Assembly: GCA_964035015.1 (NCBI GenBank) | Contig: OZ036003.1 | Location: 7,139,754 to 7,203,753 of the forward strand | Direction: 5' to 3' | DNA length: 64,000 nt | DNA from: Corallium rubrum | Taxonomy: Eukaryota; Cnidaria; Anthozoa; Scleralcyonacea; Coralliidae | Part shown: positions 1 to 64,000 of the stretch, piece by piece | How the letters are laid out: each line of letters starts with the position of its first letter | How positions within the stretch are numbered: the stretch's first letter is position 1 | Notes under the pieces: model-generated | The model's input: the letters and a program-made list of their open reading frames with translations, nothing else | Told to the model about the DNA's origin: nothing | Databases searched by the model: none | Translations under genes and position numbers: made by a program

Positions 1-1138
1 GAACGATGTTGATGAATTCATTTGGCCACTCGTGCTTTCAACATTATTCAACATCGTTCAACAATGTTGAATGCGATGTTGAAAGTGTTTGGCCAGGTCT
101 TTAACAGCACACGCCACTCGTGCTCCCATAATAGATAGATATGATTCTGCTGAAACTCGTCTTCGCCTTGTAATTTCAACTTGCTTGGCTGTATTTAGAA
201 ATTAGCCGAAGAACACTGATTCATGTTGGATATATTACTTCGTAGTCTTAATACTTAAAGCTGTCTATCTGCATTTTGTCATAAATAATTCCCAACAATA
301 GGCGAGGGTGTTGCGCGCGCATCATTTCTCAAAAAAACTGGCAAGCTCCACTCAAACTAAACATACTGTTTAAAATAAACAAAGTATAGATACAGTTTCT
401 GGATGTTTAACACTGTTATTCTGCTGTTGTTGGCTCGCTAGCAAGTCTGTTTGCCATTGCTTACTTTGTGGGGAGCCCACCAATTCCTTTCCTGAACGAT
501 GCGCACGCAACACTCTGAAACTCGCCTATTGTCAAATAATAGATGAAGCAAACCAAAACTATATATGGTCTTACAATATATTTAGACTTACTTTTCAAAT
601 TCATTGGCAAAATTCATTGGCAAAACCACGGACAAAAGCTTCCAAAGAACTTGTTAAGTAATTAGCATATATAACATCATCATAATATGCAATTATTTAT
701 TTTGTATAAAAAGGTCAACCCTTTTGGGTGCGACTATTAATTTATGGTGTATTTTGAGGATGTAATTTGTTTCCCTTTTTCACACTGTTCACATTCCACT
801 GTTAATGTGATACTTTTATTCCTCCCACTATACTGTGCCCCACAGAAAATTCTTCCGATTGATGTGATTTAATGAAAATCTTACAGCGTGCAATGTTCTT
901 AGGGTGTAACTTGTTCGTTTTTAAAGCTACCGTATACTTTCAGAGGCGAATTTATTGAAAAACTTTCATATAAAAAAATTAAGAAAAACGAGTAAATAGT
1001 GACGGGAAAATGGCGATGTGATATTTTTGACCGGAAGAAAAATTTTAAGTAAAGTGCCGTTTTCTCAAAAGGTATGCTTCGCAACACGGCCAAATTTTAA
1101 AAGGTTACAACTTATTGTACACGCATAAAAACGCACAA
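1..1138. other. Non-coding, no gene seen
   Basis: No credible gene is visible. Bases 1-100 hold a small foldback in which ATGTTGA-type words pair around 35-95 with a repeated TTTGGCCA flank. Around 101-124 lies the segment AACAGCACACGCCACTCGTGCT, which recurs in part at 7063 and 15066 beside other repeats. The rest is AT-rich unique-looking DNA with only short chance open frames. Confidence 0.6.
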
Positions 1139-1556
1139 CGTGTTCACGGTTGTCAACGGGCGTGAACAATGTTGTGCTGCTTGCCGTGAACAATGTTGTG
1201 CTGCTCGCCGTGAACAAGTTGTCAACAAGTTGTTCACTTATGGTTCGAACAACTTGTTCACGGATAAATCAACAGTCGTGAACAAGTTGTTCCAACAGCA
1301 CATTTTTATAGCCAACAACGTTGTTCGCAATACAACATGTTGTAACAGCATGACGAAATAACAACGATGAACAACAATGTTACAACAATGGTGAACATGG
1401 TTGATGTATCAACACGTTCTTCGGTTGTTACAACATGCGTGAACAACGGTTGTTGTTTCATCAAGCTGGAACAACTTGTTGAAACAATGATGAACAATGT
1501 TGTTCATTTATCAATGTTGTTCACCTATGCCTCAACAAGTTGTTCAGCATTGTGAG
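1139..1556. repeat. Degenerate GTTGTTCA/TGAACAAC repeat
   Basis: The stretch consists of imperfect iterations of TGAACAATGTTGT and its complement on both strands, giving spurious overlapping frames in both directions. Similar CAACATTGTT-rich segments recur near 44570-44950, 47720-48060 and 48360-48600, so this is a dispersed repeat class and not coding sequence. Confidence 0.6.
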
Positions 1557-1568
1557 GCAACAATACTG

Positions 1569-2069
1569 TAAAGCCTCGGTCAAAGAGGAGTTGATGAGAG
1601 CCGACGAGAGTGGCAACTCTCGGTCGCGTTTGACCACCAACTCTCATCGACTCTCATGCACTCTTATCAACTCTCATCAACTTTGAGCTGGTTCAAATTT
1701 TAATGAGAGTTGATGAGAGTTTTTGCTCGTTTGACCGGTCATGAGAGTTGGCATATGAGAGTTGATGAGAGTTTAGCGGCTAGCGGCTTGTGACTTTTCG
1801 TGATAAGAAAAGGCAAGAATGCAAATATATATCTGTCTATTTATTTGTCCAGTACGAGATTGTAAAAATACGAACTTTGTTTACGTCGAAATTCGTTCCT
1901 AGTCTCCCTGCTACGCGCGGTAAATCCTACAACTCTCGTCAACTCTCATGGTCAACTCTCATCAACTCTCATCCTCGTTTGACCGGGGCATGCGAGTTGA
2001 GGAAACTCTCAGACAAACTCTCGCTTGCCAACTCTCATCAACTCTCATCCCCGTTTGACCGGGGCTTTA
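1569..2069. mobile_element. MITE rich in ACTCTCATCA words
   Basis: The element is bounded by short inverted ends TAAAGCCTCGGTCAAA (left) and GTTTGACCGGGGCTTTA (right). The interior is made of iterated GAGAGTTGATGAGAGT and CAACTCTCATC words in both orientations, with further internal copies of the GTTTGACCGG end motif. No transposase is encoded, so it is a non-autonomous element. The superfamily cannot be assigned from sequence alone. Confidence 0.6.
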
Positions 2070-2671
2070 GGCAAAATTTATGATAACACCAATTTTGTTA
2101 TTTATAGTTTATTCATGCACGTACACAGGCTCTTGACCTGTACTAGTGTTAATTGGCTCTCTGAGTGATCAGGTCGAAAGCTATAAGCAATAAATACAAT
2201 AAACGCGGTATTATACCACAACTTCTCGCTTGCTATATCACGATTTGTCACCGTGCAAATATTCAAGAAATTAACAGTTATCATCACTATAATGATTTTT
2301 ATTATCCCTTCAAATCATTAATAATTCTTGAGGAAAATACAAAGGAAATCAGTACCATCTCCGTGGTTTTATATCTGATAAAAAATCTTTTTGATTTACA
2401 TAAACTTTAGCTCTGATTTTCTTGGGTTAAAAAACGTTATTGTTCAAAATTACTACGCCAATGAACTAATTACCAAATGGGTCGTTTTCGACGAAGCTAT
2501 TCAAAACATTCGCAGTACGTGCTTTATCAGATCTGAAACACTCGGCTATCGCCTCGTTGTTACCATATATAGCCAGTATTAGCTACTAATTTTCACATTG
2601 TCAATAACCATTCATTTGTCAGTTATTTTCGTGATCGAACAGTTCTTCTCACCCACTTTACACAACAATAA
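2070..2671. other. Non-coding, nothing recognised
   Basis: AT-rich sequence with only short chance frames. No repeat, RNA or gene signature was recognised. Confidence 0.5.
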
Positions 2672-3144
2672 ATAAATATAAATAAGTTTTGTGGAAACAC
2701 CACGTAAAATATTTCTTTGCTAAGCTTTCGGGCTGTTGACTCAGGCTTTCATTCGACCATCGCGTTAAGTGGGAAGAGTCGTCACTCTTAGCCAGCGACA
2801 AGCAATACTTCACGCGAAGAACAAGGGAGTCTATTGAGATTGCAAAACATCGCACTATTTCTCAGGAAGGACAGCCATTAAACAGTACGTGGTGTGCCAT
2901 ATTCGGAGAACTTCTTGAACATTCTTGAACATTCTTTCATTCTTCTTTTGATTTTTAAAATTAACGTGATACGCCATGTCGCCATAGTATTCTTACGTGA
3001 TTTAATTATTGATCAGTTGCTTAGTTTATGAATGACGTGAGCCAACAACTTGTTGTCATTGCTGTGATAAAGGCCTGAGTCAACAGGCCGAAAGCTTAGC
3101 AAAGATATATTTTACGTGGTGTTTCCACAAAACTTATTTATATT
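2672..3144. repeat. Inverted repeat pair with decayed hammerhead-like cores
   Basis: The segment at about 2672-2746 (ending GACTCAGGC) is repeated in inverse orientation at about 3072-3144. Each arm contains, read outward, CCTGAGTCAACAGG (a pairable stem-loop) followed by CGAAAGCTTAGC. This matches stem II, GAAA and a palindromic stem III as in the intact motifs at 38053 and 20377. The 5' CUGANGA box is damaged in both arms (CGAATGA on the left, CTGTGATA on the right). It is probably a remnant of Penelope-like terminal repeats. Confidence 0.5.
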
Positions 3145-4222
3145 ACATTATCGCCATGAAAACTTTCAAAGAATTAATAAATTAATAATAAGCAAATAAC
3201 TGCCACAACCGACAATTCCCACCTTTATATTGCACCTACTCTAACCATCGGTATGTTTCCCTCTTTCTCTTGCAGAATTCTCACAGAACCTTATTCCATG
3301 TAACATTCGTTTAAACAAAGGTAAAGTGATACGTAATATTTGTACACGGGAAAGTTATTACATTGCATGTGAAGTAATATTTTGAGGGTCATTTCTTAAC
3401 GAGTGGTCAGCCAATCGGCATAGATAAGATATTCGTATTTTGACTAGCTTCAAAAACGATACAATGGGTAAGTTCGTTGGCGTAGTAATTTTGAAAAATA
3501 GCGTTGTCTAAGCCATGAAAATCAAAGCTAAAGTTCATGGAAATCTGGAGGATTTTTTATCAGATATAAAACCACGGACTTGTGATACCGTTATATTTTT
3601 GTGTATTCCTCGTGAATTATTATTAATTTTGAACTACATCTATTGTACCACAGTTTTTTGTGGTAAATCCAATTACATTTATTTCACCACACTGTTGTGG
3701 TAGATTTAACAATAATATTCAACACAATTAAAATTATACAACGGAATGTGAGAGACTTACACTTTAACACCTTTGACTTTGTAAAAGCTGGCTTTGGTCT
3801 TTCTTTCAAAATTGTTCAGATCCGTCTGCATGAGTTATCTTGACAATCATGAGTTTTACCACAGACTCTGTGGGTGAGAATGGGGTGCTAAGGCAGCTAC
3901 GACGGTCAATTAAGAGAATTAAATCATCGTTGATTTTATTATAAACTGCATGGTCATCCTTTACTTCCCATGAAATTCTTTTACTAGTGTCAACGCACAA
4001 TGGGAAACACACTGCTGTCATCATGGGAAGTAAAAGGCTAAAATAAATATTATTTACCAAAGGCTAAAATAAATACCAGACGATTTTATTCAGGATAACG
4101 CCAGACTATTTTATTCTGGGTAACGCCAGACAATTTTAGTTGCAATGGGAAGTAAACAGTTAATTCAATTAAACTAAAACAGCTATTTTGCATTCTTGGG
4201 AAGAGAAAGAAAAGTTCCGAGC
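3145..4222. other. Non-coding, dispersed repeat fragments
   Basis: No gene was seen. Positions 3512-3620 are related to stretches at 31480-31570 and 42920-43015 (GAAAATC..AAAGTTTATG, then GTATCCGATTTACAA or close variants). Positions 4078-4136 carry three copies of the dispersed CGCCAGACNATTTTA motif that forms the minisatellite at 50462. Confidence 0.5.
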
Positions 4223-4483
4223 GAACCAACCAACCAACCAACCAACCAACCAACCAACCAACCAACCAACCAACCAACCAACCAACCAACCAACCAACCA
4301 ACCAACCAACCAAAGAACGAATGAACCAACCAACCAACCAACCAACCAACCAACCAACCAACCAACCAACCAACCAACCAACCAAAGAACGAACCAACCG
4401 ACCAACCAACCAACCAACCAACCAACCGACCAACCAACCAACCGACCAACCGACCAAAGAACGAATGAACGAACGAACGAACT
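4223..4483. repeat. (AACC)n microsatellite, about 260 bp
   Basis: Nearly pure tetranucleotide AACC with interruptions (AAAGAACGAATG) at three places. It generates long artefactual frames of PTNQ or GWLV repeats on both strands, which are not proteins. Confidence 0.95.
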
Positions 4484-5262
4484 TCGTCACATGCATTTAC
4501 TTACAAATTTGCCAAAGGCGGGTATCATAGACAATAACATAATATTGAGAGAGGGCTGGCATGACTAGCTTTTGAACAAGGGTCATCGTCAAGGAAAAAC
4601 TTGTCAATCTGTGTCGAACACAAGAACAAACAAAACTTGTCATGTGCGGGACTTTATACACTCGGAATTTTCCTTTTAAAACATGAGTTACATCGTACGT
4701 GTTGATCAACACCAAAATATTAATCATTCCTATATTTGCTATGTGGAAACACAAACGTCACGTATATTCTAGTTCTACTTATTAAAACCATTAACAATAG
4801 TCGTCAAGGAAGACTTGACAAGATTTTGCGTATAGTACGTCACTGCGTACTTAATATCTCCGAAGCTTATTACGCGATCACGAGCTGATTAAAACTTAGA
4901 ACTTAGGAAAACTGTTGGAAAAAAACTTGTTCATCGTACGCACGAGCGAGGAAAGCTGCAACAGTTACAAGCAAAGTCCGTTGAAGCAAGTCATGCAGGA
5001 AATCGTTCACGCGGAAACAAAAACATACGTCACAAGGATAATAGTTTCATGATATTACAACAAATAAAATATTCAAACATCTACTCAGAATCTAAATTTT
5101 GTTTATGACAATGCAAAACAGATAATTGCCTTGGTTATTTTAGATTTTATTTCAAGCATGTGACTGCTGACGTCAAGTTGAAAGAGTATAGCATAACTCC
5201 ACGTCTCTTTGATTACGTGACTGTTTACGTCGTTTAAACATTTACATCACACTAACTGTAAA
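4484..5262. other. Non-coding, nothing recognised
   Basis: No gene or clear repeat was recognised. The right edge (CTGTAAA) is the left target duplication of the MITE that follows. Confidence 0.5.
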
Positions 5263-5560
5263 CATAGTCAATCGAGATATGGTCTGGAAACTCGGCAAAC
5301 TTCAAAGCGCCTATAATGAGCTGTGATTTTATGTTGAACCGTACCTTACACCGTGCACATCCTTTGTTTTAGGTTTATTAATATTTAAATAGCACGGTTG
5401 AGTGAATGAACTGAAACCTTGCTATTGGACAATTCGTTCATTATACTAAAATACAATGTGTTCAGTGACCGTACACCGTGCACAAAAATGCATAAAGGCG
5501 AACAAAAAGATAGACCAAAGACTTTAGCTGAGTTTCCAGACCATATCTCGATTGACTATG
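5263..5560. mobile_element. 298-bp MITE, copy 1, 7-bp target duplication
   Basis: The inverted ends start CATAGTCAATCGAGATATGG and extend about 31 bp before the first mismatches. The element is flanked by CTGTAAA on both sides, a 7-bp target duplication. A second copy of exactly the same length lies at 19104-19401. There is no open frame for a transposase. The CA-start and about 31-bp ends recall P-type elements, but that resemblance is weak evidence. Confidence 0.85.
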
Positions 5561-6130
5561 CTGTAAATGATATAGTGCCTTCATCTTGAAATAATTTACC
5601 TGGGACCGCAGTAATTACTCGGGCTACCTGTTGTAGGCCGAGTCTAGGTTTCGTTTTTTGTTTTTTTTGTTGTTGTTTTTGGTTTGTTTGTTTTGGGGTG
5701 GGTTTGTTGGGTTTTTGTTGGGGTTTGTTTTTTTGGGGGGGGGGCGGGATTTCCACAAAATTGCATTAGTGCATCATCCCGTCAGGCCTTGCGAAACTGT
5801 AACGTCGATTTTTTCGAGTTCTTGTTGGGTTGAGGTGTTTTCCGACGGTATTGGTGAATTCACGAGTAGTACGTTTATCAGTAATGTTGCTGACAAGATT
5901 TGTCTATGAAGACAGAATTCAATAGACGAATTTATTACAGACGCGAAAAAATGCGCGCCGTGTTGACATCTGTTTTGAGTTGAGGACGGCTAGAGACACA
6001 AGAAATGCAAAGAAAGGGCCACAGTATATATCAAAGAACATATACGTACTGTTTACCTAGTAACGGCTTTCTCCTTGTTTGAATAGCTTTACCTTTTGCA
6101 AGTGACCGAGTTATAGTATTAGTTGATCAC
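5561..6130. other. Non-coding with T/G-rich tract
   Basis: A strongly T/G-skewed low-complexity tract runs from about 5649 to 5745 (GTTTTT and GGGTTTG words). No gene was seen. The frames over the tract are low-complexity artefacts. Confidence 0.6.
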
Positions 6131-6135
6131 TAATA

Positions 6136-7045
6136 GTGCGGCTGGCAATTGTCTTCATCATAAACATGCTTACAAAGCAGCTTACATGTGTTTCGGTTAA
6201 GATTCTCTTAAAATTATTCTCAACCCTTGTATCTCCGATTCTATTATATTGCTGCGAGGTATGGGGAGTGTATGTTTTGGGAAGAATAACCAATATTGAT
6301 ATGTTCAAGAAGACATTATTCAGTGTGATCACAGATATTGATAAGCTACATTTAAAATTTTGTAAGCGAATCTTAGGAGTTCATTCAAAGTCTACTAATT
6401 TAGCGGTCCTTGCCGAACTAGGTAGAATGCAGATGATTGTACGAATTTTGACTTTGGTTATTAAATTCTGGTTAAGAGTGAGTAGTTCAACTTATAGGAA
6501 TCAATTAGTAGGAAAGGCAGCTCGTGTATGCATTCAGTCATGTTCTCAGAGTGCTAAATTCACTGATTTCTTGTTGAATATGTGTGATATCGGGTCTTTG
6601 GAGAATACTGTGGTTATGTCTAAAAATGATATTAATAATCTATCTAAATATATCAAAAATGAATTATGTAAAAGATATAATACAATTTACGATTGTGTCC
6701 CATTTGTAAGTCAAAAGATGTAGGTGACGAATATCATTATTTCTCAAATTGTAATAATGATAAATTAGTAAATCTTCGAGATAATTTCATAAATGAGATA
6801 TCAAATATTAATAGTAGCTTTAAATTGTTGAGTAAAAACGATCTATTTCATTATTGTATGGCTATGCATGATGAATGCATAACAGAATGTACAGCCAAAT
6901 ATGTATATAGTTTAACCAAGATTTTCAATGACTCTACTGTAGGTAATTAGTTTATTAGGTGAATAACTTTTTTTTGTATTAACATCTGTATTAGTATCCC
7001 ATGTACCAATAATGGTGTGATGGAAATAAAGATTATTACTATATT
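6136..7045 (+). pseudogene. LINE (non-LTR retrotransposon) 3' end, frameshifted
   Basis: The first frame (6136-6723) reads as the end of a LINE reverse transcriptase: LVSPILLYCCEVWG, then KLHLKFCKRILGV and AELGRM, a block typical of the region after the RT thumb. The next conserved block, LCPICKSKDVGDEYHY...C (a Cys/His-containing C-terminal motif), follows in a different frame (6693-6950). Comparison with the copy at 9846 suggests an internal deletion just before CPICK. A 3' UTR follows with GGAAATAAAG near 7023-7031, a likely polyadenylation region. The 5' part of the element is absent, so this is a dead 5'-truncated insertion. The clade is not certain. Confidence 0.85.
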
Positions 7046-7059
7046 ATTACTGTGTTTAC

Positions 7060-9790
7060 AACAGCACACGCCGGCGATTTCAAATAAGACAAACTTAATT
7101 TTCGTTTCGTAGGCACTTTAACTATAATCTATACGAAGTCTCGAAGTGGCTATTAGGGCCGTGCATGCATGTACGTCACCAGCCCCAAATGCGAAGTGGC
7201 AACGTAACGCGATATCAGTTAAGTTTAGTTCATTTATTAAAAGCGAATACATCGACTTTCCTGAGCGAAAAGTAAAAGCCTTAATTGGAATTACTTATAT
7301 GTAGGCCCCAAGAACACGAGACAAAGAGTACTGAACTATTAAATTAAAAAGAAAGCAGTGTGCTACCTTCAGCGTAGGCAGTTTATGCAAGACATCCAAA
7401 ATGTCAAAATTTAATGTACCTCCCACTATTAATTATAACTAATGCAAAAATAATAATGTCTCTTGAAATACTGAGTAATTTGGCAGTATACATATACATT
7501 CGGCAAGCTTTTAATATTTTTGATTTTTAGTAAGTTATATATATATAACTTAATACGAATTTCAATTTCGGCTACCATTTTGTTCATGAAAATTGCGTGG
7601 GTTCGTGTGAAGAATTTATATATAGTAATCTTTCCAACTCCTTCCTGCCTGAGTCGAACAAAACGGCCTCTGATCTTTATCTTGCAGTTGACTCTGTCTA
7701 TAACGTTAGTCTAATATAGGCTAGAGTTTATATACTCTGTCTAACGCCAGATGATTTTACTCTGTGTGTGTGTGTGTCTGTCAGTTTGTCTAACGTCAGA
7801 CGACATCATACTCAAAGCCAGGGCAAAGAGAGAATTCCCTCAGAGGCTCAGACCCATTCCTGCTTCAGAACTGAGCTGGCCAAAAATGGCCTTTATTATT
7901 TTACTTTGTCTAAACGCCATTTATTAAACGCCATGACCATGTCATTTTTGCTCGTCAACCGAGTGGGTTACCAAATATACCAAGTGATTAACCGCCCTTA
8001 TACCAAGTGATTCGTACCAGAGCTGGCCAAAAATGGCATCTATTGTTTTAACGTGTATTAACGTGTATTAATACTACAACCGTGGACCAAGCCAAAACGA
8101 CGAAAACACAGAGTAAAAATTTATAAATACAAGGCAATAACGATTGGAGATGTAGACCTCCAAAACGTTTAATCGTTATACCGTTGATCGCGTGAACGGT
8201 TTGATCAGATTACTTGAGTTTTCCGATACGGAAAGTCAGATGGCATTTTCTCGTGGGCAAACGAAATAGTGCATGTCGTTAAACTATTTTTATACATCGC
8301 AACATGCACTGCCTACGCAATATATCTATACATAACTAAACTAAACTACATAACGTTTGTTTTAGCGAGTGGTTGTATGGCGGCGTTTCACTCATTTGAA
8401 CTGATTTCCGAAACCAGTCTCGTATAGTAACAAGCCAGATTAAATACTGAAATGACTGTATTTCAGAGGAGAGTTCATCTAGTGCAGTCAGCCTGCGACT
8501 CCGGCTTGTTATTTGTGGGGATACTTCAAATAGTTGTTATAACAGGGGGTTAAACCGCGTTATCCCCGGCATATATGTTCCCGAGCGAGAAACCCCTGCT
8601 TGATGCCTGAGTGAAATTTTACTACCGTAAACAAACGTACTTAATGAGTCTGTGGGACCAAATTTGATTATTTAGCCATATCATGCCTAGGTTTTTACGA
8701 CAATCACTATACCAGTGATTCACAATAAAATTTATAAAAAAAACAAATAAATAATGACCATGAACAAGCTGTTTAGTTAAAAGTGATAAAAAATATACTC
8801 TTATAGTTCTTACCTGAAATCGTCTTGTAAGTAAACGTTCAGATGACGTGTCTTGATCTTTTTATGTTGTATAAACTGTTTCTTGTTACAAATATATTAC
8901 TGAAGTCGAACACAGCGCTGGTATACTGAAGTGTGAGTCACTGAAATTAAATAAGCGAAGAGCGGTGGTAATTAACATAACATATTAGTAGCCACAAATT
9001 ACCTTAATCTTCCTGGTGTTATGTCATTTCCTAGCTAGGGAGTATCATTTTCCGTACAATACGATACAAAGCGTGACTTTGTGCATACTTGTTCACTTTG
9101 ATTAGCTGTTTTGCATTCCAACGAGCTGTTAGCGGTTTTTATGCGTCATGCTGACGTCATTGATGACACAACTCACGATACGATCTTTGTTGTAACACGA
9201 ATTTCATTACGTAATTTCAACAAGCGAGTGTCAACGACTTGAAATGCCATTTCATTTACTTCCGTTCCAAAGGTTGTTCCACTGACCTTTCGATAGACCT
9301 AGCCGATGACGTTGTAGCACAGACCCAATTTCAAGCTTTCGGTACGGAATTAATTTTTGCCAAACGAAGGGCCTTCGCTCGAAACGTTAGACCACTCACG
9401 TTCTCTGTTTCGGCAGTATTAAGCTACTATACCATATTTCGATTGTTGTTTCACCGTATTTTTATGACAAAAACACAAGCCTTGTAATTGTAAATTGAGT
9501 TCAACTACTACAACAATTACAACAGTCGCCGATGCAACAACAGTTAATGGGAACATCAATCGGTGATTTTTTGCTAGATTTTTGCAACGTAAAAGACCAA
9601 ATTAATTGAGTGCCGAACGCGCAAACGTCCTTAAACGTTCACGAAACATGGGACTCAAACTGCAAAGTTACTGAACTTGTAAATAATGCATGCTATATTG
9701 TTATATATACTGTAAGAGTGATCACAAACAACGTTTTAGTCATCCAATTTGTTTTTGAATACCATATTTAGCTCATTTGAACATTATAAA
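7060..9790. other. Long non-coding stretch with repeat fragments
   Basis: No gene was recognised. Positions 7080-7125 (AAATAAGACAAACTTAATTTTCG) match the foldback family at 60940-61990. Positions 7742-7800 hold two copies of the dispersed TCTAACGCCAGANGATTTTACTC motif. Positions 9365-9392 read CGAAGGGCCTTCGCTCGAAACGTTAG, the 3' part of the hammerhead-like motif without its CTGA box. The remainder looks unique. Confidence 0.5.
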
Positions 9791-9845
9791 AACCAACAAG
9801 ACGCCTGATCAGGCGTTAACTCGGGCTACTGCATGAGTTTGACAG

Positions 9846-10345
9846 TTGAGGTGGTCTCCCACTTGCTCCAAAATTGCGGGTGTACTGTTGAAACTATATA
9901 TGATTGGAATTATGTGTTTAAAACCCAACCGGAAGCGAGTTGCAAAGAGCCTACGGCTACGACAGATAAACACTGACGCATATACAAGTGAAGTTGGGCG
10001 ATATACAAATATCGCATACAATTTACGATTATGTCCCATTTGTAAGTCAGAAGATGTAGGTGACGAATATCATTTCTCAAATTGTAATAATGATAAATTA
10101 GTAAATCTTCGAGAAAATTTCATAAACGAGATATCAAATATCAATAGTAGCTTTAAATTGTTGAGTATGCATGATGAATGCATAACAGAATGTACAGCCA
10201 AATATGTATATAGTTTAACCAAGATTTTCAATGACTCTACTGTAGGTAATTAGTTTATTAGGTGAATAACTTTTTTTTCGTATTAACATTTGTATTAGTA
10301 TCCTATGTACCAATGATGGTGTGATGGAAATAAAGATTATTTATA
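9846..10345 (+). pseudogene. Second copy of the same LINE 3' end
   Basis: The frame 9846-10253 shows EVGRYTNIAYNLRLCPICK followed by DVGDEYHFSNC, the same C-terminal block as the copy at 6693. It retains a little more upstream sequence. An internal 30-bp loss relative to the first copy removes the residues equivalent to KNDLFHYCMA. Both copies end with the same tail residues and share the 3' UTR up to GGAAATAAAGATTATT. The copy is severely 5'-truncated and not functional. Confidence 0.85.
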
Positions 10346-10610
10346 CAGTTTTATATAATTACAGCTAATATATGGAAACACGACTGCTGTGAAATATCGC
10401 AAGCAATCGCTGATCAATCGCCCACTGAATTACAACAATTAAAACCAAATGGAAACTATACATGGTACGCTCAAAACTGATGCCTATATATATAGGTGAT
10501 CGTATCTACATTAATTCATAATTATGGAAAATACAAATATTTCGAATTTCTCAACCTAAATTTGGTAGGTATGTGGAATGTACAAGCCAGACAAAAATGC
10601 TAATTAAAAT
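10346..10610. other. Non-coding, MITE-like fragment
   Basis: Positions 10368-10450 (ATATGGAAACACGACTGC to CCAAATGGAAAC) are the reverse orientation of a segment at about 24170-24270 (GTTTCCATATAGTTGTAATTG). This indicates a small dispersed element. No gene was seen. Confidence 0.4.
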
Positions 10611-10939
10611 CAGGGGCGTAGGAAGCAGGGGGGCCGGTATATTTTATAAAGGGGGGCCGGAATAGCTTTCGCTTAATTTAAAAAAATTGCATTATAAGTG
10701 CGACTTCGATTGCGCTGATCGGCCAATTAATAATAATAATCCATCCTGACTCACGGATAGCAAGAGACTCACAAATTATAATGAAAGAATTATGAAAGGG
10801 CCTAACGAAAGAGGTAGAGGAGACTCTGAAAATGCCATTTCCGACGATTTAGAGAAAAAAATTTCCCGATCGGCGCCAACCATGGTGGCGCCTCGTGGGA
10901 GTCGGACCCCCTAAGTTTGTCAAGCTTCCTACGCCCCTG
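10611..10939. mobile_element. hAT-like MITE, copy 1
   Basis: Inverted ends CAGGGGCGTAGGAAGC and GCTTCCTACGCCCCTG bound a 329-bp element with G-rich subterminal runs. A second full copy in the opposite orientation is at 51450-51762, and a different element with the same ends lies at 42252-42459. At those two sites the flanks form 8-bp target duplications, which together with the CAGGGGCG ends point to the hAT superfamily. Here the flanking duplication is decayed (ATTAAAAT versus GATAAAAT). No transposase is present. Confidence 0.8.
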
Positions 10940-11129
10940 GATAAAATAAAGAAGTTTTGATTGGGGAAGCAACTGAAACGGAAATTGTTCTTTGTTGTAG
11001 TCCGTTTCAGCTTGCATGCATGCTTTCGAAATTCATTTGCCAACATTTGTAGGGAGGTTAGGAACTACAATCATTGACAAAATTAGTTGTAACAGCGTGA
11101 AAACATCCAATTTCCCAATATCGTTATGT

Positions 11130-11169
11130 CCCCCCCCCCCCCCCCCCCCACACCCCCACCCCCACCCCC
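11130..11169. repeat. Poly-C tract
   Basis: A run of C with occasional A (about 40 bp). It produces proline- or glycine-rich artefact frames. Confidence 0.9.
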
Positions 11170-11260
11170 TAAACAACGTTGGTTTTCCATAAACGAAAAT
11201 GTTATGAAAAACCAACAACATAAGGATGTTAATGTTGCCTTTGTTACAACAATTTTGTCA

Positions 11261-11778
11261 CAACCTCGTCCCCAGGACATTTTGCCTCCACGTTGGGAGT
11301 CGGCGAAAATGGCCCTGGCATCGGCTGGTCGATTCTATGATCGGATTGGCCGGTTTAAAAACTTGATTAATTCAGATACAGTATAATTTATTCATCAAAA
11401 TACGAATTGCAATAAATCCACTCTGCGAAGTTCATCCAAAGAATTGTAACGATAGCTTTGGTTAAGTCAAGAACAACATTAGATATATGTTTCTTCCCGA
11501 CATTTAAATGTATCCTGGATAATCGTGGCGAGTATCATGATGAATAATGCTAGCCAGTTGCATTTATGATAAAGGTTCACATGAGTGATTCGGCAGAGCG
11601 TTAAATATTTCTTATTTATTATTCATGTATACGTATTATACAAAAACGAAACACAAAGACCGCATAAATTTTCTTGCCAAAACACCCCAAAATTCTGGGT
11701 GTCACGTGACCAGCCGATGCCAGGGCCATTTTCGCCGACCTCCCAACGTGGAGGCAAAATGCCCTGGGGACGAGGTTG
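11261..11778. mobile_element. 518-bp MITE with 9-bp target duplication
   Basis: The inverted ends start CAACCTCGTCCCCAGG and run about 70 bp, through GGCGAAAATGGCCCTGGCATCGGCTGGTC at the inner edge. The element is flanked on both sides by ATTTTGTCA (11252-11260 and 11779-11787), a perfect 9-bp target duplication. Nine-base duplications with long inverted ends are typical of Mutator-like elements and are also seen for Merlin. No transposase is encoded. Related end sequences are visible near 26529 and 38377-38425. Confidence 0.85.
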
Positions 11779-11787
11779 ATTTTGTCA

Positions 11788-12220
11788 GCGATTGTAGGTA
11801 TACGGAAGTTCGCGAAGTTCATTGTGAAGATTCGAATTTAATAAGCTTTGAATTGAATTCCTTTGGCGAAATCACGGAGTGGATGATTATTTGTTGTAAA
11901 ATGTTTGATGGAAATTAAAAATATAATAGATACTTAGAAACAAATTGCCGACTTAAATTTGTATCTACACCTCGCAATGTAGTTCTGAACATTGCAACGT
12001 AAGTTTAAATTATACGTTTCGGATTTCAAAAGCAAACTGAAACTGACTGTAATAAGACAAATGGGATTCCACATTTTTGTCACCTACATTCATAATTATA
12101 TGGAAAATTTGTACCTTTTAATTTAATTTGTTTCTCGTCCCCAAATGCAGTTAAAAAGTATGTTGACTGAATAAGTTCGATAATTAAGCTAAAATAAAAA
12201 GGTTTTTCTAAATAAATAAA
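11788..12220. other. Non-coding, nothing recognised
   Basis: AT-rich with short chance frames only. Confidence 0.5.
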
Positions 12221-12706
12221 TATTGTATTGTATTGTATTGTATTGTATTGTATTGTATTGTATTGTATTGTATTGTATTGTATATATTGTATGGTATGGT
12301 ATGGTATGGTATGGTATGGTATGGTATTGTATTGTATTGTATTGTATATTGTATTGTATTGTATTGTATTGTATTGTATTGTATTGTATTGTATTGTATT
12401 GTATTGTATTGTATTGTATTGTATTGTATTGTATTGTATATATTGTATTGTATTGTATGGTACTGTATTGTATTGTATTGTATTGTATTGTATTGTATTG
12501 TATTGTATTGTATTGTATTGTATTGTATTGTATTGTATTGTATTGTATATTGTATTGTATTGTATTGTATTGTATTGTATTGTATTGTATTGTATTGTAT
12601 TGTATATATTGTATTGTATTGTATGGTATTGTATTGTATTGTATTGTATTGTATTGTATTGTATTGTATTGTATTGTATTGTATTGTATTGTATTGTATT
12701 GTATTG
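12221..12706. repeat. (TATTG)n microsatellite, about 486 bp
   Basis: Pentanucleotide array with periodic interruptions (TATAT insertions and a run of TATGG variants near 12290-12325). Because five is not a multiple of three it stays open in several frames, producing long artefact frames such as YCIVL and NTIQY repeats on both strands. Confidence 0.97.
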
Positions 12707-13427
12707 CCTATTGTTTGAACAGAATACTAATTCATTTTCTAAGGGTTCCGTTTCTTTATACACACTGCAGCTCACTAATATGTCTAATCTTGATGTGAAA
12801 CACTCGATTGGGATTAGTTGCAACCATTCTCTAGTTACTATAATAAAATTCTTTCTAAGGCGGACACTTCTCGAAACCTTTGTCTTTAACCCTTTCACTC
12901 CCGAATACGGAATTTTCCACACTTTATTATTTTACTGTCTAACGCCAGATTATTTTACTCGTCAATGGCAGAGCTGCCAGAAAGTTGGTAGTGAAGGGGT
13001 TAAGGCGGACACCAATGACTATTCGACTGAAACGCATCCGCTATTGCGGTGCCCTGACGAGGGGAGCTAGAGCGTTAGACCGCATTATTCTGGGTGTTTG
13101 TTAGGAATCAGTAGTCAAAAATACGTTCGGAAATCTTTTGTAGTGCGGTTTTTAGCGAGTCGACGTCAAATTCGACGTTTAAGCGCATTACTATAGCGGA
13201 AATTGACTGGCAAACCGCGTGGCAATTTTGAGAGAGATGTTTGTGTAACAATATTTCTCAAGCTACATATTGGTTATCAAAAAGATATACAATTCGTGGC
13301 TTCGCCGCTCGCCTCCCGCCACTCGATCCCTTCCCCCCAGCCCCTATAATGGATACCGTATACCGCAGGAGTCACCGACCCTAGGACTCGTCACTCGTGT
13401 TAAAACGTCGAAAACAATGGCAATTTC
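12707..13427. repeat. Short palindromic repeat in otherwise empty DNA
   Basis: Positions 12886-13002 are bounded by TTAACCCTTTCACTCC and GTAGTGAAGGGGTTAA. They contain TCTAACGCCAGATTATTTTACTC, the same inner motif that is expanded at 50462. The repeat lies between two copies of AAGGCGGACAC (12855 and 13003), so it may have been inserted there. The remainder, to 13427, shows no gene. Confidence 0.6.
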
Positions 13428-13850
13428 ATGTATATGAATAGAAAGAAAGAAAGAATATGTAAAGATTGCAACTTAAATGAGGTTGGGAATGAACAACATT
13501 ATTTAATGCAATGCAACAATCCAAAGTTTACTGATCTCAGAGCTAAACTATATCAAATAAACTATTCGTCTTGCTCTTTCAATAATCAGGACCTGTTTAT
13601 GCATATGGTTTCAAAGAAAGACAAATCTATAATGGCACTAGTAGCTAAGTTCTGTTTTGATATATTAACGAATTTTGATCAATTATAATGTATTAAGGTA
13701 CTAAGACTCTAAGACTGGGGTGCATCGCAGTTGATCAAAGTTTGTTTATCCTTATTGTTACTAGTTTGATATGTTAAATGTTTTGTATTTAACTGTAATT
13801 TGTATGTATCATATGTACCAGTAGTGGTATTAATGTTGATTAAAATGTTT
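13428..13850 (+). pseudogene. Diverged LINE C-terminal fragment with 3' UTR
   Basis: The frame 13428-13688 encodes RICKDCNLNEVGNEQHYLMQC, matching in spacing the CPICK..DVGDEYHF..C block of the LINE copies at 6693 and 9846. It is clearly diverged, so it is a related but distinct lineage. It is followed by a 3' UTR containing TATGTACCAGTAGTGGT, the counterpart of TATGTACCAATGATGGT in the other copies. Only the extreme 3' end is present. Confidence 0.75.
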
Positions 13851-13859
13851 GTTTGAATA

Positions 13860-14536
13860 GCACGGTGGGCCGGTGGCTCTTCACTCTTGTAGTACCGCCA
13901 CTGAGGCCATTACATAATCTATATTTGATGTTTGTGTCAACCTCAAGCAACAATTTTCATCTTTTGGCACTCCTGAAGACGTGAAAATGCTCTAAGTGAC
14001 GTTGTGTAAAGAACGAGGACGGTGTTGAGATTACTCTGGGACTAAAAATTATTCATTCTCTTTGTTTTGCAAACTAAATAATTCTTTTGTTTAGAGGTCG
14101 TTGAGGTTGACATCGTAGATCTTAAAGCCCCTTTATATATTCTAAACTAGACGAGCAACTTTCACAAACACCTTACCTTCATCTTGACTGAGACCAATTA
14201 TGAGTATGTATTGTAGCGATTTGAATAATAGGATTTCGATCAAAAATTTTCCCGTGAGAAACGTACAAAAATTTTGGGTGGACAAAATTTCACAGGGTAC
14301 ATGTTGGTAGTTAGCGTCGCATGAGTGGTTGGCATGCCCAAGTGCCCTTCTTGAGTTCTTCTCTACGACTGATTCTTGTTTCGTGTAGTTATCACTTATC
14401 GGATCATGATCAGAGTAAATTTTCACTTGGTCTTATGTCAGAGGAGTGCTTCTAGTTTAACTCTGGCAAACACCGCAGGTTTCCTCCGGGTACTCCGGTT
14501 TCCTCCTGTAGCAACAATGGACCAATGAGGGGTGAC
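13860..14536. other. Non-coding, dispersed repeat fragment
   Basis: Positions about 13921-14130 resemble 48755-48990 and 28790-28960 (GAAGACGTGAAAATGCTC, then AGAACGA.GACGGTG, then TTATTCATTCT.TTTGTTTTG). This is one dispersed MITE-like family. No gene was seen. Confidence 0.5.
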
Positions 14537-15853
14537 ACTTAAAGTGCTCCTAACCCCAAAAATTTTATCATTTACCTCGAAACCACTTCTAAAGTTATGA
14601 GGAATGTCGTTGAAAGTTTGGCTATATCGGTTTTTGTTCTTAGGTTATTGAGGTTTTTGTAATATGCAACAAGACGCCTGCTCAGGCGTTCAAGCCTGTG
14701 CGTACTCTAGAATACAGAATACAGAATACAGATTTTAATTACTTCTTCCCACAAGGGGCTTTTCAAGAGCAATTTACATTACTAAATTTCAAGTGGCCGA
14801 GTCGAAGGCATATTAAAGGCGCTCGAAGCAGCCGCCCTACGACTCATTTACGACACACATGTCAGACCACGAATCATAGACCTAGGTGTTGATTTTATGG
14901 AGGGAGGAAAACCGGAGAAAAACCCTCGAAGCACAGGAGAGACCAACTAAACTCTACTCACATGAGTGTTCCAAGCTCGAGAACGGGGTTATTCCCAGAC
15001 GGTCACCCATCCAAGTACTAACTCCGTCGAACCGGGCTTAACTATTGGTGAGAGGCAGCGCCCTAACAGCACACGCCACCCTTGCTAGCAAGACTACATG
15101 ACAATGGCAATGCATAATTGCATAGATTTTCACAACTGATAGAATCTATGGTTTTATATGAACTGAGGTTTGCTAATGTAGTATAAATGTAAACAAGGCC
15201 GTTTTTCTGAAAATTAAACAACGGATCTGATATATTTAGTAGACAAAACCTATAGTGTCGGATTCGGCAAATTCAAGCGATCATTTTGATATAGAATTTA
15301 TTTAAATTCGGACAAACAGAAAATATTTAAACATGTTTTAAAACACGCGTTTCTAAATGTAATACGACACGCGATATCTATAGACATGCAACTGAACATG
15401 TTCAACATATTGATATCTTACCGGTATTTCCTCTATTCGGTGCTTATTATTATACATGCGATGACGTAAGATAAGGAAAGCAGAACTGTGGAAGATTTAT
15501 TTTCGAGTATATCTTCAAAATTATTCATCAAAATTTCTCCAAACTTTGCAGCACGTATTTACAGACTACTAAACTGAAAAACACAGTTCAAGTTATATAG
15601 TCGTCATGGTAACCGATTAGTTTTCAGGCCTCTTAATTTAAAAACAAAACTTTAAAAATAAGTTTGAAGATATACACGATATAAAATCTTCCACAATTCT
15701 GCTTTCCTTATCTTACGTCATCACATGCCTTATTTGCATATTACAAAAACCCCGATAACAAAAATCGATATCGCCGAACTTTCAACGTCATTCTTAATAA
15801 TCTTAATGCTTTTTATCTAAACCATAACATTTTTGGGGTTAGTGGCACTTTAA
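14537..15853. repeat. Composite nested foldback region
   Basis: Outer arms of about 130 bp at 14537-14668 and 15728-15853 are inverted relative to each other (ACCCCAAAAATTTTAT.. and ..ACATTTTTGGGGTTAG). Inside lies a 5S-derived SINE (14886-15072). A segment at 15225-15370 matches the middle of the GAACTTCG foldback elements at 16485 and 35490. A further inverted pair lies at 15459-15530 and 15640-15722 (GATGACGTAAGATAAGG and its complement). The order suggests successive insertions into an old foldback element. Confidence 0.6.
14886..15072 (-). repeat. 5S rRNA-derived SINE (SINE3-like)
   Basis: Read on the minus strand, 15045-14988 gives GTTAAGCCCGG, AGTACTTGGATGGGTGACC and GTCTGGGAAT, which match the internal-promoter half of eukaryotic 5S rRNA (A box to C box). 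The 5' third of 5S is not recognisable. The sequence continues into a body with GGGTTTTTCTCCGG and CCTCCCTCC. A true 5S gene would keep both ends, so this is a 5S-headed SINE, truncated or diverged at its head. Confidence 0.75.
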
Positions 15854-16032
15854 ACTTGGTTACCCCATTGTCTCGTTCGCCTCGATTGCCCAAATCTCTC
15901 CAATCAGACTATAGATCGAGATATCTCACAATCACCCAATCTGATTGGATAGGCGATCGAGACGAGGTTTCAGGGAGAACAGTTTAGATTATAACTGATA
16001 GTGTTATCCAGTGTAAATAAATTAATTAAACT

Positions 16033-16205
16033 GCATGCTCTGGGGATTAATTTCTGGTGAAGGAGAATCTCGAGTGTGAGAATATATATACATGTACATT
16101 TTAAGATCAAACCGGGACCAGCTGCGAAAATACAACACCAAGGCGGTTATATACGAGATCGAACTCGCGACCCTTGCTATTCTAGTTTAGTTAACTATAA
16201 CCGAG
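16033..16205 (-). repeat. tRNA-derived SINE
   Basis: On the minus strand the head contains GGGTCGCGAGTTCGATCTC, a B-box-like sequence. It is followed by TTCGCAGCTGGTCCCGGTTTGATCTT and a tail ending ..CACTCGAGATTCTCCTTCACC. The same tail family is seen at 30205-30310 (+) and 39826-39893 (-). The same head appears again at 17003-17100. It is a Pol III-type short retroposon. Confidence 0.75.
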
Positions 16206-16238
16206 AGGCGGGATTTCAGCTGAGGTCTAGCCTTAGCA

Positions 16239-17002
16239 CTTACAGAGGATTTCACATAACTTTTGCCGATTGTGTTCCGAAGTTCGTTCGTTATTTCCGA
16301 AGTTGGCGACGAACTTCGCAAGTTCATTACATAATAGCCAATCATGTTGCGAACTTCGGAAGTTCGCCGCAACTTCGGAAGTTCGCAAAGTTCGTTTCGA
16401 AGTTCGGAAGTTCGTTGTTCACGGCATCATTTCAAAGTTCCCTGTTGGACGTATAGAGTAAATATTCGAATAACAACGGATCTTAATACTTTCGGTAGAC
16501 AAAACCTATAGTGCTGGATTCGGCAGATTCAAGCGATCATTTCGATATAAAATTTATTTAAATTGGCTATGAATCGGGCGAACAGAAAATATTTAAACAT
16601 GTTTTGAAACACATGTCTCCCAATGTAATACGACAAACATATAATATTCATATTTTTTGCGTTATTCGCTACTTATTACTTGCGTTTTGTAGTTGTTGGA
16701 CTAAGCAGCAAGCCATTAGCGAAAACACTGCTGAAGTATTAGCTTGATTTACTCGTATTATTTAGATTTACAATTCTTTCATGTGAGTGTCGTATTTACA
16801 TTGGGAGACGTGTGTTTCAAAACATGTTTAAATATTTTCTGCGAACTTTGAAATGATGCGGGGAACAAGGAACAGTTCGTTTCGAAGTTCGCAACTTGAT
16901 TGGCTATTACGTAATGAACTCAGGAAGTTCGTCGCCAACTTCGGAAATAACGAACGAACTTCGGAACACAATCGGCAAAAGTTATGTGAAATCCTCTGTA
17001 AG
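16239..17002. mobile_element. GAACTTCG-rich foldback element, copy 1
   Basis: The inverted ends begin CTTACAGAGGATTTCACATA and continue for well over 100 bp through many GAACTTCG and CGAAGTTC words, which are themselves near-palindromic. The inner arms include GACAAAACCTATAGTGC and CCAATGTAATACGAC, also seen in copy 2 (35264-36150) and in a fragment at 15225-15370. No transposase is present. The short frames through it are repeat shadows. Confidence 0.8.
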
Positions 17003-17100
17003 ACCAAACTGGGACCAGCTGCGAAAATACAACACCAAGGCGTTTATATACGAGATCGAACTCGCAACCCTTGCCATTCTAGTTTAGTTAAGTGTATAAC
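17003..17100 (-). repeat. tRNA-derived SINE, 5' part
   Basis: This is the same head as at 16110-16200 (ACCAAACTGGGACCAGCTGCG to CATTCTAGTTTAGTTA on the plus strand). It lacks its tail because it abuts the foldback element. Both SINE copies are followed by the same flank (CCGAGAGGCNGGATTTCA), so the two are a duplicated segment and not independent insertions. Confidence 0.7.
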
Positions 17101-18850
17101 CCTGGTATAACCGAGAGGCTGGATTTCACCAAAAAGGTCTAGCCTTTCTCCACTGCCGTAAACGGTACTTTTTGTGATTGTGATCATTGCGATGTCGACG
17201 ATTGCGACACTCACGACGTAATGACTAATGAAAATGATTTTCATAAGAACCGCATCAAAGGAAAAACGTTGTTGAACGGACGTGACCTGCAGGTTCCTGT
17301 TATTCTTGTTTTTCAATGGCCTGCACCTAATATATATTTATATATACCCATCTACGTAAACAAGCTCCACGTTTGCCTGTTGACAGTTAAACCCCAAAAA
17401 GTGTTTACCAATGCTCTTAAAGGGGAAATTCGTGAAATTGTCTTATCGCGTTTCCCAATGTGGTTGACTCGGGATTATACATTGTTTACTCAGTTGAGAA
17501 ACCTTTACCTTATTACTTAGCCATTCCAAGTTTATTAGCTCCAGTTTTGAACCCGAGTTTTGAATCGCAACGGAACCACGTACACAGACTTCGTAGCCTT
17601 TCAAGAAAACTATACGTAATATTACGAATTGTGTCAAAAAATTAAAAGAACGCATTTATAAATTTCGATCTCGATTCGAACAAATTTGATAATATAATTC
17701 ATATTACTGTATAACTCCGTCGATTGATCCGACCTCGGTTTAAACGACGATTTTAATAATATGCGTGAACGAGTGGGGCTTCTGCTGAAACGAGAAGACT
17801 AACAAGTATATACAAAAATTAATTTAATAGCATCAGACATTCATGCATGCAGTTCGACGGGCCCCGTTTACACTATTACGGTACGGTCATCAGTCTTCCG
17901 TTGAAAAATCACAACGTTTCTTTGTTGTGTTTACACTATTCCGAAGTGGTTTGCCGTAGCGTACGTAGTCACTACGCTTTATAGCACTCCGGTTGCAAAT
18001 CACTACTAGATGATTTTTTTGCTACGGAACGCTCATTCCAATCCGACCTTAATACCCGTATTTTATGAGCTTACCCGTAATTTTAATAGGGTTAACACTA
18101 CGTTACCTTGATACAAGTCGACGAATTTAATTTGATTTTTACATCGCATAACGTCGCATGCATTGAGCCAGTTGAAATTCGTCTGAATTATAAATGCGAC
18201 TTTAGTGTGACGTTTGGACTGACACCATTTGGAATAACGGATATATAGACTATATGTAGTCTTCTAGCTAGTTAATAGCAATATCGTATATATAGACAAG
18301 ATTTGCTATTATATTATCATATCTTAAATACTTTAATGTAAATGATATACTGTATATATACCTGAATATTCGGATTACGAGTCACGATTTTACAAATCAC
18401 AATTTATTTGACGATTTCGGCGACCCATACTCTGACGTGTTGGCTGTTTATCTAAAGAGCTATATTTCTTTGTATGTTTATATATTTTTATGCATGGTGT
18501 GATAATTATAGCGTGGCCAATGAGGAGGTCGTTTGGTTGCTGACGACAGCAAACCTTCCATATCGGTATTCATGAATTCGCAATTGTTGTGTCTCAGAGC
18601 TTTGAGATTTGTGTACATTACAAAGTGTTGTGCTACCTGTGTGAACTGTTATACGCTGCACTTACATGTAATATATATATACGATTTAAATATATTAATA
18701 ATACAGCGACACACAATTTCTGCACACACAATATTAGTATTAATTTCAACGACAATTAAACTGATACAATAAGAGCCCAGCTCAAAATACTTATAGATAA
18801 AGACATAAAAAGCTTCTAGGACAGCGTCGGCCACGGTTGAAATCCAAATA
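17101..18850. other. Non-coding, nothing recognised
   Basis: No gene, RNA gene or clear repeat boundary was recognised over 1.7 kb. The open frames present are short and have no family resemblance I can name. Confidence 0.5.
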
Positions 18851-19401
<551 letters not shown>

Positions 19402-19414
19402 GTGTGTGTGTGTA

Positions 19415-19856
19415 TGCATGTGTATGTGTATATGTCTTTATTTATACGTATTTTGAGCTGTGTCCGCCCCTATACCATTTTGATACAATAAGGTTTCGAA
19501 TATCATTGGATTTTAAGGATAAGCACAATTTTCATTGAAATTTGTTAAAATAAACCAATTAATCTCACCTTTTTACCTGTTATTACAACCGTGTGATATT
19601 TCTAAGTTTTCAAAGTGATTTCCTTGATCCGTTGTTTACCTCCGCACTTTCTTGTATCGCTCCTAAAATGTTGGAATATCACAGTTTCAAACAGATAAAT
19701 TATGACAAGAAACGTGACATTTGTTCAAATAAACGAATTGTTATTGTTATTGTATCAAACGAGCCTAAATTTTAATGACGACGAGACTGGGCGTCACGTT
19801 ATTGTCTGGTGGTTACCACAATCATTTGTCTGTAAGCTTATAACTGAGATACCCCA
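19415..19856. other. Non-coding, nothing recognised
   Basis: Short TGTATG-rich tail of the microsatellite, then AT-rich sequence with no recognised gene. Confidence 0.5.
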
Positions 19857-20185
19857 GGGACGTAGCCAGGATTTTGAAAGGGGGAGCCGAAATCAAAATA
19901 AATTTTTAGGGGGTTCCGGGGGCATGCTCCCCTGGGAAATTTTGAAATCGAGAGTCGCTGAAATGCCATTTCCTGGCTTTTCGAGTAAGATTTTACAGAC
20001 TCTAAAGGTTAAAAAAACGTCATATAAAATACTCAAAACATGCAAACGTCACATAGATACTCAAAATGCATATACTCAGTAGATTGAATACACTATTTAC
20101 ACTTTATTTCCTGACACAATTCATATTGCATCAGTTTTGTAGTTACATGTCTGTTGTTTTATATCAAAAGGGGGGAGCCGCGGCT
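19857..20185 (+). mobile_element. hAT-like element fragment, copy A
   Basis: It begins GGGACGTAGCCAGGATTTTG, followed by GGGGGAGCCGAAATC and a GGGGGCATGCTCCC palindrome. It runs through ACGTCATATAAAATACTC and TTATTTCCTGACAC to a GGGGGGAGCCGCGGCTCCC end near 20166-20185. The same family lies inverted at 59640-59912. GGGACGTAGCCAGG ends and G-rich borders are common in non-autonomous hAT elements. The right border is uncertain. Confidence 0.6.
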
Positions 20186-20376
20186 CCCACGGGCTGGCCC
20201 GCTTACCGGAATGATTTTTCAAAGGGATGCCGACGCGGTAGGCGGGTTGAAATTCGTTCATATAAACGCGAGCCAGAAATCATCCCGCTTACCTAACCGG
20301 GCTATCCTGGTAAGCGGGCTGGCTCGCCTCCATATAGGAAAGTGAGAAGGTGATATGAGAATAGTGTTGATAACGA

Positions 20377-20418
20377 AATACTGACGTTTCGAGCGGCGGA
20401 GCCCTTCATCAGAGTAAA
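20377..20418 (-). ncRNA. Hammerhead-ribozyme-like motif
   Basis: On the minus strand: TTTACT, CTGATGA (20412-20406), stem II GGGC/GCUC closing a UCCGCC loop, GAAA (20390-20387), CGTC, AGTA. TACT and AGTA pair as stem I around a GUC cleavage triplet. All catalytic-core positions are present. The flanking phrase AATACTGACGTTT and CAGAGTAAAATGT recurs at 46388 in a decayed copy. It is probably a piece of a retroelement terminal repeat. Confidence 0.65.
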
Positions 20419-20956
20419 ATGTAGTCTGACGCATGAAGGGCTCACATCTTACTACGGGCCTTGATATTTCGTTTACCAAGAAGAGCGATAAGCCAAATAA
20501 ACTAACTCACCGGGGTATATAAGAAAATCGTTAACTCTTTTCCATATCCAAATTGGTCTTTACTCTTTAGTATTTTATCCCAGCTGTAACAAGTCTAACA
20601 ATGCCTGACATACGATTTTATTCACCTCTCATCTATGCATGACTGCTGGCATGCATGACTGCTGGCATGTTTAATCATATACACTTGTGACGTGTCAATT
20701 TGTGCAACCAACAGTCCAATATCAGACACGTATTACAATGTTACACCACCAAGCCGATTTATAAGTCGGTTTGTGCTGATATAGCACATAACAGTGCTGA
20801 CGCAGCACATTATTGGGATTCTTAAACGTATAGCAACGTGCAGACATGAACGTACCCAATTTAGCCACTTAAACCTGATTTCCATAGTCACGCGTGTCGC
20901 GTTCTTTTTCTACGTCATGCAACTCATGTCGCCACGCCACTGGTTGCATGCTGTGC
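20419..20956. other. Non-coding, nothing recognised
   Basis: Small direct repeat GACTGCTGGCATGCAT at 20641-20668; otherwise no recognised feature. The satellite array begins at the right edge. Confidence 0.5.
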
Positions 20957-21918
20957 AATATGAATCATTGCTGTGTGTAACATGCGGTGTAATGATCAAG
21001 ATCATTGTGAGACAAGTTGCATGAATCATTGCTGTGTGTAACATGCGGTGTAATGATCAAGATCATTGTGAGACAAGTTACATGAATCATTGCTGTGTGT
21101 ATTAAACATGCCGGTGCAATGATCAAGATCATTGTGAGACAAGTTGCATGAATCATTGCTGTGTGTAACATGCCGGTGTAATGATCAAGATCATTGTGAG
21201 ACAAGATGCATGAATCATTGCTGTGTGTAACATGCCGGTGCAATGATCAAGATGATTGTGAGACAAGTTGCATGAATCATTGCTGTGTGTAACATGCCGG
21301 TGCAATGATCAAGATCATTGTGAGACAAGTTGCATGAATCATTGCTGTGTGTAACATGCCTGTGTAATGATCAAGATCATTGTGAGACAAGTTGCATGAA
21401 TCATTGCTGTGTGTAACATGCCGGTGTAATGATCAAGATCATTGTGAGACAAGTTGCATGAATCATTGCTGTGTGTAACATGCCGGTGTAATGATCAAGA
21501 TCATTGTGAGACAAGTTGCATGAATCATAGCTGTGTGTAACATGCTGTGCAATGCATGATCAAGATCATTGTGAGACAAGTTGCATGAATCATTGCTGTG
21601 TGTAACATGCCGGTGTAATGATCAAGATCATTGTGAGACAAGTTGCATGAATCATTGCTGTGTGTAACATGCCGGTGTAATGATCAAGATCATTGTGAGA
21701 CAAGTTGCGTGAATCATTGCTGTGTGTAACATGCTGTGCAATGCATGATCAAGATCATTGTGAGACAAGTTGCATGAATCATTGCTGTGTGTAACATGCC
21801 GGTGCAATGATCAAGATCATTGTGAGACAAGATGCATGAATCATTGCTGTGTGTAACATGCCGGTGCAATGATCAAGATCATTGTGAGACAAGTTGCATG
21901 AATCATTGCTGTGTGTAA
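20957..21918. repeat. 62-bp satellite array, about 15 units
   Basis: The head-to-tail unit contains GTTGCATGAATCATTGCTGT, GTGTAACATGCCGGTG and AATGATCAAGATCATTGTGA. The last word holds a dyad (AATGATC and GATCATT around AA), so each unit can form a hairpin or bind a symmetric protein. Units differ by point changes and by an ATGC insertion in some copies. The array is interrupted at 21919 by an insertion and resumes at 23251. Confidence 0.95.
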
Positions 21919-23250
21919 TGCGCGTGTCATCGGCTTCCCCGAGGGGGGGGACCCCGGGCTGACTGGGGCAAATGTGGGGACATTTAAGGGGAATTGATGA
22001 AGAAAATGACCCGTGACCCTCGGGGAAATCGCAACTTTTGTTAGAAACTGCCCGTGTACTGGGAGAATATACGGAGAATTGTAATTGTGCCCTCACACAT
22101 TTTTAATTGGTCAGCAGTAATTGAAGTTGATACATCATGTAATAAAAGTCTTCTGACACAATTGATGCGTATTCGCCATTTGTAAAACGTGTTTGGTTGA
22201 ATTTAAAATTATTTTCAATTTTTATAAAGGTTTATGTGTAGTTAATGGGAACCACATTGGAGTTTTAGTCGCTTATTGTTGTAGAACGAGGGAGAATTTG
22301 AATGAAGGGCGCAATTAGCCTCCGGCTATGTTGCGTATGAAAGGCGACACAGAACACGCTGTTGGACATGCGGTGTAAATATACTGTTTAAGAATCATGA
22401 AAAAACACAGAAAAAGAATTAAGGATTTGTAACGTATAGTATAGTGGGAGGGAGACACATTTCCTGAGACACCGGTATAAAAAATGCTTCAAACAAATCA
22501 GATTTTTACACTGCTATAACATAACATTTTATTATAACCACGGTTAATAACGTACTGTGAAAAAAATGAATTAGCCAAATCCTTGTACATTATTATCATT
22601 GTATATTATCCTTGTATATTATTTTGTTAAAGTTAAAATAAAACATTGTTATCTTAAAAGAAATTTAGTTATACGAACTAGGAGTACTGGACATGCCTTC
22701 AAAGCACGTTGCGATCAAGCGTTTCAAATTTCCAAGTAAAAGGAATTGTAGAAATATGTGAGTAATTAAATAATTCTGTTCCTGGTTGAAAACGTTTTAT
22801 GAGAGTTTTCTTGTGTAAAAACTGCCCAAAGTTCACCTAATAACGTTTGTTCAACTTCTTTTAAACTAAAACTCTTAAAACTTCCCTGTCCGTTCCGGGT
22901 TTTTGCCCCCCAAATGACGTATATTTAGTTTGAGTGATATTCCCGCGCGACCTGAATATGGACTATGACGTACGCATTTATAAATTATATAAATACACGT
23001 TTGTATGAATTTAATGTACTCAACAAACAGAAAATCTGGTCAAAGGAATGCACCTTTACATGTTATTGGTCTTATTGCTGCCAAATCGAGTACTCAATTT
23101 AAACAAAAAAATAGCATGTGAGGGTGGGGACTTTGCAAAATTTTGTTTCCCGAGGTGTGGGGAAATATGACTAAATTGAAAAAGTAATTTATCAAAGTCC
23201 CCACATTTGCCCGGGGTCCCCCCCCCTCGGGGAAGCCGATGACACCCGCA
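21919..23250. mobile_element. 1.33-kb Harbinger-like non-autonomous element
   Basis: Inverted ends TGCGCGTGTCATCGGC (left) and GCCGATGACACCCGCA (right) continue into CTTCCCCGAGGGGGGG. The element splits the satellite array and is flanked by TAA at 21916-21918 and 23251-23253. A 3-bp TAA duplication fits the PIF/Harbinger preference for TWA targets. The subterminal regions share G-rich words (GCAAATGTGGGGAC). No transposase-sized frame is found inside. Confidence 0.8.
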
Positions 23251-23620
23251 TAACATGCCGGTGTAATGATCAAGATCATTGTGAGACAAGTTGCATGAAT
23301 CATTGCTGTGTGTAACGAGCCGGTGCAATGATCAAGATCATTGTGAGACAAGATGCATGAATCATTGAAGTATCAAGATCGTTGCGAGAGTATAGTGAAT
23401 GGCCAAGATTATTGCGAGACATGCAAGTTGCACAAACCATTGCAGCGTCTATAAACATGCTGTGCAATGATCAAGATTATTACGAGACAAGTTGCATGAA
23501 CCATCGCAGCGTCTAACATGCTGTGTTATAATGGCCAAGATTATTGCGAGACATGTAAGTTTCACGAATAATATTAGCGTACAACATGCTGCGCGATATA
23601 ACAGACATTTGTTGGATGTT
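23251..23620. repeat. Satellite array, right part, degenerating
   Basis: Two good 62-bp units follow the insertion. Then come increasingly diverged units (ATGATCAAGATTATTACGAGAC, ATGGCCAAGATTATTGCGAGAC) that fade by about 23620. This is the usual decay at a satellite edge. Confidence 0.85.
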
Positions 23621-24891
23621 CGTCAAGCTCAACTACTCAGAAAAGATTTCTGAACCCCAGACAGGGTTCGACCAGCTGCAACCTTCTAATGACCGGTTAG
23701 ATTGAGCCACTGACGTGGTGTGTAACGTGCTGTGTATATAGAACTCGATTATAAGATCAGCATTATCGGGAAAAATCCGCCGTGATCACGTTTTGTTCAT
23801 TATTGTTTCCTGCTTCGATTTTTTTTTGTTTTGTAACGAACAAACCGAAGCTGTTTTTAATGCGATCAAAAATGTGGTTGCAAACTGTGGTAACATAGGA
23901 ATTTCAGGAATTTGGTGCCACAGAGAATAAAAATCATGTTTTGTCATTTAACATGCATATACGGTGTAGATTACATTTACAGAATCTATTTCATGATTAT
24001 TATACTGATAGATATACACTTTCTTAGTTCCACTATATAGAAATAATCGTTCTGCCAAAGTAAGCCAGACTCACTGACAGTAGAATGGTAAATAGTGTGA
24101 AAGAAAATTCAAACGGAATTCGAATAGACTTCGTTAAACCTGGTTTCCATATAGTTGTAATTGTTGTAATTCAGTCGGCGATTGATCGGCGATTGTTTGC
24201 GATCTTTTACAACAGTCGTGTTTCCATATAGTTGTAATTGTTGTAATTCAAATCGCCGATTCGCTCGGACTGAGGACTTCTCGGTTTTGACAAAGTTCAG
24301 ATGAGCTAAGTTTGAGATTCAAAAACAAACTGAATGACTAAAACCTTGTTTGTGATCATTTTCACAATTTATATAATAATATAGCAAGCATTATTTACAC
24401 ATTCACTCAGTAATAAGTCTTTCGTGAAGGTTTGACGACAGTTGCAAATACTTGAGTTGGCGTATTTGGCCGGTTTTTGTAAATAATTTTGTGTTTTACG
24501 TTGCAGGCTTTAGATAATTTATTTATAAAAAAAAGCACAGTGCATGTCACCATGACGCCGATAATAATCTTGGAAATTTTTCTCTTTGTGGACAAATTTA
24601 AGTTTATATCATTAAAATTATGGTGAATATCATGCACACGTCACAAAAGATGGTAAACTGCCGATATGAGTTTGCCGAACTACACCGCAGCTGGGGAACT
24701 TAAAAAAATACAGCGCGAACGTCAACGACGACCTCCTTAATACAAGAAAACGTACAATTTTTAGTCCGAAGAGTAATCCTAACGCCGTCCCCGTTCTACA
24801 TACAATGCGTTTAGTTAAGGTTCTTTTTCACTCATCGCAGAAACTAGTTCGCAGCTTGCTGCGAGCACTTGTATCTCATTAGAAAGAACTC
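23621..24891. other. Non-coding, repeat fragments
   Basis: Positions 23650-23705 read on the minus strand as a tRNA-like segment (GGTTGCAGCTGGTCGAACCC). Positions about 24170-24270 hold a tandem GTTTCCATATAGTTGTAATTG segment related to 10368-10450. No gene was seen. Confidence 0.45.
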
Positions 24892-25233
24892 ATGAGCAAT
24901 GACGTAGACCACAAAATTGCATTAAATGCACTAGGGTGGCAGCCTCTTCAAATGCAAAGAAAAAAATCAAAAGCTAAAATCATGTTCAAAGTTTTAAATA
25001 ACATGGGACCAAAGAGTCTAACAAAATATTTTACTTATAAGAAAGAAAAATCAGATTACAATCTTCGGAATACTTCAAATGCAGTTTGTTTGCCAAAACC
25101 ACGTACGAATAACATGAAAAAGAGTTTCATATATGATGGGGCATCTATATGGAACTCTTTGCCCACCGAAATTAGAGAGAGCAAGACCCTGTCATACTTC
25201 AAACATAAAATCGCTACTCATACCTTTGAATAA
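24892..25233 (+). pseudogene. LINE C-terminal tail (CR1/L2-like)
   Basis: The 113-aa frame reads ALGWQPLQMQRKKSKAKIMF, YNLRNTSNAVCLPKPRTNN, KKSFIYDGASIWNSLPTEIR and SLSYF-like residues before the stop. This block (LRRKKSKA..YNLR..PRTN..SFSYSGA.LWNSLP) is the familiar extreme C-terminus of CR1/L2-type LINE proteins downstream of the reverse transcriptase. The rest of the element is missing, so it is a 5'-truncated copy. The residual frame is open and well conserved, indicating a fairly young insertion. Confidence 0.85.
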
Positions 25234-25806
25234 GTTTTATGTAAATATAATGACCATGTAAATATTGACACTTCTAAATAACCTTGACATTTAGTTTTTA
25301 CTATATATATATATATATATTATATAGTATATAAATTATCTTGCTCATTACTTAATGTGCACTCCACTGACCTATATATAACTGAATGTTTAAAACTGTT
25401 ATATGTAGGTTAGTGATACACACCTGTTACTTAGTATAACATAGTTAGTTATACTCAGTATAACTTAGTTATACTCAGTATAACTTAGTTATACTCAGTA
25501 TAACATAAATTATTTGTTCTTTACTTAGTGTGCACTCCACTGATCTATATATAACGGTGAATCGTCTGTTTGAAACTTTTATGTGTGGGTCAGTGGAGCA
25601 CACCCACTACTTACTTTGTACTATAGCTTATAAATTTGTTCTTTACTTAGTGTGCACTCCACTGACCTATATATGACCGTTATACAACCGTTACATGTGA
25701 GTGGTTGGCTGTGTAGCTGTTATATGTGGGTCAGTGGTACACGCCCATCGTGGAAATCAGCTTTTGTTGACGTTGTAAGCGTGTTTAAATAAAGTTATCT
25801 ATCTAA
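25234..25806 (+). repeat. LINE 3' UTR with tandem ~130-bp units
   Basis: Three diverged repeats start TTAGTGTGCACTCCACTGA or a close variant (about 25352, 25527, 25647). Each ends with TATGTGGGTCAGTG or a variant. TATACTCAGTATAACTTAG is iterated at 25450-25505. The stretch ends AAATAAAGTTATCTATCTAAAA, a plausible poly(A) region of the LINE above. Confidence 0.7.
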
Positions 25807-27149
25807 AACAAGCACTGTGACTTGTTTTTAAAGGAGCAGTGTCACTCGCAAAGCCCACGCAATAATCACGCCACCAACTTGAAAAACTACAGCCTGTAGG
25901 TTTTCAAGTTTGTTGATCCAAGATGGCGGCCGCACTTGGCAGAGCGTATAGGGAAGACGCGATAATTCAGGCCGAAAGAGAAAATACGAGGGATCAAATA
26001 GTTCCCAGAAAGCCTGGAATAGTCCGCACAAACGTATTTACTTATCACTGACTATATTTGAGTCATGGAAAGATGCTAAAATCGTAGCTGGATATGGTCG
26101 TGTAGCGATAGCGACTTCGCAGCCCATCTGTTCTCGTTGGAATACCGTAGAAGGTAAACATCATTTGATTCATTTCTCTGGTTTCTTGTCCGATTTAGAG
26201 CTATTTCCAAGTTATTTCTATGTGCGCAAAAAAGATGTAAACACTCGCATGTAAAGATGTAAATTAAGCTGGTTTTTGCGATTACTGGAAAAGAGCCTTT
26301 ATTCAGATCATTTTCACTCTTCAAGACGGCGTTAACTCGTGAAACGGCGAAACCTGTTAGTTGAGTTGAACTTCAAACTATGCGACACTGAAATCCTTTT
26401 AGACTCTAAACCTTTTGGATGTTAAAAAACATACTTTAAGTATTCAATACTACGTAAAAGGATTCGTGGTTTCTGCTAGATACTGAAGTTTAGACTGCCG
26501 TCGTTGTCCCAGCTTGCTTATATATAAGCTCTCCTGCCTCGTCCCCAGTCGCTTTAGGGAATATAAGAGGGGGCCCAACAGTGGGGCCCAGCGCTGAGGG
26601 GGCGCGAGGGGAAAAAGGGGGGGGGGTGCGCGCAAACAATGACGGGAAGAGCAGAAACCATCAACCATTGCGCGCGCTCTACGCTAGTTCCCTGGCTTCA
26701 CAAACGCGATCGAGTTTCGCTAACATGAGAAATTTAACTTAACAATTATTTAACTAAAAATTATAAGAAGAGCCTGCGGAGGAGACCGTAAGCTCTCTAT
26801 TATTTATTACTGACCTTTCGTCCTGTTGACTCAGGCCTTCGTCAGAGCAAATGAGCAAATGAAATGTCAACATCGTGTTGACTCGACGTCATAACCGAAC
26901 AAAACTCGGAAATAAGTAATCAACGTGTGTGTATATATAGTAAAACTAGAAGTTACTACCGCAAGTGAAGTGCTGCCTCGAAAGGGACAAAAACCTTTAG
27001 CCTACTTCACAGGCAAATATCTGCAGTCTGTGACCAATGTGACACCCCTCTTGCCCACTCCACCCAAGATTTCCAGCTCCACCTGAGATTGCCCACTCCA
27101 CCCGATATTACCTACTCCGCCTAAGATTGCCCACTCCATCCAATTTTTT
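25807..27149. other. Non-coding with one hammerhead-like motif
   Basis: No gene was recognised. The region holds G-rich sequence at 26565-26632 and the motif listed at 26806. Positions 27050-27135 repeat CCACTCCACC(C/T) phrases several times. Confidence 0.5.
26806..26850 (-). ncRNA. Hammerhead-ribozyme-like motif
   Basis: On the minus strand: TTTGCT, CTGACGA (26845-26839), stem II CCUG/CAGG around AGUCAA, GAAA (26819-26816), GGTC, AGTAA. TTGCT and AGTAA pair with one G-U wobble as stem I. The stem II sequence differs from the 20377 motif but keeps pairing. The bases after GAAA (GGUC) are less favourable for the palindromic stem III seen elsewhere. Confidence 0.5.
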
Positions 27150-27450
27150 CATAGATAATGGAAGGGGAACTGGATAGGAAACTTACGAAACCGGAAACGA
27201 TGTTTGCACAACTTGCTATGGTAATTATACGCTTATAAGCGGGCAATACACCTAACGGGTGGTCCCACATGGCTAAAATCAGACACTGCTGAACTTGAGT
27301 GATATTACACTTTTGTCTAATTTCAGCAATAGGTGCATTAGCTGCTTTTAAGTATGTAATTACCATAGCAAGTTGTGCAAACAACGTTTCCGGTTCTTTA
27401 ACCTCGTTTGAAGTTTCCTATCCAGTTCCCCTTCCATATCTATGATTTTT
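27150..27450. mobile_element. ~300-bp MITE
   Basis: The inverted ends share ATGGAAGGGGAACTGGATAG and AGGAAACTT on the left, with the complement at the right (27414-27440). The arms continue through GGAAAC.. TTTGCACAACTTGCTATGG. No coding capacity. Superfamily unknown. Confidence 0.75.
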
Positions 27451-27649
27451 TCTCACCCTCTTCACCATAAGAGCCCACAGAGTTGCCTTCGAAGAAGACT
27501 GGGAATCCAAAAATGTAATATTAATTACAATAGCCAGAGTATTTACACATCTCTTCTATATTTTTTAATTATAAGATTGAAAACAACAAGGGTTTTGACA
27601 GGATATACACACAATTAAATAATGAAACGATCTCTGACCAAATGATTTT

Positions 27650-27690
27650 ATTACGAGCTTTCGGCTACCAGTTTGTAGCCTTCGACGGGT
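27650..27690 (-). ncRNA. Hammerhead-like motif, variant 5' box
   Basis: On the minus strand: CCGTCGA, stem II GGCTAC/GTAGCC (perfect 6 bp), GAAA, GCTC, GTAA. The 5' box is CCGUCGA and not CUGANGA, so catalysis is doubtful. The inverted partner at 29046-29081 keeps the same stem but has CAAA instead of GAAA. Confidence 0.4.
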
Positions 27691-27722
27691 GAAATGAATG
27701 TGGGATAGTGACAAAACAGCGC

Positions 27723-27724
<2 letters not shown>

Positions 27725-27776
<52 letters not shown>
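27725..27776. repeat. (AT)n microsatellite
   Basis: Pure AT dinucleotides. Confidence 0.97.
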
Positions 27777-27779
<3 letters not shown>

Positions 27780-27879
27780 GTTTACAACACGAGCGGCCGT
27801 GTTGTATTGAATTATACAATCACAAGCCGAAGGCGAGTGATTGTATATTCAATACAACAAGGACGCGAGTGTTGTAAAC
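27780..27879. repeat. Loop-conserved interrupted hairpin H1
   Basis: The outer stem is GTTTACAACAC/GTGTTGTAAAC, the middle stem GTTGTATTGAA/TTCAATACAAC and the apical stem TATACAATCAC/GTGATTGTATA. The unpaired parts are GAGCGGCC, AAGCCGAAGGCGA (apical) and AAGGACGCGA. The same unpaired words occur with wholly different stems at 31312-31412 and, in variant form, at 52335-52433. Confidence 0.7.
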
Positions 27880-28057
27880 AACTTGTGAAATGAATAAATA
27901 GTAAAAATCCCTTTGGGATAATCATATTGAGATGCTAATTAGTTACAAGCACAAGTGGTTTGTATGGGGTTTACAGGGGTATACATGTGACGTAATTTCT
28001 GAAATTGGATTGGCTGCAAAACTCATGAATTATTAATGAATTTCACAAATATATATA

Positions 28058-28393
28058 CAGGGTGTATCAAAAAAAAGGCTACCCTTAGAAAATATAATTA
28101 ACATTCTTTTCAAATAACCTATTGTATATTGACAGCCCTGGACACATACGCGTTGCTCTGTGGTCAGTTAACCATTTTTAATCGAACTGATATGAATATA
28201 ATTAACATTTTTATTTCAGTTATGCTCCTTCATACGTTTAGAAGTTATCGTAATTTCCCAGGTGTATACGACCCTTTGTTTTTTACGCATCCGTGACTTC
28301 AGAGGTGTCCAGGGCTGTCAATATACAATAGGTTATTTGAAAAGAATGTTAATTATATTTTCTAAGGGTAGCCTTTTTTTTTTATACACCCTG
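28058..28393. mobile_element. Mariner-like palindromic MITE, copy 1
   Basis: Ends CAGGGTGTATCAAAAAAA and complement, flanked by TA on both sides. The arms are long (GGCTACCCTTAGAAAATATA onward, over 90 bp each), so the element is almost wholly foldback. A near-identical copy is at 58977-59304 and a related one at 45273-45736. The end sequence and TA target are typical of Tc1/mariner. Confidence 0.88.
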
Positions 28394-29013
28394 TACATAC
28401 ATATGATGACGTAATAGCAGCTAGCTGGCATGTATTAATTACTTTGCGTAGGAGAAGCGAGTTATTGTTTTGGTAATGGATTGGTTCTCCTACCGTCCTA
28501 CGCAAGTAATTAGAGAGCTTAAGCATGTTAGGCGTTTTTGAGACACGGTCGGTGACCGGAAGAACAGGAATATAATACAGAACTACTGAACCGCGTGTTC
28601 TTTGAAAAGACTTTTTTACCCATAACAAAGGCTAGGAATAATCACATATCTAAACTGTTAGCTTATATAAGCTTAAAATTCATCTTTATTCCTTTATTTT
28701 ATATTGTAATGTAAATTCAAGTTTCAGTCTGCTTTAAAAGTATGCTTCATTGTAGTAAAACAACGATTACAGGCTTCAACGTTCTAGAAGTTCCCGTCGT
28801 CTCAAGAACGTGAAAATGCTCTCAATGACGTCTTGTGTAGAACGACGATGGCGTTCACTTTGCTCTTGGGATTTTAAATCGCTCATTATCATTGTTTTGA
28901 ATGAAAAATGCTATTGAATTCAATCGCCGTCCGTGGCTCTAAAACGCCTGTATGCTTAAGCTCTCTAATAATACATGCCAGCTAGCTGCTATTACGTCAT
29001 CATATGTAGAAAT
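28394..29013. mobile_element. Foldback element with GACACGGNCGGTG inner arm
   Basis: Outer arms 28394-28440 and 28967-29013 (CATATGATGACGTAATAGCA and complement) enclose inner arms at about 28509-28553 and 28928-28971 (AGAGAGCTTAAGCATGTTAG; GGCGTTTTTGAGACACGG). A deleted copy of the inner element lies at 32103-32240. Related internal sequence occurs at 13921 and 48755. No coding capacity. Confidence 0.65.
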
Positions 29014-29125
29014 ATGCGCGCTGTTTTATCCCACCTTTATTTCACCCGTCGAAGGCTACAGACTGGTAGCCCAAAGCTCGTAATAAAATCATTTGGTCAG
29101 AGAACGTTTCTTTTATTTCATTATG

Positions 29126-30131
29126 TCTTTGCCTGGCCGCGCCTCCTCTATATGTTTATGTATTTTTAGTAATACTACAAATTCTCGCTTTATTGCAATT
29201 TGTCACCATACAAACGTTCAAAGAGTTATTAGTCTAGTTTTTTTCTAAGCTCTAACCTAGAATAGAGTTTTCCTAAGTACCAACAACTTACAACAGCTTA
29301 TATACAGCAAGAATTGAGAAAACACAAAAGTATTCATGTCACAGTTAAGTGGGCACCATGGCATTAGCATTTCTTAATTCCCTTTTTAAGCCGCGTATGC
29401 CCTTTTTTGACATTCGACATGATTTAAGTTGAGATTCAACACTTTGTAACTGAAGCCTATAGTATACTGTATCTGACCTGAAATCGTCGACGCAAACTTT
29501 AAGATTCTTTCACAAAAGAACTCCTTAATGGCTTACTGCGACCCAACAAGTATTTTATTAAGACTGTTAAATTACGATCATTTTTTAATAAGCTTTAAAC
29601 TAACACTCTGTAACTCAAGAACTTATATTGTATCTAACCTGAGATTTTGGACCCAAACTTCAAGATAAGTAATTAACAATCCTTTCACAATTCACACTGA
29701 ATAACTCCTTCAATGGCTCTCCTTGTTGTTTGTGTTCCACACAACTATGACGGTAACTAGCTGCAAACTTGTGAAAGTGGAGGCGCTGCGACAGTATACA
29801 TCGGAAGGAAAACTATTTAAGAACAATAAGGTGGTCTTCACCCAGCATTGTAGATCTTGCCTAATTCCCTCCCATGCATCGTTCATGTGCGTCACTCTCA
29901 GGCTTCCGTTTGGCGGTTTGTGGTTCTAATTCGCACACAATTGACACAAGACGGAACAATGACGGAACTGAGAGAGGAAAGAAATCAATCTGAAATCATT
30001 TTATTCTAACGAATGATATATACCTTATTATTTAACCAAGGAATGTATACATGTATATGCTAATAAACCCAATTCTCTCCTGGCATTACCACCTTAATGT
30101 ATGCAGAACTCGCGATCAAGCTCTCGGCAAC
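29126..30131. other. Non-coding, nothing recognised
   Basis: No gene was recognised. Overlapping 60-70 codon frames on both strands around 29710-29930 have no family resemblance. Confidence 0.45.
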
Positions 30132-30310
30132 GGCCTCCGTGGCTCAGTGGTCAGAGCATTGCACAAGAATCGCAAGGTCGTGGGTTCAATTCCTGCTGGA
30201 AGGCCTGTGTAGTTGCGTTTTTCGCAACTGGTCCCAGTTTGGTCTTAAAATGTATATATTCTACACTCGAATTTTCCTTCACCTAAAATCCCTAGAATAT
30301 GCTATATAGG
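30132..30310 (+). repeat. tRNA-derived SINE
   Basis: The head 30132-30205 folds as a tRNA: acceptor GGCCTCC/GGAAGGCC, D-arm with GGCTCAGTGGTCAGAGC (A box) and T-arm GTGGGTTCAATTCC (B box). The anticodon loop lacks the usual T before the anticodon, so it is not a functional tRNA. The body has GTTGCGTTTTTCGCAACTGG and CCCAGTTTGGTCTTAAAATG, shared with 16033-16205 and 39826-39893. Confidence 0.8.
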
Positions 30311-30351
30311 TCGGGTATAAGAATTAACCTAAGCTAAGACTAACTGGGGAA

Positions 30352-30655
30352 AACATAAATTAATTTATCGCGCTCTCAACGATTTTAACAATTTAACTCC
30401 TGACTTTCATGACATTGAGTCACTATCATTGTTCAAACTTAACTTGTCAAATTATCTTCTTAATTGCTACTATATGTAATCATATCTATTTTTTTTTTAC
30501 TATCTTATATTTACTTATTTCATTTATGTTACAGGGCCCCATTGAAAAACACTTCGGTGACATGGGCTCCCTGTTAAAATATTGTTATTGATTATTATTA
30601 TTATTGTCATAAAGTTGTATTTTATCATTGCCACAAAATGCCTGGTCAGGCGTTT
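30352..30655 (+). pseudogene. LINE C-terminal tail and 3' UTR
   Basis: An open frame from 30352 ends at a TAA near 30477-30479: YRALNDFNNLTPDFHDIES and LSLFKLNLSNYLLN, the usual last residues of a LINE protein. It is followed by CAGGGCCCCATTGAAAAACA, GACATGGGCTCCCTG and an ATT-rich end, a standard invertebrate LINE 3' UTR. The copy is truncated to its last ~40 codons. Confidence 0.75.
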
Positions 30656-31012
30656 ATATAGAGGGTCCACAGTAAGTTTCGGGGACGGTCCGCAGTAGGA
30701 TCGGGACGCGGGATAACAATTATTTTGACAACGACAAAAGGTATACATGTAAGAGAAAAAATAGTCGGGATTCGGGATTTCAAAAAAAGACGGGAAACGA
30801 TATTTGGAAATATTTGCTGTCGTGATTCGGGGAAATATTAAAGAGAATCAATTGAACAATGGGATTCTGAATTTTTAAATAACGAAGACGTTGGTCGGGA
30901 TTGGATCAGCTAACCAAAGTACTTGTCGGGTTACGGGAAGGGTAGCAAATAATCGAGTGGGAGTGGGACGTCGACTCGGGATTTAAGAAGCCTATTGCGG
31001 ACCCTCTTTATA
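30656..31012. mobile_element. ~355-bp MITE within another repeat
   Basis: Ends TAGAGGGTCCACAGT and GCGGACCCTCTTTA are inverted. It separates GCCTGGTCAGGCGTTTA (left) from TACTCGGGCTACTGCATG (right). At 9803-9838 these two parts are joined, as GCCTGATCAGGCGTTAACTC and then GGGCTACTGCATG. The insertion point is thus visible by comparison, and a TA-type target duplication is likely. Confidence 0.75.
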
Positions 31013-31311
31013 CTCGGGCTACTGCATGCTTGTTTGATTATACCCGGAGTTACCCGAGTTGTGGTGAACACACAGAGGTGCTTGTGAAAGAATACTGAAG
31101 TTTTAAATGGCGAATAAATGAAAATATAATAAGAGTTGACCCAGGTAACTGAGCTAACTCATTTGATTACTGGATCGTAACTATATATACTGTAGTTTTA
31201 AACTCACGTAAACTATAAATTTGCAAAACAGAATTGATTTAGTTTAGATTTGAACAAACCTTAATGACGATTCAAACCTCTACCAGCGAACGTAACACGG
31301 CTAAGCCGTTA

Positions 31312-31412
31312 TTACAATACGAGCGGCCGAACTGTATGGACATCTACAACTTGAGCCGAACGGGCGAGCCGTTGTAAATCCCGTAAAGTTCGGACGCGAA
31401 TATATATTGTAT
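31312..31412. repeat. Loop-conserved interrupted hairpin H2
   Basis: The unpaired words GAGCGGCCGAAC, TTGAGCCGAACGGGCGAGCC and CGGACGCGA correspond to those of H1. The stems (TTACAATA/TATTGTA; AACTGTATGG-like; ATCTACAAC/GTTGTAAAT) are unrelated in sequence to H1. Pairing is imperfect in the middle stem. Confidence 0.5.
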
Positions 31413-31822
31413 ATGACTTATCCAATTCACACATCTAACCTTTTTTTAACATCAACAATCTTTGAGATATAAGTTATTTAAGCTGAGAAAATCGATCGGA
31501 AAGTTTATGTATATCGAATTTGTATCCGATTTACAACATTTATTTTTTGAATTTTCGTCATGAATTATTAATAAATACGACGAGCATTAAATATAGTAAT
31601 CTGACATCTGTACACAAAAATCTAAAGATATTTGTCATGATAGACAATGTCTATGATAAGGCAAAAGTAAAAACACAATCTCTAATCATAGACAAACACA
31701 ATTCTCGAGACATAAAAAAAATATATTATAGTTCAGTTTGAAATATATGAATTACCTACAGCGGAACGGCCGGAACCAGAAATAATGTATTCAATGTCAA
31801 TGAAAACAACTTTTATGTATGT
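31413..31822. other. Non-coding, dispersed fragment
   Basis: Positions 31480-31580 share GAGAAAATCGATCGGAAAGT, TTTACAACATTTATT and GAATTATTAATAAA with 42930-43015 and partly with 52850-52870. No gene was seen. Confidence 0.45.
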
Positions 31823-32070
31823 TCAGGGGCTGGTTGTACCAATTTCGTATTCACTATAGATAATAAGATATATTAACAGATTGATCTGTGGCTGATAAAA
31901 TTCATTCACCGGATATTTTTCGATAAGTCTGTGATATAGGTCTTTAGCATCGTACAACCGCAATTCGACCGCAAAGGGCATAGAACCCCATGCAGTGAGA
32001 CCAAAATCGGCAGTGAAGTTCAAAGCGCAAAGGCCGACCGGAAGCATGGACATATAGTACCGGAAGGAAA
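31823..32070 (-). pseudogene. Possible exon relic, weakly acyl-CoA synthetase-like
   Basis: On the minus strand a splice-acceptor-like CATATTTTTCACAG precedes an open frame of about 82 codons ending at 31823. The segment ADFGLTAWGSMPFAVELRLY, followed by DAKDLYHRLIEKYPVNEFYQ, faintly resembles the part of medium-chain acyl-CoA synthetases with a SDTGW..W..LF..W motif and a later LEKYPIT.F..PPT motif. The expected catalytic surroundings are missing and the frame ends at once, so at best it is a decayed duplicated exon. It could equally be chance. I cannot name a neighbour that belongs to the same gene. Confidence 0.22.
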
Positions 32071-32102
32071 CTGTGAAAAATATGCAAGTTGCAACGTCGA
32101 AA

Positions 32103-32240
32103 AATAGAGAGCTTGAGCATATTAGGCGTTTTTGAGACACGGACGGTGACTGGAAGAACAGCTTATTATCATTGTTTTGAATGAAAAATGCTATAACATT
32201 AAAACGCCGTCCGTGACTGTAAAACGCAGCCGAAAGCTAA
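32103..32240. mobile_element. Deleted MITE of the 28509 family
   Basis: It starts AGAGAGCTTGAGCATATTAG, GGCGTTTTTGAGACACGG and ends CCGTCCGTGACTGTAAAACG, matching the inner arms at 28509-28971 with most of the middle lost. Confidence 0.7.
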
Positions 32241-32697
32241 ACTCGACGGACCTATGTAATCGAGTGAAATGCCCAATATTACTTCTAATGGACCTAATAT
32301 ATAGATAGCTGGGGTGATTAAATCTCAGTTCCCAACCGACCAACGCATGATAGATGTGTTGCGTAATTCACTCCGCGATCGTGAACTCACGCTCTTCGCT
32401 GATTCGGTTGCTCAAGAACAAACTGGGGCTATATCTTTCACAATCTGTGACTTTATTTATCTTTAATTTCTTACATTTAACTACACCGCACGATTACCAC
32501 ACGACTACACACGTTGACGGTCTATAAACACACATTAAAATTACACATATATACTATAACACTAATTATTGCCGGGCGCATAGCGGAAACCGCACCTTAC
32601 ATTGTTCTTTCTTCCTATATATCAACAAGTCATTGTTTTATGCAAAAATGCTGGCTAATATTACCAACACTGCTTGATAATAAATGAGGGTATGCAA
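32241..32697. other. Non-coding, nothing recognised
   Basis: No gene or repeat recognised. The right edge supplies the TA target of the next element. Confidence 0.5.
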
Positions 32698-32699
32698 TA

Positions 32700-33614
32700 C
32701 CGTAATTATTCGAATAAACGCCTCCCTCGAATAAACGCCGCCCTCGAATAAACGCCGCAGGGACAAGCAATAATATTATTAAACGCCGCCCTCGAATAAA
32801 CGCCGCCCTCGAATAAACGCCGCAGGGACAAGCAATAATATTATTAAACGCCTCCCTCGAATAAACGCCGCCCTCGAATAAACGCCGCAGGGACAAGCAA
32901 AAATATTATTAAACGCCGCCCTCGAATAAACGCCGCACCTGAAGCGCCAAAAATTTAATAAACGCCGCGGCGTTTATTCGGTACTTATCTTTAAAAAATA
33001 AGACAACATTAAATCTAAAGCAGTCTTGGATATTTATTCTTCTCGATTACAATGTTATTTAGTTCAAAGTGGCTATACTTCATAGCTTTGCTACTTAGTT
33101 CTCTCTCTAAAACTTCTGCTATGCGCAGTTCCGTGGTGACAGCCGAGAATTTTGCCGGTACAACTACAGTTGACGGCTCAGAAGATGATGCGATTCACTG
33201 TTTCAAGGAGGGACAGCCGTGCAACACTGGACAAGCCGTCCTGAAATCACAACTGGATATTCTCGACGAGCCAGAAACGAATCCTTTCGACACTGAAGAA
33301 TACACGTCTTCCGATGTTGAAGAGGCATGCCCTACTATTCAGCTGTTAGACTCGGACCACGAAGGAGACAGTGACATTGAAATAGAATGAACTTAGTCAT
33401 TATATAAGACAGTGAACAGTTCAATTTTCATATATATTTATATATATTTAAAAGACATATGAATTTTATTCTTAGTTTTTTAATAAATTCACAGTTGTTG
33501 TTACAAAATTTGCAATAAACGCCGCCCTCGAATAAACGCCGCCCTCGAATAAACGCCGCACCTGAAGCGCCAAAAATTTAATAAACGCCGCGGCGTTTAT
33601 TCGAATAATTACGG
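32700..33614 (+). mobile_element. Pogo/Tigger-like deletion derivative, TA target
   Basis: Ends CCGTAATTATTCGAATAAACG (left) and its complement (right, to 33614) are flanked by TA. The left end carries an expanded array of CCCTCGAATAAACGCCGC words with a ~65-bp higher unit that includes GGGACAAGCAATAATATTAT (32724-32960). The right end has only two such words. The interior holds the C-terminal piece of a transposase (33052-33390), so this is an internally deleted copy of a larger element. TA duplication and the acidic transposase tail indicate the pogo branch of Tc1/mariner. Confidence 0.82.
33052..33390 (+). pseudogene. Transposase C-terminal remnant (pogo-like)
   Basis: The 112-residue frame has TTTVDGSEDDAIHCF followed by acidic blocks DILDEPETNPFDTEEYTSSD and LLDSDHEGDSDIEIE at the end. 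Pogo/Tigger transposases typically finish with an LDG.EDD-type block and an acidic tail after the DDE domain. No DDE domain is present here. The first 24 residues are hydrophobic (LYFIALLLSSLS) and mimic a signal peptide, but this part probably derives from non-coding or differently framed sequence at a deletion junction. No function is expected. Confidence 0.6.
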
Positions 33615-33616
33615 TA

Positions 33617-34116
33617 ACCAAGGTTAACAGCCAAGGAACGGTGCGCGAGGTGCATTGGCCAGCAAGGAGTCATTACGCCTTTGTCGGCATACTGGCTATT
33701 TGAGGAAAACATTAACAGTGAACATATTTGCATCCCACCATCCCACCCCTAATCAATCAAAGCAAATAATTGCAATTTCCACCGAAAGTATTTTCGGTGT
33801 GATAGGTGCAGACATGCAATGGTTGTCACGTCAAGGATGGAATTCGACTACACGTAGTGTGGGGACCTGAATCCAAGTAACAACAAATCGCAGCATATCT
33901 TGTAGTCATGTCTGCACCTAACCATCCACAAGGGTAAGTGTAGTGACTGAAGATGTTAATCAGAATGATGGCTAATGTCGGATTTATGTAATTTTGGCGG
34001 AACAAGATGTTCGTCAGGCTCAAATGCTCTGAGCACCACCTGCAACCTTCCGGGTGACCGCGGTTAGACTCATCAGTAGCGTTGGCGTGAATTCTCTGTA
34101 TAATTTTACGCCGTGG
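33617..34116. other. Non-coding, small inverted repeat
   Basis: Positions 33790-33818 (GATAGGTGCAGACATGC) and 33901-33925 (GTCATGTCTGCACCTAACC) are inverted, suggesting a short foldback. Positions 34020-34075 include GCACCACCTGCAACCTTCCGG, similar to 23676. No gene. Confidence 0.45.
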
Positions 34117-34739
34117 TTATAGTTCCGACACCGGATCTTTAGGTTCGATGGCTATAGATCCGACATTGACTGATAACGCGTGCGCAATAACAGTTTATTT
34201 TGAACTTAGTGCTTGTTGAATCTTTTCAAAAGCAAACACAAGACCCGACATCATTCAGAGTAATTCAGTCTTTTGAGTTTTGACCAAAAGGTTAGAAAGA
34301 AAATTTAACTGGCGTGGAAAATTTATTCATATTGATGTTTCTCGTGTGAAAGATGCCTTGTCGTTGACATTCTGAATCTCAGTCTTTCAGTCTCTCAAAT
34401 GATTACAGTTTAAAAGATAGTTTCGATATTTGACAGAACCTAGTCTGATTCAAAGCAGAAAACGAAATCTACAGATTGACCAACTTAAATTCAATCACAG
34501 CCGTAAGTTCGTCAGTTCGGTAACCGCGTTAATCTTCCCGTTTCTATATTTCTATAACCGCTGCACTTGTCTACGATGTCTTGATGATCTAAGACTAACT
34601 GAGTGATAATGTCGGACCCTGTGCTGTTGTTGGAAAAATCCGACGAGCACCAAGTATAAAATAAACGGTATTGCGCACGCGTTATGTCAACGTCGGATCT
34701 ATAGCCATCGAACCTAAAGATCCGGTGTCGGAACTATAA
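34117..34739. mobile_element. 623-bp MITE with ~85-bp inverted ends
   Basis: The inverted ends read TTATAGTTCCGACACCGG, ATCTTTAGGTTCGATGGC, TATAGATCCGAC and TAACGCGTGCGCAATA, nearly identical at both sides. No coding capacity. No clear target duplication. Confidence 0.85.
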
Positions 34740-34741
34740 TG

Positions 34742-35221
34742 CCGGTACAATTTGAAAACGGAACAAAATCATGACGTTTTGAGACCTTGCGTTTACACGA
34801 TACTGGCAAAAAAATGACATGAAAATGGCACAAAATGAAGACGTGTTCCTTGACGTCAGAATACAACGGTTTGATGACCGTCATCACGATATTGCAGCAT
34901 GGCGTGCACCTTACGTCATTGTAGCCATGTTGGATGAATTTGACAAAAGTCAGTTTCATCTGCATGCAATTATAATTTAATCCAACATGGCGAAAATATA
35001 TTTGTCCTTCTGATATCAAGAGATTGGAGGGATTGGTCTGTTGAAAATTAACCACAGTATTCCGGTCAGTATTCCGGTTTACAAAGCTTTCTCAATTCTC
35101 ATTGGAGGAGAACAGTCACATGCCAACCGTATTAAATTATACCGGTATCGTGTAAACGTGAGACTTTGTGGCCTTTATTTACACACCGGCATGATTTTGT
35201 TCCCTTCGAATTGTACCGGCA
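34742..35221. mobile_element. ~480-bp MITE adjoining the previous one
   Basis: Left end GCCGGTACAATTTGAAAACG followed by GAACAAAATCATG; right end is the complement (CATGATTTTGTTCCC to TTGTACCGGC). A second internal copy of ACCGGTATCGTGTAAACG occurs near 35141. No coding capacity. Confidence 0.7.
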
Positions 35222-35263
35222 TCGTGTAAATGGGGTCTTAATCCTTATATCTTAAATCTAACT

Positions 35264-36150
35264 CTTACAGAGGATTTCACATAACTTTTGCCGATTGTGT
35301 TCCGAAGTTCGTTCGTTATTTCCGAAGTTGGCGACGAACTTCGCAAGTTCATTACGTAATAGCCAATCAAGTTGCGAACTTCGAAACGAACTTGCGAACT
35401 TGCGAACTTCCGAAGTTCGGAAGTTCGCAGTTCACGGCATCATTTCAAAGTTCGCTGTTGAACGTAAAGAGTAAATATTCGAATAACAACGGATCTTAAT
35501 ACTTTCGGTAGACAAAACCTATAGTGCTGGATTCAGCACATTCAAGCGATCATTTCGATATAAAATTTATTTAAATCGGGCGAACAGAAAATATTTAAAC
35601 ATGTTTTGAAACACATGTCTCCCAATGTAATACGACACCCACATTATATCTGGACATGCAAACAGGTAAACTTATAAATATTCATATTTTTGGCGTTATT
35701 CGCTACTTATTACTTGCGGTTTGTAGTTGTTGGACCAAGCAGTTAGCCGTTAGCGAAAACACTACTGAAGTATCAGCTTGATTTACTCGTATTATTTAGA
35801 TTTACAATTATTTCATGTGGATGTCGTATTTACATTGGGAGACGTGTGTTTCAAAACATGTTTAAATATTTTCTGTTTGCTCAATTTAAATAAATTTTAT
35901 ATCGAAATGATCGCTTGAATCTGCCGAATCCAGCACTATAGGTTTTGTCTACTGATAGTATTAAGATCCATTGTTATTCGAATATTTACTCTATACGTTC
36001 AACAGCGAACTTTGAAATGATGCCGTGAACTGCGAACTTTCGAAGTTCGCAACTTGATTGGCTATTACGTAATGAACTTGCGAAGTTCGTCGCCAACTTC
36101 GGAAATAACGAACGAACTTCGGAACACAATCGGCAAAAGTTATATGAAAT
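35264..36150. mobile_element. GAACTTCG-rich foldback element, copy 2
   Basis: It matches 16239-17002 over both arms, with arms of several hundred bases (the inner arms at 35490-35640 and 35810-35990 pair). The right end has lost the terminal CCTCTGTAAG and is followed at once by AACTCTAACC. The left end is preceded by AACTCT. AACTCT is a possible target duplication and may have seeded the array to the right. Confidence 0.8.
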
Positions 36151-36664
36151 AACTCTAACCTATTCTCTTGTCTCTAACTCTAACCTATTCTCTTGTCTCT
36201 AACCCTAACCTATTCTCTTATCTCTAACTCTAACTCTAACTCTAACTCTAACTCTAACTCTAACTCTAACTCTAACTCTAACTCTAACTCTAACTCTAAC
36301 TCTAACTCTAACTCTAACTCTAACTCTAACTCTAACCTATTCTCTTGTCTCTAACTCTAACCTATTCTCTTGTCTCTAACTCTAACCTATTCTCTTGTCT
36401 CTAACTCTAACCTATTCTCTTGTCTCTAACTCTAACCTATTCTCTTGTCTCTAACTCTAACCTATTCTCTTATCTCTAACTCTAACTCTAACTCTAACTC
36501 TAACTCTAACTCTAACTCTAACTCTAACTCTAACTCTAACTCTAACTCTAACTCTAACTCTAACTCTAACTCTAACCTATTCTCCTGTCTCTAACTCTAA
36601 CCTATTCTCTTGTCTCTAACTCTAACCTATTCTCTTGTCTCTAACTCTAACCTATTCTCTTGTC
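36151..36664. repeat. (CTAACT)n array with 25-bp higher-order unit
   Basis: Two blocks of pure CTAACT hexamers (about 36230-36333 and 36480-36573) alternate with blocks of a ~25-bp unit TCTCTAACTCTAACCTATTC plus TCTTG. On the complementary strand the hexamer is TTAGAG or AGTTAG, one base from the telomeric TTAGGG; a single CCCTAA-type step occurs near 36198. It looks like a telomere-variant or telomere-like interstitial array. Confidence 0.93.
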
Positions 36665-36906
36665 TGGGCAGAATAGAACTGCGCTACATTGGAAACTTCC
36701 TCTCAAAGCCTGAGTACGAGGCTGCGGGAAATTTCTCCTTGAACGCCGGAAATTCGGTATGGTGTGAGGTGTCTTTCGGATTTTCCGGCTGTCGGATGAC
36801 TATATATCACTCATCGGTGCGAGGATGCATGCGGTCAGTGGTCAAATACTATTTTTCTAAATTCGATCGAACATTAATGAACATCCGTTAGATCGAATTG
36901 TATATA

Positions 36907-37080
36907 CAGTCAAACCTGTATTAAGCGGCCCTCCATTAAGCGGACACCCTGTATAAGCGGACAGTTCCCAAAGTCCTGAATTGAATCCCAATACGAAGGT
37001 CACCTCGGCTATTAAGCGGACACCTCTATTAAGCGGGCGCGGACACCTAAATCAGTATAAAACGATACCAAATCGCTTGT
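36907..37080. mobile_element. Tigger/pogo-type end fragment
   Basis: It starts TACAGTCAAACCTGTATTAA, followed by repeated AAGCGGACACC words (GGCCCTCCATTAAGCGGACA, ATTAAGCGGACACCTC). The CAGTCAAACCTGTATTAAGCGG signature is common at ends of pogo-like elements in animal genomes. Only the left end is visible. Confidence 0.6.
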
Positions 37081-37293
37081 ATTAACACTTTGAGGCCTGG
37101 ACCTCTCCCTGTGCTGAATAAAATCGTCTGGTGTTAGCCAGAATAAAATACTAAAGACTCGTCGTCAGGCTTCAAAGTGTTAAAGAGATAGGTTTTAACA
37201 CTTTGAGGCCTGGACCTCTCCCTGTACTGAATAAAATCGTCTGGCGTTAGCCAGAGTAAACCTTAAAGACTCGTCATCAGGCTTCAAAGTGTT
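37074..37293. repeat. Tandem pair of ~105-bp palindromic repeats
   Basis: Two units (about 37085-37182 and 37197-37293) are each bounded by TTAACACTTTGAGGCC or ACACTTTGAGGCC and GGCTTCAAAGTGTTAA. Both contain AATAAAATCGTCTGG(C/T)GTTAG, the reverse orientation of the motif in the 50462 minisatellite. Confidence 0.75.
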
Positions 37294-37892
37294 AACTGCG
37301 TAGGCAGTGTAGAAACAACAATCGAAATATAGTAAGGTTAGATATACTGCCGAAACAGAGAACGTAGGAGTCTAACGTTTCGAGCGAAGGCCCTTGAAGT
37401 ACTTAGCTCATTGTAAATCGTTGGAACAACATGGCAGAAAACCAAGCGATTCGGCGAGGATATCTCTTCGGATTTCGTCTATTTCTTTTGAAAATGTTTT
37501 GTTTTGGGTACAAGTAATGAAGAGGAAGCAAGAAAAGCTTACAATCTTGAATAAGGTATCAATATTCTTTTGTAAATAAAGACGTAAACATTAGTTCCCT
37601 ACTGCGCAGAACGGACTGTAGATGGTCGATATTAGATTAGCGTCTTTCCTGTTTTCAATGTCTCACGACGGAAATCAATAAATGCATGACAATAATCAGT
37701 GTATAAAAACTACACACCCTTTTTTAGCCATAGTTTCTTGCATATTTTTCTAAACTGCGTTTGGTTCGAGTTAATGTTGTTGTTTATTGGAGACTTGGAC
37801 CAGAAAAAACAATAAATATTCGACGTCTTTCAGTAATAAACTTAATTTAAATTGTTCTTCAGCTATTGATTGACCAGGCGGGAAGCGTAATC
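37294..37892. other. Non-coding, hammerhead remnant
   Basis: Positions 37370-37397 (GTCTAACGTTTCGAGCGAAGGCCCTT) are, on the minus strand, the 3' part of a hammerhead-like motif (GGGCCTTCGCTCGAAACGTTAGAC) without its CTGA box. No gene. Confidence 0.5.
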
Positions 37893-37976
37893 TAATTATG
37901 AATATCAAAGCCCAGCATATTATTTTCATAAGAGCCATTGAGTCGGACACGAGAGTAAAATCATAATATTTAATAA

Positions 37977-38021
37977 AGTTCTAACGTTTCGTTGTTATTA
38001 TCACAACATCTTCAGAGAATA
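37977..38021 (-). ncRNA. Hammerhead-ribozyme-like motif (palindrome left arm)
   Basis: The minus-strand reading is identical to the motif at 38053-38097: CTGAAGA at 38015-38009, GAAA at 37990-37987, cleavage predicted after GTT between 37983 and 37982. Confidence 0.6.
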
Positions 38022-38052
38022 ATTTACATGAATGTAATGAGACTATGTAAAT

Positions 38053-38097
38053 TATTCTCTGAAGATGTTGTGATAATAACAACGAAACGTTAGAACT
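38053..38097 (+). ncRNA. Hammerhead-ribozyme-like motif (palindrome right arm)
   Basis: TTCT, CTGAAGA (38059-38065), stem II GTTGT/ACAAC with loop, GAAA (38084-38087), CGTT, AGAA. TTCT and AGAA form stem I; ACGU is the palindromic minimal stem III. Stem II is wholly different from the GGGC/GCUC stem of 20377 yet pairs, which is covariation supporting a real RNA fold. The cleavage triplet would be GUU, allowed but slower than GUC in known hammerheads. Confidence 0.65.
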
Positions 38098-38181
38098 TTA
38101 TTAAATATTATGATTTTACTCTCGTGTCCGACTCAATGGCTCTTATGAAAATAATATGCTGGGCTTTGATATTCATAATTA

Positions 38182-39424
38182 AATTGTTCTTCGCATAGAC
38201 ATCAAACTCTCGGGATTTGCATAATATTTAAATATAATTTTTGTTATTTGTGTTATTGTTAAACACATTTGTCTTACGAATATCGTTTATTGGTTTCTAT
38301 ATTAGTTTCATAATGGGAAAAACTGTATCCGTGGCATCCGGGGGTAGGGGAATGGGTGCGAGGTTGACAGGGGCCCTGGGTACGAGAACCTCTATTTGAC
38401 TAGCTGTCAATCTCGTTCCCAGAGCCAAACTGGCTGTCGTGTATACATTGTAATACTCAGAGACACTCTAAGCGCTGGATGGGACTCGAACCCGCAACAT
38501 TCCGAATGCTAGCCAGACGCTCCATGCAAAGAAAAGGCACGCAGGCTAACAAGAGAGAGTCCCCTATACTTTTCGCGTGAAGCGTGATTGGGTTATTTTA
38601 CTTACCCGTGAAACGTGATCGATGATTTTTTTAATCCGTGATTCGTGATCGAAAGGTTTCAAATCTTTTTACGTGCACGTAAAGTAACTTTTGATTTAAT
38701 CGTGAACCGTGAATGAAGGCTAGAATTAAACGTGATTCGTGAATCGTCTGTTTTGCGTGAACAGTTTTTTTTAGGATTTATGGAATTTCTGTTGTTTGTC
38801 TTGTCTGTCTTCGAACAGTTGAACACCGGAATAGCATGTGCTTCGTGTAATGTGAAATTTAATGCACCGATTCCTGACGATTCCCACACTTTAACGATCT
38901 AATGACATTATTAACCTCGTCCAACCGGGCCTCTTCTGAGATCGAAGAGAAAGACTTCGAGAATGCAAAATATTATTAATCAGTCAGATGATGCGAAATA
39001 TTAATCCGCGAATTTCTTTTGTATTTTTACGTGAATCGTGATTGCCTCAATTTTTTGTGTGAAACGTGAAAGAGTTTTTGCGATTTTTCGTGACTCGTGA
39101 AAAGACAAAATATTTTTACGTGAATGCATTTTGTGAATGGTATAGGGAACCCTCAAGACTGTGACAAGAATGAAAATTAAAAAATATTTATTCTTATTAA
39201 TTAACGCGCTTAACCGTTTCTGACTGAATCAGTCTTCTGAAATGGTGCAGGCTTTTAGTCTGTTTGGCTTATAGTACTGGGTTAAACTGACTGTTTTTCA
39301 AGTGTTTTCCGATCAGTTTTTGGCGCGAGCAAAACAATACTGGCCGACGATAGTTTCCTGATCTGTGAGGTATTGGTAATATATATATATACAGTTACAT
39401 AAAGCAAATGACTGAGTGACGTAA
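38182..39424. other. Non-coding, one tRNA-like relic
   Basis: Positions 38460-38524 read on the minus strand as a tRNA-like head (GGCTAGCATTCGG; B box GCGGGTTCGAGTCCC), probably a SINE fragment. Positions 38377-38425 hold a small inverted CCTGGGTACGAGAACCTC and TCTCGTTCCCAGAGCC pair. Positions 38570-39130 repeat CGTGAANCGTGATNG words irregularly. No gene. Confidence 0.5.
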
Positions 39425-39718
39425 GGGGGTCTATTATAATTTGGCGGTTAGGCGGTTAACCATTATTTTAGGACGAATTTCGATCATATCCAGTTTTTTG
39501 GGCTGGTTTACGGTAGAGAACCGTTCGGTTGCGGGAAACCTTGAAATGTCGTCATCGGACGGTTATCTTTTAGAATGTAAAGCGGTTTTTGGAGAACTGG
39601 CAATGATTTCTCAAAAACGCCGTTATGTTCCTGAGTAGAGCGGAAAAGCGGGTTGCGGTTAAAATTGCCAAAATAGAACGGATCAGTCGGAAATTCAGAC
39701 CTCCTATAATAGACCCCC
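39425..39718. mobile_element. ~294-bp MITE with GGGGGTCTATTATA ends
   Basis: Left GGGGGTCTATTATAATTTGG and right CCTCCTATAATAGACCCCC are inverted. No coding capacity; superfamily not assigned. Confidence 0.75.
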
Positions 39719-39825
39719 GCTCTGTAAGACGCGTTCTGTGGCATATTCATACAGCGAACTGTTCGTTGTAAACGACGCAACTTGTGTAAATTAGAAGTAA
39801 TATTGGGCATTTCACTCGATTACAT

Positions 39826-39893
39826 AGCATGTCCTAGGGATTTTTGGTGAAGGAAAATTCGAGTGTAGAATATATACATTTTTAAGACCAACT
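39826..39893 (-). repeat. SINE tail fragment
   Basis: On the minus strand TTGGTCTTAAAAATGTATAT, CTACACTCGAATTTTCCTTC and ACC..AAATCCCTAGGAC match the tail of the SINE at 30132-30310. Confidence 0.75.
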
Positions 39894-40529
39894 TATGTAA
39901 GCCGCGTAAGTTGCCAACTTGTGTAAGCCGCGTTTTGGGCCTGTCCAGTTTTAACATTCGTCGCATAATCGTTGTGTTGTTATGCGAATTTATATAAAAC
40001 GCAATAGTTAGTCGGCGTATATACAATGCAACGGTTATATACCACATAAAATGCGACGGTTATGCGACATGCAATCTTATCAGTGAAAAATACGGTCGAG
40101 TATTACAGCTGTCTGAATTAGTGCATGCCTTTTTTTTTATGAAAAGTTGTAGTCTCTTCGTATAAACGGACCCGTAGAAAGAGATCGAGGAACTTAAATG
40201 AAAAAGGAGAGTGAAGAGACTGAACATCTCCTTATTCACATACCATATATGTGTTTCATATGTTATTGTTCGAATAGTGTTATACATATATAATATAATA
40301 TATAATATAGTGCGAATACAGAACGTTTTTCTTTCGCCGAGTTAACATGCAGTTGTCGAGTCCTTTGACGCAATTAGTTGACCCACGGGTTCAACAAGGA
40401 AATATTATTTTAACTAATATTTGTCATAGTGTTGAACAGTGACTACTTAATTTATTGACGTCAAAAATGATGAGAAAAATATTGCGGGAAACATGCTCTG
40501 TGGCATTCAGTTATTTTTTCAGTGCTTGA

Positions 40530-40933
<404 letters not shown>

Positions 40934-41419
40934 CAACCTATGGCGTGCATGCAGTATAGCATGCAGTGTCTCGGAACTGATTAGTTGACCGCAACCGCGG
41001 AATTTATACATACGCCAGTTCAAGCTATTCACGACAAAGTTGATGAATGACGTCTGTGGGTTCAATATGGTTTATCATCTAACTGAGCTTGAGTAGACAG
41101 GCCACAGCACAGGACCTATACAGTATATACAACAGATCACTTTGAAATACCATCTGCAGTGGAAAAGTTCTGAATGTTCTGTTAATCAGATGTTTGTGCT
41201 ATGCCATGGCGTTGTTGAACTATGATTGATGGCGACGTTTCATCCACAAAAACGCTGGTAACAATATTTTATTCAACTTAACACTTTCATGCATGACTTT
41301 CCGTCACGTCTCTCCTTGAGGAGTAAAACGGCTTCTGGTGTTAGACGGAGTAAAAAGATAAAGTTGTTCCACAATCCACAACATTCAATATATTATGTAT
41401 AGCGGTCGAAAGTAACTTA

Positions 41420-41656
41420 CTAGAGACCTTAAGATACCGGGTTCGGTTTACGGGTACGGTACCGCCATTTTTGTTTACTCGTAATAGAGACCTTAAAATA
41501 CCCCGGGTTCGGTTTACGGGTACGAGTAATCTACCCGTACCCGTAGTCGTATGTACGGGTAGACCGTGAGCTACCACGGGAAAACGGGTAGATATTACGA
41601 GTAAACAAAAATGGCGGTACCAGTAAACCGAACCCGGGGTATCTTAAAGTCTCTAA
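41420..41656. mobile_element. ~237-bp foldback MITE
   Basis: Left arm AGAGACCTTAAGATACCGGG, TTCGGTTTACGGGTACGGTA, CCGCCATTTTTGTTTACTCG; right arm is the complement and ends CTTAAAGTCTCTA. Part of the left arm is duplicated in tandem. It lies against the left edge of duplication copy 2. Confidence 0.8.
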
Positions 41657-41657
41657 T

Positions 41658-42660
41658 CATACAGCGAACTGTTCGTTGTAAACGACGCAACTTGTGTAAG
41701 CCGCGTTTTGGGCCTGTCCAGTTTTAACATTCGTCGCATAATCGTTGTGTTGTTATGCGATTTTATATAAAACGCAATAGTTAGGCAGCGTATATACAAT
41801 GCAACGGTTATATACCACATAAAATGCGATGGCTATGCGACATGCAATCTTATCAGTGAAAAATACAGTCGAGAATATACAGCTGTCTGAATTAGTGCAT
41901 GTGTTGTTTTTTTATGAAAACTGTTGTAGTTTCTTCGTATAAAGGGACTCATAGAAAGAGATCGAGGAACTTAAATGAAAAAAGAGAGTGAAGAGACTGA
42001 ACATCTCCTTATTCACATACCATATATGTGTTTCATATGTTATTGTTCAAGTGCGAATGCAGAACTTTTTTCTTTCGCCGAGTTAACATGCAGTTGTCGA
42101 GTCCTTTGACGCAATTAGTTGACCCACGGGTTCAACAAGGAAATATTATTTTAACTAATATTTGTAATAGTGTTGAATGAAAAAAATATTGCGGGAAACA
42201 TGCTCTGTGGCATAACCTATGACGTTCATACATTATAGCATGCAGTGTCTTCAGGGGCGTAGGAAACGGGGCATGTGTCCCCCCAACTTTGTCATGAAGT
42301 GCCCTTTTTGCAACAGAAAAGTTCCCTTTTTGCAACAGAAAAGTTCCCTTTTTATGATAAAACATGTGTTTCAAGTGTCCTTTTGAAGACCTACATCCTG
42401 AACAAAGTGCCCTTTTTAAGCTGTGCCCCTCCAAGATCAGCTTGCTTCCTACGCCACTGAGTGTCTCGGTTGACCGCAACCGCGGAATTTATACGCCAGT
42501 TCAAGCTATTCAGATGATAACTTACAAAGTTGATGAATGGCGTCTGTGGGTTCAATGTGGTTTGTCATCTAACTGAGCTTGAGTATACAGTATACAACAG
42601 ATCCCTTTGAATACCATCTGCAGTGGAAAAGTTCTGACTGTTCTGATGGCCATGGCGTTT
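41658..42660. repeat. Segmental duplication, copy 2
   Basis: See copy 1. This copy lacks the LINE end and SINE tail but has gained the hAT-like MITE at 42252-42459. Confidence 0.85.
42252..42459. mobile_element. hAT-like MITE with 8-bp target duplication
   Basis: Ends CAGGGGCGTAGGAAAC and GCTTCCTACGCCACTG. Flanks are AGTGTCTT (42244-42251) and AGTGTCTC (42460-42467). Duplication copy 1 has the uninterrupted site GCAGTGTCTCGG near 40960, a direct empty-site comparison. The interior differs from the other two elements with these ends and repeats TTCCCTTTTTGCAACAGAAA. Confidence 0.88.
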
Positions 42661-43640
42661 CCATTCAACGTTTTAAACGCTTTGTTTCTATCAGAATCGA
42701 CTTCACAGCAACAGCATTGCCGAAGCCAGGGCTTCGCTCTTCGACAAGTCATGGTGTCACTATTGTGACCCCGTCATAAAATTACCACACGTGTAAGCCA
42801 CTTCTCTCGTACCGGCAACGCAATAACTTTTGACCCGTTGCGTTACCAGCGCGAGAAAAAAATCGCCCGTGTATCCCGAGCTTAAGTAATCATGTTCACC
42901 AACTATTTTGGGGATACGGTCTGTTTTAGCCGAGAAAATCGAAGCTAAAGTTTATGTAAATCAGGACGATGCTGTATCCGATTTACAAACACTGCTAAAT
43001 TATTAATGATATTTTAAGTAACTAACCGTTTGCCAATGCAATGGCCAAGTTTTGTTTGTGACAACTATATATAGTACTCTGTGAACAAAGTCAAACATTG
43101 ATGAATTTCTTTAACTCGTACCATTTCGAGGGCTTTCCCATGTAGAGTCATGTAGAAGTGAATAAAATATAATATTAAAGAAAAATTCAGACAATGCAAG
43201 ACAAGACTAAGAACATTAGAAATTTTGTATGAATGAATACTAATTAAATTGACCTTACTGACAAACTCATGACAATTAGTTTCCTTGAACAAACATTCTA
43301 CAAGACTACAACTCGTACACAGGCTGACATGGACTTTGGTTTGAACCTACATGGCCATGCAGGGCTGCTCCAACCGCTATTTTGGAAAATTGTTCAAATC
43401 ATTGAATAACGTCGGACAGTGCATATAAAACAAAATCATGCTACTTTCGCCGTGTTGTAGTGCGATCATGTGATCAGATGTATGCCAACATGATAAATCT
43501 TAGCGTAGACAAAAACCATCATGCCATGCAATGCATTTCCATTTGATTCCGTTTTTAGTTAAGTACGTTTGGTAATAATACGACTGCTTCGTTCGTAGGT
43601 AGTTGCGTGCACGTATGCAGCTATACTTCATTTGCGTTAA
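42661..43640. other. Non-coding, nothing firm
   Basis: The fragment 42920-43015 is shared with 31480-31580. No gene was recognised. Confidence 0.45.
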
Positions 43641-43839
43641 AGCCAGTTTACCCGAGCAATTTTTCCTTGACAAGTTTTTCCTTGACAACTCAAGTCTCCT
43701 TGTTGAAAAGCTGGCATGCCAGCTTTTCAAAAGGAAGACTTGTCAAGGAGAAACATGCCATGTTTCCTCATACACACGGGCAAATAAAACTTGTCAAGTT
43801 GAAAATTGCCAAAGAAAAATTTCCCGTGTAAACTAGGCT
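43641..43839. mobile_element. ~199-bp foldback MITE
   Basis: Left AGCCAGTTTACCCGAG, right CCCGTGTAAACTAGGCT. The centre is the perfect palindrome GAAAAGCTGGCATGCCAGCT plus TTTC. The arms contain CTTGACAAG words in both orientations. Confidence 0.7.
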
Positions 43840-44565
43840 GAAGTGTGCGTGTGTTTTTTAGAACACTATAGCGCATTGGAGCTGACTTTGTTGCTTGGGG
43901 AGCTTCGAACGTGTAAATATATCAGTTATATCAATACCATATTCAACTATTTTATACACGTTCACGTGCACCAAGTCTTCGAACGTGTAGATCAGAAACC
44001 CTATATTCAACGGTTTACATGTAGTTCAATTGTGTATACTCTAGTGATACGGGCTTATTAACTGGAAACTAGGCAGTCTTCACGTGACGAACTTACCTCT
44101 ATGGCAGTGTGGCTTCAATCTCATGTATGTCTAATACTTGAATAAGACGCGGTTGGGTCCGAGCGGTACGTGACGTTACATTTCACAACTTTCAACTAAA
44201 TAAAGGTATATATATATATATATGATATAGCTTGTCTTTGTTCGCTTGAACTCGGTGAAACCAGGCGCGTTTATATTACCTCTGTTGTTGACATGCATTG
44301 AGTGCGTTTCGTTTACTGCTATGGATCATCATATATCACAAAATGACATCATCATATCTCTGAGGATGACATCATTCCTCTGAGCACCCGTGCTTTGAGA
44401 TACACTGAGATACGACTGGTCTCTGGTGTTATTATTCTATCTATCTATCTCGGGTCTAGCGGACTCGGACTTGGCTTTCTATTTGCCTGGTTTTTCACTG
44501 GTGGTAGCAACTCCTAGGAATGAACGCAGCGTTCCACTTTGGCATGGAACGGGCGACCATGCCAG
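43840..44565. other. Non-coding, nothing recognised
   Basis: No gene. A short internal repeat CTTCGAACGTGTA occurs at 43907 and 43977. Confidence 0.45.
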
Positions 44566-45121
44566 CAGGTTTAGACGGATGTCTATGTTGGCCATGTGAC
44601 CAACATTGTGTTGTAACAGACAAAAAAAGTGAAGAAAATGTTGTGTTGGCCATGTGACCAACATTGTGTTGTAACAGACAATAAGTGAATATAAGTGAGT
44701 AAAATCGTCTGGCGTATATACGTTAGACAGAATAAAATACTAAAGACCATTTTGGAACTGAGGTTAACAGGCGTTGTTGTGTATCAGTACAAATTGTTCC
44801 TGTTTCAATAACCGTCAACAACTTTCAGTTGCTTTGCCATTGATGAACAACAGTGTTGAAACAATACTGTTGGTCAAACAATGTTGCTATCTGTTAGACG
44901 GTTACCGTTATTCGATTATGTCCAAGCGTTGTTCGGAAACAACTCCGGTAACAACTCGTGATCCGCTCTGATGAATAGTTTTGCGGCCTCAAAACATCAA
45001 TCGCTTCCTACGCAGCACAAATAATACCGTCTACCCACGCTGTGATTGGTATTACCGTGCATGCCATGGCAAATTTCTGTGCCCTGTGGATGCAAGCACT
45101 CGATTGAGTTTGGCAGAATTC
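44566..45121. repeat. CAACATTGT-type repeat with tandem pair
   Basis: A ~50-bp unit (GGCCATGTGACCAACATTGTG, TTGTAACAGACAA) occurs twice in tandem (44589-44640 and 44646-44690). TAAAATCGTCTGGCG and CAGAATAAAATACTAAAGAC follow at 44700-44750, another copy of the dispersed motif. To about 44950, TTGAAACAATACTGTTGGTC and similar words belong to the class at 1139. No gene. Confidence 0.55.
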
Positions 45122-45177
45122 GAAAGTACTTATGTAAGCCCTCGCCTACGGCTCGCGGGTTCACATAAACTGCTTTC
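45122..45177. repeat. Loop-conserved hairpin H7 (weak)
   Basis: Arms GAAAGTACTTATGT and ACATAAACTGCTTTC flank CCTCGCCTACGGCTCGCGG, resembling the complement of the GCCGAAGGCGAG apical loop of H1 and H3. The stem is imperfect. Confidence 0.35.
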
Positions 45178-45272
45178 GGATTCTCCCAACTCACTCTCGT
45201 ATTTGCATCAGGCTATATAAACACGAGCGGCTATTTTCTATTTCTTGAAATATACAATGATATATTATTATA

Positions 45273-45736
45273 CAGTGTGTATCAAAAAAAACTGAACCCT
45301 TAGAAAACAACCTATTGTAGTAGTTTGAAAGGCCTGAAAGCGCTGCGTTATAAATTAAACAGGACATAAGTTAAACAGGAAGAGAAAAAGCTTTTAAATA
45401 CTTTCACCATGCATACATACACTTCAAGTTATCTTAATTTCCCAGGTGTATAAGACCGTGTGTTTTACGCATCTGTGGGTTCAGCGAAGTGTTTAAGCCT
45501 GGTTTTCATATGTCGCCGATCGTCGGCGATTTGTGATTTAGATGCATGTTAAAACGGGAAGTGCAGCAGCATGTTAAAGAACAATACAGAAAAGCAGTGC
45601 TTTTATTCTTTTACTTAACATGCATCTAAATCATGGGTCGGCGACGATCGGCGACATATGAGCACCAGGCTTTAGGGCTTTCAAACTACTACAATAGGTT
45701 GTTTTCTAAAGGTTCAGGGTTTTTTGATACACACTG
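45273..45736. mobile_element. Mariner-like palindromic MITE, copy 3, with nested MITE
   Basis: Ends CAGTGTGTATCAAAAAAA and complement, flanked by TA. Arms include CCTATTGTAGTAGTTTGAAA. It is diverged from copies 1 and 2 but has the same design. A smaller element is nested at 45496-45671. Confidence 0.82.
45496..45671. mobile_element. 176-bp palindromic MITE with TTA duplication
   Basis: Ends AGCCTGGTTTTCATATGTCG and complement; flanked by TTA at 45493-45495 and 45672-45674. The arms run through CCGATCGTCGGCGA and GATTTAGATGCATGTTAA. The 3-bp TTA duplication fits the Harbinger superfamily. Confidence 0.75.
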
Positions 45737-45901
45737 TAGAACGGCTGATATACATAAAACGCACAGCAAGCAAGTTACGATTTCATAACAGGCTTGAACA
45801 TGGCATTCTGCTGGACACGTGACCAACTATTTTTAGTAACAATTTTAGTACAACTTCATGTCCAACAAAGTCAACAAACTGACGTGTAATTTAATTATTT
45901 T

Positions 45902-45952
45902 GTAGCTCTGATGAAGTCCTGAGCTCACATATACAGGACAAAAGCTCAGCTC
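45902..45952 (+). ncRNA. Hammerhead-like motif, G12 changed
   Basis: AGCT, CTGATGA (45907-45913), stem II GTCCTG/CAGGAC (perfect 6 bp), then AAAA instead of GAAA (45940-45943), GCTC, AGCT. Stem I AGCT/AGCT is present. The lost G12 would abolish cleavage in known hammerheads, so this is probably a dead copy with a conserved fold. Confidence 0.5.
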
Positions 45953-46387
45953 AGAAAATTAAATACAATATGGTGCTTACCTCATAAATAAGATTTGTCA
46001 GGTAATACTAGTTAACTGAGGTTGAAATGAGGCATGTTGTGATGTCAATTGCCTTAAGATCTATAGTGACATCTTACAAGGTAACCTACGCATAGACGGT
46101 GTTTAAAATACCATCGTATTCCCTGGTAATAGAGAATGGTTTAACGGGTCTTGGTTCATCGTCTCAACAATCGCTAAGTATTGCTTACAAAGAATTGTTC
46201 CCCAGAGTACTTGCTTTCCATATCTGGGCAACGAAAAGCAATCATGAACAACTTAATTTGACAGTACACTGTTGCATCTTATATCGGCACATTTTTTTTC
46301 TTATTTCCAACGACAATCATGGTCAACCTTACTGCAAAGTGAAAGTGGTAAACTCATGCCGAGAATATTATTAGTTTAATAACGAAA
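45953..46387. other. Non-coding, nothing recognised
   Basis: A 91-codon frame at 46099-46374 shows no recognisable family. Confidence 0.4.
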
Positions 46388-46432
46388 TACTGACGTTTTG
46401 CTGAGAGGAGCTGGAGCCCTTGATCAGAGTAA
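46388..46432 (-). ncRNA. Decayed hammerhead-like motif
   Basis: On the minus strand TTTACT, CTGATCA (box damaged), GGGCTCCAGCTCCTCTCAGC, AAAACGTCAGTA. It is the same family as 20377-20418, with both core boxes mutated. Confidence 0.45.
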
Positions 46433-46573
46433 AATGTGCTCATGAACAACCTTAATTGTTGCTTTATCATTGCTGACCATGCAATATTTGCAAATATTGT
46501 TGAAGAAGGATATGAACAATATTATTGGTCTAACAATGCTAGTTATGCTATGCCAACAACTCATTACTGATTA

Positions 46574-46613
46574 TACTCTCTGATGAAGGGCTTTGCCCTC
46601 AAACGTCAGTAAT
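46574..46613 (+). ncRNA. Decayed hammerhead-like motif
   Basis: CTGATGA (46580-46586), stem AGGGC/GCCCT, then CAAACGTCAGTA. The G of GAAA is changed to C. The CUGAUGA box and stem II remain intact. Confidence 0.45.
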
Positions 46614-46689
46614 ATATATATATATATATATATATAGATATAGATATAGATAGATATAGATATATAGATATAGATATAGATATAGATAT

Positions 46690-46725
<36 letters not shown>

Positions 46726-46727
46726 TT
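46612..46727. repeat. (AT)n/(GATATA)n microsatellite
   Basis: AT dinucleotides interrupted by GATATA hexamers in the middle. Confidence 0.95.
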
Positions 46728-47046
46728 GTGCCTTTATCAGGGTGATAACAGCGGGACATATAAACGATATGTCCCGCTGTACCGTATCTGTACCGTCATA
46801 TATCCCGCTGTCCTGCATTGGGAGCCCTAAAACATGATACAGGCACAAGTATGTGATAAATAGGTTATCACATTCGGGCAATGGGTTCAGCGGCAGGCAG
46901 ACGTTGCGGGTTTGACTAACTTTCCCAGCAATTCGATTGGCTGCGACTGAATGTGACGTCAATTTGACTAACTTGGCTTGAATATGATTGGCTAATGCGT
47001 GATGCTAATGAATTCTGACTAACTTGACTAAAGTGCGTGACTCGGT
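46728..47046. other. Non-coding with small foldback
   Basis: Positions 46724-46855 form an imperfect foldback (ACTTGTGCCTTTATC..; GATACAGGCACAAGT) containing AACAGCGGGACATAT words. No gene. Confidence 0.5.
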
Positions 47047-47150
47047 ATATCAGTTTTATCGCTCTTTCAGGACGATATCGTAATTGTCCCTCGTTCGCTG
47101 CGCTCACCGTGACAATAACAATATCGTCCCTCAAGCGATAAAACTGATAT
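47047..47150. repeat. Interrupted hairpin H5
   Basis: Stems ATATCAGTTTTATCGCT/AGCGATAAAACTGATAT (17 bp, perfect), GGACGATAT/ATATCGTCC and ATTGTC/GACAAT enclose the apical loop CCTCGTTCGCTGCGCTCACC. The architecture is like H1 and H3 with a different loop. Confidence 0.6.
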
Positions 47151-47174
47151 CACCTCGTCCCTCGTGTGATAACC

Positions 47175-47176
<2 letters not shown>

Positions 47177-47240
<64 letters not shown>
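47177..47240. repeat. (AT)n microsatellite
   Basis: AT dinucleotides. Confidence 0.95.
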
Positions 47241-47244
<4 letters not shown>

Positions 47245-47246
<2 letters not shown>

Positions 47247-47720
47247 AAAAGTAATGCCAATGTACATTGTACACACTTAAAATACATGGTTCAAAAATTA
47301 AGTCTGTTTTAGATTAAAAGAACACTTAAAATGACAGAGTAACATCTTTTGCACTTTGCAGTTTGTCGTTTCCTTGCTTCGTTGTTGACGTATTTCAGTT
47401 TGTTTGAAATGCTAATTGTCATATGTGCATAATGACTTATCGGTGAAGGTAATTAGTTCAAAGGAAGCGTGTGGGTGTGTGTACCAAACATGTGGATTTT
47501 TCAAATAAGCAAAGAGATATAATATAACCTTCTCCAATGACTCATTATGCACCCGTGTGACGTCAAGATGTTTAATTTGCTGATGCATATCAAACAAACT
47601 GAAATATCTCAAGAACGAAGCAAGGAAACGAAAAACTGCAAAAGATGTTACTCTATCATTTTAAGTGTTCTTTCAAATAAGACAAACTTTTGGCCTTTCA
47701 TAGGCCAACTTTAATAGGCA
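47245..47720. repeat. Foldback repeat (AAACGAAGCAAGGAAACG family)
   Basis: Left arm about 47278-47445 and right arm about 47540-47715 are inverted: AACATCTTTTGCA, TTCCTTGCTTCGTTGTTGA, ATTTCAGTTTGTTTGA, CATAATGACTTATCGG and complements. The same family occupies 60940-61990. No coding capacity. Confidence 0.75.
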
Positions 47721-48754
47721 ATGTTGTGTTGGCAGGGCGGAACTAATGTTGCCAACAATGTTATTACAACATTGTTCCAGCCAAGAACTCTGTAATAAGC
47801 TTGTTAATTTTATTGTTAACTTATCAAGTTGAAATATCAACAATAGTGAACATGTATGGCCCCGTTCTTTTTCCGCAGCGCTTCGCTAGCCAGTCGACCC
47901 CTCGTCCCTTCCTAGAGAGACAGACTTGATCCCACTCTAGGTTCTTCTATCGATCAGTACAAGTTTTTGAACAACCTTGCTTCATCGCTGAACAATACTC
48001 TGAAAGTTGACACTGTGAAGCAGGATCAGTGAACAACTAACTGAGTGATCTAACAATGAATATACTTGTGCGTTGCGGAAAGACGGGAACAACTCTGCAT
48101 GTAACAACTCATGTTATACTCTGATGAAGCGCTTCACTTTCAAAGTCAGTATTTCATAATCTAAAGTCTTGGCAGCTTAATATATCCGAGATCCGCTTGT
48201 AAGGTTTTGTGTGTGTTGTAACACAATGCCTACGCAATACGATACTTTTAATTAAGAGCATGTTTTTCATTCATGTACATTTATATAGTCTTTTAGAAAT
48301 ATACATTATACACACCGCGTAAAACACACAGCATGCATGGTATGGCTTGTTAACAAGCTAGAACAACGTGGTGCTGGCAGGATGAACAGAGTTGCCAACA
48401 ATGTTATACCACAACATCGTTTAGTCAATATAACGTATAATAACTTGTTATAACAAGTTGAAACAGGTTGATCAAGAGTAGCGAACATGCAGTTGTTCTA
48501 TCAGTACAAGTTCCCCCAGTTATAACAACTATAAATAACCTTGCTGCTTCAATTTATCATTGCTAAACAATACTGTTCTTTACTCGCACATGATAGCAAT
48601 GGGGAACATAGAACGACGTACGACCACGGTTGAAAAGCAACATATTAACTGACTATATTATTACGTTTCATATTTGATATTTGAAGCTAATTTAATGACT
48701 TCCAAAACGCCCCAGAATACTAGGCTAAAATGATTGTAGTGCATCTGTATTGAA
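47721..48754. repeat. CAACATTGTT-type repeats with decayed hammerhead
   Basis: Two stretches (47720-48060 and 48330-48600) are rich in CCAACAATGTTATACCACAAC-like words. Positions 48115-48155 (+) read TACT, CTGATGA, AGCGCTTCACTTTCAAAGTC, AGTA, a decayed hammerhead-like copy with a damaged GAAA box. No gene. Confidence 0.5.
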
Positions 48755-48990
48755 GTTAATCTTAAGCAGCAGTTCTCGTCCTTTGGCCACGAGTTGACGT
48801 CGTCCTGCATATATGAAGACGTGAAAATGCTCAAGTGGTGTTGTACAAAGAACGAACACGGTGTCCAGATACTCTAGTCTAGGCCTAAAGGACTTAAAAT
48901 TATCCATTCTATTTGTTTTGTAAGAAAACTTATTAAAGGATGTCGTCGTTGAAGTTTCCGTCGTAGATCGTAGTTCCTTAATGCATGTTA
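48755..48990. repeat. Dispersed MITE-like fragment
   Basis: GAAGACGTGAAAATGCTCAA, AAAGAACGAACACGGTGTC and TTGTTTTGTAAGAAAAC correspond to 13921-14130. One long minus frame across it is a shadow. Confidence 0.6.
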
Positions 48991-48999
48991 AAGCATAGT

Positions 49000-50461
49000 T
49001 TTTAAGCAACAACTGATCTGTAACAACGTGCGAGATTTTTACATGAGTAAGATCATCTGATCATATAATCTTATGAACACTTAGTGCCTTGGAACCGTCA
49101 ATATTTCGTTATTTTAATGGTCGGTCAGTTTTCTTCCTGTGCTGTTTTTTCAACGTCCGCAGTACACACTGCCTACGCAATTGTATACTTTTAATTTAAG
49201 ACTGCATGCTTTTCGTTCATATGTAATTACTTTAAAAAAAAAACAATCTATAAGCTAAGGTTACGTTTAATGGTAAATTACCTTCACTCGTCGATTCAGT
49301 TTTCGTGTTATATTAAATTTGTTCCTTTTCTTGGTAGAGTTGATCAAGGTATTGCTTAGTCCATGATGTAGAAGAACATCATTATGACAATGGCCGGATG
49401 TTAGTCCTCTGATGGTTTTGGCAAAAGTGTGGAGCATTAACAAAAAAAGGTTGGTTTTATATATATAAGCGTGCAATAAATTGACTTTTATCTCGCGTCG
49501 TTAGTAGAGGAAGCAAGAAACGCTTTTTATATTTGCTAGAAGCAATTCTTTTTTCTTGGAAGAAGATTTAGCTTCCGCCCCACGTGCTCGCTAGAGCGAT
49601 TCGAGGAATCGGTGCTTTCAATGACCACCCAGATTTCAAACATAAGAAATAACTCGAATTTGTAGTGAACCCACGCAGTTTGTAACCGGATTCGTTTTTG
49701 TTATTCATCAGTGCATTCAGATCAACTGAGAGTTCGTTGGTGAACCACACTTTATGAAGCCGACCATGCATGTTCCAATTAAGCCTCAAACGATGCATTA
49801 GAATTTATTAAACAACTGTAGTTTGAACTGTGCTTGTATAAGTTTAATTGGCTTTTTAGTACATGTGTTTGTAAAAGTTGCTCGTCTAGGTTAGTGAGTG
49901 TAGTCTTGAGAAGGACTTTTGTTAGTGGTGCAGGTGACTGGTAGTAGTGACTTACGTTTCGACGGCTTCAGCGGCGGTCATGCATTCTCAGAGTCAAGTG
50001 GAATATTTGTCAGGTTTGCCTATATTTTCATATAGATTTTCTAGGATCTATAGACAACAATATATTAACATGATTCTTGGGTTTTGTTTTGTTTTATATT
50101 TTCGTATACTGCATTTTTGTTATGCCATGATCGTTCGGCGCTTTGTGACGAAACAGTCGGGGTGATGTCAGTTTTTGCTGCATGTACACATCTACTGCGC
50201 TTGTACAGTTGTAAAAGCATTCAGATAGTTTATGTTGTCGTTGGGGGTACGGTAAACATTGTGTAACACATTCTTAAACCGAGGAGACCGATATATTATA
50301 GAAGTCTAGTCTATGTTGCACGACGGTTAGGTTATAGATTGGGGTTCGGTTAACAATGGTTTCTATTTCCATTTATACATGCTTAGAATTCGTTCAGTTG
50401 TTTCCGTGTCGTACACGTTCAAAGCGCATGTGCAGTTAAGAAGATTAACTCATCTGCCCTC
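49000..50461. other. Non-coding, nothing recognised
   Basis: Nearly 1.5 kb without a gene or repeat that I can identify. Short frames lack family resemblance. Confidence 0.45.
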
Positions 50462-51355
50462 TGTCTAATGGTTTCTAACACCAGACTGATTTTACTCTGT
50501 CTATCGCCAGACCAATTCATGCCTAAGGCAGCGAAACACTATTTTTTCTGTCTAACATCAGACTATTTTACTCTATCGTTACCTGACTATTTTATTCTGT
50601 CTAACACCAGACTATTTTACTCTGCCTAACACCAGACTACTTTATGTCTAACACCAGATTATTTTATGTCTAACACCAGACTATTTTATGTCTAACACCA
50701 GACTATTTTATGTCTAACATCAGACTATTTTACTCTGCCTAACACCAGACTATTTTATGTCTAACACCAGACTATTTTACTCTGCCTAACACCAGACTAT
50801 TTTACTGTGTCTAACACCAGACTATTTTACTCTGCCTAACACCAGACTATTTTACTCTGCCTAACACCAGACTATTTTATGTTAACACCAGACTATTTTA
50901 TGTCTAACACCAGACTATTTTACTCTGCCTAACACCAGACTATTTTATGTCTAATGCAGACTATTTTATGTCTAACATCAGACTATTTTACTCTGCCTAA
51001 CACCAGACTATTTTACTCTGTGTAGCACCAGACTATTTTACTTTGCCTAATACCAGACTATTTTATGTCTTACACCGGACTATTTTACTCTGCCTAACAC
51101 CAGACTATTTTACTCTGTGTAGCACCAGACTATTTTACTCTGCCTAACACCAGACTATTTTGTGTCTTACACCAGACTATTTTACTAACACCAGACTATT
51201 TTACTCTGCCTATAACACCAGACTATTTTATGTCTAACACCAGACTATTTTACTCTGCCTAACACCAGACTATTTTATGTCTAACACTAGACTATTTTAT
51301 GTCTAACACCAGACTATTTTATGTCTAACACTAGACTATTTTATGTCTAGACTAT
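50462..51355. repeat. Minisatellite of CTAACACCAGACTATTTTA units
   Basis: More than 30 imperfect units. Two unit forms alternate irregularly: a ~25-bp form ending TTTTACTCTGC and a ~22-bp form ending TTTTATGT. The left edge (50462-50600) contains diverged units closer to the dispersed CGCCAGAC(G/C)ATTTTACTC motif found singly at 4090, 7742, 12940, 37124, 41325 and 44700. Confidence 0.95.
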
Positions 51356-51449
51356 GTTATTCTTCGAAGAAGGAACACTAGAATACTGCGTATAGGCTAT
51401 AGGAAGCGATCCCACATAAATTAGTACCATGTCGCGTGGTCGTCACTCC

Positions 51450-51762
51450 CAGGAGCGTAGGAAGCTTGATAAACTTAGGGTGGCCGGAGTCTCTAGATCG
51501 TCGGAAATGGCATTTTCAGAGTCTCCTCTACCTCTTTCGTTAGGCCCTTTCATTAATTCTTTCATTATAATTTGCGAGTCTCTTGCTATACGTGAGTCAG
51601 GATGGATTATTATTATTAATTGGCCGATCAGCGCAATCAATCGAAGTCGCACTTATAATGCAATTTTTTTAAATTCAATTATTTTTTGGGGGGCCGAAAG
51701 CTATTCCGGCCCCCCTTTATAAAATATTGGGAGGGCCGGCCCCCCTGCTTCCTACGCCCCTG
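51450..51762. mobile_element. hAT-like MITE, copy 2, 8-bp target duplication
   Basis: Inverse orientation relative to 10611-10939 with the same interior (GATTATTATTATTAATTGGC, GACTCTGAAAATGCCATTTC in complement). Flanks GTCACTCC (51442-51449) and GTCACTTC (51763-51770) form an 8-bp duplication with one change, supporting hAT. Confidence 0.88.
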
Positions 51763-51770
51763 GTCACTTC

Positions 51771-52242
51771 CGCGGTTCAGAACTGAATAGAGAACAACTA
51801 ATTTATGCAATGTTGGGTGAAATCTTCATTTGATGATCAGAAAATATTGAAACTTTGAGGTTGAAAACCGCAACGCCGACAAATAAATGCAGAAGATAAC
51901 AAATACGATTTAAATGAGTTACGAAGGTGGTTGATCATTTGATGCACACTTATATTTTGACAAACGCGAGGACAATGTTACTCATATTTAGACTCCGCCG
52001 CATTAACAATAAGCGATACCTGATCATTTGTATTCCTTTTAACAAAACTACCTCAAAGTTTCCGAGACCTAAGAATTCCAAATCTTTTTCCGAGGAGGCA
52101 TACCCCTGCCCCCCCCCCCCCCCCTCCCTAGAAGTTTCACGCGCGTTCGAGCTCCCTTTCGTTTCTAAAATCCTGCATGATCTGCCCCTGGTGCAGAATC
52201 GCACATTTCTGTCCACTTCCTGTTTCTCTTTAACTGAATTTC
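51771..52242. other. Non-coding
   Basis: A poly-C run at 52111-52126. A frame from 51927 runs into the AT array and is not credible as a gene. Confidence 0.5.
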
Positions 52243-52267
52243 TTGAGATCATATATATATATATGTA

Positions 52268-52330
<63 letters not shown>
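52243..52330. repeat. (AT)n microsatellite
   Basis: AT dinucleotides with one short interruption. Confidence 0.96.
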
Positions 52331-52333
<3 letters not shown>

Positions 52334-52334
52334 T

Positions 52335-52433
52335 ATTTACAGAATGAGTGACCGTTCTGTATCGGGGTATACAGACACGAGGCGAAGCCGAGTGCCTGTA
52401 TCCCGATACAGAACGGACACAAATTCTGTAAAT
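52335..52433. repeat. Loop-conserved interrupted hairpin H3
   Basis: Stems ATTTACAGAA/TTCTGTAAAT, GTTCTGTATCGGG/CCCGATACAGAAC and TATACAGACAC-like/GTGCCTGTA. Unpaired words are GAGTGACC, GAGGCGAAGCCGA (apical) and GGACACAAA. Same order of parts as H1 with unrelated stems. Confidence 0.7.
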
Positions 52434-52437
52434 GACT

Positions 52438-52878
52438 TCTAAAACGCCTATTAAGGTAACTAAACAAAAATAAATCATGTTAACAGCTGATAAACCTTCC
52501 AGGTAAGGTTTAATAGGCTACGAATATTAAATTAGTGATACGAGCATGCGCTTTAATTTAATATTAGTCCCACATTTTCTATTCTACGTGACGTGGCATA
52601 AATGGCCATACTGATCGTCATTTGTTATTCAACAAATGCTGTTGGGCAACAAATGTTTGCATCTTCATCTTGTATGAGGACGCTACCAGCGTACCTCACT
52701 CAAGATAGTTGAATGCAAGGTGTCTGTACACTTGCTACAGAACTGATATGATCAGTGTCTGTAAATGTGATACAGAACTGACAGACACTGATATCAGTTC
52801 TGTACCGGGGTAAACAGACATTGATTAAACATTAATTTCTTTTGAATTTTCCTCATGAATTATTAATGAGTTCTAGAA
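52438..52878. other. Non-coding, small inverted repeats
   Basis: Positions 52740-52815 repeat ACAGAACTGATATGATCAG, TGTCTGTAAATG and CAGTTCTGTACCGGGG. The tail TTTTCCTCATGAATTATTAATGA near 52850 recurs after the H2-type hairpin. No gene. Confidence 0.45.
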
Positions 52879-53380
<502 letters not shown>

Positions 53381-53381
<1 letters not shown>

Positions 53382-54060
53382 CACCAGGTTGACTGTGGCA
53401 TGTGCTAGGACGTCGTTTCAGCGTCATGTAAGCGATCTGGTCATCTAGGATTGCCCACTTCAATTTGCACTCAACTCAATTCAATTCAACTCAAGTTGGG
53501 TTTTTTTATCTTCAATTATCTCTTCCGACTTGTTCAGGTTGACTAAACGTTGACAAAACAGCGTTCTGTTAAACCTAGTTAAGACTCGTCTCTTCTTACC
53601 CATAGGGATTTTTATAGAGATGACAATGTCAGACTAAGAAATTGTATTTACCGCTGTGGGGTCAAGTATGACTCAGAATTGCAGGAAGCAGAACTATATT
53701 GGAGTCCAAATAGTGTAACATCAAATTTCTTTTGTTCAAGCTCCGCCCATCCTTGATTTTTGATTGATGTGTGTAGCGGGGTGACCGATTTATCTCGCAA
53801 TACCTAATTGCGACACAAATCAGCGACACAAATCGGTGTGTGTATAACCGTAGCTTTAGGCAAGCGTTTCAATCACTTGTAATAATTAAACGACCGTTCA
53901 GGGTTTAAGCTATATATCGTATACCAGTAATACCACTCCTTGCAACTCAGGTTTATGTATATGAAAAAGTGTCTTGACAATTCGAGATGCATTGCAGAAG
54001 TGTGCTGCGTAGGAGTGTTTTAGATAGAACAAAGTGAAAAGTCAACTGCTGAGAAAAGTC

Positions 54061-54062
<2 letters not shown>
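53381..54062. other. Non-coding, nothing recognised
   Basis: Contains AATTCAATTCAACTCAAGT near 53476. No gene or RNA recognised. Confidence 0.45.

Positions 54063-54145
<83 letters not shown>
54063..54145. repeat. (AT)n microsatellite
   Basis: AT dinucleotides that replace the head of the SINE to the right. Confidence 0.96.
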
Positions 54146-54146
<1 letters not shown>

Positions 54147-54289
54147 GTCCGCCTAGCGTTCGGAAGGTCGTGGGTTCGATTCCTACTGGGGTCTGCATTT
54201 TTAAAATGCTTCCCAGTTTGGTTTCGTTACACTCGGAGAACAACCTTATTACCGTTTATCCACCTGAGTGACAACTTCCACCATTCATC
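54146..54289 (+). repeat. tRNA-derived SINE, 5'-truncated
   Basis: Identical or nearly so to 54417-54556 from CGTCCGCCTAGCGTTCGG through the tail AACTTCCACCATTCAT. The A-box half is replaced by the AT array. Confidence 0.88.
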
Positions 54290-54390
54290 ATAATAATAAG
54301 AACTGAGTATAGTTCGACGCTGAGTCGATAAAGCGAAGTACCGCTTCGACATTCAGTGTATAAACAATTATTCCCATACCTTTCTCCGCC

Positions 54391-54556
54391 AGACCGTGTA
54401 GCTCAGTCGGTAGAGCGTCCGCCTAGCGTTCGGAAGGTCGTGGGTTCGATTCCTACTGGGGTCTGCATTTTTAAAATGCTTCCCAGTTTGGTTTCGTTAC
54501 ACTCGGAGAACAACCTTATTACCGTTTATCCACCTGAGTGACAACTTCCACCATTC
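54391..54556 (+). repeat. tRNA-derived SINE with tRNA-Ala(AGC)-like head
   Basis: The head 54391-54464 folds as a tRNA: acceptor AGACCGT/GGGGTCT, D-arm with TAGCTCAGTCGG (A box), anticodon arm TCCGC-CTAGCGT-TCGGA (AGC in the anticodon position) and T-arm GTGGGTTCGATTCCTAC (B box). Acceptor and anticodon stems each have a mismatch, and the tail GCATTTTTAAAATGCTTCCC to CCACCATTCAT is repeated in the copy at 54146. It is therefore a SINE and not a tRNA gene. Confidence 0.85.
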
Positions 54557-54766
54557 ATATATATATATATATATATATTAGTCTAATTGGTGTTCAAGCC
54601 GAATTCAACCCTTAATTCATACCACTCCCTCGACCCAAGATTATTTACTTCAATTATGTCTTTATGACAATAGGATATACCAGACAATGCTAGAAGAGCT
54701 TTCCAGCAGTGTTGTTGTCCGTAGAAATGCATGACAATTAGCCAGGCCTCACGCGTCTCATCTCTA
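54557..54766. other. AT tract and unique DNA before the transposon
   Basis: A short AT array (54557-54579), then unique-looking sequence. The last two bases, TA at 54765-54766, match TA at 58661-58662 and are the likely target duplication of the next element. Confidence 0.6.
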
Positions 54767-55075
54767 TGGTGGCCGAGAACTGCCAGTATATTTTTCTATA
54801 TTTTTTTATAAAAGAAAATGAAATAAAAACAAATTAAAAGCAAAAAGCATATCAAATACGAAATGAAACACTTTCTAAATGTAATTGCTGAATAAAAAGA
54901 TATGTCAATTAAAAATTAAAAGCAAAAGCAAACCCAAATTAAAATGAAATGTAAAACTAAATACAAACAAAAAGTAAACGTTAAAAATTTATCGGACCAG
55001 CGCTGCCACTACCATCATGCATTGCACGCTTAGTATAGCCCGAGGACAACTGGCTGCACGCATTATTAATCTCGC
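54767..55075. repeat. Left terminal inverted repeat
   Basis: AT-rich with an outermost GC-rich TGGTGGCCGAGAACTG. The inner edge carries two direct copies of a 14-bp word, ATTATTAATCTCGC (55062-55075) and ATTATTAATTTCGC (55076-55089), then GCAGTCAC and the kinase start. Iterated subterminal words are common transposase-binding sites; the same stretch must also hold the kinase promoter. Confidence 0.92.
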
Positions 55076-55101
55076 ATTATTAATTTCGCAGTCACGGTAC
55101 C

Positions 55102-56379
55102 ATGACCTCGGAAGCAGGCGAGTCGTGGAAAAAATTCAAAACCGAAATGAAGGGTAAAAGAACACACAAAGGAGGAAAAAGCGGTCCTAAGAACACCATT
55201 CTTGAGAAAGAAGAGTTAGTTGTCCAGCGCCTTAGCTCTGAAGTGGCAGGGAAAGCGCAAAAATATTTGCGTGTCGGTCCGAGAGAGTTCGTGCCATTCG
55301 AGTACGACGAGCTGACGTTCGAAAACTTGAAGATGGCATGCCAACAATATTTTGCTTCGCGATTAGAAAAAAATATGATTTGCGATGTTTTGGCTGGTGA
55401 ACAAGGTCCTTCCTGCAAATCTTTGGATCATATACCAGATTTGCGCGTGATCCATATCAGGTTTATTCCGGGGCTACGGGTCGAACATACAACGTCGCAC
55501 ACAGATGACCGCGATATATTTGAATATCAGCCACCACACAAGAAGAAATCTGCTCCAAACGCTCGATCTGATCCGATAAAAAGAGTCCCAAGTCCGAGTA
55601 AAGTCATCCCAAAAAGTTTGTCGGTTCTGGATATGCTAAAAATCGGGAAAGTTATCAACGATAAGGAGACCGAGGTTATAGAGCTGTTTGCCTTCAACGT
55701 TGACAAGCTGGTGTGGTCGCGATTGGCAGTGTCTGTCGAATTCTCTATTGAAAAAGAATCTTTTGCGCAAGGAGGTTTTCGCGCAGCATTTAAAGCTAAA
55801 AGTAAGACTTCGGGTTTTGAGGACCGAATCTGGGTGGTCAAAAAATATTTAAAGACGGCTGTTGACACCATCGTCGACACAAACCAAACAACCGAACAAC
55901 ATACACGCAAGGTTGTGCAAATGCATATGCTGTCCAAAAACCTAGCAGCCAAGTTGAAAAATGATTTGACACGGGAAGGAAATTTAGAACAGTATGGCGA
56001 AACGTTGGAGTATAAAAAGATATACTTGGGGAAAATGGAAGGAGACAAAATTGTCACTGTAGAAGAGTATGTCGAAGGCGAGTTTTTCAAGTACCTCAAC
56101 AACACGGGCATGTTGTGTGGCGTAGATTCTGACGTGAGGCAGAAGGCAGAGAGCCTTGCTCATTATTCTTATGAGCGTTCAAACAAAGAGCTGATGATTG
56201 TTGATATGCAAGGCAGTGGAACTTGTCTTTTTGATCCAGAGATCGCTTCAAAAGATTTGATGGCGGGTGAGGAATTCTTATTTGCCACTGGCAACTTAAC
56301 CACCACCGCAATCAACAACTTCGTGCAACATCACAAATGTAACGACTTTTGCGTGATGTTAGATTTAGGTAAATTATAG
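55102..56379 (+). CDS. Alpha-type (atypical) protein kinase, transposon-borne
   Basis: A single uninterrupted 425-aa frame. The C-terminal half (about residues 210-425) is a complete alpha-kinase domain of the MHCK/eEF2K/TRPM7 type. ATP-site lysine is in VVKKY (K247/K248). EEYVEGEFFKYLNNTG (321-336) is the family's EE..EG.F.KYNNN.G block. DMQGSG gives D368 and Q370, and FDP gives D378, the catalytic and metal-binding residues. H354 with H411, C413 and C417 (HKCNDFC) forms the structural zinc site, and G397-N398 lie in the late Gly-rich segment. Nothing essential is missing, so it should be a serine/threonine kinase. The N-terminal ~125 residues (FVPFEYDELTFENLKMACQQ, then LAGEQGPSCKSLDHIPDLRV) form an unrecognised, possibly ubiquitin-like, globular region. 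A basic linker (about 145-170) follows and could act in nuclear import. The start ACCATGA lies ~27 bp inside the left terminal repeat, so transcription must begin in the repeat. A long antisense frame (55527-56111) is a shadow. Confidence 0.93.
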   Translation: MTSEAGESWKKFKTEMKGKRTHKGGKSGPKNTILEKEELVVQRLSSEVAGKAQKYLRVGPREFVPFEYDELTFENLKMACQQYFASRLEKNMICDVLAGEQGPSCKSLDHIPDLRVIHIRFIPGLRVEHTTSHTDDRDIFEYQPPHKKKSAPNARSDPIKRVPSPSKVIPKSLSVLDMLKIGKVINDKETEVIELFAFNVDKLVWSRLAVSVEFSIEKESFAQGGFRAAFKAKSKTSGFEDRIWVVKKYLKTAVDTIVDTNQTTEQHTRKVVQMHMLSKNLAAKLKNDLTREGNLEQYGETLEYKKIYLGKMEGDKIVTVEEYVEGEFFKYLNNTGMLCGVDSDVRQKAESLAHYSYERSNKELMIVDMQGSGTCLFDPEIASKDLMAGEEFLFATGNLTTTAINNFVQHHKCNDFCVMLDLGKL

Positions 56380-56526
56380 ACATATTAATACTCGAATACT
56401 TATTATATGCAAACTGATCACAGTTAACACTGAGAGATTTTATTCTACTCAATAAGTATAACTACTTAATAACAACTTATTTTAGTTTACTATGATTAAA
56501 AATTATTTTTGTTGTGTTCAATATAA
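56380..56526. terminator. Shared 3' gap with polyadenylation signals
   Basis: The 147 bp between the two stop codons. For the minus-strand transposase, AATAAA is present at 56444-56439 (TTTATT on plus). For the plus-strand kinase, an ATTAAA variant occurs near 56493. The two 3' ends probably overlap, so convergent transcripts could form double-stranded RNA. Confidence 0.5.
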
Positions 56527-58234
56527 CTAAAAGTTTCTTTTTAAATAAATGAATGCCTCTTTGCAGTCTTCCGGTTTAATATCGGTTACATTTGGCATAA
56601 CAAGTTCGCATCTTTCTCTAAATTCTTGCGATAAGAAATCGTCATCTATTTCGAGGACTCCTGACTGAACTGCAGCTTCTTGTAGTTGCATTTCGGTTAT
56701 TGGTAAACCTGAAGACAATTTAAAATAGTCATTAAAATAAGAAAAAAAATTAAGATATCAAAACGTTTGTCTTTTTATACTAAACAGTGTCCGTGTTAGC
56801 CTGACGCTTCCCAACTTCATTATTTTTAATAATTCATAATGGGAATCAATCATGGATGTGCATATACGTACCACATTCTTCTAGGTCATACTGTTCTGGA
56901 AAATCGTATATATGATTGGGAATTCCGTCAGGTAGCATAGTTTCCTTTTGGGCACGAATTCGGTGTGTATTCCACACAGTATCTTTAAAAGTATCGAGTT
57001 CTTTCTGCAGCATAGGAACCATAATATACGCTAGGAGCATTCTACAAAATTAAAATAAGACGCGAAAAAAAATGTTATAGCGGTTGCATGCATATATCCA
57101 CAAAATTCTCCCGATCTTACCTTTAATATTATTTTGTACAAATTTATGTTTTTTTAATCAGAAGATTGCATGTGTGGTATAGACGGTAAGCAGATGTTTT
57201 TATGACAGTGTGTGAAGAGAGTAAGAGACTCAGTTATTTCAAGAACGCAATCTATAAAGTTAAACGAAAAATTTGTTAAAATTCACAAACCTGTCATTGT
57301 AATTATGAGGGTTGTAGTGACCTTGATCTTTCAACCAATTCAATTTTACTTTAAAAAACTTTTCCATGCGTTCGTGCAGCTCTCTCCACCATCTTTCAAT
57401 CTGGTTGACAAAAAAATGACAGGGCTAATTGGATCAGTACATTCCATTAAATAAGTGACGATCAAAATATCCACTTACTTGATTTGAAGTTGAAGGGCCA
57501 TAGAGTACTGTATCCACTGGATCCATATCGTCTTCGTGATTACGTCGCAGAAAAGCATGCATCGTAGCCATAACTCCGGTCTCCGTTCCTTTGTCCAGTC
57601 TTAACATAGCCGGCATTTTCCGTGTTTCGTACAGGTACTCCAAATACCACCGTCCAATGCGTTTTGGGTCACTATTGGTCACCCAGATTCTAAGCCACAA
57701 CAGTTTTCTGCTGGCAGTATCAATGCAACCATAGATCGCCAGTGGAAATGTTGAGTTCTGATAACCCATCAGCTTATCGTGTCCGTCTAATGAGTGTACC
57801 CAATTTGGTCCTTTAGAAGTAAAATTCCCTTTCTTTCTCCGGATTTTCTTGGCGCCGACACCTCCTCTGCTTTCTAGACCTTCAGGATCAAGATGGCACA
57901 TCACGGCATACACTTGATCTCGGGTGACGTTTAAGTTGTGTTCTTGCCTGATCTTCTTATGCATACTCCGGTAACCTAAAAGTTTTCCTGGGCCTTTCAG
58001 TTCCTTCCGAACAGCATCTTCCACAGTTTCGATGGTGACACAGGGACTGTTGTAAAAAATCTCGAAGTGTCGTAAGCGTCTGTCTAACGAACGAACACTC
58101 CATGGGTACTGTGGAAATTCTTTTTGCAAAAAATCTAACATTTCTGTCCGTTTCAATCCTTGCCTAACATACTTTTCCACGGCTTCCTTTAAAACAAAAT
58201 CGCTTGACCAATTCTCACACCTGTTATCCGTCAT
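56527..58234 (-). CDS. Four-exon DDE integrase-like transposase
   Basis: Reconstructed as exons 58234-57479, 57400-57291, 57041-56872 and 56708-56527 (minus strand), joined length 1218, 405 aa plus stop. All introns are GT-AG (GTAAGT..CCAG, GTTTGT..GTAG, GTACGT..TCAG) and all phases agree. Residues 1-60 look like a helix-turn-helix DNA-binding region. The catalytic core has D150 in SLDGHDK, D214 in LRLDKGTETG and E254 in SNQIERWWRELHERM, a D(63)D(39)E spacing of the retroviral-integrase type. GPSTSNQ just before the Glu is a family hallmark. The Glu lies in exon 2, so the first intron (78 bp) must be removed for a complete catalytic triad. The product presumably cuts and joins the element's ends. 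The start is the first ATG downstream of the right terminal repeat; a short upstream frame (ATG near 58313) exists. Confidence 0.88.
57401..57478 (-). other. Transposase intron 1 (separates catalytic Glu)
   Basis: Donor GTAAGT at 57478-57473, acceptor CAACCAG ending 57401 after a T-rich tract. If retained, translation adds VSGYFDRHLFNGMY and stops, giving a 266-residue protein with the DNA-binding region and two of three catalytic acids. Confidence 0.85.
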
Positions 58235-58309
58235 GATTAAACTGATATAAAACTGATAAAGTATTTTACAATTATGAATTGAATAATATTAATTTTGCGT
58301 AGTTTCCAG

Positions 58310-58660
58310 CATGGTGACTGCGCGCGAGATTAATAATGCGAGATTAATAGTGCGAGATTAATAATGCGTGTAGCCAGTTGTCCTCGGGCTATACTAAGCG
58401 TGCAATGCATGATGGTAGTGGCAGCGCTGGTCCGATAAATTTTTAACGTTTACTTTTAGTTTGTATTTAGTTTTACATTTCATTTTAAATTGGGTTTGCT
58501 TTTGCTTTTAATTTTTAATTGACATATCTTTTTATTCAGCAATTACATTTAGAAAGTGTTTCATTTCGTATTTGATATGCTTTTTGCTTTTAATTTGTTT
58601 TTATTTCATTTTCTTTTATAAAAAAATATAGAAAAATATACTGGCAGTTCTCGGCCACCA
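58310..58660. promoter_or_regulatory. Right terminal repeat and transposase leader
   Basis: Repeat 58352-58660; its inner edge has three copies of the 14-bp ATTA(T/G)TAATCTCGC word (one more than the left side) and then GCAGTCACCATG, the same junction as before the kinase start. Here that ATG opens only a seven-codon frame; the transposase begins 76 bp further in. Both genes thus probably use the same promoter sequence. Confidence 0.6.
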
Positions 58661-58662
58661 TA

Positions 58663-58976
58663 CATCTCCTTACATCTAAAGTGCAACTTCCGTCAGATAT
58701 TGATATTAAAAACCACAAATACAGGAAGTACTACAAACTAATTAACTCTGTTTTGGTTGTTTTTATTGAAAAAAAAACAACAACTGACTAACAAAACTAT
58801 TTTAATCGTATTCTTTGAAAAGTAAATGCATGAGAGTTATATTGGTGATTGGAAGTTTCTTGGAACTCGTATAATTCTATATGTGGATACGATGGAGCTT
58901 AACTTTTAGTTTCTAACAATTGAGTATATGCAGATAATACAACAGAGTGGTTTTAAGCGGCGTGATAGCAACTATA
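58663..58976. other. Non-coding, nothing recognised
   Basis: Unique-looking DNA between two elements. Confidence 0.5.
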
Positions 58977-59304
58977 CAGGGTGTATCAAAAAAAAGGCTA
59001 CCCTTAGAAAATATAATTAACATTCTTTTCAAATAACCTATTGTGTATTGACAGCCCTGGACACCTCTGCAGTCACGGATGCGTAAAAAACAAATGGTCG
59101 TATACACCTGGGAAATTACGATAACTTCTAAACGTATGAAGGAGCATACACTTCAAGTTATCTTAATTTCCCAGGTGTATAAAACCATTTGTTTTTACGC
59201 ATCCGTGACTTCAGAGGTGTCCAGGGCTGTCAATATACAATAGGTTATTTGAAAAGAATGTTAATTATATTTTCTAAGGGTAGCCTTTTTTTTGATACAC
59301 CCTG
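58977..59304. mobile_element. Mariner-like palindromic MITE, copy 2
   Basis: Nearly identical in both arms to 28058-28393, flanked by TA. The interior differs a little, with an extra AAGTTATC..AATTTCCCAGGTG segment inverted around the centre. Confidence 0.9.
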
Positions 59305-59639
59305 TATAATAGGGGCCTCCTAATATAATTAAGCTAATACGAAACAATGAATTGTAATAATTTTTCTTGTCAATACTTTGGAGTAAAGATTGTTTTGATG
59401 ACAAATGTTGCGTTTTTCTGCCAAGTTTTACATGTAAGTTATGAGTTATGTAAATATTTAATGCAATGAAATACATGCCGAGGCGAAGGTGGCACTGTTC
59501 AAGATACTGTTTACCGTATGTCTTCTAAATGCCCACTCAGATTATTATAATAGTAATAAATGGGCATAAATATGTTTCTCGCCTTCGGCTTGGGCTAAAA
59601 TGAGCCTGACGCCTTAAAAAAGCATCCGTATATATAGGT
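59305..59639. other. Non-coding
   Basis: Includes TTTCTCGCCTTCGGCTTGGGC at 59576-59596, like the apical loop word of the H-class hairpins but without a clear stem. No gene. Confidence 0.45.
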
Positions 59640-59912
59640 GTTTGTGTCAGGAAATAAAATGTAAACAGTGTATTCAATGAATCTACTGGGTGTATGCATT
59701 TTTGAGTACCTATGTGACGTTTGCGTATTTTGAGTATTTTATATGACGTTTTTTAACCTTTAGAGTCTGTAAAATCTTCCTCCAAAAACCAGGAAATGGC
59801 ATTTCAGTGACTCTCGATTTCGAAATTTCCCGGGAGAGCATGCCCCCGGACACCCCTAAAAATTTATTTTGATTTCGGCTCCCCCCTTTCAAAATCCTCG
59901 CCACGTCCCGGA
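59640..59912 (-). mobile_element. hAT-like element fragment, copy B
   Basis: Inverse of 19857-20120: TGTCAGGAAATAAA, ACGTTTTTTAACCTTTAGAG, CATGCCCCCGG and TCGGCTCCCCCC ending near CCACGTCCC. The outer end CGTAGCC has decayed. Confidence 0.7.
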
Positions 59913-60939
59913 GCTCAGAGATTTCCGAGTTGAACAATATACGACAGCTTCAAGCTGAGAACACTATACCGTGCGCACGCACATGCTCGGAAACGTTACC
60001 GTATAGGTAGAAAAACAAAAACGTTAATTATAATTTTCAGTCACAGAACTATAACACCAATTAACACTGTCGTCGTCAGCACATACAACTGAAGTGTTTT
60101 CAGAACGAACGGACGGTCCAACCATGCATTGAGTCACTACAGCTCAGAAGAAAGACCGAAGTTGTTTACGCTATTCATACCCAGCAACTTTTTGATACGT
60201 TCAAAAACTTTTAAGCCATAGTATATAGCGTGTGCCCGTGGCCTCCAGCGAATGTGGTCACCGCTCTTCCACAGAAGCAAAGCCGTGCACGGTGACGAAA
60301 CCCGTAAAGCAAGAACAAAACTGGTTTGTTTATTCTATTCGTATAATTCTTGGGCGGTTGTGTCTTCGAAGAATACAGGCGATTTCAACACAGCTTTCTC
60401 TATTCTGCCTCCGAGAAGAGCTAGGGTGGGATTGGGCGCATACATTGCTAGAAGGACGTTGCAGTACTATTGTACTATTGAAATGGATATCAATTAAAAC
60501 ACCACACCTCGTAAACTTCCGTTAAATATTGATGTAGGCGGAAATGAATGAAAATGAATAATCCTCAGTTGACTCGCTTTCTGTTTTAGTTTGTTTTAAT
60601 GGGAAAATAAACTATATTTACAATTCTGCATGTTTGCATGCATTTGCATCGCAAGTTCATATACTAAAAATAAAAAAGGGCCATTGCAGAAACACTGATT
60701 TAGTTGGACAGTGTTTAAGGATTAGACAGTGAGTAGCTAAACAAGATATAACTTGGAAGAAGATACATCACACTGCATACGTCACATTGTATAATGAGTT
60801 ACTGAGAAATCGTGCATGTCATTGATATTAATCTGTTAAATCGCTTGAACCTGTGTTTGTTTAAAGTCATGAGACAAACACACCTACATGCCCAGTTTCG
60901 TGTGACTTTGTTCGATAACTTCAACAATATTCCTAATTT
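59913..60939. other. Non-coding, two overlapping open frames
   Basis: Frames at 60232-60525 and 60252-60497 overlap in different frames; neither resembles a known family and no splice or repeat context supports them. Otherwise nothing. Confidence 0.4.
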
Positions 60940-61990
60940 TCCAACAACTCATTATACAATATGACGTATGCAGTGTGCTCATTTGCATATCAAACAAATA
61001 GTAATATCTCAAGAATGAAGTAAGATATGGAAAAACTGTAGAAGATGTTACTTTACAATATCAAGAGTTCTTTCGAATTAGACAAACTTAATTTTCATTT
61101 CATATACACCTTAAAGTGCCAATGCAGCGAAAATTAAGTTTGTCTATAGTTTGAAAGAACATTGAAAATGACTAGTAACATCATTTGTAGAATTTTGTTT
61201 CCTTGCTTCATTCTTGAGATATTCAGGTTTGTTTGATATGTAAATGACCTACTTATGACATCACACTGCATAATGACTTTTTAGACAAGTACGACTTTCT
61301 TTGAGAGTACTTATCGAAAGTACTTAAAAATTTTCACATACATGCATGTAGCCATGACTGGTCACTAAACGCGCGTAGTTGTGTGTAAAATATTTGGACC
61401 ATCCTAAATGAATTGATGCTCTTTCAAAAAGTCTTTATGCAGTGTGATGTCATAAGTAGGCCATTTGCACATCAAATAAACCTGAATATCTCAAGAATGA
61501 AGCAAGGAAACGAAATTCTACAAAAGAGGTTACTTCGTCATTTTCAATGTCCTTTCAAAGTAGACAAACTAATTAATTTTCGCTGCATTGGCACTTTAAA
61601 GTGCCTACGAAGCGAAAATTATTATTGTCTTATATGAAAGAACTCTTAAAACTACAACGTAACATCTTTTGCAGATCTTCGTTTCCGTGCTTCGTTGTTG
61701 AGATATTTCTTTGACATCACACGTGTATAATGAGTTATCGGAGAAAGTTCTATATCTTTGCTATTATCAAACGAAATCACTTCGAAGCCGATCCTGTGCG
61801 TCTATTTCGCATACAGATTTTTAATTGATTTCGTTTGATAATAGCAAAGATACCGAACCTTCTCTGATAACTCATTATACACGTGTGATGTCATTGACGT
61901 CACGTGCGACATTATACAAGTGTTTAATTTGCATATCAAAAAAATTGAAATATCTCAACAACGAGACACGGAAACAAAGATCTGATTATC
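60940..61990. repeat. Clustered foldback repeats (GAAGCAAGGAAACGAAA family)
   Basis: Five related arms alternate in orientation: about 60950-61117 (-), 61127-61275 (+), 61430-61585 (-), 61600-61745 (+), 61853-61985 (-). Shared words are AAAGTGCC(A/T)A, GCGAAAATTAAGTTTGTC, GAAAGAAC, GTAACATC, TTCCTTGCTTCATTCTTGAG and CATAATGA. The copy at 47245-47720 is a simpler version. An additional inverted pair AATCGTTTGATAATAGCAAAGAT-type lies at 61756-61780 and 61820-61850. Confidence 0.75.
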
Positions 61991-62640
61991 GTAAATAACG
62001 CTTGAACGGCGTTTCTGCATTCGGCCCAAAATATCATGGCCATATTTTATTCTATAACTGTGGAACGTATAATTGCGTGAAAGTTATATGTCGGTGACCC
62101 GAATTGTCTTGAAACTCGCTGTTTTCTGGCATCCTGACCTTCGCAGCCGTTGTTCGGTTGGTCTTATGACACACTTTCGGTATTTTAGAAATTAGATCAT
62201 ATTAAACGGTTTCACGTGAAAACCGCTGAAAAACGTTTGCGCATACGTTGTGTTCACACGAGTAAACACTGTAAGAAATGTGGGAAATAGCCTTGGCATC
62301 AACAACTAGACAGTGAAGACGAAGTAAGACTCGACTATTCATGTGGGTATTTTTAAAAAAAGGACATGAAAAAGTTTCCCGCTCTTTTTCGGTCGGGAGC
62401 CCGCGCAGGCGCAAAACGTGTGGCAGCGGTGTTCTTCACGTGTGGTTCCCGATTACAGCCTCGTGATTGGTTGTCCAAAATGGAATGGAATGTATTGCTG
62501 TAGTAGCAGGCGTTAGTGGGAAGAGAAAATAAAGACCAATGAAAAACGGCTGCGAGGGAAGCTGTCTGTCTCTACTTTTCTAAAATAATTATCAATTATT
62601 GGACGAGTCGGAGCAAAATATCATGATTTGTCAGTGGCGA
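61991..62640. other. Non-coding, nothing recognised
   Basis: No gene recognised; possibly downstream flank of the DMRT gene. Confidence 0.4.
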
Positions 62641-62689
62641 GCTACTAGTTATTTGCCGATGCCGAAGGCAGAGGCAAATAACTAGTAGC
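62641..62689. repeat. Loop-conserved hairpin H6
   Basis: Perfect 17-bp stem GCTACTAGTTATTTGCC and complement around GATGCCGAAGGCAGA, close to the AAGCCGAAGGCGA apical loop of H1. Confidence 0.55.
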
Positions 62690-63188
62690 ACTCAGTTATT
62701 TGCAGGTAAATTAACCAATCAGAATGCCGGATAGAAACGAAATGAATGATAATAACACTTATTTTCGTTCTGATAATATAAACTTAAAATCAATATACAA
62801 CGAGTTTGGAATCAACACAACGAAGTAATATCGCTAGCGTGTTCTGATAGAAATATAAGTAACGATAGTTCAACATTTACATTATAAAAACTTAATACAA
62901 CGAAAAAGGATAGACGTGAAAATTTCACAGTGACGTTCTTACACTGCTAAATCAGTCAACGGAAACATTTGCTGAGTCGAAAAAATATTATTACTTTTAC
63001 TTTTTCTAGGTTTAAGCCACAATCGGATATTCAATGTAAACGCGTTGTTGGATTTTTTTCCGCGATATTTTTGGTGTTTTTGTTTGGTCACATACTCCAG
63101 AGTGAGAAATCGGACCAACTTAACGCAGTGCCGGATGGACGGTAGATCAAACTTGTGTACACTGTACGTATTTATAGAAATGGAACCA
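62690..63188 (-). other. Probable 3' UTR/flank of DMRT gene
   Basis: Lies directly downstream of the DMRT stop on the minus strand. No clear AATAAA signal was identified; the 121-codon minus frame here is not recognised. Confidence 0.4.
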
Positions 63189-63976
63189 TTAGGATGCGAT
63201 CTTGTTTCCACAACCTCCACAGAAGTTGTTTGATTGTTGAATTTTGTGTCCACAGTTGGTACAATAAGTGTTCTTACCCTCTGGCGTTGGCGCTCTGGTA
63301 TCATCTGCGCTGTTCTTCGCGCTCCGTTTGTTGTTTATAGTTGAGCCGAAGGCGTACGGTACGATGGGTAGCGCCTGATGATTGGGTTTCAGCCTGCCAC
63401 CACCCTGAAGTGGCGGGTAACCGTAGACCGCCTCTGGGTGAACGACGGGTAGCGCATCTACTTTGCGTACCATTCCTCCTTGCGGACCGTAGCCTGAGTA
63501 GATAACGTGCGGGAGTGCAGGCACTTGCGCGGGCATGACTGGAATCGGAGCGTGCAACGGAAACGGACTTAGGTTCTCGAGGACGCATTCGATCGCCTGA
63601 ACAACGTTGCCACCGCAACCCTGAAGGATGCGTTCAAGCACGTCATGGCCGTGGCTCGGAAATGCTTTACACAGTAACTCCAACGGATCTGGCTTGAGTT
63701 TTTTGTGCGCCAGCATACTGTCTAATCCTTTCGAATGTCGCGATGGCTGAGGTGAGAATGCCGAATCCGCGCTGTTTGGTCGTTTGCGATGAGTTATGCG
63801 TCGTGGAGTGTCCGGCGAATGGCCAGACGTTTGCGAAGCTGCTTCTTGTGACAGGTCGTCGGGTTCTTCGCATTTGATACTTGCGTTAGATGTCTGTGCC
63901 CCAGGCGAGCTAGAGCGGGTCGTCTGTATTCTTGCTTCGTCTGACGAGCTGGGTTCTTGTAATGGCGAACGCGCAC
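63189..63976 (-). CDS. DMRT-family transcription factor, last exon (DMA domain)
   Basis: An open frame from a splice acceptor (TGTCATTACAG, AG at 63978-63977) to the stop at 63189, 261 codons after a split first codon. It begins ARSPLQEPSSSDEARIQTTR, a Ser/Pro-rich acidic linker, then basic TPRRITHRKRP. The DMA domain follows: LKPDPLELLCKAFPSHGHDV, LERILQGCGGNVVQAIEC (about 63690-63580), a small UBA-like helical domain specific to DMRT3/4/5-type proteins. The tail is Pro/Gly/Tyr-rich and ends in a zinc-ribbon-like YCTNCGHKIQQSNNFCGGCG (four Cys as CxxC pairs). The DM DNA-binding domain must lie on upstream exons beyond the window's right end. DM/DMA proteins act in the nucleus, in sexual and neural development. 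GC content is higher than in the surroundings, as expected for coding DNA. A gene name within the family cannot be given without the DM domain. Confidence 0.9.
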
Positions 63977-64000
63977 CTGTAATGACATTGTGATATTGCA
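63977..64000 (-). other. 3' end of the preceding DMRT intron
   Basis: TGCAATATCACAATGTCATTACAG on the minus strand ends in a standard acceptor. The upstream exon is outside the window. Confidence 0.7.

Follow-up and report, generated by a model that had tools for sequence, protein, structure and literature searches.

An IS3EU DNA transposon of Corallium rubrum carrying an alpha-kinase gene beside its transposase

IS3EU transposons and the Corallium element

IS3EU transposons have been described as having TA..TA termini, usually 6-bp target site duplications and an IS3/IS481-like DDE transposase without the HHCC domain (PMC10045372, in the text available). In the IS3EU families of rusts the ends are TAYGG..CCRTA, the terminal repeats exceed 30 bp and the target duplications are 6 bp long, and TET-positive IS3EU families of fungi carry an alpha-kinase as well, according to the accessible part of a 2025 paper (PMC12730594). 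The original prediction, which knew of no DNA transposon defined by an alpha-kinase, is not upheld on this point. Besides that paper, no report of a DNA transposon with an alpha-kinase was found in the open-access literature; Repbase may already list animal IS3EU families that have the kinase.

Our window, a stretch of 64,000 nucleotides of the Corallium rubrum genome, contains an element (54765–58662) with the published signs of IS3EU. Specifically, its ends are TATGG..CCATA (at 54765 and 58662), it lies between 6-bp target duplications (CATCTC), its terminal inverted repeats (TIRs, 326 nt) exceed 30 bp, and its transposase is of the IS3/IS481-like DDE kind, judged by a Pfam rva_4 match above the cut-off and by motif reading of the DDE residues. 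On these signs we assign it to IS3EU, a cut-and-paste DNA transposon. The span predicted earlier (54767..58660) does correspond to an element, although the true ends lie two bases further out on each side. The prediction of two intact genes inside one pair of long inverted repeats was also confirmed: the TIRs, 98% complementary with 5 mismatches between the arms, enclose a kinase open reading frame and a spliceable transposase gene in convergent orientation (Table 1).

The element is similar to the Repbase IS3EU of PMC10045372 in its TA..TA ends, 6-bp duplication and IS3/IS481-like transposase, but it has a kinase, a word absent from the main text of that paper. With the TET-positive IS3EU of rust fungi and Tuber it shares the TAYGG..CCRTA ends and the opposed orientation of its transposase and alpha-kinase genes, and its duplication has the 6 bp given there for the rust families (PMC12730594). 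The fungal elements have a TET/JBP gene between transposase and kinase, whereas in the Corallium element the stop codons of the two genes lie just 147 bp apart; the likeness is drawn to the published description, in its available part. The pairing of the two genes is thus already in print for fungi. New here are the TET-less form, the tests of co-descent and selection, a conserved N-terminal domain of the kinase protein to which no Pfam family corresponds, and a way in which the misnaming of cnidarian 'TRPM6-like' proteins might be explained. Judged from its sequence, the element appears to be an autonomous IS3EU transposon of a branch that pairs a DDE transposase gene with one for an alpha-kinase.

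Table 1. Coordinates of the element's features in the window
Feature	Position	Strand	Remarks
Target site duplication CATCTC, left	54759..54764	.	exact 6-bp copy
Left TIR	54765..55090	+	begins TATGGTGGCC; stops 12 nt short of the kinase start codon
Alpha-kinase gene	55102..56379	+	425 aa, single exon; Pfam Alpha_kinase
N-terminal domain, conserved, residues 34–123	55201..55470	+	no Pfam match; beta-grasp-like arrangement predicted
Linker, residues 124–172	55471..55617	+	model mostly of low confidence; basic cluster resembling a nuclear localisation signal
Alpha-kinase catalytic domain, residues 222–417	55765..56352	+	carries catalytic and zinc residues
Transposase exon 4	56527..56708	-	includes stop codon
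Transposase exon 3	56872..57041	-	splice by eye
Transposase exon 2	57291..57400	-	holds E254 of the DDE triad, by motif
Transposase exon 1	57479..58234	-	DDE residues D150 and D214, from motif reading
Right TIR	58337..58662	-	ends GGCCACCATA; 103 nt from inner edge to transposase start codon
Target site duplication CATCTC, right	58663..58668	.	exact 6-bp copy

The transposase gene (58234–56527, minus strand) was spliced by eye, using GT..AG sites and the reading frame. With three introns taken out the product has 405 aa and matches the Pfam integrase core rva_4 with 71.2 bits (cut-off 26); a match to HTH_21 stays under its cut-off. The splice boundaries near residues 253, 290 and 346 are seen again as match breaks in several other families, and the transposases of L028, L030 and L033 break at other points than the exon boundaries of the window copy.

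The kinase of the window matches the full Pfam domain Alpha_kinase (PF02816) with a score of 125 bits against a cut-off of 21.3. This domain, with its catalytic and zinc residues, places the protein among the alpha-kinases, and protein kinase activity is predicted. Residues K247, E321, N333, H354, D368, Q370, D378, C413 and C417 are invariant in 29 of 29 open genomic kinase frames and H411 is kept in 28, in a sample that favours functional copies because the frames were picked as open. Based on alignment to solved kinases and general knowledge of the family, we take these ten residues to be those for ATP, catalysis, metal and zinc. The TRPM7 kinase (1ia9), myosin heavy chain kinase A (3lkm) and eEF2K (7shq) have the catalytic fold and the catalytic and zinc-site motifs in common with the element kinase, at about 19–23% identity in structural alignments. 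Compared with these three, the element kinase has a separate N-terminal domain (residues 34–123) that matched no Pfam family and is present in all 8 kinase homologues whose sequences were examined. A basic cluster in the linker occurs in 31 of 53 aligned kinase proteins (mean of 10.8 and maximum of 18 after shuffling). In the basic N-terminal tail, clusters are found in 32 of 53 proteins against a shuffled mean of 28, that is, without excess over composition, which is a point against the nuclear kinase proposed below.

On the left of the element there is an exact 143-nt direct repeat (54146–54288 and 54416–54558) with a tRNA-like part, which may be a tRNA-derived short repeat; ARAGORN places a tRNA-Ala at 54391–54466, overlapping the start of the second copy. 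Directly on the right lies a fold-back repeat (58973–59089 and 59192–59308) with 117-nt arms, 98% complementary, and a 102-nt spacer.

Pairing of the two genes in the genome

Searches of the genome with transposase exon 1 and with the kinase domain gave 148 and 144 matches, which merge into 136 and 132 places, respectively; the places may include second haplotypes or segmental copies of single insertions, and the kinase frames of L034 and L035 are identical. Scoring covered 141 of the 661 transposase candidates and 150 of the 161 for the kinase, which makes both lists partial. Many of the matches to kinase and transposase lie on a few smaller contigs (C82, C196, C238 and C265).

Identity to the window transposase falls into two groups, 34–40% and 48–100%. 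In the upper group 77 of 93 places have a convergent alpha-kinase within 8 kb, where 0.1 would be expected by chance. The lower group, consisting of distant integrases, has none at its 43 places (one within 10 kb). A kinase within 8 kb in a non-convergent arrangement occurs at three places of each group. When only near-full-length exons of the upper group are considered, 48 of 53 are accompanied by a convergent kinase within 8 kb; five have no kinase at this distance, and in two cases among these a kinase lies further away (10.1 and 12.5 kb). Conversely, at 55 of the 132 kinase places no convergent transposase was matched within 8 kb, and 11 of these 55 have a frame that stays open for at least 400 aa. 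Host-type kinases and fragments are among the 55, and with an incomplete transposase list it would be wrong to count every one of them as kinase-only.

The best 20 of the 144 kinase matches (L009–L028) were retrieved with their surroundings. Six belong to the family of the window: the window copy itself (L020), the full copies L017, L018, L021 and L022, and L016 with a truncated kinase. Another six (L015 and L024–L028) are diverged copies with both genes. In L019 the stretch covers a kinase and, of the transposase, just the last exon; L023 matches the element kinase weakly and lacks a transposase. The remaining six (L009–L014) have a kinase without a transposase match in the stretch; five of these kinases are 25–32% identical to that of the element and L013 gives no match. 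L011 shares the alpha-kinase domain with the element kinase and has a von Willebrand A domain by Pfam (L010 looks alike by eye). Unlike the element, neither has a transposase match in its stretch or a repeat pair bounding the kinase.

Eleven copies are bounded by repeats. Eight of them, the window copy included, have an exact 6-bp duplication at TAYGG/CCRTA ends, and the seven besides the window copy lie at other sites of the genome between exact 6-bp duplications of different sequence, so that the layout seen in the window is not due to chance. As the duplications all differ between copies, these are separate insertions, made with both genes present. The duplication of L015 has one mismatch, and none was found at L021 and L028, the latter examined only within 60 nt of its outermost repeat pair. 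In two of the five full-length copies of the window family (L021 and L022) the kinase has a shared stop at codon 9 and the transposase frame is open. The flanks of L021 and L022 differ, so a copy with this stop has moved. Restart at Met17 or a kinase supplied by another copy would explain how the stop is offset.

The original prediction named what a one-off capture would look like, namely intact copies lacking the kinase together with a nearly identical host kinase. This combination was not found: the near-full-length exons are mostly paired, and the kinases of L009–L014 are distant or, in L013, without a match. We saw no sign that a single family had once captured a host alpha-kinase, and the presence of the pair in 10–11 diverged families and at 77 places leaves this reading virtually no chance.

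Among the distant integrases retrieved, L054 and L055 lie on different contigs and share an integrase-like frame of 412 aa whose start is rich in cysteine, next to tandem repeats. No IS3EU ends were found in these two stretches, so this frame may belong to another large element.

Co-descent and selection

Distances between kinases and between transposases are correlated with r of 0.976 over 16 loci with both proteins. Over 11 families the Mantel r is 0.918 (permutation, p 0.0001), but the families may be ten, as the transposases of L025 and L027 are 99% alike; their kinases are 87% alike, and that of L025 reads in two frames. Comparison of the two trees, which the original prediction had proposed, points the same way. 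Four groupings have support of at least 0.90 in both: L024 with L026, L028/L030 with L033, L015 with L025 and L027, and L029 with L031. The deeper branches differ between the trees, with weak support, and we count this against co-descent. L032, for instance, joins L029 and L031 in the kinase tree (0.32) and the L015 group in the transposase tree (0.83).

Regarding selection, the dN/dS of the kinase pooled over nine within-family pairs is 0.34 (28.5 synonymous and 35.5 nonsynonymous changes; binomial P 4.9e-5), the pairs having been chosen from open frames and L050 being used in two of them. For the domains only, the pooled value is 0.27 (P 8.9e-6, nine pairs). Several recent pairs taken singly have a dN/dS near or above 1, which counts against selection. 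The kinase had been predicted to be under selection; the pooled ratio and the catalytic and zinc residues kept across the open frames bear this out. Our results show that kinase and transposase have long descended together and that the kinase is under purifying selection.

Host genes may travel on transposons, and alpha-kinases other than this one serve their hosts in signalling. The kinase might accordingly be beneficial or addictive host cargo, e.g. a stress or immune kinase, selected by the host and merely carried. We regard this as improbable. The kinases without a transposase are far from that of the element, and the pairing spans 10–11 families in which the genes have diverged in step, which is not expected from repeated host captures. 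The original view of the kinase as belonging to the element, not as passing cargo, is upheld by the separate insertions, pairing, co-descent and selection. The five near-full-length exons without a kinase and the early stop in L021 and L022 speak in part against it, and also against the explanation by a two-gene element with a nuclear kinase that is set out below.

Possible role of the kinase and its relatives elsewhere

In the 11 repeat-bounded copies the repeats are 238–368 nt long; they end 12–76 nt upstream of the kinase ATG, which could be placed in 10 of 11 copies, and 40–223 nt upstream of the transposase ATG, placed in 9 of 11. Because each gene is read inwards from a near-identical repeat, we infer one promoter present in two copies and joint expression. 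The left TIR may hold the kinase promoter, and the same promoter sequence at both ends would drive both genes, so that kinase and transposase would be made together. The kinase would then enter the nucleus via its basic linker, and its conserved N-terminal domain would pick its partner. Phosphorylation of chromatin or silencing proteins, a target that we guess, would leave the element free to move. The basic linker hints at a nuclear role, and so does the example of TRPM6/7: according to other work reported in the available part of PMC13143021, their alpha-kinase domains are released by cleavage, move into the nucleus and phosphorylate histones there. The TET gene added in the fungal relatives is thought to undo silencing (PMC12730594, in part), and by analogy a kinase directed at chromatin or silencing would be in keeping. 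Taken as a whole, the explanation by a two-gene IS3EU with twin promoters and a nuclear kinase that helps the transposon past host restraint seems to us about evenly poised between right and wrong.

Our guess for the main rival target of the kinase is the transposase itself. The kinase could act on the transposition complex by phosphorylating the transposase, or itself, as an on/off switch, e.g. for copy-number restraint or a tie to cell state. The tight pairing and co-descent of both genes would fit such a switch, as would the two start codons just inside near-identical repeats. Against it, the distant integrases retrieved have frames of similar length (412, 412 and 390 aa) in stretches without a kinase match, so that such integrases can manage without a kinase. 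We consider action on the transposition complex rather unlikely, though less so than host cargo.

Being old, under selection and present many times over in the genome, the pairing makes the use of a signalling enzyme by a transposon testable. The element also offers an explanation for puzzling alpha-kinase annotations such as the cnidarian 'TRPM6-like' proteins. Matches in the protein database number 317 for the kinase and 553 for the transposase, with 120 listed in each case. Nine of the 120 listed kinase homologues bear an organism name, and we take them to be eight cnidarian proteins and one from Saccoglossus. The label 'TRPM6-like' is found on five of the 120, four cnidarian and one from Saccoglossus. 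Some cnidarian 'TRPM6-like' genes consist of the kinase domain only and are misnamed (PMC13143021, in its available part). We infer that these kinase-only genes may be IS3EU genes.

An alpha-kinase family is highly expanded in rusts, and a table of the same source gives 79 and 39 alpha-kinase genes in two columns, taken to be rusts (PMC4469406, as far as accessible). Part of this expansion may consist of transposon genes. In its widest form our proposal is a major IS3EU branch of animals and probably fungi that has two genes and requires its own nuclear alpha-kinase, aimed by the N-terminal domain without a Pfam family; its kinase gene would account for most of the 'TRPM6-like' and rust expansions. 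We put this forward tentatively, its chances being slightly short of even. Among the matches listed, the closest named relative of the window transposase is from Dendronephthya (68%), as is that of the L011 kinase (59%).
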